DNA of 64,000 nt from Romboutsia ilealis (GTDB taxonomy: Bacteria; Bacillota; Clostridia; Peptostreptococcales; Peptostreptococcaceae), in the NCBI RefSeq assembly GCF_900015215.1, contig NZ_LN555523.1, positions 1,740,381-1,804,380 of the forward strand, given 5' to 3'. The translations under genes were made by a program, and so were the position numbers. This document shows positions 1 to 64,000 of the stretch, piece after piece (the stretch's first letter is position 1; every line of letters begins with the position of its first letter). The notes under the pieces are model-generated. The model made no database searches. It saw only the letters and a list, made by a program, of their open reading frames with translations, and was not told the DNA's origin.

Positions 1-94
1 GATACTCCATCTTCTCTAAAGCTTGCCTCATTGTGTAGTCTTCGTATATGTATGCCACTTCACTTTTTGGTGTTAAAAAAAATAATATATTCAC
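1..94 (-). CDS. CBS-domain protein, N-terminal fragment
   Basis: Only the first 31 codons are inside the window; the gene runs off the left edge. It starts at a GTG (92-94) with a GGAGG site (103-107) eight bases upstream. The readable start, MNILFFLTPKSEVAYIYED followed by a TMRQALEKMEY-like segment, is the usual opening of small CBS-pair proteins that bind adenine nucleotides and act as sensors. The family call rests on this short N-terminus only. Confidence 0.6.
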   Translation of the reverse strand, partial: MNILFFLTPKSEVAYIYEDYTMRQALEKMEY

Positions 95-240
95 TATTTG
101 TACCTCCATATACTCATATATAATATATGCTAATTGAATTTTTAATCCATATGGTATATTCAAATATCTTTTCTAACTTAATTTTAACATATTTAGTGCT
201 ATTTTTAAATTTAAATATATTTAAATAAAAATTTACTCAA

Positions 241-266
241 ATTAAAAAAGCCGCTTATAGGCGGCT
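241..266 (-). terminator. Rho-independent terminator of the cold-shock gene
   Basis: A perfect 6-bp inverted repeat (AGCCGC at 249-254, GCGGCT at 261-266) with a 6-nt loop is followed, reading leftward, by a T-rich run. It lies about 45 nt beyond the stop codon of the cold-shock gene. Confidence 0.85.
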
Positions 267-311
267 GTGTTTCACATATTACTAGAATTACTAATATATA
301 TGAACTTTAGA

Positions 312-512
312 TTATAATCTAACTACGTTAGCAGCTTGAGGACCTTTAGCTCCTTCAACTACGTCGAATTGAACTGATTGTCCTTCTTCTAAAGACTTGT
401 ATCCTTCACCAGTTATAGCTGAGAAATGTACGAAAACATCTCCTTCACCTTCTACAGATATAAATCCAAATCCTTTTTCGTTGTTAAACCATTTAACTAC
501 ACCAGTTTTCAT
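312..512 (-). CDS. cspA: Cold-shock protein, CspA family
   Basis: A 66-residue single cold-shock (OB-fold) domain, the normal length for the family. It binds single-stranded RNA/DNA and acts as an RNA chaperone in the cytoplasm. RNP1 (KGFGFISV, about residues 13-20) and RNP2 (VFVHFSAI, about 26-33) are intact. The ATG has an AGGAGG site at 521-526. The gene is monocistronic, with its own promoter and terminator and a leader of about 50 nt. Which Csp paralogue (A, B, C or D) it is cannot be told from sequence alone. Confidence 0.95.
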
Positions 513-572
513 TGATAAATCCTCCTAAAAAAAACACAATTATTTAGCTACAAATATTGTAACCTTATTACT

Positions 573-601
573 ACTTTATCATACATATATATCTTTGTCA
601 A
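573..601 (-). promoter_or_regulatory. Sigma-A-type promoter of the cold-shock gene
   Basis: Reading leftward, TTGACA (596-601, perfect -35) and TAAAGT (573-578, 4 of 6 matches to the -10) are separated by exactly 17 nt. This places the start of transcription near 566 and leaves a short leader before the ATG at 512. Confidence 0.7.
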
Positions 602-632
602 ATATTAATTAATTTATAACATATATTGAGAT

Positions 633-1778
633 TTAGTAATGAACTCTTATTAAGTGGAACCTTATAGCTTTATTACTCCAACCTAAATCCCATGGTACTA
701 GTAGTCTATCCGTATTATGGCAAGTTACTAAAGGATATCCTTTAGAGTCTACTCCTGTTACAGTAGATACATGAGTTATCCTTCCACCCTTTTCATATGC
801 CACAAAATCCCCTGGTCTTAAATTATAAGATTCTTTGTATGTCTCTTCATATGAACCTTTACTAATTAAACTACCTCTACCACTATTTAATATATAGTTT
901 TTAAATCCTTGTGCATTCACCCAAGCCTTCGTTCCATTACGGTTATCATAATTCCATATAGAATTTTTCTTAAATCTTCCACTCTCATACATTATTTGAG
1001 ATGCAAAGTTTGCACAATCGCCTCCGTCTGGATTAAAATTTTTATACTCTTTGTTAAACTTAAATTCATATTCATCTTCAGTTGAAACTCCGCAATATCT
1101 ATGAGCATAATCTATAGCCTTTTCTTGTTCTTGTGTCAACTGAATATCAGGTTTTTGCTGAGATAATATATAGCTTCTTATATCATCAGATTTAATATTT
1201 TCTAAATTTAAAGAATCTGCAAATGGATCTGTATACCATTCTTTAGTTATGATATATTGATTATCTTTTATTTTTACATTTAAATAATGTTCTGTACCGA
1301 TTCTAAATATATTTTTTACATCTTTTTCATTTTCATAAGAATAGCTATAATCTGTAGCAACGTTACATATTATTCCATATAAATCATCTTCTTTTTCTTT
1401 TACTTTTCTTATTTTTACTTCAGTCTTTATTTCGTTAAAAGTTACCCCTTGCTTACTAGACCAATTTTTTAAATATTTCATTTTTTCTACTTCATGTTCA
1501 TAGGCCCAAAGCCCTGTCCTTTTCTCAATATCATAAAGTTCCTTTAATATTTCTTCATTTTGTTCTAATATTGCTTTATTTCTATAATCAAATAGATTCT
1601 CTAAAAGAAGTTGATATTGCTGTTTCATTTGATCATCTTCATCTATCTTTATAGCTTCTATTTCACTTCCTCTTGAATTTAATTTTGATACCACTAAACC
1701 CAAACCTAAAAATAAAATTAAACATAAAGACATAACTATAATTTTAATGTATTTATTGTTAGATTTAAACCTACTCAA
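633..1778 (-). CDS. Membrane-anchored protein with C-terminal amidase (Amidase_6-like) domain
   Basis: The protein has a short basic N-terminus, one membrane segment (about residues 11-31), a charged middle region, and a C-terminal domain of about 150 residues. That domain contains GGDCANFASQ (probable catalytic Cys) and a later THVSTVTG His, as in the Amidase_6/NlpC-like putative cell-wall amidases. I start it at TTG (1776-1778) because a strong AGGAGG lies 7 nt upstream; the ATG nine codons earlier has no ribosome site and would put AGGAGG inside the gene. It is transcribed away from the pyridoxal kinase gene. The exact substrate (peptidoglycan stem peptide or other amide) is unknown. Confidence 0.75.
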   Translation of the reverse strand: MSRFKSNNKYIKIIVMSLCLILFLGLGLVVSKLNSRGSEIEAIKIDEDDQMKQQYQLLLENLFDYRNKAILEQNEEILKELYDIEKRTGLWAYEHEVEKMKYLKNWSSKQGVTFNEIKTEVKIRKVKEKEDDLYGIICNVATDYSYSYENEKDVKNIFRIGTEHYLNVKIKDNQYIITKEWYTDPFADSLNLENIKSDDIRSYILSQQKPDIQLTQEQEKAIDYAHRYCGVSTEDEYEFKFNKEYKNFNPDGGDCANFASQIMYESGRFKKNSIWNYDNRNGTKAWVNAQGFKNYILNSGRGSLISKGSYEETYKESYNLRPGDFVAYEKGGRITHVSTVTGVDSKGYPLVTCHNTDRLLVPWDLGWSNKAIRFHLIRVHY

Positions 1779-1976
1779 AATCACACCTCCTGATAAATAG
1801 TGCATCTATTGCCTATTATAAATTCTTTTTTATTTTCTATTATTATGTCCAAATAAATTTATAAAATAAATAACTATTTTTCATTTAGTTTATATTTTTT
1901 ACATATATATTGTATAATTATATATATACATAAATTACATATAATTTCTTTAGAATTTACGGAGGTGCTATATAAT

Positions 1977-2795
1977 TTGAAAAAAATAGCTGCAATAAAT
2001 GATTTGTCAGGAATCGGTAGATGTTCATTATCAGTTGCTTTACCTATAATATCAGCATTAAAAATTCAGTGCTGTCCTTTTCCAACATCTATACTTTCTA
2101 GTCAGACAGGCTATCCTAAATTTACCTTTTTAGACTTAACTAATGAAATGACTAATTATTATAAAGTATGGAAAGATTTAAATGTAAATTTTGATTGTAT
2201 ATATAGCGGCTTTTTAGGATCTATAGCTCAAATAGATATTGTTTCTAATTTTATAAAAGAGAATCCTAATGCTTTTGTTGTTGTAGACCCAATAATGGGA
2301 GATAATGGAGCATTATATCCTATATTTAATGAAGAATCATGTCTTAAAATTAAAGAGCTAGTTAAATTATCTAACTTAACTACTCCTAACTTAACAGAGG
2401 CATGCTTTTTGACTGGAAGAGATATAACTAAACATGATTTTACACGTAATGAAATTATAGAAATAGCTAAAGATATTTCTAAATTAGGGCCTGACAAAGT
2501 TATAATAACTGGAATACTAGAAGGAGATAGTATTTCAAATATGGCATACGATAAAACTACTGATGAAATATTTTTTACATCTATAAAATATAATCACTGC
2601 TCTTATAGTGGAACAGGTGACATATTTACCTCTATACTCTGTGCTATGATATGTAGAGGATTTGATTTAGTATATTGTGTTAATACTGCAACTAATTATA
2701 TATATAAAGTAGTTGAGTATAGTGCTAAGTTTAATAATGATAGAAACGATGGCATAAGATTTGAACAGTTTTTAAGCGATTTAACAAAAATTTAG
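1977..2795 (+). CDS. Pyridoxal/pyridoxamine kinase (PdxY-like)
   Basis: A ribokinase-fold vitamin B6 kinase that phosphorylates pyridoxal or pyridoxamine with ATP for the PLP salvage pathway. The N-terminus (KKIAAINDLSGIGRCSL) is diagnostic of the family. VVVDPIMGDNG near residue 105 and the C-terminal CSYSGTGDIF (anion hole and catalytic Asp) are present. Length (272 aa) is normal. I prefer TTG at 1977: the GGAGG at 1961-1965 would overlap the upstream in-frame GTG at 1965. A terminator overlaps the stop codon, so the gene stands alone. PdxY and PdxK substrate preference cannot be separated here. Confidence 0.88.
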   Translation: MKKIAAINDLSGIGRCSLSVALPIISALKIQCCPFPTSILSSQTGYPKFTFLDLTNEMTNYYKVWKDLNVNFDCIYSGFLGSIAQIDIVSNFIKENPNAFVVVDPIMGDNGALYPIFNEESCLKIKELVKLSNLTTPNLTEACFLTGRDITKHDFTRNEIIEIAKDISKLGPDKVIITGILEGDSISNMAYDKTTDEIFFTSIKYNHCSYSGTGDIFTSILCAMICRGFDLVYCVNTATNYIYKVVEYSAKFNNDRNDGIRFEQFLSDLTKI

Positions 2796-2818
2796 GAGGT
2801 CATAAAGACCTCCTTTTC
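2794..2818 (+). terminator. Terminator of the pyridoxal kinase gene
   Basis: A perfect 7-bp stem (AGGAGGT at 2794-2800, ACCTCCT at 2808-2814) with a 7-nt loop and trailing Ts. It begins inside the stop codon. Confidence 0.85.
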
Positions 2819-3007
2819 CACGATGATATTTCTTTCAAAGTCTTATTTAATACTATATATATTATTAATTTTAACTTAGTTTTGATACACTTTTATCAAC
2901 ATTTAAATATAATTATGTATATTTATATTTCTATATATTAATTATAGTCTATTACAAGCCTTAATATTATAAACTATAATATAGAATTTTATAAGGAGGA
3001 CTGTTAT

Positions 3008-3328
3008 ATGAACATAAATCAATTCTCAAAAGAGGTAGCATCATTTATAAAAAATACAGATGAATTCAAAGCTATGAATAAAAGCAAATTGGAATTAGAT
3101 AAAAACAGAAACTTAAAAAGGCAATTTGATATGTATATTAATAAAAAAAATAACCTATATTCAAATTACTCGTTAGAAGATGCTTCTAAAAAGGTTAATC
3201 AATTAAATAGAGATTATAACGATTTTTTTAATTTACCTATGGTATCAAATTATATACAAAAAACAAAAGAATTTAATAATATGATGGAAAATTTCTATAA
3301 ATTAATAGAAAAAGAACTGTTAAAGTAG
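3008..3328 (+). CDS. YlbF/YmcA-family protein
   Basis: A 106-residue, mostly helical charged protein matching the Com_YlbF pattern: an FSKEVASFIKNTDEF opening, a long central helix, and a terminal helix with YIQKTKEFNNMM. In Bacillus, YlbF and YmcA act with YaaT to tune RNase Y processing and Spo0A activation. Whether this paralogue does so is inference. A strong AAGGAGG (2994-3000) precedes the ATG. The gene is isolated and ends at a terminator shared with the convergent Cys-rich gene. Confidence 0.75.
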   Translation: MNINQFSKEVASFIKNTDEFKAMNKSKLELDKNRNLKRQFDMYINKKNNLYSNYSLEDASKKVNQLNRDYNDFFNLPMVSNYIQKTKEFNNMMENFYKLIEKELLK

Positions 3329-3362
3329 CTACTAATAGAAATAACTTAATATATCTCTAAAA

Positions 3363-3389
3363 AAAGAATGCCTATAATAGGCATTCTTT
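3363..3389. terminator. Bidirectional terminator between YlbF-like and Cys-rich genes
   Basis: The stem AAAGAATGCC/GGCATTCTTT has a 7-nt loop, with A-tract and T-tract flanks. It serves the two convergent genes ending at 3328 and 3396. Confidence 0.85.
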
Positions 3390-3395
3390 AATTTA

Positions 3396-4508
3396 CTATA
3401 GATCCCTTGGTTTCATCATACTTTGCATCATATTTTGCATCATCATATAGTAATTCATCCACATATCATTTACATCTTGATATTGATCCATATAACAATT
3501 CATATATGGCATATCTAATGATGGATATTGTTGAGCGAAATCTCCCATACATTGCATTTGATACATATCATACATAGGGCTTACATAAGTTGGACAATCA
3601 TTCATACATAAATCTTCATTATCTATATATATTATTTCATCCTCGTCTTTCATGTAATTCATATTGCACATATCTTTCATTTTTTTCTTATTATTCATAT
3701 TGCATTTTGCATCATTTTCTTTTTTGTTAGTAAATTTACATCCACAGTTATATTCTTCATAATTTTTATTACAGCTTGGTTTACATTTATCCATTTTAAC
3801 ATATTTAGGCATTGGCTCATTACATTTTGTTTCTTTCTGATTACATTGATTTAATTTCATATTACATTTATTGATCATATCTTCACATTTATTAGATTTT
3901 GCTTCATATTCTTTGATTTTTTCTCCAGCATTTTTATAGCATTGTAATGCTTTCTCATCACATTTCATAGCCTGACAATATAATTCTTTAGCTTTTTCAT
4001 TATGAACTTGAGCTTTTTCATATAAACATTTAGCTTGTTCACAATTCTCTTGTGCTTGTGCTTGAGTCGCTTCAGCTTGTTTATATAAACATTTAGCTTC
4101 TTGGCAAAGATTTTCTGACTTTTCTAGTAATTGTTCAGCTTTGCATTTTGCTGCTTTAGATTCTTTTTCTGCATTTTTAGCTTTCTTCATTAAGTTTTGA
4201 GCATCTGCTGCTAACACTTTTGCTGATTCTTCACATTCTTTAGCCTGCTCTAATGTTTCTTCTGCTGCACATTGATGTTCTAATGCTTTTTCAAATAACT
4301 CTTCAGCTTTTGAAGCTAAATCTGCACATGTATCCACAAATTTTACTTCACAATCATTACATATAGGTTCTATATATTTTTTTACAGGTTTTTTACAACT
4401 ATTAACAGGTTTACATGTATTATTAGGTTTACATGTATTTAATAATGAATCATTACACACATCTTGTTGAGGCATACATGAGCATGATGATTTTTTTTTC
4501 TTTTTCAT
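3396..4508 (-). CDS. Cysteine-rich coiled-coil protein, probable spore coat/exosporium structural protein
   Basis: 370 residues with 33 cysteines (about 9%), no signal peptide and no enzyme motif. Order: a Lys run and Cys-X-Cys start; a CKP-repeat segment (residues 20-50); an Ala/Glu/Lys/Gln-rich heptad helix of about 150 residues with Cys at intervals (AKCLYKQAEA and AKCLYEKAQV repeats); a second Cys/Asn/Lys segment; and a Met/Tyr/Asp-rich tail (YYMMMQNMMQSMM). Such composition is typical of clostridial spore outer-layer proteins that self-assemble and cross-link. I do not recognise a named orthologue, and it is not visibly CdeC or CdeM. A sigma-K/E-like promoter candidate lies upstream. SD AAGGAG is about 12 nt from the ATG, rather distant. 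Confidence 0.6.
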   Translation of the reverse strand: MKKKKKSSCSCMPQQDVCNDSLLNTCKPNNTCKPVNSCKKPVKKYIEPICNDCEVKFVDTCADLASKAEELFEKALEHQCAAEETLEQAKECEESAKVLAADAQNLMKKAKNAEKESKAAKCKAEQLLEKSENLCQEAKCLYKQAEATQAQAQENCEQAKCLYEKAQVHNEKAKELYCQAMKCDEKALQCYKNAGEKIKEYEAKSNKCEDMINKCNMKLNQCNQKETKCNEPMPKYVKMDKCKPSCNKNYEEYNCGCKFTNKKENDAKCNMNNKKKMKDMCNMNYMKDEDEIIYIDNEDLCMNDCPTYVSPMYDMYQMQCMGDFAQQYPSLDMPYMNCYMDQYQDVNDMWMNYYMMMQNMMQSMMKPRDL

Positions 4509-4575
4509 AATAAGTCAAAACTCCTTTTGCTGTATTTTTTTCCCCCATAAGAAAAAACTTATGTTACCTAATATA

Positions 4576-4601
4576 ATTATATGATTGAATATAAATGTGG
4601 T
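4576..4601 (-). promoter_or_regulatory. Candidate sporulation (sigma-K/E-like) promoter of the Cys-rich gene
   Basis: Reading leftward, AC (4600-4601) is followed 16 nt later by CATATAAT (4576-4583). This fits the loose sigma-K pattern AC-N16/17-CATANNNT. The motif is short and AT-rich, so a chance match is possible. No good sigma-A promoter is seen in the same interval. Confidence 0.35.
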
Positions 4602-4632
4602 TACTATTATTTTGCATTATAATGAATTAAAA

Positions 4633-4670
4633 AATCAGTATTAGATATTTACTAATATCTAATACTGATT
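4633..4670 (-). terminator. Terminator of the GerMN-like lipoprotein gene
   Basis: A perfect 16-bp inverted repeat (4633-4648 and 4655-4670) with a 6-nt loop overlaps the stop codon of the lipoprotein gene and is followed leftward by Ts. Confidence 0.88.
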
Positions 4671-5227
4671 TAATTTAAAGATAATAATTCACCTTCATAA
4701 TATAATTGTACTTTTTCTATCCATTGACCTTTGTACTCTTCTTGAAGTATATTTTCTAATAAAACTTTTAATGTATATTCTCTAATATCTTCATTTAAAT
4801 AGTCTTCTTTCCAAGATACTCTTTTATTTAAACTATCATCAAACTCTAATAACTCGATTTTTGCGATATCATTTCTATAAATTTTAACCTTCATAGGAAG
4901 ATTACTAAAGCACTCACTAGAAACAACACTTACTACTTTATTAATCTTATCTTCTAAAGTTGCATTTGCTTCAATTTGTAAATATTTAACTTTCTTATCT
5001 TTTTTTATATAATCTTGCATTAAAGTTATAGGTATTTCTACTGTATCAGGTCTCTTCTTAGCTTGTTTATTTTGAATTGGCTTTTCCTCTAGTTTAACTT
5101 CTTCATTAATCATCGAATGAGAATTGATTTTAATAGAACTACTTTCCTTTACTCCATTGTATGAAGTACATGCTGTATTAAACAAAGTTAAAAAAATTAT
5201 AAATAATATTATAGTTAATTTATACAT
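4670..5227 (-). CDS. Lipoprotein with GerMN-like domain
   Basis: 185 residues. The signal peptide ends in the lipobox LFNTAC, so the mature protein should be lipid-anchored at Cys20. After a Lys-rich linker comes a domain of about 120 residues whose end (EYTLKVLLENILQEEYKG, then VQLYYEGE) resembles the GerMN (spore germination/sporulation) fold, which carries no enzyme activity. It lies 76 nt downstream of the M42 peptidase gene with no clear terminator between them, so it may be the last gene of that unit. The domain call is by pattern only. Confidence 0.55.
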   Translation of the reverse strand: MYKLTIILFIIFLTLFNTACTSYNGVKESSSIKINSHSMINEEVKLEEKPIQNKQAKKRPDTVEIPITLMQDYIKKDKKVKYLQIEANATLEDKINKVVSVVSSECFSNLPMKVKIYRNDIAKIELLEFDDSLNKRVSWKEDYLNEDIREYTLKVLLENILQEEYKGQWIEKVQLYYEGELLSLN

Positions 5228-5303
5228 TAGAATACCTCTTTTGCCTTAACTTTTAATATCATTATATCATAATCTATATTTTTTTTCTAAAAATTTAATT
5301 AAT

Positions 5304-6338
5304 CTATGATTTTATATAACTTATTATTAGCTTTTCAGTTTCTATTATAGAACTTATATGCGTTCTTTCGTACCCATGTGATGCAAAAATCCCTGGACCA
5401 ATTAAAGCAAATCTAGCATCCATGCCAGCTTTTAATGCTGCAGTTGCATCTGACCCATAATTTGGATATATATCTAATTTATAATTGATATTATTTTCCT
5501 TACATGTATCTACAAGTTTATTTATTAATTCATAATCATAAGGCCCATTTGAATCTTTCGTACATATACAAACATCATACTCAGATGAATTTTGATTTTC
5601 CCCTGGACATCCCATATCTACTGCTATAAATTCTACCGTATTGTCTGGAATAAAGCTTGATGCACCATGACCAACTTCTTCATAATTACTGAATAAAAAA
5701 TTTATATCACATTTAGGTTTTATATCATTTAATTTTATGTATCTTATGACATGCAATATGGCTGCTACAGATGCCTTATCATCTAAATATCTTGATTTTA
5801 TAAAACCTGATTTAGTTATCCTTGTTCTAGTATCAAATGATACTATATTACCTACTTCTATTCCTAAATTATACACATCTTGAGGTTCACTTACTTGTTC
5901 ATCTATCACTATTTCATAATTTTTACAATCCCTCTTTAAATCCTTAGCATCATTTCCATCAATATGAATAGAAGGCTTTATAGTTTGCAAAGTTCCCTCA
6001 TATTTCTTACCATTTCTCGTATGAATAATTACATTTTCTCCTTCTACTGAGTTCATCATATATCCACCTATTTGGTTAATAGATAAACGCGAATTTGACT
6101 TTACTTGTGATACTATTGCTCCTAATGTATCTATATGTGCTGAAAATGTTATACTTTTATTTGAATCTTTTCCTTTAATAGTTGCAAGTAAAGCTCCTTT
6201 ATTAGATATTTTATATTCTAAATTCATATTATCTAATTCTTTCTGTAGGTAATTTAACATATTTTTTGTATATCCTGTTGGACTTGGAATATTTAAAATT
6301 TCTTCTAATATTTTTGAATCAAAATAATTATTTTCCAT
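5304..6338 (-). CDS. M42-family metallo-aminopeptidase
   Basis: 344 residues, normal for M42 (glutamyl aminopeptidase/FrvX/YsdC-like) dinuclear-zinc aminopeptidases, which assemble as cytosolic tetrahedral dodecamers. Visible metal-site elements in order: AHID (His68), YLDDKA (bridging Asp, about residue 185), YEEVGHGA (catalytic Glu pair), AVDMG (Asp), and ERTHI near the C-terminus (His). It lies 17 nt downstream of the YjiH-like gene, so the two are probably co-transcribed. Substrate preference is not deducible. Confidence 0.88.
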   Translation of the reverse strand: MENNYFDSKILEEILNIPSPTGYTKNMLNYLQKELDNMNLEYKISNKGALLATIKGKDSNKSITFSAHIDTLGAIVSQVKSNSRLSINQIGGYMMNSVEGENVIIHTRNGKKYEGTLQTIKPSIHIDGNDAKDLKRDCKNYEIVIDEQVSEPQDVYNLGIEVGNIVSFDTRTRITKSGFIKSRYLDDKASVAAILHVIRYIKLNDIKPKCDINFLFSNYEEVGHGASSFIPDNTVEFIAVDMGCPGENQNSSEYDVCICTKDSNGPYDYELINKLVDTCKENNINYKLDIYPNYGSDATAALKAGMDARFALIGPGIFASHGYERTHISSIIETEKLIISYIKS

Positions 6339-6355
6339 ATTCTTCTCCTCTATTT

Positions 6356-7684
6356 TTAAATAGTATATATATTGTATAAATAAAATATTATATATGATAT
6401 GAGTAGGATTAATATTATTCTTAGTATATATGAAGCTAAAAATTCTATTTTATTTATAGGAATATTAGTAATTTGTAAATATAAAATATTAGTAGTGATA
6501 CTTGTACATTTTAATACGCATATTATTCCTATTAATAATTTACTTGTATATCCTATATTTTTGTTTAATAAGTCTATTGCTATTACATCATTAAAAAATC
6601 CATTTATTAAAAATCTACTTATTTCATCTATATTATTAAATCTTAAGATCTCTAAAATATAAGAAAAAATAAATTTTAAATTATATACAATATCCATATT
6701 ATTTATTATTATATTTCCTAAATACATTATTAGTACTAAATTAGGAATTACGCTAATTATTATATGTATTGATTCTTCAAAATTTCTTATTATGGATTTA
6801 AATACGTTTATATCTTCTTTATTCTGAATATGCTTTTTTATAGAATTGATTAATTTATCATTTTTAAAATATGACTCTTTGTAACTCGTCTTTATATAGT
6901 ATGATTTTTTCTTTTTATTTATTGGGTACATTCTGCATAATATAGTATTGACTAAAAATAATATAAAAATAGATAAAATAAAAAAGTTTATCTTGTTTAG
7001 ATTAAGTTCTTCTGATATATAATTACTAATTGAAATTGAAGCTATAGAAAAGTTTAATAATATAGTACACGCTTCCCTTTGTCTTATTCTCCCTTTCTTA
7101 TACAATAGGTTGGTCATAAAATAACCACAAAAATAATCATTAAATATATACATAATTATATTTAATACGCTTTTACCACTTAAATTGAATAATTTTTTCA
7201 TTGATTTATGACAATATGCCTCTACTATATCTAAAAGACCGAAATCTAATATAAATGTTATAAATATAGCACTTAACGGCAATAATGTAATTAAATTTAA
7301 TATAGTTTCCTCTAGTATTAAAGATATATTATCATCTAATAATACTATTGAGTATTTATCATAAAATATATTTATTACTATAAATATACTAAAGATGCTA
7401 AAGTATGAATATATTTTCTTTAAATTACTTTTATGGTTTACTAATAACGATTTAATAATTCCTATTGTTATATATATTATTGTGCAAAGTTGCAACAAAC
7501 CTCTATAATTTACTTGTAGTCTATATGCAATATGATGTAGTATAGTTTTCGTCTGATTATCTACAGTAACAGGTATAAAAAATATTATTATCCCTATTGT
7601 AGAATAGATTACAATCTTCACTATCTCAAAAAAATTTTTCATTTTTATATCTTTTGATTCAATCTCTTTAGATATATTCTCCAT
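6356..7684 (-). CDS. YjiH-like polytopic membrane protein (Gate-domain family)
   Basis: 442 residues with about ten hydrophobic helices. The opening (STIGIIIFFIPVTVDNQTKT) matches YjiH-type proteins with Gate (nucleoside-recognition) domains; function is unproven, and small-solute or nucleoside transport is the usual guess. The central NDYFCGYFMTNLLYKKGRI segment and the later NGFFNDVIA segment look like the paired gate elements. I start at ATG 7684 (GAGGTG six bases upstream) rather than the GTG three codons earlier. It is the first gene of a probable unit with the M42 peptidase and the GerMN-like lipoprotein. Confidence 0.6.
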   Translation of the reverse strand: MENISKEIESKDIKMKNFFEIVKIVIYSTIGIIIFFIPVTVDNQTKTILHHIAYRLQVNYRGLLQLCTIIYITIGIIKSLLVNHKSNLKKIYSYFSIFSIFIVINIFYDKYSIVLLDDNISLILEETILNLITLLPLSAIFITFILDFGLLDIVEAYCHKSMKKLFNLSGKSVLNIIMYIFNDYFCGYFMTNLLYKKGRIRQREACTILLNFSIASISISNYISEELNLNKINFFILSIFILFLVNTILCRMYPINKKKKSYYIKTSYKESYFKNDKLINSIKKHIQNKEDINVFKSIIRNFEESIHIIISVIPNLVLIMYLGNIIINNMDIVYNLKFIFSYILEILRFNNIDEISRFLINGFFNDVIAIDLLNKNIGYTSKLLIGIICVLKCTSITTNILYLQITNIPINKIEFLASYILRIILILLISYIIFYLYNIYTI

Positions 7685-7828
7685 ACACCCCACCTCTTAA
7701 TATATTTTTCAACCTTAAATAAATATTTCCTTTATTTTAATAATAACTTTCATTACTATTGCTTAAAACCTTCTGTAGCGGTATAATACTATAAATTAAC
7801 ATATTTAAAAATTTAAGGAGAATGGTCA

Positions 7829-8950
7829 ATGAGCATTAATAATAAAACAATATTAATCCTTACCGCTCAATTTGGAGCAGGTCATATAAGCGCTGCAAAG
7901 GCTATAAAGGATTATATTCTTGAAAAATATAGTGATTCAAATATACTTATTGAAAATTTTATAGATGCTAGCCTGCCTATTATGAATAAGCCTATGGTTA
8001 AATTTTATGAAAATAATACTAAGTATACACCTGGATTATACAATTACTATTATTATTTTAAAAAATCTTTTGACCCTAGACATGATATATCACATAAATT
8101 ATATACACCTAAACTTATAGAATACATACTTAAAGTTAATCCTGATTTAATTATATCTACATTCCCACTTGCGGCTGCTTGTGTCTATAATTTTAAAGAA
8201 AAGTACAATCATATAAATATCCCTACATTAACTGTTATAACCGATGTTGTAGATAGTTTAGAATGGGTTTACCCTAATACAGATATGTACTTTGTTCCTT
8301 CGTGCGAAATAAAAAATAGATTTGTGCAAAAAGGTATACATCCTAGTAAAATCAAAGTAACTGGCGTACCAATCAGTAAAAACTTTAATGTTAATAGCAA
8401 AGATATAACCTCAGGAAAATATAAATTATTATTACTAGGTGGTGGTAGAGGTTTATTTGATGTAAGCGAAGAGTTTATGTATTGGATAGATAACTTTATT
8501 GAAAATTATAAAGAAAATTTAGAGATTACAATAGTTACAGGTAGTAACTCTAAATTATATAGCAATCTTACAGAAAAAAAGCCACTTAATAACATTAAAG
8601 TTTTAGGCTTTATAAATAACATGTATGAACTATTAGAAGAAAGTGACTTGATAATAACAAAACCTGGAGGTGCTACTTTATTCGAGGCTATATATGCTAA
8701 TACGCCTGTTATAGTTAAATCTCCTAAAGTAGGTCAAGAAATAGAAAATGCGAAATTCATAATCGATAAAGGAATTGGTCTAATTTATAATGATGAAAAA
8801 GATTTAGAAGATATATTTACTAAAATAGTTGATGAGAAATTTGAACCATTAATAGTTTTTATGAAAGATAATATGAGTGAATTTAGAAAATCAATACATC
8901 CGGATAAAATCTGTGAATATATATCTGAAATAATAAATAACAAGAGCTAA
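7829..8950 (+). CDS. MGDG synthase/UgtP-like glycosyltransferase (GT28)
   Basis: 373 residues with the two GT-B domains of the GT28 diacylglycerol glucosyltransferase group. N-terminal ILILTAQFGAGHISAAKAI is the glycine-rich acceptor/lipid loop. VITDVVDSLEWVYPNTDMYFV is the family hallmark region. C-terminal KPGGATLFEAIYANTPVI binds the UDP-sugar. It likely transfers glucose or galactose to diacylglycerol at the inner membrane face (glycolipid or LTA anchor). It is a stand-alone gene with AAGGAG upstream and a long bidirectional terminator. Confidence 0.85.
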   Translation: MSINNKTILILTAQFGAGHISAAKAIKDYILEKYSDSNILIENFIDASLPIMNKPMVKFYENNTKYTPGLYNYYYYFKKSFDPRHDISHKLYTPKLIEYILKVNPDLIISTFPLAAACVYNFKEKYNHINIPTLTVITDVVDSLEWVYPNTDMYFVPSCEIKNRFVQKGIHPSKIKVTGVPISKNFNVNSKDITSGKYKLLLLGGGRGLFDVSEEFMYWIDNFIENYKENLEITIVTGSNSKLYSNLTEKKPLNNIKVLGFINNMYELLEESDLIITKPGGATLFEAIYANTPVIVKSPKVGQEIENAKFIIDKGIGLIYNDEKDLEDIFTKIVDEKFEPLIVFMKDNMSEFRKSIHPDKICEYISEIINNKS

Positions 8951-8966
8951 ACTCTTGTTATTTATT
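8932..8966. terminator. Bidirectional terminator between convergent genes
   Basis: A perfect 15-bp stem (8932-8946 and 8952-8966) with a 5-nt loop overlaps both stop codons, at 8950 (+) and 8958 (-). Confidence 0.85.
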
Positions 8967-9647
8967 CATATTTTTATATTGTTCTATATCTATTACTATT
9001 CCATTTATGAATGATTTTTTTGTTTCAACTATTTCCTTTTTTGTTGTTGTATTAGTCTTTAACTTAGACATAAGTTTAGACACCATATACATTTCCCCTA
9101 AGATAAATACTATATTAAGTGCTACTTGTATCATATAATTCTTTTCATAACTTTCAAATCCAAATATATATATTGAAAATACTCTTATAAATATTAAGAT
9201 TACTAAATGCATTGTAAATAATAAAGATAAATTTCTAAAATCATATGTTAAATTAAATTTTTTTATATTATTAAATACTCTTAAATTATTTTCATTATTA
9301 CATCTTCTTATATCTATATATATCTGTCTAAATATATTTTTATTTAATATTAGTGGCAACACAATAATTAGGGTCAATACTATCATCAAGCATGTATCAT
9401 ATATATACATATCAAAACCCAATTGTACTTTTCGTCTAAATAAAAACATTAAAATATATGTAGTAGAAAATATAATCCCACTTACACTAATTCTAGATTC
9501 CTTTTTTTTAGTTATTATAGTATAAATACTCAAAATAAATACTAAAGCTAATAACAAGTATCTAATTATATTATAATTTGCAAATGAAAATAATATTACT
9601 GGAGATATTATATATACTATAGAATCATATAATAGCTTATTTTTCAA
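8958..9647 (-). CDS. Membrane protein of unknown function
   Basis: 229 residues with about six hydrophobic helices and a short basic cytosolic loop (IDIRRCNNENNLRVFNNIKKF). No family motif was recognised. It starts at TTG (9645-9647) behind a strong GGGGGGAGG; the nearer ATG in that site is out of frame and hits a stop after four codons. A single gene, convergent with the glycosyltransferase. Confidence 0.6.
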   Translation of the reverse strand: MKNKLLYDSIVYIISPVILFSFANYNIIRYLLLALVFILSIYTIITKKKESRISVSGIIFSTTYILMFLFRRKVQLGFDMYIYDTCLMIVLTLIIVLPLILNKNIFRQIYIDIRRCNNENNLRVFNNIKKFNLTYDFRNLSLLFTMHLVILIFIRVFSIYIFGFESYEKNYMIQVALNIVFILGEMYMVSKLMSKLKTNTTTKKEIVETKKSFINGIVIDIEQYKNMNK

Positions 9648-9782
9648 GCATCCTCCCCCCCTTTAAATTATTGTCTAAATAAATCATTTATATAATTCTA
9701 CTTTTATAAACTAAATCCTCTTAAACTTTATTTTGTGAGTAGATTAACTTACCCTAGAATATTTATTTTTTCGACTTGTAAT

Positions 9783-10595
9783 CTAGTTTACAACATTTAT
9801 TGGATTTATATTTTCATTATTTATTATAGTTTCAAAATGAAGGTGATTTCCTGTCGAATTTCCAGTCGTACCTACTTTTGCAATAACTTGTCCGGCTTTA
9901 ACTATATCCCCTTCTTCTACTATATTTGAATTATTATGTGCATATAAAGTTTCTTTTCCATCAAAGTGTTTTATTTTAATTACATTCCCATATCCATTCA
10001 TTACTCCTGAGAATGAAACTATACCATCATCACAAGATATTATATCTGTATCTTGTGGGGCTGGTATATCTATACCTTTATGGAAACTCTGTTTACCTGT
10101 AATCGGATGAATCCTGTCTCCAAAGGGAGAACTTATTTCTTTATATGATTTAACTGGCCATAGTCCTTTTAAATATTCAGTATTATTTAAACTAAGTTCT
10201 TCTTTTTTTTCTTCTTCTATTTGCTTTTCTAATTTAATACTTTCTATAGTATAGTCTTGTAACTTATCTACTAATTCAGATTTCTTTTTTACTAAACTTT
10301 CTAACTCAGTTTCTTCTATGTACTCTTTTGATGCGATACTTTCTTGTATAAAGCTTACAGTTACAACTTCTACCTGATTATTATTGTTATTTTCACTTTC
10401 TTCTATTAAATTAATTTCATTTTGTAAATTTTCAATTTCTAAGCTTAATTTTTTTTGAATCTCTTTATTTTCAATTAGTAAGTCTATCTTATTTTCTACT
10501 TCAATAGCATATACATTAAAATCATCTTTTTTACAAATAGAAAATCCTAAAACTAAACTTACGAATACTATTAAAAAACTTATATATTTTTTCAT
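9783..10595 (-). CDS. M23 (LytM-type) peptidase with N-terminal coiled coil
   Basis: 270 residues: signal/anchor sequence (about residues 1-20), a Glu/Lys-rich coiled coil (about 30-130), then an M23 domain. Zinc ligands are visible in SFHKGIDIPAP (HxxxD) and GNHLHFETI (HxH), so the domain should be active. Such extracytoplasmic enzymes cut peptidoglycan cross-bridges or regulate amidases (EnvC/SpoIIQ-like layout). SD AAAAGGAG lies 9-10 nt before the ATG. The gene is isolated, so its specific role (division, sporulation or turnover) is undetermined. Confidence 0.85.
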   Translation of the reverse strand: MKKYISFLIVFVSLVLGFSICKKDDFNVYAIEVENKIDLLIENKEIQKKLSLEIENLQNEINLIEESENNNNNQVEVVTVSFIQESIASKEYIEETELESLVKKKSELVDKLQDYTIESIKLEKQIEEEKKEELSLNNTEYLKGLWPVKSYKEISSPFGDRIHPITGKQSFHKGIDIPAPQDTDIISCDDGIVSFSGVMNGYGNVIKIKHFDGKETLYAHNNSNIVEEGDIVKAGQVIAKVGTTGNSTGNHLHFETIINNENINPINVVN

Positions 10596-10750
10596 ATTTT
10601 TTCACTCCTTTTTTAACCATTTATTAATATTGACATATTTTTTTAATTTTATTACATAATTTTTTTGTACTAACATATTCTTCAAATTTAAATATTATAT
10701 ATTATTAATACATTTTTATTTGTAACTAATATAATTATGGAGGTTTTATA

Positions 10751-11128
10751 ATGGTTAAAATTTATAGTTTATTATTTGGTATTATAGCCTCAGCATCTAT
10801 ATGTTTGTATTCATTTATGTATATACTCAGAGATATTTACTATTATTTTGAAAACAAATCTTTAAGAAGGTTCGTAAATAAACTATTACCATTTTTCTCA
10901 AAATACAATTTTTTATTATTAGTTTTAGCTTTAATTAGCTCGCTATTTCATATATTAGGTGTATTCATTAATACTCCTATTTTTAGTACAGGATATGTAG
11001 TTTTTTTTATATTACTTATTATTGCTAAATTAACTTTCTTTAGCTCTAGAGGTTCTAATAATAGCTATATATTAAAGATTCTTTCTTATTTACTTTTATT
11101 TGCCTTAATTATCCATTACTGTATATAA
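10751..11128 (+). CDS. Small four-helix membrane protein, unknown function
   Basis: 125 residues with about four hydrophobic segments (near residues 5-27, 50-70, 78-95 and 106-123) and a basic loop (KSLRRFVNKLLPFFSK). A clear GGAGG stands ahead of the ATG. No family was recognised. Divergent from the M23 gene and convergent with the glutamine synthetase gene. Confidence 0.6.
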   Translation: MVKIYSLLFGIIASASICLYSFMYILRDIYYYFENKSLRRFVNKLLPFFSKYNFLLLVLALISSLFHILGVFINTPIFSTGYVVFFILLIIAKLTFFSSRGSNNSYILKILSYLLLFALIIHYCI

Positions 11129-11181
11129 AGATATCATCTCTAATATATCTTTAATTAAAATTTTATTTTTGCAGTATAAAA

Positions 11182-11215
11182 AAGAGGACTCCTCCTTATA
11201 TGAGTGTCCTCTTCT
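11182..11215. terminator. Terminator for the glutamine synthetase gene (probably bidirectional)
   Basis: The stem AAGAGGAC/GTCCTCTT encloses a partly paired loop of about 14 nt, with an A-run on the left (T-run on the minus strand) and Ts on the right. It lies just beyond the glutamine synthetase stop. Confidence 0.8.
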
Positions 11216-11226
11216 CTTTTTGTTGC

Positions 11227-13125
11227 TTAATATATATTTTTCTTATATTTTACGTATAATTGTTGTATTTCTTCCATGTTAGCTTTTAATTCTAATTGTA
11301 AATTTGAAGCTTTCGCATAATCTTTAGCTTCTAATGCTTCCTTTATTTGAGTAAATAAAGATTTTCTTGTTAATGTATCTTTCATTACATTAAACTTTAT
11401 ATCAGCTATAGAATTCCACATAACTTCATCTAAAGCATCCATATTTTCTTTTTCATGTAATTTTGAATAACTTCTTATGCTATCCATAGCATCATCAATT
11501 ATCCTATTACTTAATTCTTTTTTCCATTTCTTTATAGCCCCAACCTTAAATGATTCTATTATCGCCTCTGTAAATACATTCCCTTGTTTTAAGGATTCTA
11601 ACTTATTTTTATACTTTTCAAGATTTTGCATATTTTCGTAAACTGTCGCTGGTGGAACTGAGAATCTTTCATTTCTTTCTTCCATAGTATAGTGCTCAAA
11701 TACATCATTTTCATCTCTATACATTCTATCTCTTTCTAAATAGAACCCGTCTTCCCCTAGTCCCTTGCTCAATTCTTTTTCAAGGTCTTTAGTTGATAAT
11801 TTACTTTGCGCACTAGCCTTTATACCATCTAACATAACTTGATAACATCCAGCTAAAACTAAATATGTATTTGATAATGGATTTGGTGATCTTAATTCAA
11901 ATCTTACAGTTTTAGGATTTTTTATGTCCCTAATTAATCCTACAAGTACTGATCTATTTCTTGATGGTACTTCATAACTATGACCTAATGAAGTTACTGT
12001 ACAAACAGGTGCTTCAAATCCAGGAACTAGTCTATTAAATCCATCATTTGTAGATGTTACAAATGGATTTAATACTTCATAGTTACGAAGTAATCCCATA
12101 AGCGCTCCATATCCTAACTCACTTAAATAATCATTTTTCATATCTTTTGGTGCAAATATATTTACTATTTTTCCGTTCTTAAGCTTTGCACTAGCACCAA
12201 CATGAGTATGACCTCCACTACCAGCAACTCCATGTATTGGTTTAGCTTTGAATGTAACTTCTAATCCATTTGATGTAAATATATCTTCTATAACTTCTCT
12301 TACTATTAATTCACTATCTGCAGCTTGAAGAGGAGATGAAAATTTCCATGATATTTCTAGCTGTTCCATAGCGTGATTAGTCTTCCCATCTATACTTATA
12401 GAACTGTTTATTCCTCCAACTTCCTTATGAGCCATTTCTGGATTTACCCCTATATTTTGAAGTGCAATTAAACTTTTCTCTAAACAAGTTCTAATTATAC
12501 CATGAGTTCTTTTCCAATACTGCTCTTTTAAACTTTGAGATACATATAACTTTTCTAAATCAGCTTTATCTTCTGGAGTATTTACCCAAAATTCTAACTC
12601 TGTAGCTGATGTTAATATTATATCTTCTATATCTGATACACTATCTATTCCTATGTTATTTATAACATGAGGATATTTTTCAAATATTTCAAATAATGAT
12701 GTCTTAAAATACTTTTCTGCTCTTTGTAAAACCCCTCTTGAACATACTTTCTTATTATCATGTATTAAAAATGCTGGTATTCTAAGAGTACCTATTGGTA
12801 AATTTAATTCACTATCTATATGTTCCATATTATAATCTACATACCACTTACAATCTGAATCTGGCTTTAGATCTACTTTTGCATTATTTAAAGTAGCTAT
12901 ATTGTAAAGTTCAACACTTGAACCATCTGTTTGAACTGCTGATTCTAAAAAGTCATTTATATCTTCTAAGAATAACTCTACAGGTATTTTTTCATCAGTT
13001 GCATTTCCACCTAAATCTATACCCATAAGTGATACAAATTTTATTTGTGGATTTGACTTTAAGATTTCTTTTAAATCTTTTTCATTATGTTTTTCTTTTT
13101 CTACCGTATATAATAAACCTTTCAT
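11227..13125 (-). CDS. Glutamine synthetase, long clostridial form
   Basis: Catalyses glutamate + ammonia + ATP to glutamine. At 632 residues it is clearly longer than GS-I (about 440-470), with a helical C-terminal extension of roughly 150 residues. Catalytic-domain signatures are visible: TSATELEFWV (metal Glu region), GVAGSGGHTHVGAS (metal His/substrate), SRNRSVLVGLIRD, and RFELRSPNPLSNTYL. The ATG is preceded by GGGGAG. It is monocistronic, and no glnR or T-box element is obvious. The upstream divergent region carries a palindrome and a direct repeat. Assignment as GS is firm; the subclass is not. Confidence 0.88.
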   Translation of the reverse strand: MKGLLYTVEKEKHNEKDLKEILKSNPQIKFVSLMGIDLGGNATDEKIPVELFLEDINDFLESAVQTDGSSVELYNIATLNNAKVDLKPDSDCKWYVDYNMEHIDSELNLPIGTLRIPAFLIHDNKKVCSRGVLQRAEKYFKTSLFEIFEKYPHVINNIGIDSVSDIEDIILTSATELEFWVNTPEDKADLEKLYVSQSLKEQYWKRTHGIIRTCLEKSLIALQNIGVNPEMAHKEVGGINSSISIDGKTNHAMEQLEISWKFSSPLQAADSELIVREVIEDIFTSNGLEVTFKAKPIHGVAGSGGHTHVGASAKLKNGKIVNIFAPKDMKNDYLSELGYGALMGLLRNYEVLNPFVTSTNDGFNRLVPGFEAPVCTVTSLGHSYEVPSRNRSVLVGLIRDIKNPKTVRFELRSPNPLSNTYLVLAGCYQVMLDGIKASAQSKLSTKDLEKELSKGLGEDGFYLERDRMYRDENDVFEHYTMEERNERFSVPPATVYENMQNLEKYKNKLESLKQGNVFTEAIIESFKVGAIKKWKKELSNRIIDDAMDSIRSYSKLHEKENMDALDEVMWNSIADIKFNVMKDTLTRKSLFTQIKEALEAKDYAKASNLQLELKANMEEIQQLYVKYKKNIY

Positions 13126-13261
13126 ACTGTCACTCCCCTAATTTATAATATCGTATTTTTTTTATTATTTTAATATTTTAATTCGTGTTTTTATTTATAC
13201 TCATTATATATTAGATATATAAAGTTCGCAATATTTTTATTTTATATAAATACTTATATTT

Positions 13262-13326
13262 AAAAGTTTAACTTTTATATAAATATAGGGTATACTAAAA
13301 ATACAAAAATATTTTGGTATACTAAA
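13262..13326. promoter_or_regulatory. Palindrome plus direct repeat in the divergent glutamine synthetase/exonuclease intergenic region
   Basis: The 277-nt gap 13126-13402 has no gene. It holds a 15-bp palindrome AAAAGTT-T-AACTTTT (13262-13276) and two copies of GGTATACTAAA (13289-13299 and 13316-13326) spaced 27 bp apart. These could be regulator sites for either divergent gene, but AT-rich chance similarity cannot be excluded. Confidence 0.3.
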
Positions 13327-13402
13327 CAATATAGTTATTAATTATATACTTTTTGTAATATAAATTTAATATATTAGTTACTTAATTTAGGAGAGAATTA
13401 TT

Positions 13403-14179
13403 ATGGAATATGTAGTTTTCGATTTAGAGTTTAATCAAGGATTTGATAAAGCTCTTAATAAAACAGTATCTAATGAAAAATGTCCCTTTGAAATAATTCA
13501 AATAGGCGCTATAAAATTAGATTCTCATTTTAATATAATAGATACTTTTAATAGCTATGTTAAACCACAGCTATATAAATCTATTCATCCTTTTGTAGGC
13601 AAAATGACTGGAATAAAATCTGAAGATGTTATAGATGCACCTTCATTTCCTCAAGTATATAAAGATTTTAAAAAATTTGTATCTTCAAAGAAAAATACAG
13701 TTCTTTGTGTGTGGGGGACTGGAGATTTAAAAGAGTTATTTAGAAATATAGCTTATTATGATTTACCTTATAAAACTCTTACAAAATCATATATAAATAT
13801 TCAACACTATGCATCTATATACTTTAATAATCCAGCTGGCAAAAGTATCGGTCTTCAAAATGCTATACAAATATTAAATTTAGACCAGGATAAATCTTAT
13901 CATAATGCTTTAAATGATGCTTATTATACAGCTCAAGTATTTATAAGAATTTATAATCCAAGTATAGTACCTGATGTTTATATGTATACTACTGTCAAAT
14001 CATCTTCATCAAAAAGAAATAATAAAAAGCAAATTAATTATGATAAGCTATTTGCTGAATTTGCTAAAATTCTTCAAAGAGATTTAACCAAAGAAGAAAA
14101 AAAAATAATAGATTTAGCCTATAAGATGGGGAAAACCAACCAGTTTTTAACTGAATCAACCATATATAAAAAAAGATAG
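13403..14179 (+). CDS. 3'-5' exonuclease, DEDDh family (KapD/ERI-1-like)
   Basis: 258 residues. Exo I (VVFDLEFN, Asp/Glu ligands) is at the very N-terminus, Exo II follows in the VWGTGDLKEL region, and Exo III is SYHNALNDAYYTAQ (catalytic His and final Asp). This matches DnaQ-like DEDDh exonucleases of the KapD/ERI type, acting on RNA or DNA ends. A C-terminal tail of about 65 basic residues follows. SD AGGAGA precedes the ATG. It is a stand-alone gene with a strong terminator; its role (RNA trimming or sporulation) is not shown by context. Confidence 0.82.
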   Translation: MEYVVFDLEFNQGFDKALNKTVSNEKCPFEIIQIGAIKLDSHFNIIDTFNSYVKPQLYKSIHPFVGKMTGIKSEDVIDAPSFPQVYKDFKKFVSSKKNTVLCVWGTGDLKELFRNIAYYDLPYKTLTKSYINIQHYASIYFNNPAGKSIGLQNAIQILNLDQDKSYHNALNDAYYTAQVFIRIYNPSIVPDVYMYTTVKSSSSKRNNKKQINYDKLFAEFAKILQRDLTKEEKKIIDLAYKMGKTNQFLTESTIYKKR

Positions 14180-14204
14180 ACAAATTCATTGTCTATCTTT
14201 TTTT
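14168..14204. terminator. Bidirectional terminator after the exonuclease gene
   Basis: The stem AAAGATAGACAA/TTGTCTATCTTT has a 5-nt loop and extended A and T tracts on both sides. It lies between convergent genes ending at 14179 and 14207. Confidence 0.85.
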
Positions 14205-14206
14205 AA

Positions 14207-14533
14207 TTATATGTTTATAAATATCATCTTTATAGCTTCATATTGTGCAAACTCTACACTTACAATTCCTTTATTATCTTCTCGAGAGTGTATAGTACTT
14301 CCTATATATACATCACCCTCACAAAAATCATCACATTCTCTTTCTAAAAATTCTATAAGATCATGTACTTTTATTGAGTTTTGCTCTGACTTCAATAAAG
14401 ATATACTATTAATTTCATGATTTTTATATATTGATTCTATACCATATAAAAGGTTGTCCTCTTTTATGTATACAACTTCCCCACCTAATTCTTTTCCTTT
14501 TATTAATTTATTTTTAAAATCTAATAAGTTCAT
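14207..14533 (-). CDS. Small hypothetical protein
   Basis: 108 residues, acidic, with no membrane segment and no recognised motif. Predicted mixed alpha/beta: a LVGKEL-type helix, then VVYIKEDNLLYGIESIY, and a C-terminal GIVSVEFAQYEAIKMIF strand/helix. SD AGGGGG lies about 12 nt upstream of the ATG. Unknown function; likely real because it has a clean reading frame and shares a terminator with its convergent neighbour. Confidence 0.55.
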   Translation of the reverse strand: MNLLDFKNKLIKGKELGGEVVYIKEDNLLYGIESIYKNHEINSISLLKSEQNSIKVHDLIEFLERECDDFCEGDVYIGSTIHSREDNKGIVSVEFAQYEAIKMIFINI

Positions 14534-14639
14534 TAATAAATATACCCCCTAATAATAAAATATTTAATCATTTTATATATTATATTATCCTTCAGTATAT
14601 TTTATTATTAATTTTTAGGTATTCTGATATAAATTAATA

Positions 14640-15392
14640 TTATTTTAAAACTAATTCAACGGGGCAGTGATCTGATCCTAATATTTCAGTATGTATATCC
14701 GCACTAACCAATCTATCTTTTAATTTTTCAGATGCTAAGAAATAATCAATTCTCCATCCTGAATTATTTTTTCTTGCATTGAATCTATATGACCACCAAG
14801 AATATATACCTTCTTTATCTGGATTAAAATGCCTGTATGTATCGATAAATCCATTATCTAATAGAATAGTTAATTTTTCTCTCTCTTCATCTGTAAATCC
14901 TGCATTTTTTCTATTTGTTTTAGGATTTTTTAAGTCTATTTCTTTGTGAGCTACATTTAGGTCACCACAAACTATTACAGGCTTTATACTATCTAATTTT
15001 TTTAAGTACTCTCTAAAATCATCTTCCCATTTCATCCTATAATCAAGTCTTTTTAATTCACTTTGAGAATTTGGTGTATATACTGTTATAAAATAGAAAT
15101 CTTCAAATTCTAATGTTATAACTCTACCTTCATTGTCATGTTCCTCTATATCTATTCCATATGCTACACTTATAGGCTTTTTCTTAGTAAATATAGCTGT
15201 ACCAGAATATCCCTTCTTTTGTGCATAGTTCCAATATTCATAGTATCCTTCTAAATTTAAATCTATTTGACCTTCTTGAAGTTTAGTTTCTTGCAAACAA
15301 AATATATCTGCATCAACTTCTTTAAAATAGTCTAAAAATCCTTTAGTAACACAGGCTCTTATCCCATTTACATTCCATGATATAAATTTCAT
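14640..15392 (-). CDS. Exodeoxyribonuclease III (ExoA/Xth family)
   Basis: An AP endonuclease/3'-phosphodiesterase of base-excision repair, Mg-dependent EEP fold, 250 residues. Motifs: KFISWNVNGIRA (N-terminal Asn), CLQETKL (metal Glu), YTPNSQ, CGDLNVAHKEIDL (catalytic Asp/Asn), and LGSDHCPVEL (Asp-His) at the C-terminus. I start at ATG 15392, 17 codons inside the longest frame, because GGAGG lies just before it and the family always begins with MKFISWNVNG. It follows the GalT-like gene by 68 nt on the same strand, possibly co-transcribed. Confidence 0.92.
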   Translation of the reverse strand: MKFISWNVNGIRACVTKGFLDYFKEVDADIFCLQETKLQEGQIDLNLEGYYEYWNYAQKKGYSGTAIFTKKKPISVAYGIDIEEHDNEGRVITLEFEDFYFITVYTPNSQSELKRLDYRMKWEDDFREYLKKLDSIKPVIVCGDLNVAHKEIDLKNPKTNRKNAGFTDEEREKLTILLDNGFIDTYRHFNPDKEGIYSWWSYRFNARKNNSGWRIDYFLASEKLKDRLVSADIHTEILGSDHCPVELVLK

Positions 15393-15460
15393 ATTGTCCT
15401 CCAAATTGTTGTATATTGATATTATTATATTACCCTTAATCATAAATATTTTAACACATA

Positions 15461-16405
15461 TTAAAATTTTATTTTATCAGCTATCTCTTTAGGCTCTATT
15501 GAAGATACATATAAGCCAGTACCTAGTTCAAATCCTCCAAAGCTATGCTGTCTAGGAATTATATGTATATGTACATTAAAATAATCACTTTTAATATTCT
15601 TAGGATGAGAATGTATAAATATATTAAATGGTGAGTTTCCATTTACTTTAAATAAATTCGAAAATAAGTTTTTTAATATTTTAGATAATTCTTTTATATC
15701 TTCATTACATGTATTTTCAAATCTTATACTTTTTTTGAATAAAATTCTAATCTCTCCTGTATACTTTGTTGACCTTGGCACTACTGTTAAAAATCTTTCA
15801 CTGTTATTTATAACTCTATCTTTTTCTCTTATTTCTTCGTTTATAATATCATCATATAAGTATCTTTTATTTTCTATATAATACTGTTTTGATATATAAA
15901 GCTCTCTTTCTATATCAGGAGGTATTATCGATATGGAAACTATCTGAGAATGAGGATGATTTAAAGATGCTCCTGCTTTTCTTAAATAATTTTTAAATAT
16001 ACTTACATATTGTACCTTTTCATCTTTTATAAGATTTGAGTACCTATCTCTATACATTAAAAGCATATTATAAAATTCATCTTCATTCATATTATAAAAA
16101 TTTCCATTGTGTCTATAAGTATCTATCATCACTTCGTGACTTCCATATATATTTTCTTGAAATTTATCTACTATCGGAAATTTATTATCTGTAGACCTTA
16201 CTGTCCAACCATTTTCATCTTCTATCTTAAATCTTGACTCTGGTGTATAATGTTCATTACCTCTACAAAATGGACAGTCTTTATTATATTCATCTATTAT
16301 TTCTTCCTCATTTTCACTAATAACTTTATCCATAGGCCTTTTAGCTCTATCTTTTGCAAAAATTACTATATCATTATTTATATCATCTATTCTTATCTCT
16401 TTCAT
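15461..16405 (-). CDS. GalT-like hexose-1-phosphate uridylyl/adenylyltransferase (HIT superfamily)
   Basis: 314 residues. N-terminal CPFCRGNEHYTPES is the zinc-knuckle/GalT signature. SLNHPHSQIVS carries the HPHxQ nucleotidylated-His active site, and FNVHIHIIPR is the second His cluster. It transfers UMP (or AMP) between a sugar-1-phosphate and a nucleotide sugar. No other Leloir genes are adjacent, so the sugar is undetermined and it may be a generic nucleotidyltransferase. Start is ATG 16405 with GAGGTG upstream, not the GTG three codons earlier. Confidence 0.8.
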   Translation of the reverse strand: MKEIRIDDINNDIVIFAKDRAKRPMDKVISENEEEIIDEYNKDCPFCRGNEHYTPESRFKIEDENGWTVRSTDNKFPIVDKFQENIYGSHEVMIDTYRHNGNFYNMNEDEFYNMLLMYRDRYSNLIKDEKVQYVSIFKNYLRKAGASLNHPHSQIVSISIIPPDIERELYISKQYYIENKRYLYDDIINEEIREKDRVINNSERFLTVVPRSTKYTGEIRILFKKSIRFENTCNEDIKELSKILKNLFSNLFKVNGNSPFNIFIHSHPKNIKSDYFNVHIHIIPRQHSFGGFELGTGLYVSSIEPKEIADKIKF

Positions 16406-16610
16406 ACTCAGCACCTCTTCGTTATTATTTTACCATATCACCTACTTTTGTTTAATAATAACTTTTACGGTATTTATTCATAACTTATTTTTTATATAAG
16501 TAAAATAAGTTATGTATTTTATATTAATGATTTTTGATTTTAACCATGTTATGATAATCTTAAGTTAAATAAATATGTATACTTATGTATATATATTAAG
16601 GGGGTTTTTT

Positions 16611-17807
16611 ATGAAATATTCAGAGAGAATAACTACTATACAATCTTCTCCAATTAGAAAGTTAGCTCCTTTAGCTAATATAGCTAAAGATAACGGAATT
16701 AAAATTTATCATTTAAATATAGGTCAGCCAGATATCAAGACTCCTAAAGGCTTTTTTGATGAAGTAAAAAAATTTGATAGTGAAGTTTTAAAATATATAG
16801 ATTCCCCAGGACTTCCTGAGTTAATATCTTCGCTTCAACAATATTACACTATATATAAAATGCATTTCGAATCTGATGAAATATTAATAACTAACGGAGG
16901 TAGTGAAGCATTATTATTCTCACTTATGGCAACTTGCGACCCTAAAGAAAACATATTAGTTCCCGAACCATTTTACAGTAACTATAATATATTTAGCCGA
17001 TCTTTAAATGTTCATATCATACCTATTACAACTAAAGCTGAAGATGGTTTCCATCTACCTAACAAAGAAAAAATTCAATCTTTAATCAATCCTAAAACTA
17101 AAGCAATACTACTTTCTAATCCCGGTAATCCAACTGGTACCGTATATACAAAAAAAGAACTTTACATGATTTCAGAAATAGCTAAAGAAAATGATTTATG
17201 GATAATATCTGATGAAGTATATAGAGAATTTGTTTATGATGGACTTGAGTATACAAGCTTTGGAAGTATAAAAGAAGTCGAAGATAGAGTTATAATAATA
17301 GACAGTGTATCTAAAAAATATAGCGCTTGCGGTGCAAGAATCGGATCTATCGCCTCTAAAAATAAAACTCTTATTGCTGAAATATTAAAATTATGCCAAG
17401 GTAGACTCTGTGTTTCTACATTAAATCAAATAGGTTCTGTTGAATTATATAATACTCCATTATCTTATTTTATGGATGTTAATAATGAGTATAAAAATAG
17501 AAGAGATGTTTTATATAATGAATTAATTAAAATCAAAGGAGTTATTTGTAAAAAACCAACTGGAGCATTTTACATCATTGCAAAATTACCAGTTGAAAAT
17601 GCTGAAGATTTTGTTATATGGATGCTTACTGATTTTAATAAAGATGGAGAAACCGTTATGGCATGTCCTGCTAAAGATTTCTATGCTACCCCTGGACTTG
17701 GAAGAAATGAAATAAGACTTTCATATGTATTGAATGAAGATGACCTTCATAAAGCTGCTATAATATTAAAAGAAGGTTTAGAAAAATATTTAGAGCTAAA
17801 AAAATAA
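16611..17807 (+). CDS. PLP-dependent aminotransferase, class I/II (AspB-like)
   Basis: 398 residues. SNPGNPTGTVYTKKEL (Asn for PLP), ISDEVYREFVYDG (Asp/Tyr for the PLP ring) and DSVSKKYSACGARIG (Schiff-base Lys) are intact, as is the C-terminal NEIRLSYV with its carboxylate-binding Arg. The likely substrate is aspartate or an aromatic amino acid with 2-oxoglutarate, but specificity is not readable. I start at ATG 16611, just after AAGGGGG; the frame is open 12 codons further with no site. A stand-alone gene with a terminator. Confidence 0.88.
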   Translation: MKYSERITTIQSSPIRKLAPLANIAKDNGIKIYHLNIGQPDIKTPKGFFDEVKKFDSEVLKYIDSPGLPELISSLQQYYTIYKMHFESDEILITNGGSEALLFSLMATCDPKENILVPEPFYSNYNIFSRSLNVHIIPITTKAEDGFHLPNKEKIQSLINPKTKAILLSNPGNPTGTVYTKKELYMISEIAKENDLWIISDEVYREFVYDGLEYTSFGSIKEVEDRVIIIDSVSKKYSACGARIGSIASKNKTLIAEILKLCQGRLCVSTLNQIGSVELYNTPLSYFMDVNNEYKNRRDVLYNELIKIKGVICKKPTGAFYIIAKLPVENAEDFVIWMLTDFNKDGETVMACPAKDFYATPGLGRNEIRLSYVLNEDDLHKAAIILKEGLEKYLELKK

Positions 17808-17851
17808 ATAAAATTTCAAAATAATTATCAAATATCGATACTAAATATAGT

Positions 17852-17877
17852 AAAAGCAACCATTAATGGTTGCTTTT
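17852..17877. terminator. Bidirectional terminator, aminotransferase/MarR
   Basis: AAAAGCAACCATT meets AATGGTTGCTTTT as a perfect 13-bp inverted repeat, with flanking Ts on both strands. It overlaps the MarR stop codon. Confidence 0.85.
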
Positions 17878-18328
17878 ATTCTTGTTCATATTTATCAAAT
17901 ATCTCTTCTAATGTTTTAACTGCACCTATATACTTTTGCTTATCTTCTTCAGTAAGTTTAATAAGTCTTTCTTCTAATTTAAGTTTTAATTTGTCTACAA
18001 AGTCAGAAGCAATTTCTTCGCCACTTTCTGTTATACTTATCAGATACTTTCTTCTATCAACTATATCTCTTTCCTTCATAACGTAACCTTTTTCAGTTAA
18101 ATCATCTATCATACTAGTTAAACTACCTTTTTCAATATTCAACCTATTACACAAAGCTGTCATGCTTATCACTTCATTATTTTTTATAATAATTAAAGCC
18201 CTTAATTGTGTTTTATTAACACTATATGTAGATGCATATTGCTTTAAATATTCTAAGTAAAGACTAGAATATATCTTTGGAAATGTCCTTGATAAAAAAT
18301 TTATTGTATCAGACACTATGCATTTCAT
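17876..18328 (-). CDS. MarR-family transcriptional regulator
   Basis: 150 residues with a MarR winged helix: TQLRALIIIKNNEVISMTALCNRLNIEKGSLTSMIDDL (helix-turn-helix), then the wing DRRKYLISIT with its conserved DRR. Helices at both ends form the dimer. A 14-bp near-palindrome lies 25 bp upstream of its start, so autorepression is plausible. Its neighbours are transcribed independently, so its targets are unknown. Confidence 0.85.
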   Translation of the reverse strand: MKCIVSDTINFLSRTFPKIYSSLYLEYLKQYASTYSVNKTQLRALIIIKNNEVISMTALCNRLNIEKGSLTSMIDDLTEKGYVMKERDIVDRRKYLISITESGEEIASDFVDKLKLKLEERLIKLTEEDKQKYIGAVKTLEEIFDKYEQE

Positions 18329-18352
18329 TTTATCACCCCAGATGTAAAAATC

Positions 18353-18366
18353 GTTAATTCATTAAC
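18353..18366. promoter_or_regulatory. Candidate MarR operator
   Basis: GTTAAT-TC-ATTAAC, perfect 6-bp arms with a 2-bp spacer, lies directly downstream of a possible -10 (TATACT on the minus strand) and just ahead of the MarR start. Size and place suit a MarR autoregulatory site. Confidence 0.4.
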
Positions 18367-18432
18367 TACAGTATAGTTTACATTAATTAATTTATTAGTA
18401 CAATATTTTAAACCATAAAATAGTTAAAAACA

Positions 18433-18564
18433 TTATAAAAAATTTGCTTCACTTATGTAAATTAATCATTTCAAAATATTTTTTTCACTCAAAACCAGTT
18501 TATTAATATTACTTACATTCCGAATTCATCCACATTTTTTAAAGTATTATAATGTTCTTAATCT
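18433..18564. repeat. Dispersed intergenic repeat, copy A (core deleted)
   Basis: This element shares most of its sequence with copies at 26485-26620 and 39101-39265. Left end: GCTTCACTTATGT, as in the 39-kb copy. Right part: CAAAACCAGTTTATTAATA, then TTACTTACATT, CATCCACATTTTT and AAGTATTATAAT. The GC-rich middle of the 39-kb copy is missing. It ends about 9 nt before the yjeM-like terminator. Confidence 0.75.
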
Positions 18565-18572
18565 AAAAAATG

Positions 18573-18599
18573 AAAGATAAGGTATAGGACCTTATCTTT
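18573..18599 (-). terminator. Terminator of the YjeM-like transporter gene
   Basis: The stem AAAGATAAGGT/ACCTTATCTTT (18573-18583, 18589-18599) has a 5-nt loop. Reading leftward it is followed by a CATTTTTT tract. Confidence 0.82.
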
Positions 18600-18608
18600 T
18601 TTACTAGT

Positions 18609-20108
18609 CTACTTTTTTTCATATAAGTAATATAATATAAATGCTATAATAGAGAATATTATAGGTCCTGCTATCATAAATACTGTATCTGTAATTCTTC
18701 CATTTATAGCTGGCTCTATTATACTAAATACATTTGCAAATCCAACAACAAAGCTAACTATTATTGATGCTGTTAAAGCCATTCCATAAGACTTATATAC
18801 CATAAAAGGTTTTTCTACTTCTCCAGCCAATTGCTTTTTCTTAAATACTGGAAATGCTCCTGACAAGAATATATATGGTATAGTCATTGCAACATTTGTC
18901 ATAAGAACTAAAAGTGCAAAGAACGCTTGACCATTACTTCCGCCAAAAGATACTACAAGTATTATTAAAATAGCTATTATAGCTTGAATCCACATAGCAT
19001 TTACAGGCATTCCATCTTTTATTTCAGCAAATTTTCCTGGCCATAATTTCTTAGGTGAGCCTTCTATTAATGTTTTTAAAGGAGAATAAGTTAATGTAAA
19101 GAAAGCCCCTGTTAAAGCTAAAAACATTGATAGTCCAACAAATCTGGCAATCCATAAGCCTAAAGTCATTGCAGATGTTTGACTCATCCCAAAAGTCATT
19201 CCAAGTTCATACCCTAAATTTCTCATTAATACATAAGCAACATTAGCCATATTAACATTATCTGATGATAATACATCATTCCAATTAGTAAACATACCAC
19301 AAGCAAATATACCTATTGCATATCCTACCGCTATGACTATAGCTGATATAGTAAGGCCTTTAGGAAATGTTTTTTCAGCATTTTCAGTTTGGTCAACAAG
19401 GCCTCCTAAAACCTCAAGTCCACCAAATGCAAATATTGCAAACGTTAGAAAAGACAAAATACTAAGAGGCGTCTGATATGCTGGATTTGGTGAAGTTGTA
19501 AAATCTCTTGCAATATTTAATATAGGTTGCCTAAACTGAAATCCATTTAAAGCTAAAACTACAAATCCTCCTATTAATAATACTAAGTTAAGTAATGCTA
19601 CTGCAGTACCACCTACAGAAGTTACTTTTGTTATCTTTTCTACCCCTTTTGAAGCTATAAATGTTACTAGTATTATCCATATACATCCAAGTATACCTAG
19701 CGATTGGATAGAACTTAAACCTAATAAACTTAACTCTCCTGTTCTGTCACTACCAGATATAGCATTAGATAATGGAACCCAAATCGTAGATGAAACATTT
19801 ACCATCCATATTATATAAGAGGCGTACCACATAAATGTACCTATAAAAGCATATTTAGGCCCTACAGATTTTTCCATCCAAGAGTATATTCCTCCCGTTT
19901 CTTTTTTAAATGCAGATCCATACTCTGCCATCATAAATGCATAAGGTATAAAGAACAACATTGCACTTAGTATATACCATGGTATTGCTGCATATCCCAT
20001 AAGATAAAATGCCCTTGGCATATTAGCAAATCCAAATACTGATGTAAAAATCATAAGTATCAGTGATACTAGTGTCAATTTTTTTGTTGTATTTGTATTT
20101 TCACTCAT
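18609..20108 (-). CDS. yjeM: APC-family amino-acid antiporter, YjeM-like
   Basis: 499 residues with about 12-13 membrane helices. The opening LTLVSLILMIFTSVFGFAN then MPRAFYLMGYAAIPWY and the segment ETGGIYSWMEKSVGPKYAF are typical of the glutamate:GABA-antiporter branch (YjeM) of the APC superfamily. Substrate is inferred only: an amino acid exchanged for its decarboxylation or degradation product. A stand-alone gene, with a GGAGGAATCAT-type site before the ATG. Confidence 0.8.
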   Translation of the reverse strand: MSENTNTTKKLTLVSLILMIFTSVFGFANMPRAFYLMGYAAIPWYILSAMLFFIPYAFMMAEYGSAFKKETGGIYSWMEKSVGPKYAFIGTFMWYASYIIWMVNVSSTIWVPLSNAISGSDRTGELSLLGLSSIQSLGILGCIWIILVTFIASKGVEKITKVTSVGGTAVALLNLVLLIGGFVVLALNGFQFRQPILNIARDFTTSPNPAYQTPLSILSFLTFAIFAFGGLEVLGGLVDQTENAEKTFPKGLTISAIVIAVGYAIGIFACGMFTNWNDVLSSDNVNMANVAYVLMRNLGYELGMTFGMSQTSAMTLGLWIARFVGLSMFLALTGAFFTLTYSPLKTLIEGSPKKLWPGKFAEIKDGMPVNAMWIQAIIAILIILVVSFGGSNGQAFFALLVLMTNVAMTIPYIFLSGAFPVFKKKQLAGEVEKPFMVYKSYGMALTASIIVSFVVGFANVFSIIEPAINGRITDTVFMIAGPIIFSIIAFILYYLYEKK

Positions 20109-20265
20109 TATGATTCCTCCTTACTTAAATATAATATTACTTTTTACATTTATATTATATTTAATTCATGTATAAAGGATTTTTTATTTATTATAGATTC
20201 TGTATGTCTAAAAATATTTATAAGTTATCCACAAAAAATTTCATATCCTAATTTCCTTGTACGTA

Positions 20266-20318
20266 AAAAAGACCATGCATAGCTATAAATATTTATATAT
20301 ACTATACATGATCTTTTT
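20266..20318 (-). terminator. Terminator of purB
   Basis: A long imperfect hairpin (AAAAAGACCATG with CATGATCTTTTT, one mismatch, plus inner CTATA/TATAG pairing) stands just beyond the purB stop, with Ts on the leftward side. Confidence 0.75.
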
Positions 20319-20335
20319 ACTAAATTCTTTTTTAA

Positions 20336-21781
20336 TTAAACATGTAAATCTACTTTTAAATTCCCTATTAATTCTTTGTATTCTTTTATAGCTGGTTCTA
20401 ACGTCTCATTCACAAACTCTACCACCTGCTCTGGTGCTCTTCCCACAAAGTTTTTCGGATCCATTATAGATAATATTTCTTCTTTGCTCATTTTAAAAGC
20501 AGGATCTTCTATTATAAGATCTATCAGGTTATTATTTAATCCTTCTTGCTTAACTCTATATGCAGCTTTCATAGAATACCCTCTTATAATCTCATGTAGC
20601 TCTTGTCTATCTCCGCCTCTTTTTACAGCCTCCATAAGTATAGTTTCTGTAGCCATAAAAGGAAGTTCTTCATTTATATGTTTATTTATCATATTTTCAT
20701 ATACTACTAAACCATCTGTAACGTTTATTCCTATTTCAAGTATAGCATCTGCCGCCATAAAAGCTTGAGGTATAGCTAATCTCTTGTTAGCTGAGTCATC
20801 TAAACTTCTTTCTAACCATTGAGTTGCTTGAACTAAAGCCGGGCTTAATGATTCAGTTATTATATACTTAGATAATGATGCTATCCTTTCACTTCTCATA
20901 GGATTTCTTTTATAAGCCATCGCTGATGAACCTATTTGATTTTTTTCAAATGGTTCTTCTAATTCTTTTAAACTTTGTAAAAGTCTTATATCATTAGTCA
21001 TTTTATGCATACTTTGAGCTATCCCAGATAATATGCTTATAACTTGATAATCTAACTTTCTAGTGTATGTTTGTCCACTTACAGCATAAGAAGACTTATA
21101 CCCCATTTTTTCACATACTAATTTGTCAAGTTCTAATACCTTTTCATGATCACCTTCAAATAGACTTAAGAAACTTGCTTGTGTTCCAGTAGTACCTTTT
21201 ACACCTCTTAGTTTCATGTTGTCTATTCTATAGTTTAAGTCTTCTAAGTCAAGTATCAAATCTTGTGCCCATAAAGTAGCTCTCTTTCCTACTGTTGTAA
21301 GTTGAGCTGCTTGGAAATGAGTAAATCCTAATGTTGGAACATCTTTATATTTAAGAGAAAATTCCTTTAAATTATTTATTAAATTAACAAGTTTTACTCT
21401 TATAAGTTTTAATGCTTCATTCATTTGTATAACGTCAGTATTATCTCCAACGTAAGCTGAAGTTGCTCCTAAATGTATTATACCCTTAGCTTTATCACAT
21501 TGAAGCCCATAAGCCTTAACATGACTCATAACATCATGTCTTACTTCTTTTTCTATTTTTCTAGCTTCATCAAAGTTTATATTATTTATATTATTTCTTA
21601 ATTCATCTAATTGCTCTTCAGTTATATTTATACCTAGCTCTTTTTCCCCTTCTGCTAAAGCAACCCATAACTTTCTCCAAGTTGAAAACTTAAACTGCGG
21701 AGAGAATATATAGCTCATATCTTTACTGCAGTATCTATCTGTCAGAGGATTTGTATATGTAGTGTATTTGTTGTCTATCAT
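20336..21781 (-). CDS. purB: Adenylosuccinate lyase
   Basis: Catalyses two fumarate-releasing steps of purine synthesis (SAICAR to AICAR; adenylosuccinate to AMP). 481 residues, fumarase/aspartase fold. HVKAYGLQCDKAKGIIHLGATSAYVGDNTD carries the early His and TS signature, TLGFTHFQAAQLTTVGKRA carries the general-acid His, and the signature loop is GSSAMAYKRNPMRSE. Start is ATG 21781 (MIDNKYTTY) with AAGGTG upstream, not the GTG three codons before. It stands alone rather than in a pur operon; a possible PurR-type site lies upstream. Confidence 0.95.
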   Translation of the reverse strand: MIDNKYTTYTNPLTDRYCSKDMSYIFSPQFKFSTWRKLWVALAEGEKELGINITEEQLDELRNNINNINFDEARKIEKEVRHDVMSHVKAYGLQCDKAKGIIHLGATSAYVGDNTDVIQMNEALKLIRVKLVNLINNLKEFSLKYKDVPTLGFTHFQAAQLTTVGKRATLWAQDLILDLEDLNYRIDNMKLRGVKGTTGTQASFLSLFEGDHEKVLELDKLVCEKMGYKSSYAVSGQTYTRKLDYQVISILSGIAQSMHKMTNDIRLLQSLKELEEPFEKNQIGSSAMAYKRNPMRSERIASLSKYIITESLSPALVQATQWLERSLDDSANKRLAIPQAFMAADAILEIGINVTDGLVVYENMINKHINEELPFMATETILMEAVKRGGDRQELHEIIRGYSMKAAYRVKQEGLNNNLIDLIIEDPAFKMSKEEILSIMDPKNFVGRAPEQVVEFVNETLEPAIKEYKELIGNLKVDLHV

Positions 21782-21827
21782 AATATGCACCTTCCTTGAA
21801 TATAATTTATATACTAATTATATAAAA

Positions 21828-21871
21828 CATTACGAACAATAACAAGTATTTTTATACATTTGTTCATTTGT
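21828..21871. promoter_or_regulatory. Possible PurBox pair upstream of purB
   Basis: CATTACGAACAAT (21828-21840) matches the Bacillus PurBox AWWWCCGAACWWT at 11 of 13 positions. An inverted TTTGTTCATTTGT (21859-21871) matches at 9 of 13. They are 18 nt apart and lie 47-90 nt upstream of the purB start. The second box enters the neighbouring integrase 3' end. Confidence 0.3.
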
Positions 21872-22772
21872 TGTTAATCAAAAATTCATCATTATCTATT
21901 AAGTAATCTACACTTTGACTATCTACAAAATTTAATACATACTTGTATCTTATAGCGTAATATTTATCACTCCATCCCAACTGATTCTTAACATCCTCTT
22001 CATCTGCTCCTAACCTTAAACTTATAGCCGCAAATGAATGTCTAAAATCTTTAGCTGAGTAATTTGAAAGCCCAGCTAAATCTAATGCTTTTCTTACTAT
22101 TAATCTGACATTTCGATCTGTTATATAATTACTTTTTTGAGTTGTAAAAACAAAATCTTCTGTTGGCATTATAACTTCTGGTAACAATGAGTAACGTCTA
22201 TATTCCTCTATTAATCTAAAGCAATATGGATGTAGTTTAACGATTCTTTCTTTTTTCTTTTTTCCTAGTCGTACGTAGTAGTTATCTTTATCATCAACCA
22301 TAAGATCCTTCCATTTTAAACTAACTAGCTCATTAAGCAAGCACCCAGTAGTTATTAAAAATACTATTATAGTTTTATCCCTTATATTTAATTTATACAA
22401 TGTATCTATAAGCTTATTTATCTCTTGAATACTAAGTACATCGTCTTTACTTTTTATTCTACTAACCGTTGGCTTTTCAACATATCTAAATGGATTTATT
22501 TCTATATATTCTTCCTTTTTTAAGTAGTTATAAAAACTATGTAAATAACTATATATCTTCTCACAAGTCGATTTTTTATATATTGTCTGAACATAATCTA
22601 TGAATTTTTTACAGTCTTCTTTACTTGCATATACTAATTCTTTTTCTTCTAAAAATTTTTTAAATAATATTACCTTAGATAAATAGTCATGTCTAGTGGT
22701 AGGCTCTAGCTTTTTAGAAAAATCTTTAAAAACTTCATACTCTATATCTTCTAGTACTTTTTCATTCTCCAT
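21864..22772 (-). CDS. Tyrosine recombinase-like protein with altered catalytic residues
   Basis: 302 residues: N-terminal SAM-like core-binding domain (about 10-95) and C-terminal catalytic domain (about 110-295) of XerC/D type. Present: Lys in GKKKKERIVKL (171-180), second Arg in KDFRHSF (Arg244), Trp267 in LGWSD, and nucleophile Tyr276 in RYKYV. Altered: box I reads TTGCLLNELVSL, with Leu145 where family members have the first catalytic Arg, and box II has Lys241 in the usual His position. It may be inactive for strand exchange, or divergent. No att site, excisionase or phage gene is near. Confidence 0.8.
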   Translation of the reverse strand: MENEKVLEDIEYEVFKDFSKKLEPTTRHDYLSKVILFKKFLEEKELVYASKEDCKKFIDYVQTIYKKSTCEKIYSYLHSFYNYLKKEEYIEINPFRYVEKPTVSRIKSKDDVLSIQEINKLIDTLYKLNIRDKTIIVFLITTGCLLNELVSLKWKDLMVDDKDNYYVRLGKKKKERIVKLHPYCFRLIEEYRRYSLLPEVIMPTEDFVFTTQKSNYITDRNVRLIVRKALDLAGLSNYSAKDFRHSFAAISLRLGADEEDVKNQLGWSDKYYAIRYKYVLNFVDSQSVDYLIDNDEFLINNK

Positions 22773-22901
22773 AGATATTCTCCTTTCTTATATTTTTTAA
22801 CATTTTAATCTATATATTGAATATATTTTATATTGTTGATATACTTATACATAGCGTTTATTTGCCAAGAGTATTATTTTACATAGGAGGTAATTTAATT
22901 A

Positions 22902-23720
22902 ATGGAATTAATGGAACTTTTTAAAGCCGCTCTTATCGGTATTGTTCAAGGTATAACAGAGTGGCTACCTGTAAGTAGTACAGGTCATATGATTTTATTT
23001 AATGAATTCATAAAAATGAATGTATCAGAAACTTTTATGAGTACATTTTTAGTAGTAATTCAGTTTGGTTCTATACTAGCTGTTCTTACAATTTTCTTTA
23101 AGAAACTAAATCCTTTTGATGGTTCAAAAACTAAAGTTCAAAAAAATGAAACTATAGATTTATGGATTAAAGTTATTATAGCAGTTATACCATCAGGTAT
23201 ACTTGGTTTATTATTTGACGATACAATAGATGCATTATTCTTTAACCCAACTACAGTGGCTATAGCTTTAATAGTATATGGTGTAATTATGATTATGCTT
23301 GAAAACAGAAATAAAAAACCGTCAGTTAATAATTTTTCTCAAGTTACCTATAAGTTAGCTATTGGTATAGGTTTATTCCAGTGTTTAGCTTTAATACCTG
23401 GTACATCTAGATCTGGGTCTACTATAATTGGTGCTGTTTTACTTGGAACATCTAGATATGTAGCAACAGAATTCTCATTCTTCCTAGCTGTTCCTACTAT
23501 GCTTGGTGCAAGTGCGTTAAAACTTGTTAAAACAGGTTTTGCATTTACTAGTTTTGAATGGTTAATCCTTGCAACAGGATCTATTGTTGCATATGTAGTT
23601 TCAATATTAGCTATAAAGTTCTTACTTGATTACATCAAGAAACATGACTTTAAAGTATTTGGATATTATCGAATAGTTCTTGGTATATTAGTACTTGGAT
23701 ATTTCTTTTTAATTAAATAA
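22902..23720 (+). CDS. uppP: Undecaprenyl-diphosphatase UppP/BacA
   Basis: An integral membrane phosphatase that recycles undecaprenyl pyrophosphate to the monophosphate for cell-wall synthesis and gives bacitracin resistance. 272 residues, about eight helices. GITEWLPVSSTGH (catalytic Glu/His motif) and the PGTSRSGSTI motif are intact. AGGAGG lies 11 nt from the first ATG. A stand-alone gene. Confidence 0.95.
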   Translation: MELMELFKAALIGIVQGITEWLPVSSTGHMILFNEFIKMNVSETFMSTFLVVIQFGSILAVLTIFFKKLNPFDGSKTKVQKNETIDLWIKVIIAVIPSGILGLLFDDTIDALFFNPTTVAIALIVYGVIMIMLENRNKKPSVNNFSQVTYKLAIGIGLFQCLALIPGTSRSGSTIIGAVLLGTSRYVATEFSFFLAVPTMLGASALKLVKTGFAFTSFEWLILATGSIVAYVVSILAIKFLLDYIKKHDFKVFGYYRIVLGILVLGYFFLIK

Positions 23721-23726
23721 TTTAAA

Positions 23727-23760
23727 ATAAAAAGAAGCACATTTAGTGCTTCTTTTTATT
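23727..23760. terminator. Bidirectional terminator, uppP/helicase
   Basis: A 15-bp stem (AATAAAAAGAAGCAC with GTGCTTCTTTTTATT) and 5-nt loop overlap the stop codon of the convergent helicase gene. Confidence 0.88.
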
Positions 23761-25534
23761 TAGATTCAATAAGAAGCTTTATAATATCACTACTATCTTC
23801 ATTGAAAGCTGTAACTATGCTTAAATAATCGCAAGCCCTATTTGTAGCTAAATATACTTTATTTAAGTCTCCTATAAAATCATTTATCTGATAATCTTGA
23901 GTTGTGTCATTTATAGTATGATTGTATAACATTTCTAATTGACAAATTACACAAGCCTTATATTCTAAATTCTTTATTGTATATATATTAGATATTGTTA
24001 TACCTACTTTTTTACTTATATTAGTTAAGTTTTCTTCTGCATATATATATGGTATATTTGCCTTTTCTAATGCTTTTCTCAGCATATATTGGAAATACAT
24101 AATCTTTCCACTTTTTAATTTTTTCTTATTATATGGATATATTACTGCTATTTCTGAATAGTCTAGTCCTTTTTGATTTATAAAATATTCAATTTCCCAA
24201 ATAACAGAACTTATTTGTTCTTCTAAGTCATTTACTTTTATTATATCTACAGATTTAGTTTTAGGCTTTATATTCTCTGTTTTATAAAATCCAGTATTTT
24301 TAACATTACTTCTTAGTTTTTTTATATACTTATCTATATTTTCACAGAAATTATTATTAAAATCAACAAGGTCTTTAGACTGCCTATAATTTTTATTTAA
24401 ATATATGTTTTCATCAAATTCTATTCCTTCTAGGTTGTCCTTAAATATATTGACATTATTTGATATATTTAAACTATTGCACGAAAAAACATTAAATATA
24501 TATTTTGTCTTATATAGGAATTCTCTTATAAATTCAATTTCATCTTTAGAAAAGCTCTCTGCTTCATCTATAAATATGCCTTTAAACATATTTTTATTTT
24601 TGATAATATTTCTAGCTTGTTTTACTATATTATTAAAAGTTTTATAATAATCCTTTTTTAACATATTATAGTCAACTACTAAATTATACTTTTTAGCTAA
24701 TTTAAGTACAAATGAATTAAGTGTATATACGTCTATATTAGTATTTTCTTTATATAAAGCTTGTAGTTTCTCTCTTAACTCATTACTTTCTTGTTTTGTA
24801 TGAGTTAGTATCAAAAATCTGTGATGAGGATAAACTCTTGCTAGTTTCATAACTTTCGATAACATAAGAGTAGTTTTGCCAGTCCCTGATCCCCCTGTAA
24901 ATAATGTACTGCCATAGTTTATAGATATTATGTCCTTTATTTGTTCTTCACTTAACGGTGTTGCACTATATTTATAATCATCACTGTAAAATGAAATTTT
25001 TTTAAATCTATTATTTAAATGTATTTTATCATTTAATACATAGTATTCTGGGCATATCTTTAATAAAAATAAATTTAAATCTATTTCATTATTTTCACCT
25101 TTAAGATATTCGTCTATTAAGGATTTATTATTTAAAATCTCTTCAACCTTAGTTTTATCTATTAAATTTTTTTCTATAAAATCTTTAAATTTATACGAAT
25201 TATCTATATTAACATACGGCATTACAAACACATAATTATATTCTATATTTAATTTTAATTGTTCCATTTTTAATTTTAAAAGTTCATGTTCTTCATTCAT
25301 TACTTCTAGTAACTCTTCTTCTAATATAAAAAATAAATCTTCCGTTGTGTCCATAAACTTTATAAATAGTAACTTATTATCTTTTATATATAACATGTCT
25401 GTATTTATACCCTTAAAAGGTGTCACTTTAGGAAGTATACTAGCACCATAGCCTACTTTTTGATAAAAATACGTTTCTATATCTTTAAGCTTTAAAGCTT
25501 CTAGCTGAGAGTTAATATTTGTGTACTGGTTCAC
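23756..25534 (-). CDS. Superfamily I (UvrD/HelD-like) ATPase/helicase with divergent N-terminal domain
   Basis: 592 residues. Walker A is FTGGSGTGKTT (about 212-222); FIDEAES is Walker B, NYRQS is motif IV-like, and VYLATNRACDYLSIV is a motif VI with its Arg. The first 190 residues lack helicase motifs; a TDMLYIKDNKLLFIKF segment recalls the D-(E/x)xK core of NERD-like nuclease folds, but the full motif is not there. The helicase is small, lacking the full UvrD 2B insertions. Start is GTG 25532-25534 behind AAGGGGGG. Its role (DNA repair or transcription recycling) is open. Confidence 0.7.
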   Translation of the reverse strand: MNQYTNINSQLEALKLKDIETYFYQKVGYGASILPKVTPFKGINTDMLYIKDNKLLFIKFMDTTEDLFFILEEELLEVMNEEHELLKLKMEQLKLNIEYNYVFVMPYVNIDNSYKFKDFIEKNLIDKTKVEEILNNKSLIDEYLKGENNEIDLNLFLLKICPEYYVLNDKIHLNNRFKKISFYSDDYKYSATPLSEEQIKDIISINYGSTLFTGGSGTGKTTLMLSKVMKLARVYPHHRFLILTHTKQESNELREKLQALYKENTNIDVYTLNSFVLKLAKKYNLVVDYNMLKKDYYKTFNNIVKQARNIIKNKNMFKGIFIDEAESFSKDEIEFIREFLYKTKYIFNVFSCNSLNISNNVNIFKDNLEGIEFDENIYLNKNYRQSKDLVDFNNNFCENIDKYIKKLRSNVKNTGFYKTENIKPKTKSVDIIKVNDLEEQISSVIWEIEYFINQKGLDYSEIAVIYPYNKKKLKSGKIMYFQYMLRKALEKANIPYIYAEENLTNISKKVGITISNIYTIKNLEYKACVICQLEMLYNHTINDTTQDYQINDFIGDLNKVYLATNRACDYLSIVTAFNEDSSDIIKLLIESK

Positions 25535-25659
25535 CTTAAATTCCCCCCTTAATTATAATAATTATATCATTTTAATATAAATTTTTCCATATTGATATTT
25601 ATAGTTAAAAATTTTACATTTTCACAATAAAAGGAGAGTATATGTACTCCCCCCTCTAA

Positions 25660-25941
25660 TTATCTTTTATAGTTATTTTCTAACCATATATTCATTTTTC
25701 TTCTTACTTCATTTTCTTTTACTTCATCAAATTGTGCATCTTGAGTATTATAAGATTGAACTAAATTTTCAACATTAGTTGGATACTCTATGAATTTACC
25801 ATTCTTATTTTCAAAGCCTATACTCATTATATCATATTTACCATCTTCCTCTTCCAATACAACTCCATATTCTATTCCATTATTACCTGCATTACTTTTT
25901 ATTATTTTTACATATTGGTTTTTAGCTAATTTATTTAACAT
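25660..25941 (-). CDS. Small hypothetical protein upstream of the helicase
   Basis: 93 residues, no membrane segment, no recognised domain. An SH3/KOW-like beta start (QYVKIIKSN, GIEYGVVLEEEDGKYDIMSIGF) suggests a small beta-barrel, followed by a charged helix ending in RRKMNIWLENNYKR. It lies 125 nt upstream of the helicase on the same strand, with a weak GGAG/CTCC hairpin (25632-25652) between them. SD AAAGGAT precedes the ATG. Confidence 0.5.
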   Translation of the reverse strand: MLNKLAKNQYVKIIKSNAGNNGIEYGVVLEEEDGKYDIMSIGFENKNGKFIEYPTNVENLVQSYNTQDAQFDEVKENEVRRKMNIWLENNYKR

Positions 25942-26484
25942 AAAATCATCCTTTCTTATTGTTGTATTTTTATTATTACCAATTTGCTTAAGTGTATATG
26001 TAATTAAATATTTTATAATTTTCTTTATTTGCTAAAATAATCTATTTTTACTATATTATATATAATTGTAAAAATATTTATTTAAGAACTTATTTTATAT
26101 CAAATTTACTTGTATATATTTATCTAACTACGATATATATGCTAAATAATTTTTTTCCTAAAAACTAATGATGATAATATTATGATACTATATTTATTTT
26201 GGTTTTATTATTGTAAAAAATCAACTTGCACAATGAGTTAATTAAGTATATCTTACTAAAAACTTGTTATATTAAATTTATTTCCATGGTAATAAATTTA
26301 ATATTATTTATAAGTCAGTTATTTGCTTCTATATTTTACACTATCTAAGTGCATACTCACTATATTTTGTATTTTATGATATATTAATTTAACTTTTTAT
26401 TAGTTTTTACTATATTATCTATACAATATTAATTAATTTTTACCATCAAATCTGACATACAAATATCAAAACAATATATTTTTA
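25942..26484. other. Long non-coding AT-rich interval with a 32-bp near-palindrome
   Basis: No reading frame with a ribosome site was found on either strand. The only structure is at 26271-26302: perfect 12-bp arms ATTAAATTTATT/AATAAATTTAAT around T-CCATGG-T. There is no T-tract, so it does not look like a terminator; a protein-binding site is possible. Confidence 0.4.
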
Positions 26485-26620
26485 TGAAAACGAAACAATT
26501 CATGTCATCAACAATTTCCTACGTTACTCAAAATCTTTTTTACGATTAAAACAATTCTATTGATATTACTTAAATTTAGAACTTATCTACATTTTTTAAG
26601 TATTATAATATCCTTAAGCA
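26485..26620. repeat. Dispersed intergenic repeat, copy B (core decayed)
   Basis: It shares CAAAATCTTTTTTACG, CTATTGATATTACTTA and AAGTATTATAATATCCTTAA with the 39-kb copy. The core is present but eroded: CATGTCATCAACAATTTCC stands where copy C has CATGTCGCCAACGACTTCG, and about 25 nt are lost. It abuts the rny terminator. Confidence 0.75.
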
Positions 26621-26628
26621 TAAAAAAA

Positions 26629-26647
26629 GAGAGGTATTTAACCTCTC
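26629..26647 (-). terminator. Terminator of rny
   Basis: GAGAGGT/ACCTCTC stem (7 bp), 5-nt loop, followed leftward by seven Ts. Confidence 0.85.
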
Positions 26648-26653
26648 CTTTTA

Positions 26654-28192
26654 TTATTTAGCATATTCAATTGCTCTAGTTTCTCTTATTATACTAACTT
26701 TTATTTGTCCTGGATATTCTAGTTCATCTTCTATTCTCTTAGTCATATCCCTAGCTAATAGATGAATATCTTCATCACTAACATTCTCTGGTTTAACCAT
26801 TATTCTTATTTCTCTACCTGCTTGTATAGCAAAAGATTTATCTACTCCCTCATATGAGTTAGCTATTTCTTCTAACTTTTCTAATCTTCGAATATATGCT
26901 TCTAGGGTTTCTCTTCTAGCCCCTGGTCTCGCTGCTGATATAGCATCTGCTGCAGTCACAAGCACAGCTTCTATAGTCTGTGGTTCATAATCACCATGGT
27001 GTGTACTCATTGCATGTATAACTTCTTTAGATTCTTTATATCTCTTAAGTAAGTCCATACCTATCTCAACATGAGTTCCTTCCATTTCATGATCTACTGC
27101 TTTCCCTATATCATGTAAAAGACCAGCTCTTTTCGCAAGTTTAATATCCGCTCCTATTTCTGCTGCCATTATACCTGCTATATGAGCAACTTCTATAGAA
27201 TGCTTAAGTACATTTTGACCATAACTTGTTCTATAGTTAAGTCTTCCTAGTAATTTAACTAACTCTGGATGAAGCCCATGTACACCAGTTTCAAAGGCTG
27301 CTTGTTCTCCGTATTCTTTTATTATACTGTCTACTTCTTTTCTAGCCTTATCAACCATTTCTTCAATTCTAGCAGGGTGTATTCTACCATCTGCTATTAA
27401 TTTTTCAAGTGCTATTCTAGCAACTTCTCTTCTTATAGGATCAAATCCTGATAATATTACAGCCTCAGGAGTATCATCTATTATCAGGTCTATTCCTGTT
27501 AATGTTTCTAATGTTCTTATATTCCTACCTTCTCTACCTATAATTCTACCCTTCATTTCATCATTAGGTAAATTTACAACAGTAACAGTAGTTTCTGCAA
27601 CATGGTCTGCTGCACATTTTTGTATAGCATACCCTATTATTTCCCTTGATTTCTTATCTGCTTCTTCCTTAGCTTGAGATTCTATTTCCTTTATCATTAT
27701 AGACATTTCTCTTCTAACGTCTCTTTCAGCATTAGTTAGTATTATTTCTTTTGCCTTATCAGATGTTATCCCTGATATACTTTCTAACTTTTCTAATTGC
27801 TGGTTTTTTATAGCCTCAACCTCTTCTTCTTTTCTAGCTACATTCTTTAACTTGTCCCCTAGGCTTGTTTCCTTTTGTTCTAAGTTTTGTAACTTTTTGT
27901 CTAATATCTCTTCTTTTTGTATAACTCTTCTTTCATATTTTTGTAAGTCAGATCTTCTTTCCTTATTTTCTCTTTCAGATTCAGTTCTTAACTTATGAAT
28001 TTCTTCTTGTGCTTCTAATAATTTTTCTTTGTGAATTCTCTTTGAGTCATCTTCTGCTTGTTTTATTATTCTATCAGCTTCACTATTAGCTTGGCCAATT
28101 TTTGACTCATATATATTTTTTCTCACAAAATAACCAGCAATAATACCTACCGCTATCCCTAATAAAATACTTATTATATCTATGACACCCAC
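26654..28192 (-). CDS. rny: Ribonuclease Y
   Basis: A membrane-anchored endoribonuclease that starts bulk mRNA decay. Order: N-terminal membrane helix ([19 protein letters not shown]), long coiled coil (about 30-200), KH domain with [15 protein letters not shown], and HD domain with [12 protein letters not shown]. The start is unclear. A very strong AAAGGAGGTG (28190-28199) is followed by GGTGTCATA, with no ATG/GTG/TTG at normal distance. The in-frame GTG at 28192 overlaps the site, and a TTG seven codons earlier has none. I report the GTG; ATA at 28183 would have ideal spacing. Confidence 0.93.
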
Positions 28193-28386
28193 CTCCTTTG
28201 ATAATAATCCCAAAATTACATTTTAAGAGTCTAAATAATTTTATAATTCAATTAAAACTATAGCATATAGAAAAAATACAATCATTACTTCTAAGATATA
28301 TATTGTAATGTCGATAAAATCCTCTATTTGTAACATTTAAGAGTATTTTATTTAAAAATCATATTTAGATACTATGTCCTTAATTA

Positions 28387-28415
28387 ATTTTATAATTTTT
28401 TCTATCGCATGTCAA
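28387..28415 (-). promoter_or_regulatory. Sigma-A promoter of rny
   Basis: TTGACA (28410-28415) and TAAAAT (28387-28392) are separated by exactly 17 nt, starting 26 nt after the recA stop. It gives a leader of about 190 nt. Confidence 0.75.
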
Positions 28416-28441
28416 GTTAATAGGAGGTGTGTATTATTTTA

Positions 28442-29488
28442 TTATTCTAAATTTAGTAATGTATCGTCTTCTTCTTGAGCATTTTCTCTAGTTTCGTCTA
28501 ATTTATAGTAATGTCTTACTTTTTCGTCTATTTCCTTTATTAAATCTGGGTTATCTTGTAGGAACTTTTTAACATTTTCTCTACCTTGTCCAAGTTTAGT
28601 CTCATTATAACTATACCAAGCTCCTGATTTTTTAACTATATCTATATCTGATGCTATATCTAATAAATCACCAACTTTAGATATACCCTCTCCATACATT
28701 ATATCAAATTCAGCTTGTTTAAATGGTGGAGCCACTTTGTTCTTAACAACCTTAACTCTTGTTCTACTTCCTAATACCTTATCCCCTTGCTTTATAGTAT
28801 CTATTTTTCTAACATCTAGTCTTACTGATGAGTAGAATTTTAGAGCACGTCCTCCAGTTGTTGTCTCAGGATTACCAAACATTACACCAACCTTTTCTCT
28901 TAATTGGTTTATGAATATTGCAACGCAGTTAGATTTTTTTATAGATCCCGTTAATTTTCTAAGTGCTTGAGACATAAGTCTAGCCTGAAGACCAACGTGC
29001 GAGTCTCCCATATCTCCTTCAATTTCTGCTCTTGGAACAAGTGCCGCAACCGAATCGACTACTATTATATCTATAGCCCCACTTCTTATAAGTGCTTCTG
29101 CTATTTCTAGTGCTTGTTCCCCTGTATCTGGTTGAGATATTATTAGGTTATCTATATCTACACCTAATGCTTTTGCATATACTGGATCAAGTGCATGTTC
29201 TGCATCTATAAATGCTGCTATTCCACCTTGCTTTTGAGCCTCTGCTACCGTGTGAAGTGCAACTGTTGTTTTACCTGAAGATTCTGGACCATATACTTCT
29301 ATTATTCTTCCTTTTGGAAGTCCACCTATACCAACTGCTATATCAAGACCTATCGATCCTGTTGATATAACATCAATTGACATCGACGTAGCTTCTCCAA
29401 GCTTCATTACTGATCCTTTTCCAAACTCTTTTTCTATTTTACCTAATGCTTGATTAAGCGCATTTAGTTTTTCTTGCTCTATATTCAT
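28442..29488 (-). CDS. recA: Recombinase RecA
   Basis: The strand-exchange ATPase of homologous recombination and co-protease for LexA. 348 residues, normal length. Walker A is GPESSGKTT (about 67-75), with [22 protein letters not shown] (Walker B and L1) and the [23 protein letters not shown]2 loop. No intein. AGGAATG site upstream. A LexA box and sigma-A promoter precede it. The usual upstream cinA is absent; 485 nt of non-coding DNA separate it from pgsA. Confidence 0.98.
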
Positions 29489-29518
29489 CTATATCATTCC
29501 TTTCATTTTCATAAATAC

Positions 29519-29532
29519 CAAACATTCGTTCT
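29519..29532 (-). promoter_or_regulatory. LexA (SOS) box of recA
   Basis: On the minus strand AGAACGAATGTTTG matches the Gram-positive consensus CGAACRNRYGTTYG at every position but the first. It lies between the predicted transcription start and the recA ATG, about 31 nt upstream of the ATG. Confidence 0.75.
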
Positions 29533-29545
29533 ATTTCATATAACT

Positions 29546-29574
29546 ATTATATATCATAAAATACTCTCCGTCAA
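29546..29574 (-). promoter_or_regulatory. Sigma-A promoter of recA
   Basis: TTGACG (29569-29574), a 17-nt spacer, then TATAAT (29546-29551, perfect). The predicted start is near 29539, so the LexA box at 29519-29532 would block early transcription. Confidence 0.8.
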
Positions 29575-29914
29575 TTACAAAAATCTGCTTTATCGTCATC
29601 AATAATAATATATATTTCTATCACTCAAATTAATATTTAAGAAAACTAATCTCCTTTATGTTAATTGTATATAATTTACTTTATATTTAGACACATACGA
29701 AATATAGTTTTATATTTATAGGCTATAGTTTTAATATAAAATTAAAATTTATCTTCAGTAAGATTTTACCATACTTATTTTATTTATAAACTTTTATTTG
29801 TATTTTTATACAAGTTTTATTTATAATAATTTTCCTAATTTAAGATAATTTTTTTATTCTAACTAAATTTAATAAAAGATAGATAAACAATAAAACTTTT
29901 CACTTATAAAATAT
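29575..29914. other. Non-coding interval upstream of recA
   Basis: About 340 nt of AT-rich sequence. No reading frame with a ribosome site was found on either strand, and no clear repeat or hairpin. In many Firmicutes this place holds cinA. Confidence 0.5.
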
Positions 29915-29970
29915 AAAGGAGCTATATTCAGAAATTAGCTTTGATAGCTGTTCTTAATAATAGCTCCTTT
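29915..29970 (-). terminator. Terminator of the ftsK-mnmH-rimO-pgsA unit
   Basis: AAAGGAGCTAT (29915-29925) pairs with ATAGCTCCTTT (29960-29970). The 34-nt loop has an inner AGCT-type hairpin. Ts follow on the left side. It lies 4 nt from the pgsA stop. Confidence 0.75.
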
Positions 29971-29973
29971 TAA

Positions 29974-30516
29974 TTATTTACTTTCCATAAATAAGTTTTT
30001 ATTTTTGTATAGATATTCCCATCCAGAATATAAAGTAAGCAATGTAGCTATTAGTATAGCTACATTTCCTATATATAGTAATATAGTACTTCCAAACTGC
30101 TTACCTAAAAGTAATAATGGTATTGATATCATTTGGCTTATTGTCTTTAATTTACCTCCACCACTTGCTGCGATTACTTTTCCATCAGCAGCAGCTATTG
30201 CTCTTAATATACTTACTGTAAGTTCTCTAGCAACAATTATAATTACCATCCAGCCCGGAACTAGTCCTACTTCTATCATACATATAAGCGCTGATATAAC
30301 CAATAGCTTATCTGCTAGCGGGTCCATAAATTTTCCAAAATCAGTAATTAAATTATGCTTTCTAGCTATATGCCCATCCATTGCATCTGTTATAGATGCT
30401 ACTATAAATATTACACATGCTATTAAATATTTACTCGGTATGTTAAATAACATAACAAGTATAAATACTGGTATTAAAAATATCCTAAATAAAGTTAGTT
30501 TATTAGGCAAGTTCAT
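29974..30516 (-). CDS. pgsA: CDP-diacylglycerol-glycerol-3-phosphate 3-phosphatidyltransferase
   Basis: The committed step of phosphatidylglycerol synthesis at the membrane. 180 residues, four or more helices. The CDP-alcohol phosphatidyltransferase motif DG-x2-AR-x8-G-x3-D-x3-D is complete (DAMDGHIARKHN, then DFGKFMDPLADK, about residues 43-66). Its start overlaps the rimO end by 14 nt, indicating translational coupling; SD GGGGGATG lies inside rimO. Last gene of its operon. Confidence 0.95.
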   Translation of the reverse strand: MNLPNKLTLFRIFLIPVFILVMLFNIPSKYLIACVIFIVASITDAMDGHIARKHNLITDFGKFMDPLADKLLVISALICMIEVGLVPGWMVIIIVARELTVSILRAIAAADGKVIAASGGGKLKTISQMISIPLLLLGKQFGSTILLYIGNVAILIATLLTLYSGWEYLYKNKNLFMESK

Positions 30517-31837
30517 TAACTACATCCCCCATTAAATCGTATTCTAATGCACTAGTTATTTTTACATTTACGAAGTCACCTATGTTTAACTTTTTGTCAG
30601 ATTTAACATATACTATACTGTCTATTTCCTCTGCATCTCCTTGAGTTCTTCCTATATATACTTTGTCTTCTATTTGCTCCTCTATTAAAACTTCATATCC
30701 ATTTCCTACTTTAGCAGCATTTAATTCTTCTGAGATACCTTGTTGAACTAACATTAAAGCATCTCTTCTTTCATCTTTAACATCTTGATCTAAATGGTTT
30801 GGAAGTTTATCAGCTGGCGTATCTTCTTCTCTTGAATAAGAGAATGCTCCAAGTCTATCAAACTTAGCTACTTTAACAAATTCCACTAATTCATTGAAAT
30901 CCTCTTCTGTTTCACCTGGGAATCCTACTATTATAGTAGTTCTTAATGTAGCATCTGGTATATGCTTTCTTATCATATTTATAGTTGATAATATATTTTC
31001 TTTTGTCGTGTGTCTGTTCATTAACTTTAATATTTTATTACTTGCATGTTGTATTGGCATATCAAAGTAATTACATATATTATCGTATTTTTTTATAACT
31101 TTAACTAATTCTTCAGTTATTGATTCTGGATATGAATACATTATTCTTATCCATTTTATACCTTCTATTTGTGCAAGTTCTTCTAGTAATTCAGGAAGCA
31201 TTTCCTTTCCATATAAATCGCATCCATATTTTGTTGTGTCTTGTGCTATAACAACTAACTCTTTAACACCTTTAGCGGCTAAGTCTTTAGCTTCTAATAT
31301 TATATCTTCCATTTTTCTACTTCTGTATTTACCTCTTAATTTAGGTATTATACAATAAGTACATTTGTTATCACAACCTTCTCCTATTTTTAAGTAAGCC
31401 ATATAATCTGGAGTTGATACATATCTTGGCAAATCTTCATTATATGCAAAGTCTATATCATCTAAGCTCACTATATGATTTTCTTTTTCAAGGTTAGCTA
31501 TAATTTCATCTATTTGCTGATAACTTCCAGTACCTACTATTGCATCTATTTCTGGTATTTCTGTTTTTAATTCGTCTGAATATCTTTGTGCTAAACATCC
31601 TGTAACTATAAGTAATTTTAAATTAGCAGTTTCTTTTAATTGTGCTAATTCTAGTATAGTTTGTATAGATTCTTGTTTTGCAGATTCTATAAATCCACAA
31701 GTGTTTACTAATATTATATCTGCTTCTTCAAAATCTCCAACTAACTTATATCCTTTTTTATTAAGTATTCCCATCATTATTTCTGCATCTACTAAGTTTT
31801 TAGAACATCCTAATGATTCTAATGCGATTTTTAACAT
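30503..31837 (-). CDS. rimO: Ribosomal protein S12 methylthiotransferase
   Basis: A radical-SAM methylthiotransferase modifying Asp of ribosomal protein S12. 444 residues. An N-terminal UPF0004 domain has three Cys for the auxiliary cluster (ESLGCSKN, VNTCGF, VTGCLAQRY). The radical-SAM motif is CDNKCTYCIIP, and a TRAM domain occupies the last 70 residues. LESLGCSKNLVDAE is RimO-type rather than MiaB-type. It overlaps mnmH by 7 nt and pgsA by 14 nt. Confidence 0.95.
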   Translation of the reverse strand: MLKIALESLGCSKNLVDAEIMMGILNKKGYKLVGDFEEADIILVNTCGFIESAKQESIQTILELAQLKETANLKLLIVTGCLAQRYSDELKTEIPEIDAIVGTGSYQQIDEIIANLEKENHIVSLDDIDFAYNEDLPRYVSTPDYMAYLKIGEGCDNKCTYCIIPKLRGKYRSRKMEDIILEAKDLAAKGVKELVVIAQDTTKYGCDLYGKEMLPELLEELAQIEGIKWIRIMYSYPESITEELVKVIKKYDNICNYFDMPIQHASNKILKLMNRHTTKENILSTINMIRKHIPDATLRTTIIVGFPGETEEDFNELVEFVKVAKFDRLGAFSYSREEDTPADKLPNHLDQDVKDERRDALMLVQQGISEELNAAKVGNGYEVLIEEQIEDKVYIGRTQGDAEEIDSIVYVKSDKKLNIGDFVNVKITSALEYDLMGDVVNELA

Positions 31838-32889
31838 TTTATTGCTCCTTCCATTGCTGATTGATGAAATTTTATAACTTCTTCTACTGCGCTGTCAACA
31901 TCATCAAAGTTTATAACCTCATTATATTTATATTTATCAACTGAATGCATATATAATGGGTCATAGTACTCTACTAAGTATTTTTCTACTAGCTCTTCAT
32001 ATTTTCCTTCTTCTAATAAATTAATATATTCATCAACTTTATTGTGTCCAAGTCTTTTTCTAAATTTATTTATACAATCCTTTAATACTTCTATATTATT
32101 TTCGTCTTTATCGTATACATAATCTCTACAAAGTCTTTTTACTCTATTTTCTAAACTACATTCAAGAAGTATATGATATCCATCTCTAACTATAGCATCG
32201 TAAATATTATTAGGTATTAATACATGACCTACTCTTTTACTTTCACTTTCTATAAATATATAATCACTATTTGAGAAAAATATTTTTTCAAATATTTTTG
32301 ATTCAAATTCTTTCTGCGTTGGTGGCTTCTTATCATGCGTTATGAAACCAAATGTAGATCCACTATTTTTAGCTATTCCTTCCAAATCTATATTGTCCAC
32401 ATTTTTTTCTTCTAGTATATTTAATAAGTCAGTTTTCCCAACACCTGTTAATCCATGAATCACTATAAAGTTTTTAACATTCATTATGTTATCTAAATAT
32501 TCTAATACATAGTTTCTATATGACTTATATCCACCTTCGAGTTTATATATGTTCATCCCTAGAGAGTCAAATAGGCTACATACAGACCCACTTCTCATTC
32601 CACCTCTAGCACAATATATTACTATATTATCATATTCACTTGCAAGACTTGTGACTTGTATATACATATCTTTTAACTTATATCCTACAAAGTCAAATCC
32701 TTTTTGAATAGCTTTATTCTTTCCCTGCATTTTATATATTGTTCCGACTTCACAATGTTCGTGGTCTTTAAATAAAGGCATATTAAATGCATTTAATATA
32801 TGATCTTCTTTGTATTCAGATTCAGTTCTAACATCTATAAATATACAGTTTTTTAATTTTAATGCATCTTCTATCTTTATTATCTTCAA
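31831..32889 (-). CDS. mnmH: tRNA 2-selenouridine synthase (MnmH/SelU)
   Basis: Replaces sulfur with selenium at the wobble 2-thiouridine through a geranylated intermediate, using selenophosphate. 352 residues. N-terminal rhodanese domain with catalytic YCARGGMRSGS (Cys93); C-terminal P-loop VIHGLTGVGKTDLL (about 143-156). It implies a selenophosphate supply (SelD) elsewhere in the genome; none is in this window. It lies 3 nt after ftsK and overlaps rimO, so it belongs to this operon. Confidence 0.92.
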   Translation of the reverse strand: MKIIKIEDALKLKNCIFIDVRTESEYKEDHILNAFNMPLFKDHEHCEVGTIYKMQGKNKAIQKGFDFVGYKLKDMYIQVTSLASEYDNIVIYCARGGMRSGSVCSLFDSLGMNIYKLEGGYKSYRNYVLEYLDNIMNVKNFIVIHGLTGVGKTDLLNILEEKNVDNIDLEGIAKNSGSTFGFITHDKKPPTQKEFESKIFEKIFFSNSDYIFIESESKRVGHVLIPNNIYDAIVRDGYHILLECSLENRVKRLCRDYVYDKDENNIEVLKDCINKFRKRLGHNKVDEYINLLEEGKYEELVEKYLVEYYDPLYMHSVDKYKYNEVINFDDVDSAVEEVIKFHQSAMEGAIKC

Positions 32890-32892
32890 ATT

Positions 32893-35283
32893 TTATTCAC
32901 CTTCTAAATTTTGTAAATCTTGTTTGCTCATTAATACTTTTCTTGGTTTACTTCCTTCATTAGGCCCTACTATGCCTCTTTCTTCCATAGAATCTATAAG
33001 TCTTGCAGCCCTATTAAATCCGATTTTAAACTTTCTTTGAAGCATAGATGCAGAACCTTGACCACTTTCTACAACAAATTCAATAGCTTCACTTAAAAGT
33101 TCATCTTCATCACTTGACTTTTCCATATTAACCTTAGATATTGTATCCATTATATTTTCTTCATATTTTACTTCTTCTTTAACTTGTGACTTGACAAAGT
33201 CTATAACATTTTGTGATTCATTTTCTGATATAAATGCACCTTGAAGTCTAACTGGCTTTGATGCACCTAGTGGATAGAATAACATATCACCTTTTCCAAG
33301 TAGCTTTTCAGCTCCACCCATATCAAGTATTGTTCTAGAGTCTGTTTGTGATGAAACAGCAAATGCAATTCTTGAAGGTATGTTAGCTTTTATAACACCT
33401 GTTATAACATCTACTGACGGTCTTTGAGTCGCTACTATTAAATGCATACCTGCAGCTCTTGCCATTTGTGCCAGTCTACATATATAATCTTCTACATCAT
33501 TAGCACTTGCCATCATAAGGTCAGCAAGCTCATCTATTATTATAACAATTTTTGGAAGTTTTTCTTCGCATTTTTCATTATAACTTGTAATGTCCTTTAC
33601 TCCATTTTCAGCGAACATCTTATATCTCTTATTCATTTCTACAACTGCCCAATTAAGTGCATTAGCAGCTTTTTTAGGATCTGTTACAACTGGTATTAGT
33701 AAATGAGGTATTCCATTATAATTTGCAAGTTCAACAACCTTAGGGTCTATTAAAAGCAACTTGACTTCATCAGGTCTTGCCTTGTATAGTATACTACTTA
33801 TCAGTGTATTTACGCAAACACTCTTACCAGAACCTGTTGACCCTGCTATAAGTAAATGTGGCATTTTACCTATATCGCCTATAACTGGTTTTCCGCTTAT
33901 GTCTTTTCCAAGAGCCATAGCAAGCGGAGAATCAAACTTTTTAAATTCTTCACTTTCAAATACTTCTCTAAGTCCAACCATTAAAGGAGTTTCATTTGGA
34001 ACCTCTATACCTATAGCACTTTTACCTGGTATTGGAGCCTCCATTCTTATACTTCTAGCAGCTAAACTTAGTGCTATATCATCTGTTAAATTTACTATTT
34101 TGCTTACCTTAACCCCTGGACTTGGTTGTATTTCATATCTTGTTATAGTAGGTCCTACTGTAACTTGATTTACTTTAGCTTCAACCCCAAAGTCTGCTAG
34201 TGTTTTTTCTAGTAAAGAAGCATTTTTTAACACTTTCTTTTTACTATTATCATCAGCCTTTTTATCTATCTTATTTAATAAATTAACACTTGGTATTTTA
34301 TAATTATCGTAATTAGCTTCTTCTTTTATACTTATTGTTTGAGTTTTTTCACTGTCAAAAGTTTTAGATGTCTTTATTGGTTGTTCTCTAACATCTTCAT
34401 ATACATCATTATTTATGTTTTGTTTGTTTGTATTTTGAAGTTCTTTTAATACATCAAGTTCTGATGACATACTTTGAGTACCTTCTAATATTTCTAAATA
34501 GTCATCTTCTGCTTTATTAAAGCCTACAATTTTTATAGTCTTGTCTTCTATTTCATCATAATCCTCTTCTATAACTTCTTCTTTTTTCTTATCTTTTTTT
34601 AATAAACCTTGTTTTTTGACCATAGTTTCTTCATCTACTTCATCTGTAACCATATCTATTACAGATTGCTTCATATTGGCCATTCTTTCTTTCATAGTTA
34701 AATCACTATTTTTTATTCCATTTGATTTAGCTTTTATATTTGATACTAAGTCTTTTATAGATATCTTAAATACAAACATAATACCTGCTATAAGTGCAAA
34801 TATACTTATTAGCCATCCTCCAGTTATACCAAACGCCTGCTTTATATAGTAAGTTATAGTTGTTGCAATTAAACCACTTCCACTACCATCGACACCCATT
34901 TGAATCACTGATTTAAACATTTCACTGCTTAACGGACTTTCAATCGTAAGAGATTTAGCATTTAATAAACCATAGAATACAAATATAAATGCTATTGTTA
35001 AATAATATATTTTAGTATTTTTCATTCTATATATATATTCGTTTCCATCAAAGAAACCAAGTATCCCCGTAGCAACTATTATAAATGGCATAAAAATAGA
35101 CAATCCTCCAAACAATCCTTTAAAAATCGTCTGCATCACACTCCCTACAAATCCCATAGAGTTTGAATTTAAACTATACAACAAAAATATACCGATAAAT
35201 ATAGTAATTAAATTATGATATTCAGCATTAAATTCTAAATTATTATTTTTCTTCTTACCTTTAGTATTTTTCTTCTTGGCCAC
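32893..35283 (-). CDS. ftsK: DNA translocase FtsK/SpoIIIE
   Basis: A membrane-anchored, septum-located DNA pump for chromosome segregation in division or sporulation. 796 residues. Four N-terminal helices (about 20-170), a charged linker, and a motor with Walker A GSTGSGKSVCVN and Walker B KIVIIIDELADLM, then a C-terminal gamma winged helix (MLQRKFKIGFNRAARLID). Start is GTG 35281-35283 with GAGGTG upstream, seven codons inside the longest frame, which begins without a site. FtsK and SpoIIIE roles cannot be told apart by sequence. Confidence 0.95.
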   Translation of the reverse strand: MAKKKNTKGKKKNNNLEFNAEYHNLITIFIGIFLLYSLNSNSMGFVGSVMQTIFKGLFGGLSIFMPFIIVATGILGFFDGNEYIYRMKNTKIYYLTIAFIFVFYGLLNAKSLTIESPLSSEMFKSVIQMGVDGSGSGLIATTITYYIKQAFGITGGWLISIFALIAGIMFVFKISIKDLVSNIKAKSNGIKNSDLTMKERMANMKQSVIDMVTDEVDEETMVKKQGLLKKDKKKEEVIEEDYDEIEDKTIKIVGFNKAEDDYLEILEGTQSMSSELDVLKELQNTNKQNINNDVYEDVREQPIKTSKTFDSEKTQTISIKEEANYDNYKIPSVNLLNKIDKKADDNSKKKVLKNASLLEKTLADFGVEAKVNQVTVGPTITRYEIQPSPGVKVSKIVNLTDDIALSLAARSIRMEAPIPGKSAIGIEVPNETPLMVGLREVFESEEFKKFDSPLAMALGKDISGKPVIGDIGKMPHLLIAGSTGSGKSVCVNTLISSILYKARPDEVKLLLIDPKVVELANYNGIPHLLIPVVTDPKKAANALNWAVVEMNKRYKMFAENGVKDITSYNEKCEEKLPKIVIIIDELADLMMASANDVEDYICRLAQMARAAGMHLIVATQRPSVDVITGVIKANIPSRIAFAVSSQTDSRTILDMGGAEKLLGKGDMLFYPLGASKPVRLQGAFISENESQNVIDFVKSQVKEEVKYEENIMDTISKVNMEKSSDEDELLSEAIEFVVESGQGSASMLQRKFKIGFNRAARLIDSMEERGIVGPNEGSKPRKVLMSKQDLQNLEGE

Positions 35284-35342
35284 CCATCTCACCTCTTTTA
35301 TCATTCTAATTTAATAAATATCTTATATCCTAATCATAGCAA

Positions 35343-35372
35343 AAAGTGTTAATGCATAAACACTAACACTTT
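35343..35372 (-). terminator. Terminator of the tepA-like gene
   Basis: AAAGTGTTA/TAACACTTT 9-bp stem with additional CAT/GTG pairing in the loop, followed leftward by Ts. It separates tepA from ftsK. Confidence 0.8.
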
Positions 35373-35419
35373 AACTATATTTTTTAATTATATCATATAT
35401 TCTATATATTAAACAAATC

Positions 35420-36193
35420 TTATTTCTTAGTATCTTCTTTTATAAGTTCTTTTAACTTATTCATAGCATCTTTTAATCCCCCAACTTCATTTATAAGACC
35501 ACATTCTACAGCTTCTTTACCTATTAGAACGCTTCCTACATCATTTACTAAATCATCTTTTGAGTGCATTATTTTTTCAAGTTCTCCTCTTTCTATATTA
35601 GATGTTCTTATGATAAATTGAGTTATTCTTTCTTGCATCTTTTTAAAATACTCAAAAGTTTCATTAACACCTATGACTAGTCCATTAGTTCTTATCGGAT
35701 GAACTACCATCGTTGCAGTCGGAGCTATAAATGAATAATCTCCCGCAGTAGCAAGCGGTACACCAATGCTATGACTTCCACCTAAAACTAAAGTTACAAC
35801 TTTTTTTGATATACTATTTATAAGTTCTGACATAGCAAGACCAGCTTCAACATCTCCACCTACAGTATTAAGTATTATAAGAACTCCTTTTATATCTTCA
35901 TTTTCTTCTATTGAATATAACATAGGTATTATATGTTCATATTTAGTCGATTTTTTTTGTGGATTACCTACATAATGCCCCTCTATTTCACCTATTATAG
36001 TTATACATTGTATCTCTTTTTTAGCTTGTTGAGGCATATTAGGTACACCCATTTGCTTTATATCAGCTATTTCTTCACTTTGGATATCTTTATTTTCATC
36101 GTCTACTTTTTCACTTTTTAAATTATCTTTTCTTTTATTTTTTGAAAACTCTATGTAACTATTAGGATTTATATTATCTTCATAATATCTCAT
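35420..36193 (-). CDS. tepA: ClpP-class serine protease, TepA/YmfB-like
   Basis: 257 residues. A charged N-terminal extension of about 60 residues, then a ClpP/crotonase-fold domain. Strand/loop LIILNTVGGDVEAGLAM, nucleophile Ser142 in GGSHSIGVPLA, and His165 in MVVHPIR are visible. The family member TepA in Bacillus is linked to protein export and forespore protein turnover. Position next to ftsK/spoIIIE is conserved. Its own terminator follows. Confidence 0.88.
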   Translation of the reverse strand: MRYYEDNINPNSYIEFSKNKRKDNLKSEKVDDENKDIQSEEIADIKQMGVPNMPQQAKKEIQCITIIGEIEGHYVGNPQKKSTKYEHIIPMLYSIEENEDIKGVLIILNTVGGDVEAGLAMSELINSISKKVVTLVLGGSHSIGVPLATAGDYSFIAPTATMVVHPIRTNGLVIGVNETFEYFKKMQERITQFIIRTSNIERGELEKIMHSKDDLVNDVGSVLIGKEAVECGLINEVGGLKDAMNKLKELIKEDTKK

Positions 36194-36249
36194 AAATAAA
36201 CTCCTCTCAATATATACTTTATAATTATAGTTTTACCAAGTAGTAAAAA

Positions 36250-36299
36250 AAAATTCACTTAGAAGGTTCTTATAAATTAAACCTATCTAAATGAATTTT
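36250..36299 (-). terminator. Terminator of the M16 peptidase-ylmC unit
   Basis: An imperfect long stem (AAAATTCA/TGAATTTT, TTAGA/TCTAA and AGGTT/AACCT with one wobble and one bulge) is followed leftward by nine Ts. Confidence 0.82.
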
Positions 36300-36322
36300 G
36301 ACATAAATCTACTTAATATATT

Positions 36323-36568
36323 TTAATAAACACCATCATATTCTATTATTATCATATCATTTCCTATTTTTCTAATACTTCTCCATGGTACTTCAAGAGT
36401 TGACTTGTCTTTTTTTATCCCGAAAAATCCTCTTTCTTTAGGTATTAAAAGTGCTAATATCTCACCACTCACTTCATCTAATATAAGGTCACATTCTCCA
36501 ACTACACCTAATCTTTCACCTGTTACTAGATTAACTATTTCCTTTCCTGCTATTTCAGATAAATTCAT
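36323..36568 (-). CDS. ylmC: YlmC/YmxH-family PRC-barrel protein
   Basis: 81 residues, a single PRC-barrel domain (MNLSEIAGKEIVNLVTGERLG, then the LALLIPKERGFFG loop). Sporulation-associated family of unknown mechanism. It lies 19 nt downstream of the M16 peptidase, as ymxH follows mlpA in Bacillus, and shares its transcript. Confidence 0.9.
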   Translation of the reverse strand: MNLSEIAGKEIVNLVTGERLGVVGECDLILDEVSGEILALLIPKERGFFGIKKDKSTLEVPWRSIRKIGNDMIIIEYDGVY

Positions 36569-36587
36569 GTTTATCCCCCACCTTATT

Positions 36588-37829
36588 TTATAATTTATTT
36601 TCTTCTAGATCTCTTCCTACTATACATACACCCAATTTATTTAAGTTAAAAATTTTATCTATAACCTTTTTTACAGTTTCTCTATCTACATTATCTATTG
36701 ATTTTAATATATCATCTGTCGACTCTACTTTATTATTTAAAAGTAATGACCTTCCAATAGACATCATTCTGCTACTTGTACTTTCAAGACCTAATATATA
36801 ACTTCCTTTTAATTGCTCTTTACTTTCTTTTATCTCCTGTTCTGTTAAATAGTCTTTCTTCATAATCTTTATTTCTTCTATAATTGACTCGTATACTTCT
36901 TCTAAATGTTCATTACTCATACTAGCAAATATACCCAATTCTCCACATTTTCTATATAAGCTTTGAGAAGAATATATAGAATACACTAATCCTTTTTCTT
37001 CCCTTATTTTTTGAAATAACCTAGAACTTATACTTCCTCCAAATACTGTATTTATAACAGCCAAAGCATATACTTCTTCATCATTTTCAAGCGGAACTGC
37101 TTCTAAACTCATAGCTAAATTAACCTGTTCTATATCTTTATTTTTAGTTAAAAAACAACTTTTAAATTCTGCTTTTTTAATATCTATATTAACAGATTTC
37201 TTTTTCCAACCTTTAAACTTCTCTTCTATCTTATTTATTATTTCATTAAAATTAAAGTTTCCTGATATAGCTATCACTGAATTATTAGGAACATAATATT
37301 TATTGAAATAATCTAATAATTTTTCTCTATTTAATTTTTTCAGCGATTCTTCTGTTCCAATTATATTCATCCCTAATGTATCGTTCTTGTATATATTTTC
37401 AGTTAATAAGTCATAAGCTAAATCTTCTGGCGAATCTTCATACATCTTTAGCTCTTCAATTATTACTGATCTTTCTTTATCTAAATCATCTTCATTAAAC
37501 TTCGAATTTAATATCATATCACTAAGTATATCTATTCCTATATCTATATGAGAATCTAGTAATTTTACATAGTAACATGTACACTCCTTGCTCGTAAAAG
37601 CATTTATTTGACCACCTAAGTTATCTATTTCACTAGCTATTTGCTTAGATGTTCTATTTTTTGTTCCTTTAAATAACATATGCTCTATAAAATGTGATAT
37701 TCCACTTATCTCCTCATCTTCTATTCTAGAGCCTGCATTTATCCATATTCCTAAAGATATAGACTTTACATATGGTATTTCTTCACCTATTATAGTTAGT
37801 CCATTTTCTAATACATGTTTTTTATACAT
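36588..37829 (-). CDS. M16-family (pitrilysin/MPP-like) zinc peptidase
   Basis: 413 residues, two homologous halves. Inverted zinc motif HFIEH (His46, Glu49, His50) with a downstream Glu; C-terminal half has REEKGLVYSIYSS, the typical substrate-binding region. Orthologue of Bacillus MlpA/YmxG by position (deacetylase-M16-ymxH). Probable cytoplasmic peptidase; substrates unknown. GGAGGAG precedes the ATG. Confidence 0.9.
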   Translation of the reverse strand: MYKKHVLENGLTIIGEEIPYVKSISLGIWINAGSRIEDEEISGISHFIEHMLFKGTKNRTSKQIASEIDNLGGQINAFTSKECTCYYVKLLDSHIDIGIDILSDMILNSKFNEDDLDKERSVIIEELKMYEDSPEDLAYDLLTENIYKNDTLGMNIIGTEESLKKLNREKLLDYFNKYYVPNNSVIAISGNFNFNEIINKIEEKFKGWKKKSVNIDIKKAEFKSCFLTKNKDIEQVNLAMSLEAVPLENDEEVYALAVINTVFGGSISSRLFQKIREEKGLVYSIYSSQSLYRKCGELGIFASMSNEHLEEVYESIIEEIKIMKKDYLTEQEIKESKEQLKGSYILGLESTSSRMMSIGRSLLLNNKVESTDDILKSIDNVDRETVKKVIDKIFNLNKLGVCIVGRDLEENKL

Positions 37830-37944
37830 AACTTCTCCTCCAAGTTCACTTCATTTATTATATATATTAAGTTCATTAAATCAAATTATCTTTTTATTAC
37901 ATGTATTAAATTATAATTTAGTATATTAACTTAATCAACTTTAT

Positions 37945-38685
37945 TTAAAATATATCACTAAGCATTCCAGGTTTTAGACCTTTATCTCTTATTATCTGTA
38001 TAATATCATCTAAACACTGAGTAGTTGCATAAGTTGGATGCATTAGTACTATACTACCATCTTTTATATCCTTTTTCTTTACTCTTTCTATTATAACATC
38101 TGGCTCTTTTCTATTATTCCAATCTATTGTATCAACATCCCATTTTATACTTGTGTATCCAAGTTCATTTGCTGCCTTCATAGTCCCCTCGCCAAATGAA
38201 CCTGCTGGTGCTTGAAAAAATTTAGTTTCTTCATTTATTATGTCCTCTATTATTTTTTTAGAAGTTTTTATCTGCTCTAAATTTTCTTCATATGAAAGCT
38301 TTGCGTAATCTAAGTGTCTATGACCATGATTTCCTATTTCATGACCTTCACTTTTAAGTTTTAATAACATTTCTTGATTCTTTTCTGCCCATCTTCCTGT
38401 TACATTAAAGGTAATTTTTACATCTTCCTTTTTTAATACATCAAGTATTCCTTGTACATATTCAGTCTCCCAACCTAGGTCTACGTTGCAAGTTAATGCA
38501 ACGTAGCCACTATTTTGTTTTGTACCTTGAGTATACGGAATATTTGCTTGATCCATAAATTCAAATGTAGGTTTAGTATCCTTATTTTTCATAAAAAATA
38601 TTGCACTTGATAATAATGCAACTACTACTAATACCAACATAATGATTTTTTTCAATTTACTTTTGTTAAGTACCATCATTATCAT
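37945..38685 (-). CDS. Polysaccharide deacetylase, PdaB/YlxY-like
   Basis: 246 residues. Membrane anchor (about 11-31), then NodB-fold domain: ALTCNVDLGWE (metal/catalytic Asp site), GHEIGNHGHRHLDY (metal His pair), FQAPAGSF and SIVLMHPTYAT. The order relative to pnp and the M16 gene matches Bacillus ylxY; PdaB-type proteins act in spore cortex or wall glycan. AGGAGG lies eight bases before the ATG. The first motif (CNVD) differs from canonical TFDDG. Confidence 0.82.
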   Translation of the reverse strand: MIMMVLNKSKLKKIIMLVLVVVALLSSAIFFMKNKDTKPTFEFMDQANIPYTQGTKQNSGYVALTCNVDLGWETEYVQGILDVLKKEDVKITFNVTGRWAEKNQEMLLKLKSEGHEIGNHGHRHLDYAKLSYEENLEQIKTSKKIIEDIINEETKFFQAPAGSFGEGTMKAANELGYTSIKWDVDTIDWNNRKEPDVIIERVKKKDIKDGSIVLMHPTYATTQCLDDIIQIIRDKGLKPGMLSDIF

Positions 38686-38755
38686 TAAGGTTTCCTCCTA
38701 TATGTATTATTGCTTGTTTATAAATACTATTATTAATTTAGGACAAATATGCAAA

Positions 38756-38781
38756 AAAAGTAGTGATTCCTCACTACTTTT
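38756..38781. terminator. Terminator after the 35-aa gene
   Basis: AAAAGTAGTGA/TCACTACTTTT, perfect 11-bp stem, 4-nt loop. It lies 10 nt beyond the stop codon of the small gene, with Ts leftward. Confidence 0.85.
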
Positions 38782-38790
38782 ATAAATATT

Positions 38791-38898
38791 TTATTTTCTT
38801 TTTGCCATACATTTTCTAATCTTAATCCAGTCATCTCCTGAAAATAAGGTTAATGCTAAGTCTGAAATAATTTCACATATATCTACTATAATATCCAT
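38791..38898 (-). CDS. 35-residue small protein
   Basis: A frame of 35 codons with a perfect AAGGAGG seven bases ahead of its ATG (38896-38898) and a strong terminator 10 nt after its TAA. The N-terminal half is amphipathic/hydrophobic (MDIIVDICEIISDLALTLF), and the C-terminal half is basic (WIKIRKCMAKRK), suggesting a membrane-associated peptide. No family was recognised. It occupies its own slot between pnp and the deacetylase. Confidence 0.65.
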   Translation of the reverse strand: MDIIVDICEIISDLALTLFSGDDWIKIRKCMAKRK

Positions 38899-39100
38899 AA
38901 AAATACCTCCTTAATACAATATGTTAAATTAATCACTATATGAGTCCAAATATATACGATAGAATCTTTTTTATTATAAGTAACCTATCTTTAGTATACT
39001 CATATTCTCAAATTTATAACTATATCTCCAGAATATATTTCTTCTATATTAATATTTATATTAAGTATGGGTATTCTCCTTGAATTTATAAAAAAATCTT

Positions 39101-39265
39101 ATAAAAAATTAGCTTCGCTCATGTCGCCAACGACTTCGTCCGTTGCTTGAGCCACTGCGTGGGCGAAGTATTTCAAAATCTTTTTTACGCTCAAAACCAA
39201 TTTATTGATATTACTTACATTCAGAATTTATCCACATTTTTTTAAGTATTATAATATCCTTAAGC
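39101..39265. repeat. Dispersed intergenic repeat, copy C (most complete)
   Basis: About 165 bp with a GC-rich core unlike the AT-rich surroundings. The core can fold: GCTCA (39117-39121) with TGAGC (39148-39152) enclosing CAACG (39128-39132) with CGTTG (39141-39145). CCAC/GTGG (39152-39155, 39159-39162) and CTTCGC/GCGAAG (39113-39118, 39163-39168) can pair as alternatives. Flanks are shared with copies at 18.4 and 26.5 kb. It abuts the pnp terminator. The minus strand is open for 31 codons (39099-39194), but the other copies are not. Confidence 0.8.
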
Positions 39266-39267
39266 GT

Positions 39268-39297
39268 TAAAAAAGAAGCCTTATAAAAGACTTCTCT
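39268..39297 (-). terminator. Terminator of pnp
   Basis: AGAAG-CTT paired with AAG-CTTCT, one internal mismatch, followed leftward by six Ts. Confidence 0.75.
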
Positions 39298-39307
39298 TAG
39301 AATATTA

Positions 39308-41428
39308 TTATTTTTCTTCTTTTTTATCTTTATCAGATTTTTCAGGCTTAGGTAATAATACTTTTCTAGATAAGTTTACTCTTCCTTTTTCATCTATTTC
39401 AGTAACTTTAACCTCTACTTCATCACCTATATTTAATACATCTTCAACTTTAGCTACTCTTTCGTGAGCTATATGAGATATATGAAGTAATCCTTCTTTA
39501 CCAGGAAGTATTTCAACAAATGCACCAAAGTTCATTATTCTTGTAACTTTACCAGTATAAGTTTGTCCTACTTCAGCTTCAGCTACTATATCGTTTATTT
39601 TCTTTTGTGCAAGCTTTATCATATCAGCATCTATTCCTGCTATAAATACTTCTCCAGTTTGTTCTATATCTATCTTAACTCCAGTTTCCTCTATTATCTT
39701 AGTTATAACTTTTCCACCAGGTCCTATAACGTCTCTTATTTTATCTGGATTTATGTTCATTGTTATTATCTTAGGAGCATACTTAGATAATTCTGGTTTT
39801 GGAGCTGATATTGTTTTTCTCATTTCATTTAATATATGTATTCTACCTGCTTTAGCTTGAGTTAAAGCTCTAGTTAATATTTCTTTATCTATACCAGCTA
39901 TCTTTATATCCATTTGTATAGCAGTTATACCTTTTTCTGTTCCTGCTACTTTAAAGTCCATATCTCCTAAGTGATCTTCCATACCTTGTATATCAGAAAG
40001 TACCGCCACTTTATCATCATGCTTTATAAGTCCCATAGCAATACCTGCTACCATATCTTTTAAAGGTACACCAGCATCAAGTAAAGATAATGTTGAACCA
40101 CATACACTACCTTGAGATGTAGAACCATTAGAACTTAATACCTCTGATACTACTCTTATTGCATATGGGAATTCCTCTTTTGATGGAAGTACAGGCACTA
40201 AGGCTCTTTCAGCAAGTGCTCCATGTCCTATTTCTCTTCTTCCTGGTCCTCTTGATGGTCTAGCTTCACCAACACTATATGCTGGGAAATTGTAATGATG
40301 CATATATCTCTTACTTTCTTCTTCATCTAATCCATCTAATATTTGAACATCACCTAATGCTCCAAGTGTCGCTATAGACATTACTTGAGTTTGACCTCTT
40401 GTAAATAATCCTGAACCATGAGCTCTAGGTATAAATCCGTTATCACACCATATTGGTCTTATCTCTTCTAATCCTCTATTATCAGGTCTTATATTCTCAT
40501 GTACTATTAATTTTCTTACTTCTTCTTTTATTATAGCTTGAAGTGTTTCTTCTATATCTACTCCGTAATCTTCTAATAACTCTTCGAACTTTTCAAATGT
40601 TTCAGCTTTAACAGCATCCATTTTTTCCATTCTTTCAAGCTTTTCTATAGTCTTTACAGCTTCTTTCATTTTGTCTGTAGCAAATTCACGAACTGCTTTT
40701 TCAACCTCTTCGTCAGCTTTAAATAGAACTACTTCCATTTTCTCTTTTCCAACTTCAGCAGTTATTTCTTCTATAAATGCTACCACTTTTTTAATTTCTT
40801 CATGCGCAAATAGTATAGCTTCAAGCATTAATGCATCTGGTATTTCTTCTCCACCAGCTTCAACCATCATTATAGCATCTTTAGTTCCTGATACTACTAG
40901 ATGAAGAGAACTCTTTTCTCTTTGTTCTGCTGTTGGGTTAACAACAAATGCTCCATCAACTAATCCTATTAAAACAGATCCTGTAGGACCATTAAAAGGT
41001 ATATCAGATATAGATAAAGCTATAGAGGACCCTATCATAGCAACTATGTCTGGTGTACAATCTTGATCTACTGATAAAACTGTAGCAACGACTTGTACAT
41101 CATTTCTAAATCCTTTTGGGAATAATGGTCTTATCGGTCTATCTATAAGTCTTGACGTTAATATCGCCTTTTCTGAAGGCTTACCTTCTCTTTTTAAAAA
41201 TCCTCCAGGTATTTTCCCTACTGAATATAATTTTTCTTCATAATCAACACTTAGAGGAAAGAAATCTATTCCATCTCGTGGTTTTGCTGATTTTGAAACA
41301 TTTACCATAACCATAGTTTCCCCGTATCTAATTATGGCACTTCCGCTAGCAAGTTCTGCTATCTTTCCTATTTCAACAGAAAGCTCTCTTCCTGCTAAAT
41401 CCATTGTAAATATTTTATGTTCAAACAT
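39308..41428 (-). CDS. pnp: Polyribonucleotide nucleotidyltransferase
   Basis: A phosphorolytic 3'-5' exoribonuclease, trimeric. 706 residues. Two RNase PH domains (first about 10-220, second about 320-545 with [14 protein letters not shown] and [14 protein letters not shown]), then KH ([18 protein letters not shown]) and S1 ([19 protein letters not shown]). I begin at ATG 41428 ([13 protein letters not shown]) with GAGGAGG 11 nt upstream; the longer frame adds 27 unrelated residues. It follows degV by 155 nt. Confidence 0.96.
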
Positions 41429-41583
41429 TAAAGCTTGTACCTCCTCTTTTGCTAAAAACGCGTTTACTATCCTATGTATTATCTTATCAAAAATACTATG
41501 TTTTAACAATACAAAAGTAGCTTACTTACTTATCTTAATCATTATATGTATTATTTACACTTTATTTTAAAATTAGTCATATT

Positions 41584-42432
41584 CTAGTTAGAACAACTTA
41601 TAGCAAGTATATCTGGACCAGTATGAGAACATATACAAGCTCCACCTCTAGTTATTAGTACTTTTTTAGCTTTTATTCTTTTTTGTACCTCTTTCTCAAG
41701 CTTTTCAAAATCTTTAAAATTATCCCCATATCCTATAGTAACAATTTTATCCTCTAAATTCCCATTATTTCTCTCTAATATCATATCAATAAGCTTACTT
41801 GCTAGGTTCTTACTTCCTCTAATCTTTTCTTCTAAATGCGCTTCTCCATCAGGGAATGAAAATACTGGTACCAAATTAAGAATATTTCCTATTATAGCAG
41901 TGGCTACAGATACCCTACCACTCTTTTTTAAATAGTCCAAAGTTTTAGGTGCAAAAAATAGCATTACACTTTCTCTAATAGAATCTAACTCTTTTATTAT
42001 TTCATCTGGACTTAACCCTTCTTCTATTAAGTCACATGCCTTTATAACAAATTGACCACTTCCTAATGATAAACTCATAGTATCAAACATATGTATATCA
42101 TTTCCCTTATCGCCCATATCATTTTTTGCAAGCATTGCACTTTGATATGTTCCTGATGATTTTGATGACCCATTTATACATATTATGCTGTAACCTTCAT
42201 CTATATATTTGTTAAATAACTCACTGAACTGTATATATGTAGCTTGAGACGTTTTTGGTATTTCCTTGCTATTTTTTAAAACTTCATAATATTCCTCTTT
42301 ACTTATATCTACTCCATCTTTGTATTCTTTGTCATTAAAAATTATAGTAAGTGGTACTACTTCTAAATATTCTTTATTTTGAATTTCTTTTGGAATATCA
42401 CATAGACTATCGCATATTAATTTTATTTTCAA
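41584..42432 (-). CDS. DegV-family fatty-acid-binding protein
   Basis: 282 residues, two-domain DegV fold; binds a fatty acid and in some species serves as FakB for fatty acid kinase. CDSLCDIPKE start, SSKSSGTYQSA ligand-contact loop, RVSVATAIIGNILNLVPV, and C-terminal ITRGGACICSHTGPD are visible. Start is TTG 42430-42432 with GAGGTG eight bases ahead; the upstream in-frame ATG lies two bases from that site. It sits between rpsO and pnp, which are usually adjacent. Confidence 0.88.
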   Translation of the reverse strand: MKIKLICDSLCDIPKEIQNKEYLEVVPLTIIFNDKEYKDGVDISKEEYYEVLKNSKEIPKTSQATYIQFSELFNKYIDEGYSIICINGSSKSSGTYQSAMLAKNDMGDKGNDIHMFDTMSLSLGSGQFVIKACDLIEEGLSPDEIIKELDSIRESVMLFFAPKTLDYLKKSGRVSVATAIIGNILNLVPVFSFPDGEAHLEEKIRGSKNLASKLIDMILERNNGNLEDKIVTIGYGDNFKDFEKLEKEVQKRIKAKKVLITRGGACICSHTGPDILAISCSN

Positions 42433-42452
42433 AGTCATCACCTCTATATAAA

Positions 42453-42527
42453 CCTTTCTATATAATAGCTACAAATACCTTTTTATATAATAGCCATCAA
42501 TATTTTTTATATAATATTAAAATTATA
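42453..42527. repeat. Imperfect 25-bp tandem repeat (3 copies) upstream of degV
   Basis: Units start at 42453, 42478 and 42503; the shared core is TTTNTATATAATA followed by GCYAYMAAT in the first two. Each contains a -10-like TATAAT (plus strand). It lies between the rpsO terminator and the degV start. Confidence 0.45.
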
Positions 42528-42556
42528 AAAAGCAGGTATTATTATACCTGCTTTTT
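42527..42556 (-). terminator. Terminator of rpsO (end of the rimP-rpsO operon)
   Basis: AAAAAGCAGGTAT/ATACCTGCTTTTT, perfect 13-bp stem, 4-nt loop, Ts leftward. Confidence 0.9.
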
Positions 42557-42572
42557 ATATAAAAGTAAAAAA

Positions 42573-42827
42573 TTACTTTCTTAATCCTAATTTAGCTATT
42601 AACGCTCTGTATCCTTCAAGATCTCTATCTTTTAAGTAAGCTAATAAGTTTCTTCTTCTACCAACCATCTTTAATAGACCTCTTCTTGAGTGATGGTCTT
42701 TTTTGTGCATTTTTAAGTGGTCATTTAATTCATTTATTCTAGCTGTTAATAAAGCTATTTGTACTTCTGGAGAACCAGTATCTCCTTCAAATCTTCCGAA
42801 TTCTTTTATTATTTCAGTTTTGTTCAT
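42573..42827 (-). CDS. rpsO: Ribosomal protein S15
   Basis: 84 residues; a 30S assembly protein that binds the 16S central domain. [16 protein letters not shown] and [19 protein letters not shown] are diagnostic. GGAGG lies ahead of the ATG. It is separated from ribF by 94 nt that may hold its own promoter or an S15 autoregulatory leader; I could not assign a specific fold there. Confidence 0.97.
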
Positions 42828-42921
42828 CTTGAGTTACCTCCAATATATTTTATAATCGCCAATAACTAAGCATAGATTTGGAGCAATCATATGCCGAGTA
42901 ATGGTTAATTAATTTACTTAC

Positions 42922-43866
42922 TTATTGTATCATAATTTTTTCTCTTTTGCAAATATACTTTTCATATACATACCTAGTATCTTTTTGAAGCTGTTTTTTC
43001 AATTCTTCAATTCCATTAAACTTTTTTTCATCTCTAATTCGCTCTATAAATTCTATAGTTATAACTTTTCCATATATATTATCATTAAACTCTAGTATAT
43101 TAGTTTCAATAGATAAATTATCTCCATTTACTGTCGGATTGTATCCTACATTTGTAGCTCCGTAGTATGTCTCTTCATCAATATATACTTTTGTGGCATA
43201 TATTCCAACTTTAGGTATAATCATATCTTCATTTATACTTATATTTGCAGTTGGAAATCCTATTGTTCTTCCCAGTTGCTTTGAATATATAACTTCTCCG
43301 GATAATTTATAGTTTCTACCAAGGTAGTTAGATACATCTTCTACTCTACCATCTGAGATTAACTGTCTAATATAAGTACTACTAATTCTTATATCATCTA
43401 ATTTTATAGGACTTACTATTTCTAATGAAAAACCATACTTATTAGATAATTCTTTTAGTAATTTTATATTACCTTCTTTATTTCTTGCAAAAGTAAAATC
43501 ATGTCCAACTATTATGTTCTTAGCACATAATGTATCTAACAATATTTCTTTTACAAAATCATGTCCTGATATTTTTGTCATATACTCATTAAATGGTATG
43601 TTGATTATATAATCTATTCCCATAGACTTTAATATTTTTACCTTTTCTTCATTAGTTATTATATTCTTTATAGAATCTGGTCTAAAGTAATTAGCTGGAT
43701 GATTTTTAAAAGTAAAAACAACACTACTCATATTATTTATCTTAGCATATTCTATTGCTTTTTTTATCAGTGCTTGATGTCCCCTGTGTAATCCATCAAA
43801 ATTCCCGATAGTCACTACACTTTCTTTTATTGGCTCTATTTTTTCTATCGATGTTATAGTATCCAT
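42922..43866 (-). CDS. ribF: Bifunctional riboflavin kinase/FAD synthetase
   Basis: Converts riboflavin to FMN and then FAD. 314 residues. N-terminal nucleotidyltransferase domain (TIGNFDGLHRGHQALI; HIGH-like), then ISSTYIRQLI, and a C-terminal flavokinase domain (GRTIGFPTANI, GVYATKV-like GIYATKV). Part of the rimP operon; follows truB by 25 nt. Confidence 0.95.
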   Translation of the reverse strand: MDTITSIEKIEPIKESVVTIGNFDGLHRGHQALIKKAIEYAKINNMSSVVFTFKNHPANYFRPDSIKNIITNEEKVKILKSMGIDYIINIPFNEYMTKISGHDFVKEILLDTLCAKNIIVGHDFTFARNKEGNIKLLKELSNKYGFSLEIVSPIKLDDIRISSTYIRQLISDGRVEDVSNYLGRNYKLSGEVIYSKQLGRTIGFPTANISINEDMIIPKVGIYATKVYIDEETYYGATNVGYNPTVNGDNLSIETNILEFNDNIYGKVITIEFIERIRDEKKFNGIEELKKQLQKDTRYVYEKYICKREKIMIQ

Positions 43867-43891
43867 TTTGCATTCCCCGCTTAATTGAAAT

Positions 43892-44800
43892 TTATACTAT
43901 AAACAGTTTATCACTTTTTACACTTATAGTGTTATTTTTTCTTATTAACTTACCTATTCCAATAAATTCTTTTGAACTATAAACTCTTACAAATTCATCA
44001 TTTTCATTAAAGTCTTTTTCTGTAAATCGTCTCTCATCTATTATGCCACCATTTATATAGTACTTTTCAGCATTTTCATGTATTTTTATTTTATTAAAAT
44101 TAGTTAATACATAATCTATATCATATAAATAATTATCTAGCGTATTATTATCATTATATTCTTTTAACTCTTCAAGAGTTATACCATTTTCTAAGTTAAA
44201 TTTACCTGATGATGTCCTAAGTAGGAAAGACATATGTCCTCCACATCCTAAAATTTTACCAATATCATAGCATATACTTCTTACATAAGTTCCTTTAGAA
44301 CATTTTACATAAAACATTATTTTATCATCTCTTATGCTAAGTATATTAAGTTCTTTAATATGAACAGGTCTAGTTTTTAAGTTTATTTCATCTGCTCTTC
44401 CACTTCTAACTAAATCACACATTCTTTTACCATTTACTTTTAATGCAGAGTACATTGGTGGTAATTGATTTATATGACCTCTTTGAGTATCAAAAGCTTT
44501 TTCTATTTCGTCTTTTGTAAAACTAAAATTATCTACTTTTTCTAATATTTCACCTGATGAGTCATATGTATCTGTAGTTATACCTAAAGTTAGTTCACAA
44601 ATATATGATTTATCTTTATTCAATATAAGTTCACTAACTTTAGTTGCCTTTCCTATACATATAGGTAATACCCCTGATGCATCCGGATCAAGGGTACCTG
44701 TATGTCCAACTTTTTTTGTATTTAAAATCTTTCTTACAGCACTTACTACATCATGAGATGTCATACCTGTAGGCTTTATAATATTTACTATCTTATTCAT
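43892..44800 (-). CDS. truB: tRNA pseudouridine(55) synthase
   Basis: Makes Psi55 in the T-loop of tRNAs. 302 residues. KPTGMTSHDVV, catalytic Asp in GHTGTLDPDASGVLPI, KTYICELTLGI-like KSYICELTLGI, and KCSKGTYVRSICYDIG. Start is ATG 44800 with AAGGTG six bases upstream, rather than the GTG three codons before. It overlaps the nrnA end by 8 nt. Confidence 0.95.
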   Translation of the reverse strand: MNKIVNIIKPTGMTSHDVVSAVRKILNTKKVGHTGTLDPDASGVLPICIGKATKVSELILNKDKSYICELTLGITTDTYDSSGEILEKVDNFSFTKDEIEKAFDTQRGHINQLPPMYSALKVNGKRMCDLVRSGRADEINLKTRPVHIKELNILSIRDDKIMFYVKCSKGTYVRSICYDIGKILGCGGHMSFLLRTSSGKFNLENGITLEELKEYNDNNTLDNYLYDIDYVLTNFNKIKIHENAEKYYINGGIIDERRFTEKDFNENDEFVRVYSSKEFIGIGKLIRKNNTISVKSDKLFIV

Positions 44801-45788
44801 TTTTATCACCTTGTATTGCTTTTACTACAGCCTCGACTATCTTTTTCTTTGCATCTTCTATACTAGAGTAAATTGTACAACCTGCAGCTCTTATGTGTCC
44901 TCCACCATTAAAACTTTTAGCTATTTTACTTACATCTACATAGTTTTTAGATCTTAGGCTTATTTTTACTTCATTTTCTTTTTTTTCTTTTAGTAGTATT
45001 CCAACTTCAACACCTTCTATATCTCTAGTGTATGGTGTTATTCCATCTACATCATTAAAGCTTATTACATTTCTTTTTAACATTTCTTTAGTTATAGTTA
45101 TACTAGCAATTTTTCCATCTACTACATCTAAAGTATTTAAAGCTTCACCTAATAATTTATAATAATTATATGGATTACTTTGAAATACTTTTTGAATTAT
45201 AGTATCTTTTTTAGCTCCTTTTGATAAAAGTTCCTTTGCCATTTCAAAACTACTTGGATGAGTGTTTGAATATACAAAATTACCGGTATCAGTTACTAAT
45301 CCAGTATATAAACATGTAGCTATATCTTCATCTATTATATTTATATTTTCTTTTTTTTCATATTCTATTAATAAATTATAAACTAACTCACAAGTTGATG
45401 ATGCTTCAGTATCTATATAATTAAAATCACCATAATAATCATTACTTGCATGGTGATCTATACATATTATTTTCTTAGCATTATCTATTAATTTTTGACT
45501 TATGCACATTCTGTTTTTATCTCCACAATCAAGTGCTATTATATTATAACTATCTAAGTTGACTTCTTCTGATTTTAATATATTCATATTTTCAACTAAA
45601 AACTTTAAATTTTGAGGAGGATTATCATCTAATACATGGTAAACGTTTTTCCCTAATTTATTTAAAGTATAATACATCGCTAAAGTTGAACCTATATTGT
45701 CTCCATCTGGACTAATATGAGAAGTAACGATGAAATCATCGTTACTTCCTTTTAAGTATTTTATTATACTCTCTATATTATTCTTCAT
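44793..45788 (-). CDS. nrnA: DHH-family oligoribonuclease/pAp phosphatase
   Basis: Degrades nano-RNA and 3'-phosphoadenosine-5'-phosphate. 331 residues. DHH domain: TSHISPDGDNIGS, IALDCGD and CIDHHASN (the DHH). DHHA1 domain ends in FNGGGHIRAAG. Start is ATG 45788, within the last codons of rbfA (11-nt overlap), with GAGGAAG ahead; the longer upstream frame reads through rbfA. Confidence 0.93.
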   Translation of the reverse strand: MKNNIESIIKYLKGSNDDFIVTSHISPDGDNIGSTLAMYYTLNKLGKNVYHVLDDNPPQNLKFLVENMNILKSEEVNLDSYNIIALDCGDKNRMCISQKLIDNAKKIICIDHHASNDYYGDFNYIDTEASSTCELVYNLLIEYEKKENINIIDEDIATCLYTGLVTDTGNFVYSNTHPSSFEMAKELLSKGAKKDTIIQKVFQSNPYNYYKLLGEALNTLDVVDGKIASITITKEMLKRNVISFNDVDGITPYTRDIEGVEVGILLKEKKENEVKISLRSKNYVDVSKIAKSFNGGGHIRAAGCTIYSSIEDAKKKIVEAVVKAIQGDKNE

Positions 45789-46164
45789 CAAATTCTTCCT
45801 CGTCAAATGAAGATGCAGTTGCTCCTTCATTAACTTTTCTTATTAAATGGTCCATATACATACCATTTTTAATAGAATCATCAACTTTAAATATTATTTG
45901 TGGAGTATGTCTAAGTTTAACACTTTTACTTACTTCTCTTCTTATATAATTTACTGCACTTTTTAATCCTAATAGTGTAGATTCTTCATCTCCACCTAGT
46001 ATACTTACATAAACATATGCATAGCTTAAGTCATTTGTAACTTCAACATCAGTTACACTTACCATAGATGTTATTCTAGGGTCTTTTATTCCACTTATAA
46101 GCATTGAGCTTATAACTTTTTTTATCTCTTCTGCTATTCTCTTTGTTCTGTTGTATGATGCCAT
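45778..46164 (-). CDS. rbfA: Ribosome-binding factor A
   Basis: Aids late 30S maturation and 16S 5'-end processing, KH-like fold. 128 residues: RIAEEIKKVISSML start, ITSMVSVTDVEVTNDLSYA, and RHTPQIIFKVDDSI. It lies 21 nt after infB and its end overlaps nrnA. Confidence 0.95.
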   Translation of the reverse strand: MASYNRTKRIAEEIKKVISSMLISGIKDPRITSMVSVTDVEVTNDLSYAYVYVSILGGDEESTLLGLKSAVNYIRREVSKSVKLRHTPQIIFKVDDSIKNGMYMDHLIRKVNEGATASSFDEEEFDEE

Positions 46165-46185
46165 TAATATCGACCTCTTTTATAT

Positions 46186-48132
46186 CTATTTTAATTTTCT
46201 TTCTACTTCTTTAGTTATATAAGCTTCTATTATATCGCCTTCTTTAACGTCATTGAAGTTTACAAAACTCATACCACATTCGTATCCTTGATTAACTTCT
46301 TTAACGTCATCTTTAAATCTTCTAAGAGCTGCTAATTGTCCTTCATGTATTATGAATCCATCTCTTACTATTCTTACTTTAGATCCTCTAAATACCTTAC
46401 CGCTAGTTACATAACATCCTGCTATAGTTCCAACACCAGATAACTTAAATGTTTCTCTAACTTCAGCTTTTCCTGTATCTTCATCAACATATTCTGGATC
46501 TAACATACCAGTCATAGCTGCTTGAACATCTTCTATAGCTTTGTATATTATAGTGTACGTTCTTACATCTACACCTTCTTTTTTAGCAAGTACTTCTGCA
46601 CTTGGAACTGGTCTTACATTAAATCCTATTATTATTGCGTTAGATGCAGTTGCAAGCATTATATCTGATTCAGTTACAGCGCCAACACCACCATGTATTA
46701 CTCTAACTGCAACTTCTTCATTAGATAATTTTTCAAGTGATTGCTTAACTGCTTGAACAGAACCTTGAACATCAGCCTTTATAACTATGTTAAGTTCTTT
46801 AACTTCAGCATCTCCCATTTGAGAGAAGAAATCATCAAGACTCATTCTTTGGTTAGATTTTAACATTTCTTCTCTAGCCATTTGTTGTCTCTTTTCAGCT
46901 ACTAATCTAGCAGCCTTATCACTTGGTACTGCAACAACTTGATCTCCACCTTGTGGAACTTCTGATAATCCTAGTATCTCTACCGCTGTAGAAGGTTCAG
47001 CAACTTTAACTCTCTTTCCTTTAGAGTTTATCATTGCTCTTACTTTACCACTAGCAACACCAGCAACTATTGGATCTCCAACTCTTAATGTCCCACCTTG
47101 AACAAGTACTGTTGCAACTGGTCCTCTACCTTTATCAAGTTGAGCTTCTATAACAGTACCAACCGCTCTTTTATTAGGATTAGCTTTTAATTCTTCCATT
47201 TCTGCAACTAAAAGTACCATTTCAAGTAAAGTATCTATACCTTCTCTTTTTAAAGCTGAAACTGGTACACATATAACATCTCCACCCCAGTCTTCAACTA
47301 ATAATCCTTGATCAGCTAATTCTTGCTTAACTCTATCTTGATTTGCTCCTGGCTTATCTATTTTATTTATAGCAACTATTAATGGTACGTTAGCAGCTTT
47401 AGCATGGTTTATAGCTTCTATTGTCTGAGGCATTATCCCATCATCTGCAGCAACAACTAATATTGCCATATCTGTAACTTGAGCCCCTCTAGCTCTCATA
47501 GATGTGAAAGCTTCGTGTCCTGGAGTATCTAAGAATACTACTTTTTCTCCATTTACCATAACTTCAGAAGCACCTATATGTTGAGTTATTCCTCCAGCTT
47601 CACTTGAAGTTACATTAGTTTTTCTTATAGCATCAAGTAAAGAAGTTTTACCATGGTCAACATGTCCCATTACAGTAACAACTGGTGGTCTTTTTACTAA
47701 GTCTTCTTCTTTATCTTCTTCTTTATCTATTAAAGCATCTATTGCTTCTAATTCTTCTTCATCATTAGTTGATCCTTCAACTAATTCAAATCCATATTCA
47801 CTAGCAACTAATGACCCAATTTCAAAGCTTATTTCTTGGTTTATTGTTGCCATTGTTCCCATTTTCATAAGCTTCATTATTATTTCAGATGCAGACTTAT
47901 CTAATTTAGTGGCTAATTCTTGAACTGTTAATTTTCCATCTATAGCTATAGTATTTCCATTAGTTGCAGCTATTTCATCTCTTAGTATTTCTAATACTAA
48001 TTCAACTTCATCTTCTTCTAGTTCAGAATCCTTATTTTCTGCATTTATTTCTAATTCTTTTAATTTAGCTAATACATCTTCATTAGACATTTTTAATTCG
48101 TTCGCAATTTGGTATACTCTTGTTTTTGACAC
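46186..48132 (-). CDS. infB: Translation initiation factor IF-2
   Basis: A GTPase that brings fMet-tRNA to the 30S complex. 648 residues, a short form with little N-terminal extension. Two IF2-N modules (about 1-50, 65-115), G domain ([26 protein letters not shown]), and C-terminal domains II to IV. It follows ylxQ by 14 nt. Confidence 0.97.
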
Positions 48133-48146
48133 AAGATCACCCCCTA

Positions 48147-48467
48147 TTATATTTTTGATGTTTCCATTAATTCCAATATTTTATTGGCAAAATTTATGTC
48201 TTTAACTCCTAAAGCTGCTCTTGGAGCTTTTCCTATTGCACATCCTAGTTGCAATTTACTCGAGAAATATACATATGGCACATTTCTATAACTTGATTTA
48301 TCTTTAAATAATTTTTTAGTATTATCTGATGCATCCTCTGCAACTATAACTAGATTAATATTACCTCTTTTTAGTTCAAGTAGCGTTGAATCATCTCCTG
48401 ACACTATTTTCCCTGCACGAGTTGCAAGGCCTAAAAATGAGTATATTTTATCTTCATTAGTCTTCAT
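48147..48467 (-). CDS. ylxQ: L7Ae-family RNA-binding protein YlxQ
   Basis: 106 residues, ribosomal L7Ae/L30e/S12e fold; probable kink-turn binder. [21 protein letters not shown] and [16 protein letters not shown] are typical. Start is ATG 48467 with GAGGAG upstream, inside the ylxR 3' end (11-nt overlap). Confidence 0.9.
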
Positions 48468-48732
48468 ATTTTTGTAGCTCCTCAAGTAGATTTTCATATA
48501 CCTCGTTAGGTACTTCTATTTTAAATGCTCTATTTAAGGCCTTGGACTTTATTGCCTTTTTTAAACATTCAGCATCTTTACATATATATGCACCTCTACC
48601 GTTTGCTTTTCCTATTGGGTCTAAAAATATTTGACCTTCTTTATTTTTAACTATTCTTATTAACCCTTTTTTAGAATCTCTTTCTTGACAAGCTATACAC
48701 TTTCTTTGAGGCACCTTTTTAGTTTTTTGCAA
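48457..48732 (-). CDS. ylxR: YlxR-family RNA-binding protein (RNase P modulator in related species)
   Basis: 91 residues, DUF448. RKCIACQERDSKKGLIRIVK and GRGAYICKDAECLKKAI carry the paired Cys and the GRGAY signature. Starts at TTG 48730-48732, eight bases after AAGGAGG. RnpM is the more recent name for Bacillus YlxR. Overlaps ylxQ. Confidence 0.93.
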   Translation of the reverse strand: MQKTKKVPQRKCIACQERDSKKGLIRIVKNKEGQIFLDPIGKANGRGAYICKDAECLKKAIKSKALNRAFKIEVPNEVYENLLEELQKYED

Positions 48733-48745
48733 AGGTCATCCCTCC

Positions 48746-49798
48746 TTACTCTTGGTCTTGTTTTGCTTGTGATTCGCTTTTTATATCTATCTTCCAGTTA
48801 GTAAGTTTAGCCGCAAGTCTTGCATTTTGTCCTTCTTTACCTATAGCAAGTGATAATTGATAATCAGGAACTACTACTAAAGCAGACTTTTCTTCTTCAT
48901 TAACTTCTACCTTTTCAACCTTTGATGGGCTAAGCGATGCAGATATATATTCAGCTGGGTTATCACTATACTTGATTATGTCTATTTTTTCATCTCCAAG
49001 TTCATCAACTATATTTTTAACTCTTGAACCTTTAGGACCAACACAAGCTCCTATTGGATCTATCTTTTCATCTATTGATTTAACTGCCATCTTAGTTCTT
49101 GAACCAGCTTCTCTTGACACAGATTTTATTTGAACTATACCTTCAAATATTTCAGGTACTTCAAATTCAAATAATCTCTTAACTAATCCTGGATGACTTC
49201 TTGATACTACTATTTGAGGCCCTTTATTAGTTTTCTTTACTTCTAATATATATACCTTTATTTTTTGTCCAGCTTGATAATGCTCTCCTGGTATTTGCTC
49301 TGCTTGAGTCATTATAGCTTCTATTCTACCTAAGTTTACATATACTATATTTTTATTTACTCTAGCTACTTCTCCTGTAACTATTTCATTTTCTTTATCC
49401 ATAAACTCATTATATACTATTTCTCTTTCAGCTTCTCTTATTCTTTGAACAACAACTTGCTTTGCAGTTTGAGCTGCTATTCTTCCGAAATCTTTAGGAG
49501 TTACTTCATTTTCTATTATATCTCCTAACTCATAATTTGGACTTATTTCTCTTGCATCATTTAGTTCAATTTCAAGGAAAGTATCATATAAGTCAGATTC
49601 ATCAACTACTACTCTTTGAGAGAATACTCTAACATCTCCTCTTTCTCTGTCAATTTCAACTCTAACATTTTGTGCTGAACCAAAGTTTTTCTTGTATGCT
49701 GTTAAAAGAGCTTGTTCTATAGTGTCTATAAGTATCTCTTTATCTATACCTCTGTCTTTTTCTAATTCATCTAATGCTTCCATAAATTCATGATTCAT
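48746..49798 (-). CDS. nusA: Transcription factor NusA
   Basis: Binds RNA polymerase and RNA to control pausing, termination and antitermination. 350 residues: N-terminal polymerase-binding domain (1-130), S1 (about 135-200), and two KH domains (DPIGACVGPKGSRVKNI; SLAIGKEGQNARLAAKLT). No C-terminal acidic repeats, as usual for Firmicutes. Confidence 0.97.
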   Translation of the reverse strand: MNHEFMEALDELEKDRGIDKEILIDTIEQALLTAYKKNFGSAQNVRVEIDRERGDVRVFSQRVVVDESDLYDTFLEIELNDAREISPNYELGDIIENEVTPKDFGRIAAQTAKQVVVQRIREAEREIVYNEFMDKENEIVTGEVARVNKNIVYVNLGRIEAIMTQAEQIPGEHYQAGQKIKVYILEVKKTNKGPQIVVSRSHPGLVKRLFEFEVPEIFEGIVQIKSVSREAGSRTKMAVKSIDEKIDPIGACVGPKGSRVKNIVDELGDEKIDIIKYSDNPAEYISASLSPSKVEKVEVNEEEKSALVVVPDYQLSLAIGKEGQNARLAAKLTNWKIDIKSESQAKQDQE

Positions 49799-49826
49799 TG
49801 CTATTTTCCTCCATAATTATCTTTGA

Positions 49827-50288
49827 CTAAAACTTTATTGCAAGTCTTATAAGTGCAACTTCTTTTCTTGTAAAATTGACTTCTTCGCCATCTATTATAA
49901 CTTTTATATTATTATCTTCAGTTAATCCAACTAGTTCTCCTTCAAATTGTTTAGAACCATTTATTGGCTTATATAGTTTTATTTCAACATCTCTACCTTT
50001 ATATCTTTCAAAATCTTTGTCTTTTTTTAATGGTCTATCAAGCCCTGGTGAAGATACTTCTAAGAAATAATTATCCTTTATAGGATCTTTTACATCTAGT
50101 ATTTCACTTAGTTCTCTACTAACTGATTCACAGTCACTTAAAGATATACCACCTTCTTTATCTAGGTAAACTCTTAAGTAATATTCTCCAGCTTCTTTAA
50201 CATATTCTATGTCTACGATTTCAAAGTTTTTAGCATCAACTATAGGTTGAACTATTTCTTCTATTGTAGCTTCTATACTTTTTCTCAT
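49827..50288 (-). CDS. rimP: Ribosome maturation factor RimP
   Basis: Required for 30S maturation. 153 residues: FEIVDIEYVKEAGEYYLRVYLDK, DCESVSRELSEILD, and FLEVSSPGLDRPLKK signature. Start is ATG 50288 with GGAGG nine bases ahead; the longer frame begins in the leader hairpin and is rejected. First gene of the rimP-rpsO operon. Confidence 0.95.
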   Translation of the reverse strand: MRKSIEATIEEIVQPIVDAKNFEIVDIEYVKEAGEYYLRVYLDKEGGISLSDCESVSRELSEILDVKDPIKDNYFLEVSSPGLDRPLKKDKDFERYKGRDVEIKLYKPINGSKQFEGELVGLTEDNNIKVIIDGEEVNFTRKEVALIRLAIKF

Positions 50289-50328
50289 TTGTGTTTCCCT
50301 CCTATTCAGTTGTAAATTTTTAAAACAA

Positions 50329-50355
50329 AAGAGTGAGCACTCCTGTCCCACTCTT
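50329..50355 (-). promoter_or_regulatory. Terminator-like hairpin (possible attenuator) in the rimP-nusA leader
   Basis: AAGAGTGGG/CTCACTCTT, nine base pairs with one G-U wobble, 9-nt loop, then TTTTGTTTT. It sits between the predicted promoter and the rimP ATG, so it would act in the leader rather than end cse60. Confidence 0.6.
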
Positions 50356-50386
50356 AGTTTTTGCAATATATACTATTTTATATACT

Positions 50387-50415
50387 ATAATACCATATAT
50401 TAGTTTTTGTTGCAA
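50387..50415 (-). promoter_or_regulatory. Probable sigma-A promoter of the rimP operon
   Basis: TTGCAA (50410-50415), 17-nt spacer, TATTAT (50387-50392). It lies downstream of the Cse60-like gene and gives a leader of about 90 nt. Confidence 0.55.
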
Positions 50416-50454
50416 ATTTTAATTAACTCTAAATTAATCGTTTATTATTTATAT

Positions 50455-50616
50455 CTAAATTTCTTTTTCTTTATAAATAATCATTACCCAATGTGCCATT
50501 GCATATACTATCCATTTTATATCTACTACATCTATGTTATCTTTATTTTCTTGTAAAAAATTATTAATCTTATCTTCTATACCTTCGTGGTAGTCAGTTA
50601 TCATTTTAACTTTCAT
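50455..50616 (-). CDS. Cse60-like small sporulation protein
   Basis: 53 residues, a short frame found by eye. Start MKVKMITDYHEGIEDKINNF and end WVMIIYKEKEI, with an intervening DVVDIKW strand. This pattern (KV-x-hh-D, ELE-type helix, DIKW, hhIYxE) matches Cse60/YusE-type proteins under sporulation control. GGAGG lies seven bases before its ATG. It lies between the lipoprotein gene and the rimP promoter. Confidence 0.7.
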   Translation of the reverse strand: MKVKMITDYHEGIEDKINNFLQENKDNIDVVDIKWIVYAMAHWVMIIYKEKEI

Positions 50617-50713
50617 TTTGTAGCCTCCAATTGTATTAGAGTAACTTCTTACTTCAGTATATGAATTAAATATTAAAAATTTTACAAAAATATCAAATTA
50701 AAAATTGTAACTT

Positions 50714-52267
50714 TTAGTCTAGCATTATTGATTCAAATAGTAAATCTCCACTATTTGTTTTATTCAATATTATGTTGAATTTTTTTATATTTTTTAAATC
50801 TATATCTTTATATAAAACCATCGGTATTCTTATATTTGACATTGGTGTAGTTTTATTCCAAAATATAACTTCTTTTTCATTTTCAAAATCTAAATTTTCC
50901 AATTTACATTTTGGATAACTGATTAAATTACTTTCTTTTGAAATTTCTACGGCCTTCGATTTTCCCTTATTATCTGTCAATTCTATACATATACCTTGAG
51001 ATCTTCCTTTTACATTTGATTCATTATCTGGATATAGCATAGTATTTATAGTTATATTATTAAATTTACTAAAATCATTTATATCAGGTTTAAAAGATAA
51101 CTTTCCACCTTTATATTCCCACTTTATATTTAATAGCTCCACTGTCTTATGGCTAATTTCCGGTAAATTTATTTTTGGTAATTCAGTTTTAACTATACTA
51201 AAATTTATATTCTTACCTTTAAATTCATCTATTTTTCTTATATCCTTTAAATCTTTATTTTTAGATGTTTGTAAATAATTAATCACATCTAAATTATCTA
51301 TTTTTGTTACTGTAGGAACTTTAGTATCATAAATAGTATTATCATACTTATTTCTAAAACAAGCTTTTAAATACGTTATAGTAAACTTTTTTAAAAATTT
51401 TTCTTGTTCTACTCTACTAATTTGATTGGTCAAATCTATATCTAAAGTTTGAGCATCATTTGATTTAATACTAGAATTAAAATAATTATGATTAGCATTT
51501 TTTAATAAAGTTAAAGATAGTATATTTTGATTTTTGCATTTTTTTAATATATTATAAATACTAAATCCATCTAATCCAATTACCTCTTCATCTAATTCTG
51601 ATACCAATATAGATATATTTTTTACATTATCTATATTAAAGTCATTATATTTATTATTAGTTGGATTAATTAATAATAAAGTTAATATATTTACACCTTT
51701 TTCACTTTGATCTTTAGTCAACTTAAATATTGCCTCTTTACTTACAGCGCTACTAATTACGGCTATATGTTTAAAATCTATTTTATTTTCTAAATCTATA
51801 TTATATATATTGTGCCCCTCATTAGCTTCTTTAAGCATTTTTATATGTTCATCAAATATTTTAGGAATATTTTCATATTCTTTATCTACTGTATGCCCTA
51901 AATAATATGCTGAATCAGTATCTATGGATATCCCTAAGTATCCATTTTTAGCAATATATTCTGTAAGATATTTAAATCCCTTATCTTGTCTTTTCGTATC
52001 TTTATAATAACCTGGCACTATAATAGCTACCTTTAACTTTTTCTGTTTTGATTGTTTTGGTATTGATATTACTCCTTTTAATGTATAATCAATATCATCA
52101 ATATTTCTTTCTCCAATATTAAAATCAATAGTTTCAACTTCATAATTTTCAGAGCTTTTTTGCTTTATCTCAGTTGGTTCTAATGTCTCTATTGAATTTT
52201 CTTTTATGCTACATGCTGATACTAAAATAGTAATAAATATTATCGAGGTAATGATAAATTTTCTCAT
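50714..52267 (-). CDS. Lipoprotein with alpha/beta-hydrolase-like domain
   Basis: 517 residues. Signal peptide with lipobox LVSAC, then a domain of about 280 residues laid out like a dienelactone-hydrolase/acetyl-xylan-esterase fold: KVAIIVPGYY (oxyanion strand), GYLGISIDTDSAYYLG, LVSELDEEVIG (acid), and KNANHNYFNS (His). The nucleophile elbow reads VISSAVSKEA instead of G-x-S-x-G, so catalysis is uncertain. The last 150 residues look like a beta-sandwich (carbohydrate-binding-like). No named family. Confidence 0.55.
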   Translation of the reverse strand: MRKFIITSIIFITILVSACSIKENSIETLEPTEIKQKSSENYEVETIDFNIGERNIDDIDYTLKGVISIPKQSKQKKLKVAIIVPGYYKDTKRQDKGFKYLTEYIAKNGYLGISIDTDSAYYLGHTVDKEYENIPKIFDEHIKMLKEANEGHNIYNIDLENKIDFKHIAVISSAVSKEAIFKLTKDQSEKGVNILTLLLINPTNNKYNDFNIDNVKNISILVSELDEEVIGLDGFSIYNILKKCKNQNILSLTLLKNANHNYFNSSIKSNDAQTLDIDLTNQISRVEQEKFLKKFTITYLKACFRNKYDNTIYDTKVPTVTKIDNLDVINYLQTSKNKDLKDIRKIDEFKGKNINFSIVKTELPKINLPEISHKTVELLNIKWEYKGGKLSFKPDINDFSKFNNITINTMLYPDNESNVKGRSQGICIELTDNKGKSKAVEISKESNLISYPKCKLENLDFENEKEVIFWNKTTPMSNIRIPMVLYKDIDLKNIKKFNIILNKTNSGDLLFESIMLD

Positions 52268-52394
52268 ATTCCCTCCTACATAAGATGTCTTTAATATATT
52301 GATTATTTAAATGATTGCCTTTATTAAACTTTATAAATAGTATTTACAGTGTTATAAAAAAAATTCTTAATAGTAAATTAATACATATTTCATA

Positions 52395-52428
52395 AAAAAA
52401 TACCTAGTCTTTAAACTAGGTATTTTTT
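52395..52428 (-). terminator. Terminator of polC
   Basis: AAAAAATACCTAGT/ACTAGGTATTTTTT, perfect 14-bp stem, 6-nt loop. Confidence 0.9.
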
Positions 52429-52436
52429 ATCTTTTA

Positions 52437-55400
52437 TTAAAATAATGATAATTGATTCTCATCACTCATATTATTAAGTGAACCATGATTGGTAAGTGTT
52501 TCTATAACCGTTTTTGAAATTTTAGTTCTCTTTCTAAGTTCTTCTTTGGATATAAATTCTCCATTTTCTCTTTCCTTTTGAATATTTATGGCAGCATTTT
52601 CTCCAACCCCCTGAAGAGCTATCATTGGAGGAAGCAACAATTTTTCTCCTGCTACCTTAAATTTACTTGCATCTGACTCATATATATCAACAGGAAGTAT
52701 TTTTATGCCCCTTGCATACATTTCAAGTGCAACCTCAAGCACAGTTAGCATATTCTTTTCTTTCGCTGTTGCATCATTTCCTAAATTTTCTATTTCTTGT
52801 ATTCTATCCTTAATAGCTTCAAGACCTTTAACTATTAAATCTGCATCAAAATCTTCTGCTTTTGTAGTAAAGTATGTTGCATAGAAAGCTTCTGGATAAT
52901 GTACCTTACAATATGCTAGTCTAAATGACATCATGACATAAGCTACTGCATGAGCTTTAGGGAACATATACTTTATCTTTTGACATGAACCTATATACCA
53001 CTCAGGAACATCATTTTCGTTCATTTCTTCTATATGTTCAGGTTTTAATCCTTTCCCTTTTCTAACATTTTCCATTATTGTAAAGGCATTTTTAGGTTTT
53101 AATCCTTTAAATATAAGGTAGTTCATTATATCATCACGAGTAGATATAACTTCATCTATACTAACTACATCATCTCTAACTAAATCTTGTGCGTTATTTA
53201 ACCAAACGTCAGTACCATGAGAAAGTCCAGATATACGAACTAGTGCATCAAAAGTTGTTGGCTTTGTATCAAGTAACATTTGTCTAACAAACTTTGTACC
53301 AAACTCAGGTATTGCAAGAGATCCTATAGGACAGTTTATTTCTTCAGGTGTTACTCCTAGAGCCTTAGTTGATGTAAATAAAGACATTGTTTCTGGGTCA
53401 TCTAGCGGAATCTCTGTTGCTACTATTCCAGTTATATCTTCTAGCATTCTTATCATTGTCGGTGCATCGTGACCAAGTATATCTAGTTTTAATATACGAC
53501 CACTTATAGAATGATAATCAAAGTGTGTTGTTATAACTCCGCAACTTGTATCATTTGCAGGATATTGTATTGGTGTAAAATCATAAACATCTTTATAATG
53601 AGGAATAACCATAACCCCCCCTGGATGCTGACCTGAAGTTCTTTTAACTCCTGTACATCCATTTGATAATCTTAAAACTTCAGCATTTGGAACGTGTATA
53701 TTATTTTCTTCTACATACTTTTTTGCATATCCAAATGCAGTTTTTTCAGCTACTGTACCTATTGTACCTGCTCTATAAACATAACCTTCTCCAAATAATT
53801 CTTCTGTATATTTGTGTATTACAGGCTGATAATCTCCAGAGAAGTTAAGATCTATATCTGGCTCTTTATCACCTTCAAAACCAAGAAAAGTCTCAAATGG
53901 TATATCATGACCTTCTTTTCTAAGTGGTTTTCCACATTTAGGGCAATCTTTATTAGGTAAGTCTACCCCTGAACCATATTCTCCTATTTCAAAGAAATAT
54001 GAATACTTACATTTTGGATCATCACATATATAATGAGCTGGTAGTGGATTAACTTCTGTTATATCACTCATTGTAGCTGCAAATGATGAACCTACAGATC
54101 CTCTTGATCCAACTAAATATCCATCACTTAAAGATTTTGTAACTAGTTTCTGGGCTATAATATACATAACCGCATATCCATTACCTATAATAGAATTTAA
54201 CTCTCTATCAAGCCTTGCCTTAACAACTTCTGGAACTGGATCTCCATAAATCCTTTTTGCTTTTGCATAACACATTTCTCTAAGCTCAACATCAGATCCT
54301 TCTATTATTGGAGGATAAGTGTCATCTGGTATCGGTTTTATAACTTCAACCATATCAGCAATTTTATTTGTATTAGTTATAACAACTTCATATGCTAATT
54401 CTTCACCTAAATACTTAAATTCTTCTAACATTTCATCTGTTGTTCTAAAATGAAGGTAAGTTTCTTCTTTATCAATTGCAAACCCTTGAGAATATTTTAG
54501 TACTTTTCTTAAAACCGCTTCATGCTTTTCTAAAAAATGAACATCCCCCGTTGCTACTGGTATTTTCCCAAATTTAAGCGCTGTTTCAATAAGTTTTCTA
54601 TTTAACTCTCTTAATTCTTCTTCATCTTGAACTTCACCTTTATCAATCATAAATCTATTATTATCAATAGGCATTACTTCTATATAATCATATAAATCTA
54701 TAATTTTAGCCATTTCTTCATCACTAACATTTTTCTTAACAGCCTTAAATACTTGTCCTGCTTCACAAGCTGAACCAATTATAATACCTTCCTTATGAGC
54801 CTCTAGCACACTTTTTAATATTCTAGGTGCCCTATAAAAATGATTAACATGAGCATCTGATACTATTTTGTATAAGTTTTTAAGCCCAGTATAATTTTTA
54901 GCTATTAAAGTTATATGGCTAGTTCCTAGTTTTGTGTAATCAACCTTACCTAAAACTTCATTTACTTGTTGTAATGTTTTAGCTCCTTTTTTATCTAACA
55001 TTTCTAAGAATTTTATAAATATAAGTGCTGTAGCCTGTGCATCATCAACAGCTCTATGGTGATTTAAAAGAGGTACACCTAATGCTTTTGCTACTACATT
55101 TAATCTATGTCTTTTTAATTCTGGAAGTAACACTCTAGCTAGCATTAGTGTATCTATACTTTTATTTTTAAATTCTATGTTTTGTTGTCTACACTTTTCA
55201 GATATAAAGCTCATATCAAATTCTGCATTGTGAGCAACTAATACACTATCTCCAATAAACTCTATAAACTTAGGTAAAACCTTATCTATAGTCGGTTTAT
55301 CTTTAACCATATCATTAGTTATACCAGTTAACTCTTGTATTTTGTATGATATATCCTTTTGTGGATTTATTAATTCACTAAATCTATCTACAATTTTAAA

Positions 55401-56735
55401 ATTTTCAATTTTTACTGCACCTATTTCAGTTATTCTATCATTTGTATTAGAAAAACCAGTTGTCTCTATATCAAATACTACAAATGTTTGAGAAAGTTCT
55501 TTATCATTAGCATCCTGTACTATATCTTCTGAGTCTTCAACTAAATACCCTTCTACACCATAAAGTATCTTTATATCATTACCTTTAGCTGCTCCCATTG
55601 CCTCTGGAAATGCTTGAACAACTCCATGATCAGTTATTGCAACTGCCTTATGTCCCCATTTGACAGCTTGTTGTATTAATTTTTTCGTTGAAGTTACAGC
55701 ATCCATAGATGACATTTGAGTATGTGCATGAAGTTCTACTCTTTTTACTTCACTTTTATCTATCCTCTCTGGCTTTTCTTCCATTCTTATACCACTTATA
55801 GTCATTGTAAGTTCTCTTTGATAGATATCATACATTATATCTCCCTTTATTTTTACATAAGCTCCTTTAGATATCTTACCTAGTATACTATCTTTATTAG
55901 TATCATTTAAAAATAATTTACAACTTATAGAACTTGTAAAGTCTGTTATAGATGCTATTAAGAGTATCTTACCATTTCTAAGTTCCTTAGTGTCTATATT
56001 AAATATTTCACCTACTATACTTACAGTTCCCGAATTATTATTTAAATCACATATTTTTTCAACCATAGCATTTACATTTTCACCATAGATTAACTTTTCA
56101 TCATATTCTGGTTTTATAACATAAGCAGCTTCTTCATCATCTGATTTTTCTTCCTTAGCATTTATTTCTAATTCCCTAATTTTTTCTTCTACCACTCTTT
56201 CACTTTTTCTAATTATACGTTTAACATCAACTTCTTCATCTATTGCTTTTTCTATGGTTATATTAAGGTCTATTCCAAGTTCCTCATTTAACCTAGACTT
56301 AAGCACATAAACTATATTTAACTTCATTAATCTATCATAAAAAAGTCCTTTTGGAAGCTTTATCTTTAAATTATCCTCTATACATAAATACTCTATTTGT
56401 TTATACCATCCTGCAATAGATGGACATAAAGCCTTAAATATATAAACAATATTCATCCAATACATTTTTATTATGTCTTTATTTTCTTTTCTATCAAAAC
56501 CAGTATATGAAATCTTGATTTTTATATCTTTAAAATATGAAAGCTTTAATTTTAGCTCTTCTTTTAAACTATCTAAAATATCATATGATATTATAGATTT
56601 TGAAGTTAAATGAAAGTATACTATTTTATCTTCTCTAAAATAAACTACTTTAGATACATATACATCTTTTAATTGTTTATTTAATATATTATTATTTATT
56701 TCTAGTCTATCTAAATAATCCTTTACACTCTCCAA
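52437..56735 (-). CDS. polC: DNA polymerase III alpha subunit, PolC type
   Basis: The main replicative polymerase of Firmicutes with built-in proofreading. 1432 residues. Order: N-terminal domains; OB fold (about 235-320); PHP domain starting at ELHAHTQMSSMDA (about 335) and split by the exonuclease (VVFDIETTGFSNTNDRITEIG, about 418-580); zinc-knuckle CDDPKCKYSYF...CPKCGKPL; polymerase core with PDIDLNFSGDYQ; and C-terminal helix-hairpin-helix. TTG start 56733-56735 after AAAGGAAG. Monocistronic. Confidence 0.97.
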   Translation of the reverse strand: MESVKDYLDRLEINNNILNKQLKDVYVSKVVYFREDKIVYFHLTSKSIISYDILDSLKEELKLKLSYFKDIKIKISYTGFDRKENKDIIKMYWMNIVYIFKALCPSIAGWYKQIEYLCIEDNLKIKLPKGLFYDRLMKLNIVYVLKSRLNEELGIDLNITIEKAIDEEVDVKRIIRKSERVVEEKIRELEINAKEEKSDDEEAAYVIKPEYDEKLIYGENVNAMVEKICDLNNNSGTVSIVGEIFNIDTKELRNGKILLIASITDFTSSISCKLFLNDTNKDSILGKISKGAYVKIKGDIMYDIYQRELTMTISGIRMEEKPERIDKSEVKRVELHAHTQMSSMDAVTSTKKLIQQAVKWGHKAVAITDHGVVQAFPEAMGAAKGNDIKILYGVEGYLVEDSEDIVQDANDKELSQTFVVFDIETTGFSNTNDRITEIGAVKIENFKIVDRFSELINPQKDISYKIQELTGITNDMVKDKPTIDKVLPKFIEFIGDSVLVAHNAEFDMSFISEKCRQQNIEFKNKSIDTLMLARVLLPELKRHRLNVVAKALGVPLLNHHRAVDDAQATALIFIKFLEMLDKKGAKTLQQVNEVLGKVDYTKLGTSHITLIAKNYTGLKNLYKIVSDAHVNHFYRAPRILKSVLEAHKEGIIIGSACEAGQVFKAVKKNVSDEEMAKIIDLYDYIEVMPIDNNRFMIDKGEVQDEEELRELNRKLIETALKFGKIPVATGDVHFLEKHEAVLRKVLKYSQGFAIDKEETYLHFRTTDEMLEEFKYLGEELAYEVVITNTNKIADMVEVIKPIPDDTYPPIIEGSDVELREMCYAKAKRIYGDPVPEVVKARLDRELNSIIGNGYAVMYIIAQKLVTKSLSDGYLVGSRGSVGSSFAATMSDITEVNPLPAHYICDDPKCKYSYFFEIGEYGSGVDLPNKDCPKCGKPLRKEGHDIPFETFLGFEGDKEPDIDLNFSGDYQPVIHKYTEELFGEGYVYRAGTIGTVAEKTAFGYAKKYVEENNIHVPNAEVLRLSNGCTGVKRTSGQHPGGVMVIPHYKDVYDFTPIQYPANDTSCGVITTHFDYHSISGRILKLDILGHDAPTMIRMLEDITGIVATEIPLDDPETMSLFTSTKALGVTPEEINCPIGSLAIPEFGTKFVRQMLLDTKPTTFDALVRISGLSHGTDVWLNNAQDLVRDDVVSIDEVISTRDDIMNYLIFKGLKPKNAFTIMENVRKGKGLKPEHIEEMNENDVPEWYIGSCQKIKYMFPKAHAVAYVMMSFRLAYCKVHYPEAFYATYFTTKAEDFDADLIVKGLEAIKDRIQEIENLGNDATAKEKNMLTVLEVALEMYARGIKILPVDIYESDASKFKVAGEKLLLPPMIALQGVGENAAINIQKERENGEFISKEELRKRTKISKTVIETLTNHGSLNNMSDENQLSLF

Positions 56736-56769
56736 AATATCACTTCCTTTTACTATTCTTAAAGTAAAT

Positions 56770-56775
56770 ATTATA
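56770..56775 (-). promoter_or_regulatory. Candidate extended -10 of polC
   Basis: TGATATAAT on the minus strand (TATAAT at 56770-56775, extended TG one base before). The -35 region is poor. It lies 35 nt upstream of the TTG start. Confidence 0.4.
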
Positions 56776-56998
56776 TCACAGGTTAATTACTGTTATTAAT
56801 TTTTTTATTTATTATGAAATTATAAAATATGTATTGTATGGATAATTATAACTTCATAATCATCATTTAATTACTTTATACATCTTTGTCAGTATATAAA
56901 ATGTAATATTAATAACTTGATTTTTTTAATTGGATTAGCTACAAATGATAGGCATTTTAATATTATGTATAAAGACAAAAATGTGAGGCGGTGTTAAT

Positions 56999-57673
56999 AT
57001 GTCCTGTGTCCCAGAAGTAGATTTTAATAAAATAATCTATTGTTATCATGACCTAGGTGAAAAAAAATTACTAAAAAAATCTTTATCTGGACTTAATATA
57101 AATAAAAAAGTTTTTCTATTCTATGCAAAAAATAGACATATACCAATATGCGCACTACCTAAATTTAGACTTGTATTATCTTCTAGAAGCGGCTTTTTAT
57201 CATTCTGTTATAATTTTTTTCACTTTATGAGTTGCTATAGGTATCCTATACCCGTTTCTAAAACAAATATAGCATCAATTGCTAAATTCGTTTTATCTCA
57301 TGAAATAGGTCATATTCTAGATCCTGATGTTTATGCATCAAAAGAAGAATATACAAATATATTATCTAACATTGTTGAAAAATTAATTGAGTACGATATA
57401 GATATTGAGAAAACTGACTTCTATAAAAAAAATCTTCCTTCCGACTTAGAGGAATGTGTCGTATTATTAAAAAAAAATTTAATATCTAGAGAATCTAAGG
57501 CTTGGGATATAGCAAAAAACATTGTTGTATTTAATAATGACGAAGATAGATACTTATTTGAGCGAATTAGAGAATATGCACTTGCCACTTATAATTTCGG
57601 AAATTTAAAAAATATTATAAAAGAACACAATATAGAAAATATATTAAAATATAGAAAATACTTTATAAATTAA
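56999..57673 (+). CDS. HEXXH-containing protein, probable zinc metallopeptidase
   Basis: 224 residues. LSHEIGHILDPD gives the zinc motif His101-Glu102-x-x-His105, with a possible third ligand Glu165 in SRESKAWDIAKN, as in ImmA/IrrE-like gluzincins. An unusual Cys/Phe-rich stretch (FCYNFFHFMSCY) precedes it, perhaps a buried hydrophobic helix. No helix-turn-helix is visible. Divergent from polC; SD GAGG lies 10 nt from the ATG. No named family was recognised. Confidence 0.55.
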   Translation: MSCVPEVDFNKIIYCYHDLGEKKLLKKSLSGLNINKKVFLFYAKNRHIPICALPKFRLVLSSRSGFLSFCYNFFHFMSCYRYPIPVSKTNIASIAKFVLSHEIGHILDPDVYASKEEYTNILSNIVEKLIEYDIDIEKTDFYKKNLPSDLEECVVLLKKNLISRESKAWDIAKNIVVFNNDEDRYLFERIREYALATYNFGNLKNIIKEHNIENILKYRKYFIN

Positions 57674-57688
57674 TATTTTTCAATATAT

Positions 57689-57734
57689 AAGGAGCTAAGT
57701 AATAATATTATTAATCTTTATTACTTAGCTCCTT
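57689..57734. terminator. Terminator of the HEXXH gene
   Basis: A perfect 17-bp inverted repeat (57689-57705 and 57718-57734) with a 12-nt loop and Ts. It lies between the convergent HEXXH and glucosaminidase genes. Confidence 0.85.
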
Positions 57735-57803
57735 TCATAAATAGGCTTATTTAAACATGTCTATATAATTATCAGAATATATATCAATTAAAACAGCTAA
57801 CTA

Positions 57804-60224
57804 TTACTTATAATTAGGTACTTCAAAGCTTAAATTACTTGATGTGTCATACATACTAATTAATTTATACATTATACCTGATATTCCATTCGCCCAGTTT
57901 ACATCTGTTGCATATTGATGGAATGAATAATCATAATTAAACTTCATTTTATATATAGTATTTTGGTTATACTTGGAACTTTTTATATAATTATCACGTA
58001 TCCATTTAGCCGATCCATCTATAGTAGCTTCAATACTTGTCCATCCATTTGAATATGCTGCCTCTGCACCTGATACATTTGCACTCTTATCTATTGCCCC
58101 TATTCCATAAAAATTATACACAGTAACTGGAGCAGATAAAGGAGTACCTTTATAACTAGTTATTGTTTGTCCTTGAGAAAGTACTGATTTTCCATATCCT
58201 GTTTCCCACATCGCATGAGAAACTAAGTATATTAAATCAATATCATACTTTTGTGCCGCATTTATAAATGCTTTACCTTGATTATAAAATACTGTATTTT
58301 TGCCATTTACCTGTGGTAATGAGTTTAAATATGAATTTAGTTCACTTTCACTTACTCCACCTTTATACGTATCAAGTCTTAAAAATTGCATCATACCTCT
58401 ATCGCTATTTGTAAAGTTATTTGGATTTAGATAGTATTCTAAATCAGATTTACTTGCATGTACATAAGCTCTACTTTGAGCCATATTATATGTTGTTAAA
58501 TCTTCACTACTTCTTGATAAACTTGATGATATAACATTACCACCCTCTAATGCTTTTTTGTATTGAACCTCTACATGATCTTGAAGTGTATAATTTAATC
58601 CTTTATAATTTATAGCCGCTCCGTTTACATTTTCCACACTATCTCCGCCTACTACAGGTGGTACTTGTTCATTACTACTTATTTTATCTAGATACTTAGT
58701 AGCTACATATGCCGTTGTATTTTTGTAATTTATTTTTGACCATCCATTACTTTCTGATATTACTTCTACATTAGTTCCTTTGTCTATCTTTCCTATTGAT
58801 TCATAACTTGTTGATGGACCTTTTCTTACATTTAGCCCATCCGTATTTACTACTTTTATTTCCTTATATTGCTCTGTTGTATCTTCTGTATCTGTACTCT
58901 TTTTATCTAGATACTTAGTTGCTACATATGCCGTTGTATTTTTATAATTTATTTTTGACCATCCATTACTTTCTGATATTACTTCTACATTAGTTCCTTT
59001 GTCTATCTTTCCTATTGATTCATAACTTGTTGATGGACCTTTTCTTACATTTAGCCCATCCGTATTTACTACTTTTATTTCCTTATATTGCTCTGTTGTA
59101 TCTTCTGTATCTGTACTCTTTTTATCTAGATACTTAGTTGCTACATATGCCGTTGTATTTTTATAATTTATTTTTGACCATCCATTACTTTCTGATATTA
59201 CTTCTACATTAGTTCCTTTGTCTATCTTTCCTATTGATTCATAACTTATTGATGGACCTTTTCTTACATTTAGCCCATCCGTATTTACTACTTTTATTTC
59301 CTTATATTGCTCTGTTGTATCTTCTGTATCTGTACTCTTTTTATCTAGATACTTAGTTGCTACATATGCCGTTGTATTTTTATAATTTATTTTTGACCAT
59401 CCATTACTTTCTGATATTACTTCTACATTAGTTCCTTTGTCTATCTTTCCTATTGATTCATAACTTGTTGATGGACCTTTTCTTACATTTAGCCCATCCG
59501 TATTTACTACTTTTATTTCCTTATATTGTTCTGTTGTGGATGGGGTAGTAGTAGATGCTGCCTTTAAATAACCACTAGATACATATGCAGTTTTATTATT
59601 ATAATTAATTTTTGACCAGCCTGCACTTTCTGATATTACTTCTACTTTGTCACCTGTATTTAGCTTTCCTATCGATGCATAACTAGTTGATGGACCAGTT
59701 CTTACATTTAATCCATCTGTATTTACTTCCTTTATTATATAATTTGTAGTAGTTTTATCTATGTATTGACTTGCAACATAACCTAACCTTGAGTCATGCT
59801 TTACTTTTGACCATCCGTTACTTTCTGATATTACTTCTACTTTTTCGCCTTTATTTAAAACCTTTATTATGCTATAACTTGTCCCTGCACCATTTCTAAA
59901 GTTCAGTCCATCTGTGTTTACTATCGCTATATTTGATGAGGTATTAATATTATTATTTGTATTGCTATCTGATATCGATATGTATGAAGATGATGCCCAT
60001 CCTTGCTTTCCTGATGCAGTCTCTATCTTATACCACCCATTAGATGATTGTAATATATTAACTTTATCATTTTTCTTTACAGTTGTTACTATAGTATAAC
60101 TTGTGCTCGGTCCGCTTCTTACATTTAAAGAAGATGCTGTCACTATACCTATATTTAATGCATATGCATTATTAGCCGTCATAGGCATAATCGCTAATGT
60201 TGCTAATGCTATTTTACCTTTCAT
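57804..60224 (-). CDS. Secreted glucosaminidase with seven SH3 repeats
   Basis: A peptidoglycan hydrolase (endo-beta-N-acetylglucosaminidase). 806 residues: signal peptide (KIALATLAIMPMTANNAYA), seven bacterial SH3 domains of about 60-73 residues, four of them almost identical with STDTEDTTEQ-type linkers, and a C-terminal glucosaminidase domain with SHAMWETGYGKS (catalytic Glu). Start is ATG 60224 after AAAGGAG; the longer frame adds 11 residues before the signal peptide. Monocistronic. Likely an autolysin; the SH3 array probably binds wall peptides. Confidence 0.9.
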   Translation of the reverse strand: MKGKIALATLAIMPMTANNAYALNIGIVTASSLNVRSGPSTSYTIVTTVKKNDKVNILQSSNGWYKIETASGKQGWASSSYISISDSNTNNNINTSSNIAIVNTDGLNFRNGAGTSYSIIKVLNKGEKVEVISESNGWSKVKHDSRLGYVASQYIDKTTTNYIIKEVNTDGLNVRTGPSTSYASIGKLNTGDKVEVISESAGWSKINYNNKTAYVSSGYLKAASTTTPSTTEQYKEIKVVNTDGLNVRKGPSTSYESIGKIDKGTNVEVISESNGWSKINYKNTTAYVATKYLDKKSTDTEDTTEQYKEIKVVNTDGLNVRKGPSISYESIGKIDKGTNVEVISESNGWSKINYKNTTAYVATKYLDKKSTDTEDTTEQYKEIKVVNTDGLNVRKGPSTSYESIGKIDKGTNVEVISESNGWSKINYKNTTAYVATKYLDKKSTDTEDTTEQYKEIKVVNTDGLNVRKGPSTSYESIGKIDKGTNVEVISESNGWSKINYKNTTAYVATKYLDKISSNEQVPPVVGGDSVENVNGAAINYKGLNYTLQDHVEVQYKKALEGGNVISSSLSRSSEDLTTYNMAQSRAYVHASKSDLEYYLNPNNFTNSDRGMMQFLRLDTYKGGVSESELNSYLNSLPQVNGKNTVFYNQGKAFINAAQKYDIDLIYLVSHAMWETGYGKSVLSQGQTITSYKGTPLSAPVTVYNFYGIGAIDKSANVSGAEAAYSNGWTSIEATIDGSAKWIRDNYIKSSKYNQNTIYKMKFNYDYSFHQYATDVNWANGISGIMYKLISMYDTSSNLSFEVPNYK
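58685..59528. repeat. 219-bp tandem repeat (about 3.9 copies) inside the glucosaminidase gene
   Basis: Units recur at 58685, 58904, 59123 and 59342 and are almost identical at DNA level, each coding one SH3 domain plus linker (73 residues). Only a few bases differ (for example GPSIS for GPSTS in one unit). This shows recent duplication and likely copy-number variation. Confidence 0.9.
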
Positions 60225-60327
60225 ACCCGTATCTCCTTTCCAAATTATTACATACAATTTTAATTATAGGATATACCTATTAATTAGTAAAGTCAGTTAT
60301 ATTTTTGAGATAGTTATTTTTTATAAT

Positions 60328-60354
60328 AAAAGCTAGGCACTAGTCCTAGCTTTT
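60328..60354 (-). terminator. Terminator of the flavin/Fe-S operon
   Basis: AAAAGCTAGG/CCTAGCTTTT, 10-bp stem, 7-nt loop. Confidence 0.85.
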
Positions 60355-60380
60355 TTATGTGTTAAACTTAATATGATAAT

Positions 60381-61661
60381 TCATATTATTTTTTTATCAT
60401 ATAATCCTTCCAGACCAGCTTTTCTAACTCTTTCTCGTGCAACATTGCTGTCTATACTATAAAATCCTAACTCTTTCATTCTATCAAAGTAAATACTTCC
60501 TGCAAAAGTAAATCTTAGTTTTTCACCGTCCGGTTTACTCATTTCATTATTAGAATATGAAATAAAATCACCTATCAACAGATTAGTTGGAAGTTGAATT
60601 AAATATCTATCTGCACAATATCTAGCCGCATTATGTCCTGCCAAGCTACCTGTGCATATTGCCTCTGTATGGCCTACATAAAATCCTGCTTTTTCTCCAC
60701 CAACAAATAAATTATCTATTCCCTTAGCTCTCATGTAATTATCTCTTTTTGCGACAGACATATATCTAATAGAATTCCCTTTTCCTCCAGAATAAGGGTC
60801 AACTATAAGAGCATTTTCAAATCCTGGTACCATTCTTAAAAATTCTAAATTGTAAAAAGGCTCCATAAGCTTAGCATGACCAGTATCAATTAACACTATA
60901 TTTTGTGCAAAAGCTGGCAGTGCGTATTGTTGACATACCTTTATATCTAACATTCCCTCATTTACAAGCTCCTTAGGTAATGGAATTACTGCACATCCTT
61001 TTTCATTTAAATCTTTTTGTATTTGTTCACTTAAAGATTCTTTTAAAAGTTTTATAGAACCACTAAAAGCACCATAATCTCCATTTTTTCTCTTTCCTAC
61101 CATATCCTCTAATCCACATTTGCTTGTTATACTCACTCTACCACCAAAAGATGGACATCTTAATACACACATTGCACAACCATTGCCATAAGCTGTACAG
61201 TTTCCCATAGGTCCTGTTGAACCAGTAGTTTCAACAAATGCATCTCCATATATAATTTCTCCATCTTCTAGTATAATAGCAACTAATTTATTATCCTCAA
61301 GTTTAACATCTACAGCTCTACTAGAAAATCTAATCTCTATACCCATTTCTCTAATCTTATCTCTTACAGGCTTCTCTATCTTAGTCACATTGTAAATAGT
61401 CGCATGATTATGTCCTGGAAAATCTATATCTTTATGAGTCGCATATTTATCAGTTATCTCAAATAATTCTCTTGCACCAAGCGCTATTGCCTCTTCTGTT
61501 GCACTATATCTACCATTATTTCTCATTATTCCACCAACGTTTCCAAGCCCTAAAAGTAAGTCTGTTTTTTCTAATATTAAAACATCTGCACCTGCTTTTT
61601 TAGCGGCTATTGCTGCTGCACATCCTGCCCATCCGCCTCCAATAACAACTACTTTTGCCAT
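60381..61661 (-). CDS. FAD-dependent oxidoreductase (GidA/MnmG-like fold) with Cys cluster
   Basis: 426 residues. N-terminal FAD-binding VVVIGGGWAGCAAA and LILEKTD; C-terminal LFVGGEKAGFYVGHTEAI closes the FAD site. An unusual cysteine run C155-x6-C162-x2-C165-x3-C169 (NCTAYGNGCAMCVLRCP) could hold an iron-sulfur cluster or redox disulfide. The NIVLIDTGHAKLMEP region recalls GidA-type flavoproteins, but the protein is not MnmG, being too short and lacking its C-terminal domain. It lies 22 nt downstream of the Fe-S reductase, surely one operon. Substrate unknown. Confidence 0.7.
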   Translation of the reverse strand: MAKVVVIGGGWAGCAAAIAAKKAGADVLILEKTDLLLGLGNVGGIMRNNGRYSATEEAIALGARELFEITDKYATHKDIDFPGHNHATIYNVTKIEKPVRDKIREMGIEIRFSSRAVDVKLEDNKLVAIILEDGEIIYGDAFVETTGSTGPMGNCTAYGNGCAMCVLRCPSFGGRVSITSKCGLEDMVGKRKNGDYGAFSGSIKLLKESLSEQIQKDLNEKGCAVIPLPKELVNEGMLDIKVCQQYALPAFAQNIVLIDTGHAKLMEPFYNLEFLRMVPGFENALIVDPYSGGKGNSIRYMSVAKRDNYMRAKGIDNLFVGGEKAGFYVGHTEAICTGSLAGHNAARYCADRYLIQLPTNLLIGDFISYSNNEMSKPDGEKLRFTFAGSIYFDRMKELGFYSIDSNVARERVRKAGLEGLYDKKII

Positions 61662-61683
61662 AATCCTTCCCCCTAAAATTTAA

Positions 61684-62628
61684 TTAAATACTTTTTAAAT
61701 ACTCTCTACTATTAATTTGTGTTTTACATGATTTAACCTTTACTCCATTTAAATCTATACAACAAGCACCGCATATTCCTTCTCCGCAACAAATTAAATT
61801 ATTATTAGATACTGCTAACTTTATATTTTCATCTATAGCATCAACTATATTCATAACCTCTTTATTAAAACGATTGCTTGCTCCGCTATATACCAATTTT
61901 ATATCGTTAGATTTTATATAATCAGCTATAAATCCCTTATCTTCTTCTATATCTATATGGTATATACTTGCTCCTAAGTCATATATTTTTTGAATAACAT
62001 TATCTAAAATCACACCATTATGATTTATAAATACATCAACTTTATTATTATTTTCTATCAATCTTTGTATTACATTTATTGAATTAACTTGTGATAGTCC
62101 ATTTAAGATAACTAAACAATTAGATTTTGACATGCTTTTTATATCTTTTATACCAAATAATCCATTAAAATAAGGTCCTTTAATATAAACTTGATCAGAA
62201 TTAATTATACCTTTAGTTTTTATCCCTACCTGCTTTATAATTACTTCTAAAGTATTTTTTTCTAAATCAACATCTAATACTGAAATAGGAGCGCTGAATA
62301 TATTACTTTCTTTATCTTTTCCCTTAATAAAAACATATGCTCCTGGACTACGTAAATCTTTTGATAATTCTTTTGGTATTTTTATTTTAATCAAATAAGT
62401 GTTTTCTTCAATCGATGTCATAGCTTCTATATCGCATAAATATTCTTGTCTCTCTATTACCTTAGAATTCTTATTATGATTAACCTCATTATAAATACAT
62501 ACTCCTTGCCATATACAATCACATGTTTCATTTTTATTTAGCATATTGCATCTTATACAATCTTTCGAATATGCAAGATGACATGGGCAATATTTACTTC
62601 CTGAATCTGCACATGATAAAGTTTTCAT
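61684..62628 (-). CDS. Fe-S flavodoxin-reductase-like electron transfer protein (PyrK/FNR-like)
   Basis: 314 residues. A Cys-rich N-terminus (C6, C14, C16, C24, C27, C36, C38, C44) could bind iron-sulfur clusters. The middle is FNR-like (flavin-binding SPGAYVFIKG; NAD-binding LVILNGLSQV). It ends in a 2Fe-2S motif CGEGICGACC and a distal Cys, as in dihydroorotate dehydrogenase electron-transfer subunits (PyrK). Start is ATG 62628 with AAGGAAG upstream. It likely feeds electrons to or from the adjacent flavoprotein; no pyrD is here. Confidence 0.68.
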   Translation of the reverse strand: MKTLSCADSGSKYCPCHLAYSKDCIRCNMLNKNETCDCIWQGVCIYNEVNHNKNSKVIERQEYLCDIEAMTSIEENTYLIKIKIPKELSKDLRSPGAYVFIKGKDKESNIFSAPISVLDVDLEKNTLEVIIKQVGIKTKGIINSDQVYIKGPYFNGLFGIKDIKSMSKSNCLVILNGLSQVNSINVIQRLIENNNKVDVFINHNGVILDNVIQKIYDLGASIYHIDIEEDKGFIADYIKSNDIKLVYSGASNRFNKEVMNIVDAIDENIKLAVSNNNLICCGEGICGACCIDLNGVKVKSCKTQINSREYLKSI

Positions 62629-62713
62629 TTTTCTCACTTCCTTAAAACGAGATTTTCAATTGTCTTAATATCTATACTATATAAGTTATTATTTATACCT
62701 TTTTTTGTTACAA

Positions 62714-62730
62714 AAGTATTTTTAATACTT
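62714..62730. promoter_or_regulatory. Palindrome upstream of the flavin/Fe-S operon
   Basis: AAGTATT-TTT-AATACTT (7-bp arms) in the 292-nt divergent region between the operon and the YwaF-like gene. It could be an operator; the rest of that region shows nothing I could identify. Confidence 0.3.
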
Positions 62731-62920
62731 CTATTTTATAAATTTCAAAAATATACTTTATTAAAAATAAATTATTTTAATGTTGTATTTATTATTTAAA
62801 TTTAAAACTAGCCTATTATTCTATTTAATATATCTTATATAAAAATATTAAGTATAACTTCAAGATGAGAATTTAATTAATTAAAATAGTTAAATTAAAA
62901 TTTATATAAAGGAGATCTAT

Positions 62921-63586
62921 ATGGAAAATACTTTTCTTTTTTCAAACACTCATTTAATTATGTTATTAATTTTTTCCGTATTTTTGTACTTATGCCCTAA
63001 GCTAACAAAGCATCTATTACCGTACAGCTATATAGTTGAAAAAATAATTTGTATTTTAATTATATTGGAAATTACTTTTGAACAGTTCTCTTATATCTCA
63101 ATGGGGAGTTATGATGTATACACTTGTTTACCTATTAGAATATCTAGATTTACATCTTACATTTGTATAGCTATATTATTTTTTAAAAATTACCAATTAT
63201 TTAATATATTTTTCTCATGGAGTTTAGTGTGTTCTATTGGAGGTATGATATACTTTCCAAACTTAGGATATAGATACCCAAATATCTTGTATTACTTATT
63301 CTTTTTTTCAAATTGTATATTAGTTTATGCTACGGTATATCTAACTGAAGTTAGAAAATTTAATATAAATAAATATGCATTAAGAGATAATTTCATTTTT
63401 TGCATACTTTATTTCTCTTTTATTTACTTTTTAAATACTTTTACAAATGCAAATTACCCCTATGGATTTTCAAGCTACAATTTACTAAGTGCAATTACAT
63501 TTACTTTAATTACAACTATAATCTATATACCTATTTTATATTCTAATAAAGAATTTTCCTTTAATTTTAGAAAAAGAAAAAAATAA
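62921..63586 (+). CDS. YwaF-like (TIGR02206) integral membrane protein
   Basis: 221 residues, about six to seven helices. The layout LPIRISRFTSYICIAILFFKN, then NIFFSWSLVCSIGGMIYFPNLGYRYPN, matches the YwaF pattern (LPLHLCR..., loss of proline-type ends). Function unknown. AAGGAG precedes the ATG. Confidence 0.65.
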   Translation: MENTFLFSNTHLIMLLIFSVFLYLCPKLTKHLLPYSYIVEKIICILIILEITFEQFSYISMGSYDVYTCLPIRISRFTSYICIAILFFKNYQLFNIFFSWSLVCSIGGMIYFPNLGYRYPNILYYLFFFSNCILVYATVYLTEVRKFNINKYALRDNFIFCILYFSFIYFLNTFTNANYPYGFSSYNLLSAITFTLITTIIYIPILYSNKEFSFNFRKRKK

Positions 63587-63606
63587 ATTTATTTATACTA
63601 AAAAAA

Positions 63607-63626
63607 GCTCGCTATTCATAGCGAGC
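63607..63626. terminator. Terminator between YwaF-like gene and the MarR gene
   Basis: GCTCGCTA/TAGCGAGC, 8-bp stem, 4-nt loop; leftward it is followed by seven Ts, so it best suits the minus-strand MarR gene. Confidence 0.85.
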
Positions 63627-63742
63627 AGATGACTTTTTATTTTCAAATTTCATGTAAGAAGAAAATAAAAATCTTAGGCTAATTAAATTATAACATAATT
63701 TAGTCAATACTTAAATTCTTTATTTTCTATATTTTTCTACAT

Positions 63743-64000
63743 TTACCTTACTATGCATATAATCTTTCCTAAATCATTCATACATCTAAACCAGTTTTGT
63801 TTATCTTCCCTACTTAATTTATTTATTTTTTTATCAATAACATCGATAAACTTCATTTTTTGTTCATCAAGTACTTCTGATCCTTCTTTTGTAATTCCAT
63901 ATAATGTATTTCTTCTATCTTTTTATCTTCTTCTCTATACACATATCCTTTTTCTACAAGCTTATTAAGTAATATACAAAGACTTGAAGTTGAGACATGT
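63743..64000 (-). pseudogene. MarR-family regulator, frameshifted and cut by the window edge
   Basis: The frame entering from the right edge reads HVSTSSLCILLNKLVEKGY, then VYREEDKK, a MarR recognition helix and wing start. At T5 63920-63924 (A5 on the coding strand) it leaves frame; in the +1 frame the protein resumes as DRRNTLYGITKEGSEVLDEQ and runs to a TAA at 63743-63745 with a normal MarR C-terminal helix. One missing A restores a single frame. Either a pseudogene, a sequencing error in a homopolymer, or slippage. Confidence 0.75.

What the first reader, a model, noticed from the sequence alone, without database searches (positions are those of the whole stretch)
39101..39265. Dispersed, foldable intergenic repeat family next to terminators (complete copy)
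About 165 bp recur at 18433-18564 and 26485-26620 in the same orientation, each abutting the rho-independent terminator of the minus-strand gene to its right (pnp, rny, yjeM). The complete copy has a GC-rich core with nested complementary arms; the others have lost or mutated the core while keeping the flanks. Same placement three times in 21 kb suggests target preference or a post-termination role.
Basis: seen in the sequence. Interest (0 to 1): 0.72.

Follow-up and report, generated by a model that had tools for sequence, protein, structure and literature searches.

The report
Terminator-hopping one-way miniature mobile element
In this bacterium a short foldable DNA repeat (mostly about 140 or 190 base pairs when full-length) was found at 76 places, most of them directly behind the stop signals of genes and all but one pointing the way the chromosome is copied; it is likely a small parasitic element that jumps as single-stranded DNA into those stop signals.

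Summary
The repeat lies at 76 places in the 2.59-Mb genome (two motifs: 69 and 65 hits, reversed controls 0) and in 14-15 of 41 genomes examined, all of the same family. The window's "complete" copy is a subtype lacking about 25 bp of the ~190-bp form. Of 68 copies with a readable start, 57 follow a stable hairpin plus T-tract. At 10 of 16 compared sites a relative lacks the element. The right TTTTTT is element-borne; no target duplication or terminal inverted repeat was found. 75 of 76 copies share one orientation relative to replication, switching around dnaA and opposite it, more strictly than genes do. The closing stem pairs the target's T-tract with an A-tract inside the element and has compensatory changes between species. 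Best explanation: a non-autonomous mobile element inserting as single-stranded DNA on the lagging-strand template, IS200/IS605-like. The enzyme is unidentified: Y1 transposase genes were not found in 7 of 15 carrier genomes, reverse transcriptase in 14 of 15. A post-termination role is untested. My paper searches listed no description of this repeat; it is a small mobile repeat of a known general kind with an unusual target and strict polarity.

The parts
39102..39267 (-). Element copy behind pnp (166 bp, subtype without the 25-bp insert of the GC part); sense strand is minus, reads ACGCTTAAGG...GCTAATTTTTTA
39268..39274 (-). Target T-tract (T6) of the pnp terminator plus one extra A before the element
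   Evidence: sequence; relative G003 without element reads GGCTTC-T8-ATAAG
39275..39296 (-). Hairpin of the pnp terminator
   Evidence: sequence
39181..39194 (+). Internal arm TTTTTTACGCTCAA (minus strand: TTGAGCGTAAAAAA) that pairs with the left end and with the target T-tract (closing stem)
   Evidence: sequence; covariation over 46 A+T modules
39228..39236 (+). TTATCCACA in the loop of the A+T half; equals the DnaA-box consensus (recalled)
   Evidence: sequence; local conservation peak; exact in 12 of 46 modules, one mismatch in 26
39109..39168 (-). G+C-rich half with small hairpins (module that also occurs alone in relatives)
18436..18565 (-). Second copy, behind the yjeM-type gene; GC hairpins largely lost, TTTTTTA right end kept
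26447..26621 (-). Third copy, behind the RNase Y gene; recognisable element 26490-26621, right end decayed; inserted DNA reaches to about 26447
26622..26647 (-). T-tract (26622-26628) and hairpin (26629-26647) of the RNase Y terminator, target of the third copy
   Evidence: sequence

Best explanation
This is a family of short non-coding repeats that have inserted, in one orientation, mostly into the T-tract behind intrinsic terminator hairpins, and they are likely moved as single-stranded DNA on the lagging-strand template by a transposase supplied in trans. Shown: 76 places in this genome, related copies in other members of the family, relatives with the same site and no element, an element-borne TTTTTT right end, no target duplication or terminal inverted repeat found, one orientation relative to terminator and replication, and a closing stem with compensatory changes. 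Inferred: a folded single strand of the sense orientation would be excised and joined behind a T-tract exposed beside a terminator hairpin when that strand is the lagging-strand template; the A-tract inside the element, which can pair with the target T-tract, would help to choose the target; the enzyme would be of the IS200/IS605 (Y1, HUH) kind, resident or since lost. Cells probably tolerate the insertions because the place behind a terminator is harmless.
For: Copy number and controls. Target: 57 of 68 copies with a readable start follow a hairpin of -7 kcal/mol or better; 11 of 37 hairpin T-tracts against 1 of 73 others occupied. At 10 of 16 compared sites at least one relative lacks the element. 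Right T-tract is 6 in 60 of 65 copies whatever the left one is, including all 8 with a left tract of 4 or 5. 75 of 76 copies follow the replication direction, with dnaA at 2,467,370 inside the gap where the strand changes; 73 of 92 genes in my sample do. Two strand blocks also in R. timonensis, 30 of 31 rows listed for its main contig. Closing stem: 146 of 184 Watson-Crick cells against 122.8 +/- 3.6 shuffled (0 of 2000), at most 67 slid. G-T cells outnumber A-C cells 40 to 14 in the sense strand (counted). The genome's four Y1 (IS200-type) elements all have the same replication orientation and stand behind T-rich sites; one sits in a T-tract in front of a remnant of this repeat (read by eye). 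Passages of PMC5371812 and PMC7290912: IS200/IS605 elements prefer the lagging-strand template, follow replication direction, and have neither terminal inverted repeats nor target duplications.
Against: No enzyme is tied to the repeat: Y1 genes were not found in 7 of 15 carrier genomes, R. timonensis with many copies among them, and the Y1 hits of two more carriers are partial or carry stops; 18 of 26 non-carriers have Y1, so there is no positive association. The ends of the resident IS200 differ from those of the repeat. The fold of the consensus stands out more on the opposite strand (z -3.2 against -1.2). One copy (1293885) has G after the T-tract on both sides, which hints at copying of a target base; a few right ends lack the A. 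8 of 68 copies have no good hairpin. Selection against insertion elsewhere could produce part of the placement bias. PMC7290912 found no strand preference for IS605 in its own organism.
Confidence: 0.55

Rival explanations
1. Site-specific recombination of circular cassettes: a resident recombinase (Xer-like, or an IS110-like enzyme) joins circles that carry a hairpin-TTTTTTA site to terminators, which look like the same site.
For: The element's own right end (folded part, then TTTTTTA) resembles the target; units stand in tandem sharing one T-tract, as cassettes do; the G after both T-tracts in one copy would fit an exchanged core.
Against: Left and right T-tracts do not match in length where the left one is short; no recombinase was tested for association; strict replication polarity is not a general expectation of such systems.
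Confidence: 0.17
2. RNA-mediated retrotransposition: a transcript ending in U6 primes on the A-tract strand of a terminator, using a reverse transcriptase as group IIC introns do.
For: Right end is a T6 like a transcript end; terminator targets and hairpin recognition are known for group IIC introns (recalled; the abstract of PMC10190682 listed speaks of a structured DNA target); a few copies are cut at the left.
Against: No reverse transcriptase domain (PF00078) was found in 14 of 15 carrier genomes, this one included, whereas 15 of 26 non-carriers have one; cuts are not mostly on one side.
Confidence: 0.08
3. A host-serving structured RNA or back-up terminator kept by selection behind genes.
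For: Conserved stems, G-T excess in the sense strand, T6 at the end, sense orientation behind genes.
Against: The sites differ between close relatives; RNA-sense fold of the consensus is not unusual (z -1.2, 24 of 200 shuffles as low); no Rfam match. Expression was not examined.
Confidence: 0.1
4. A DDE-type MITE, for example of IS630, with TA at both junctions.
For: TTTTTTA, hence TA, at both junctions; an IS630-type gene lies inside one copy.
Against: The two ends are not inverted repeats of each other; the IS630 has its own ends between two TA within the copy and so looks like a passenger (read by eye); hairpin target and strict replication polarity are not expected.
Confidence: 0.05

Closest known systems
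IS200/IS605 insertion sequences and their non-autonomous derivatives (PATEs, recalled)
   Same: No terminal inverted repeat or target duplication found, one-sided T-rich target, folded ends, orientation follows replication (passages of PMC7290912 and PMC5371812)
   Different: No Y1 gene with these ends was found; target here is a terminator T-tract with hairpin; enzyme absent from searches of 7 of 15 carriers
REP/BIME and REPIN elements with RAYT transposases
   Same: Short foldable intergenic repeats in high copy, thought to move in trans as single strands (abstracts listed)
   Different: Much longer and modular, not a tagged 20-40 bp palindrome; no linked RAYT shown; terminator-bound
Group IIC introns
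   Same: Prefer terminator hairpins with T-tracts (recalled; structured DNA target in an abstract listed)
   Different: No ribozyme seen (no Rfam match), about 190 bp, no reverse transcriptase found in 14 of 15 carriers
bcr1 (Bacillus cereus group), RUP, BOX and SPRITE (Streptococcus pneumoniae)
   Same: Group-limited intergenic repeats of roughly 50-200 bp, many foldable, some terminator-like (passages of PMC2267715 and PMC10969869)
   Different: In the passages I saw none is described as confined to terminator T-tracts with replication polarity

Membership tests
IS200/IS605-derived non-autonomous element | No terminal inverted repeat and no target-site duplication | tested here: met
   Ends are not inverted repeats (read by eye); right T-tract is 6 whatever the left is; one copy with G on both sides is unexplained
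IS200/IS605-derived non-autonomous element | Orientation follows replication (lagging-strand template) | tested here: met
   75 of 76 copies; dnaA at the strand switch
IS200/IS605-derived non-autonomous element | Ends shared with an element that encodes a Y1 transposase | tested here: not met
   The four Y1 copies of this genome have other ends; the 59 loci behind 75 pattern places show no gene-bearing version except the IS630 passenger; other genomes' Y1 ends were not examined
IS200/IS605-derived non-autonomous element | Y1 transposase present in carriers | tested here: not met
   Found in 8 of 15 carriers only, two of these partial or with stops
IS200/IS605-derived non-autonomous element | Single-stranded circular intermediate | not testable with these tools
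   needs an experiment
REP/RAYT element | 20-40 bp palindrome with a tag at one end and a linked RAYT gene | tested here: not met
   Units of 46 to 214 bp; size and tag as in the abstract of PMC3733652; whether the Y1 genes are RAYTs was not tested
MITE of a DDE transposon | Terminal inverted repeats | tested here: not met
   Left CGCTTAAGG and right end share only a short motif at different distances from the junction (by eye); the inverted pair found is left end against the middle
Group IIC intron or its derivative | Reverse transcriptase in the genome and intron RNA core | tested here: not met
   RVT_1 not found in 14 of 15 carriers; no Rfam match in the window

The most novel reading that the evidence does not exclude
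A terminator-specific, fork-polar miniature transposon that carries a complement of its own target (the A-tract pairing with the terminator's T-tract) as a built-in DNA guide, and that scatters a conserved DnaA box in a hairpin loop, co-oriented with replication, over about 70 sites, where it could recruit or titrate DnaA on single-stranded lagging template.
Probability: 0.12. Interest if true: 0.85.

Novelty: new variant of a known kind. Interest (0 to 1): 0.6.

Why it matters
It would be a mobile element that avoids harming its host by landing in gene-end signals, and whose direction is a record of replication. The pairing between target T-tract and internal A-tract gives a testable rule for target choice. 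With some 76 copies in a 2.6-Mb genome it should also matter for RNA 3' ends, rearrangements and strain typing in a gut genus. A terminator-plus-T-tract target is otherwise known to me only for group IIC introns (recalled).

Tried and rejected
Retrotransposition: not favoured, because no reverse transcriptase was found in 14 of 15 carriers. IS630 as parent: the IS630-type gene in L123 splits a copy between two TA and has its own ends, so it looks like a passenger. Resident IS200 as direct parent: ends differ. Target-site duplication of the T-tract: rejected from the fixed right T6. Inner stem GATATTA/TAATATC of the local copies: not kept in relatives (by eye). Plasmid or phage origin: plasmids gave 4 records, all Paraclostridium bifermentans, matching only query bases 9-53; phages no match; viral contigs 0 for an exact 20-mer. 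Known repeat: the seven paper searches that ran listed no description of this repeat, 5 to 20 papers shown per search; four papers were opened, as passages only (PMC2267715, PMC7290912, PMC5371812, PMC10969869); the others were seen as listings and starts of abstracts. Rfam: nothing in the window at gathering scores and nothing over the element at E up to 1 in three loci. DnaA box: only a local conservation peak, exact in 12 of 46 modules; kept as an idea. Of 16 own copies compared with relatives, 6 gave no empty site: 827315 is shared with R. timonensis; 820111, 911223, 920983, 927613 and 1758890 were unresolved. Dropped rows: 8 of 76 copies without a readable left end, 11 of 76 without both ends, modules over 93% alike and one row with a lost module.

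Full report
What is in the window. The three copies exist as described; the repeat finder links them independently. In the gene sense (minus strand) the copy behind pnp reads: terminator hairpin, T6, one extra A, ACGCTTAAGG..., an A+T-rich half, then a G+C-rich half ending ...GCTAATTTTTTA. The neighbouring genes score as polynucleotide phosphorylase, ribonuclease Y and transporter YjeM. No Rfam family reaches its threshold in the window, and none lies over the element in three loci at a relaxed threshold.

How many there are. A similarity search of the own genome scored 40 of 204 candidates and returned 46 matches. Two motifs, one in each half, gave 69 and 65 hits with up to 3 mismatches and 0 for the reversed controls. 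Merged they are 75 places, and with the window's 26485 copy 76. This is a lower bound for degenerate copies. 63 are full-length by my end criteria: 35 of 189-191 bp, 17 of 139-140 bp and 11 of other lengths from 136 to 214 bp. The subtypes differ by segments of about 25 bp, each with a small hairpin, in the GC half. The window copy is of a subtype without one of them.

Who else has it. With the 181-bp query 15 of 41 genomes match, this one included (20 candidates scored per genome); with a 21-base core 14 of 41. All are among the 25 genomes of the same family, none among the 16 of other families of the order. An exact 26-mer over the species genomes of genome contigs gave 72 stretches, in records named Romboutsia, Paraclostridium, Terrisporobacter, Asaccharospora, Faecalimicrobium, [Eubacterium] tenue and three Clostridium sp. 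(records near the own genome may be left out there). 74 distinct copies from relatives, selected for reaching both ends of a profile, mostly show the same two ends. In Paraclostridium, Terrisporobacter and others a GC module of about 46 bp, TTTT-GAGCAACGG...GCGAA-TTTT, also stands alone or in tandem sharing a T-tract.

Target. Of 68 copies with a readable start 57 follow a hairpin of -7 kcal/mol or better ending at the T-tract; 8 are weaker than -5. Among these 8 is 821771, which lies before the ribosome-binding site of a gene (by eye) and is the one copy against the replication strand. In the window plus three 20-kb blocks (chosen because they hold copies) intergenic leading-strand T5+ runs were occupied in 11 of 37 cases with hairpin and in 1 of 73 without (p = 2e-5); lagging-strand ones in 0 of 14 and 0 of 149 (p = 0.018 for 11 of 37 against 0 of 14). 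Without the intergenic filter the figures are 11 of 45, 1 of 316, 0 of 30 and 1 of 801. In the window alone 1 of 12 leading and 0 of 5 lagging hairpin sites count as occupied; the other two window copies did not pass the strict match at the junction and were left out of the table.

Insertion is real. For 16 own copies I looked at the same place in relatives. In 10 at least one relative has the place without the element: 813238, 821771, 918485, 1601263, 1611821, 1615071, 1617848, 1619166, and the window's 26485 and pnp copies. Two of the ten (1617848, 1619166) are filled in R. timonensis. Some of the ten are read from one flank only, and at 813238 and 1615071 R. timonensis has an older related module nearby. 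At pnp, G003 reads GGCTTC-T8-ATAAGAATTT where the own genome has GGCTTC-T6-A-element-ATAAGATTT. At the RNase Y gene G001, G002, G003 and G015 show no element, while R. lituseburensis has a different subfamily member on the same terminator, so a terminator may be hit more than once. Of the six others one (827315) is shared with R. timonensis and five were unresolved.

Ends. In 65 copies with both ends readable the left T-tract is mostly 5 to 8 long, the right one is 6 in 60, followed by A in 62. All 8 copies with a left tract of 4 or 5 have 6 on the right, so the right T-tract belongs to the element and is not a copy of the target. One copy (1293885) has G instead of A on both sides, which I cannot explain. 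The two ends are not inverted repeats of each other (by eye).

Replication polarity. 75 of the 76 copies have the sense strand in the direction of fork movement: minus hits from 0.05 to 1.09 Mb, plus from 1.21 to 2.41 Mb, minus again from 2.49 Mb. dnaA is at 2,467,370, inside the gap where the strand changes. In my 124-kb sample 73 of 92 genes and 37 of 51 hairpin T-tracts have that orientation; even against an assumed 85%, 75 or more of 76 has p = 6e-5, against 90% p = 0.003. R. timonensis shows two blocks in 30 of 31 rows listed for its main contig (list cut, origin not located), and the 7 rows of G001 also form two blocks. The sense strand is then the lagging-strand template, the strand that IS200/IS605 elements prefer (passage of PMC5371812).

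Structure. Over 46 A+T modules the closing stem T6-AYGC.../...GCRT-A5 has 146 of 184 Watson-Crick cells at four inner pairs against 122.8 +/- 3.6 with partners shuffled (0 of 2000 reach it) and at most 67 when slid. Arms ACGC/GCGT, ATGC/GCAT, ACGT/ACGT and ACAT/ATGT occur in different species. Modules over 93% alike and one row with a lost module had been removed; relatedness is not otherwise corrected for. Counted, G-T cells are 40 and A-C cells 14 in the sense strand; 34 of the 40 are at one pair. Against a sense-strand RNA, the consensus fold stands out more on the opposite strand (z -3.2 against -1.2). The stem takes in the target's T-tract, paired with an A-tract inside the element. Inside the loop TGTGGATAA is a local conservation maximum (0.865 over 32 deep rows), exact in 12 of 46 modules and with one mismatch in 26; its complement equals the DnaA-box consensus as I recall it.

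Mechanism. The genome's Y1 (IS200-type) family has four copies, all in the same replication orientation and behind T-rich sites; one (L272) stands in a T-tract directly in front of a remnant of this repeat (by eye). That makes single-strand insertion at such sites plausible. But its ends differ, Y1 was not found in 7 of 15 carriers, and 18 of 26 non-carriers have it, so membership in IS200/IS605 is not claimed. Reverse transcriptase was not found in 14 of 15 carriers, this genome included. Tolerance of insertions behind terminators would add selection to any insertion bias.

Verdict. A known general kind of thing, a small non-autonomous mobile repeat, with two unusual traits: a terminator target read in one direction, and strict replication polarity. 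The paper searches listed no description of it.

Noticed in passing
genome C1 820,111 (-) and 821,771 (+), in L222: Two copies 1.6 kb apart in opposite orientation share the same rare variants; the second is the one copy against the replication strand and sits upstream of a gene.
   Followed up: partly
window 57804-60257 (-): An 817-aa reading frame holds a 219-bp tandem repeat (58676-59931) coding for near-identical SH3-like repeats (domain name recalled, not scanned).
   Followed up: no
L123 (genome C1 1,839,000-1,842,000): An IS630-type transposase in two frames is inserted between two TA in the middle of a copy of the repeat.
   Followed up: partly
L270-L273 (genome C1 1,013,089; 1,826,462; 1,700,341; 2,422,944): The four IS200-type copies all run with replication and stand behind T-rich sites, two of them behind terminator-like hairpins.
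   Followed up: partly
L248, L219, L165 and others (R. timonensis, G001): A sister GC module with a longer hairpin (CAACGGATGTATCC...GGATATATCGTTGG) is also dispersed in Romboutsia; a third A+T module type with GTGGATAA in its loop occurs in Paraclostridium and Terrisporobacter (L186, L170, L157).
   Followed up: no
L067, L071, L169 and Paraclostridium plasmids: Lone GC modules also lie just upstream of small genes, in or beside a DUF1659-annotated gene in two plasmid records, that is away from terminators.
   Followed up: no
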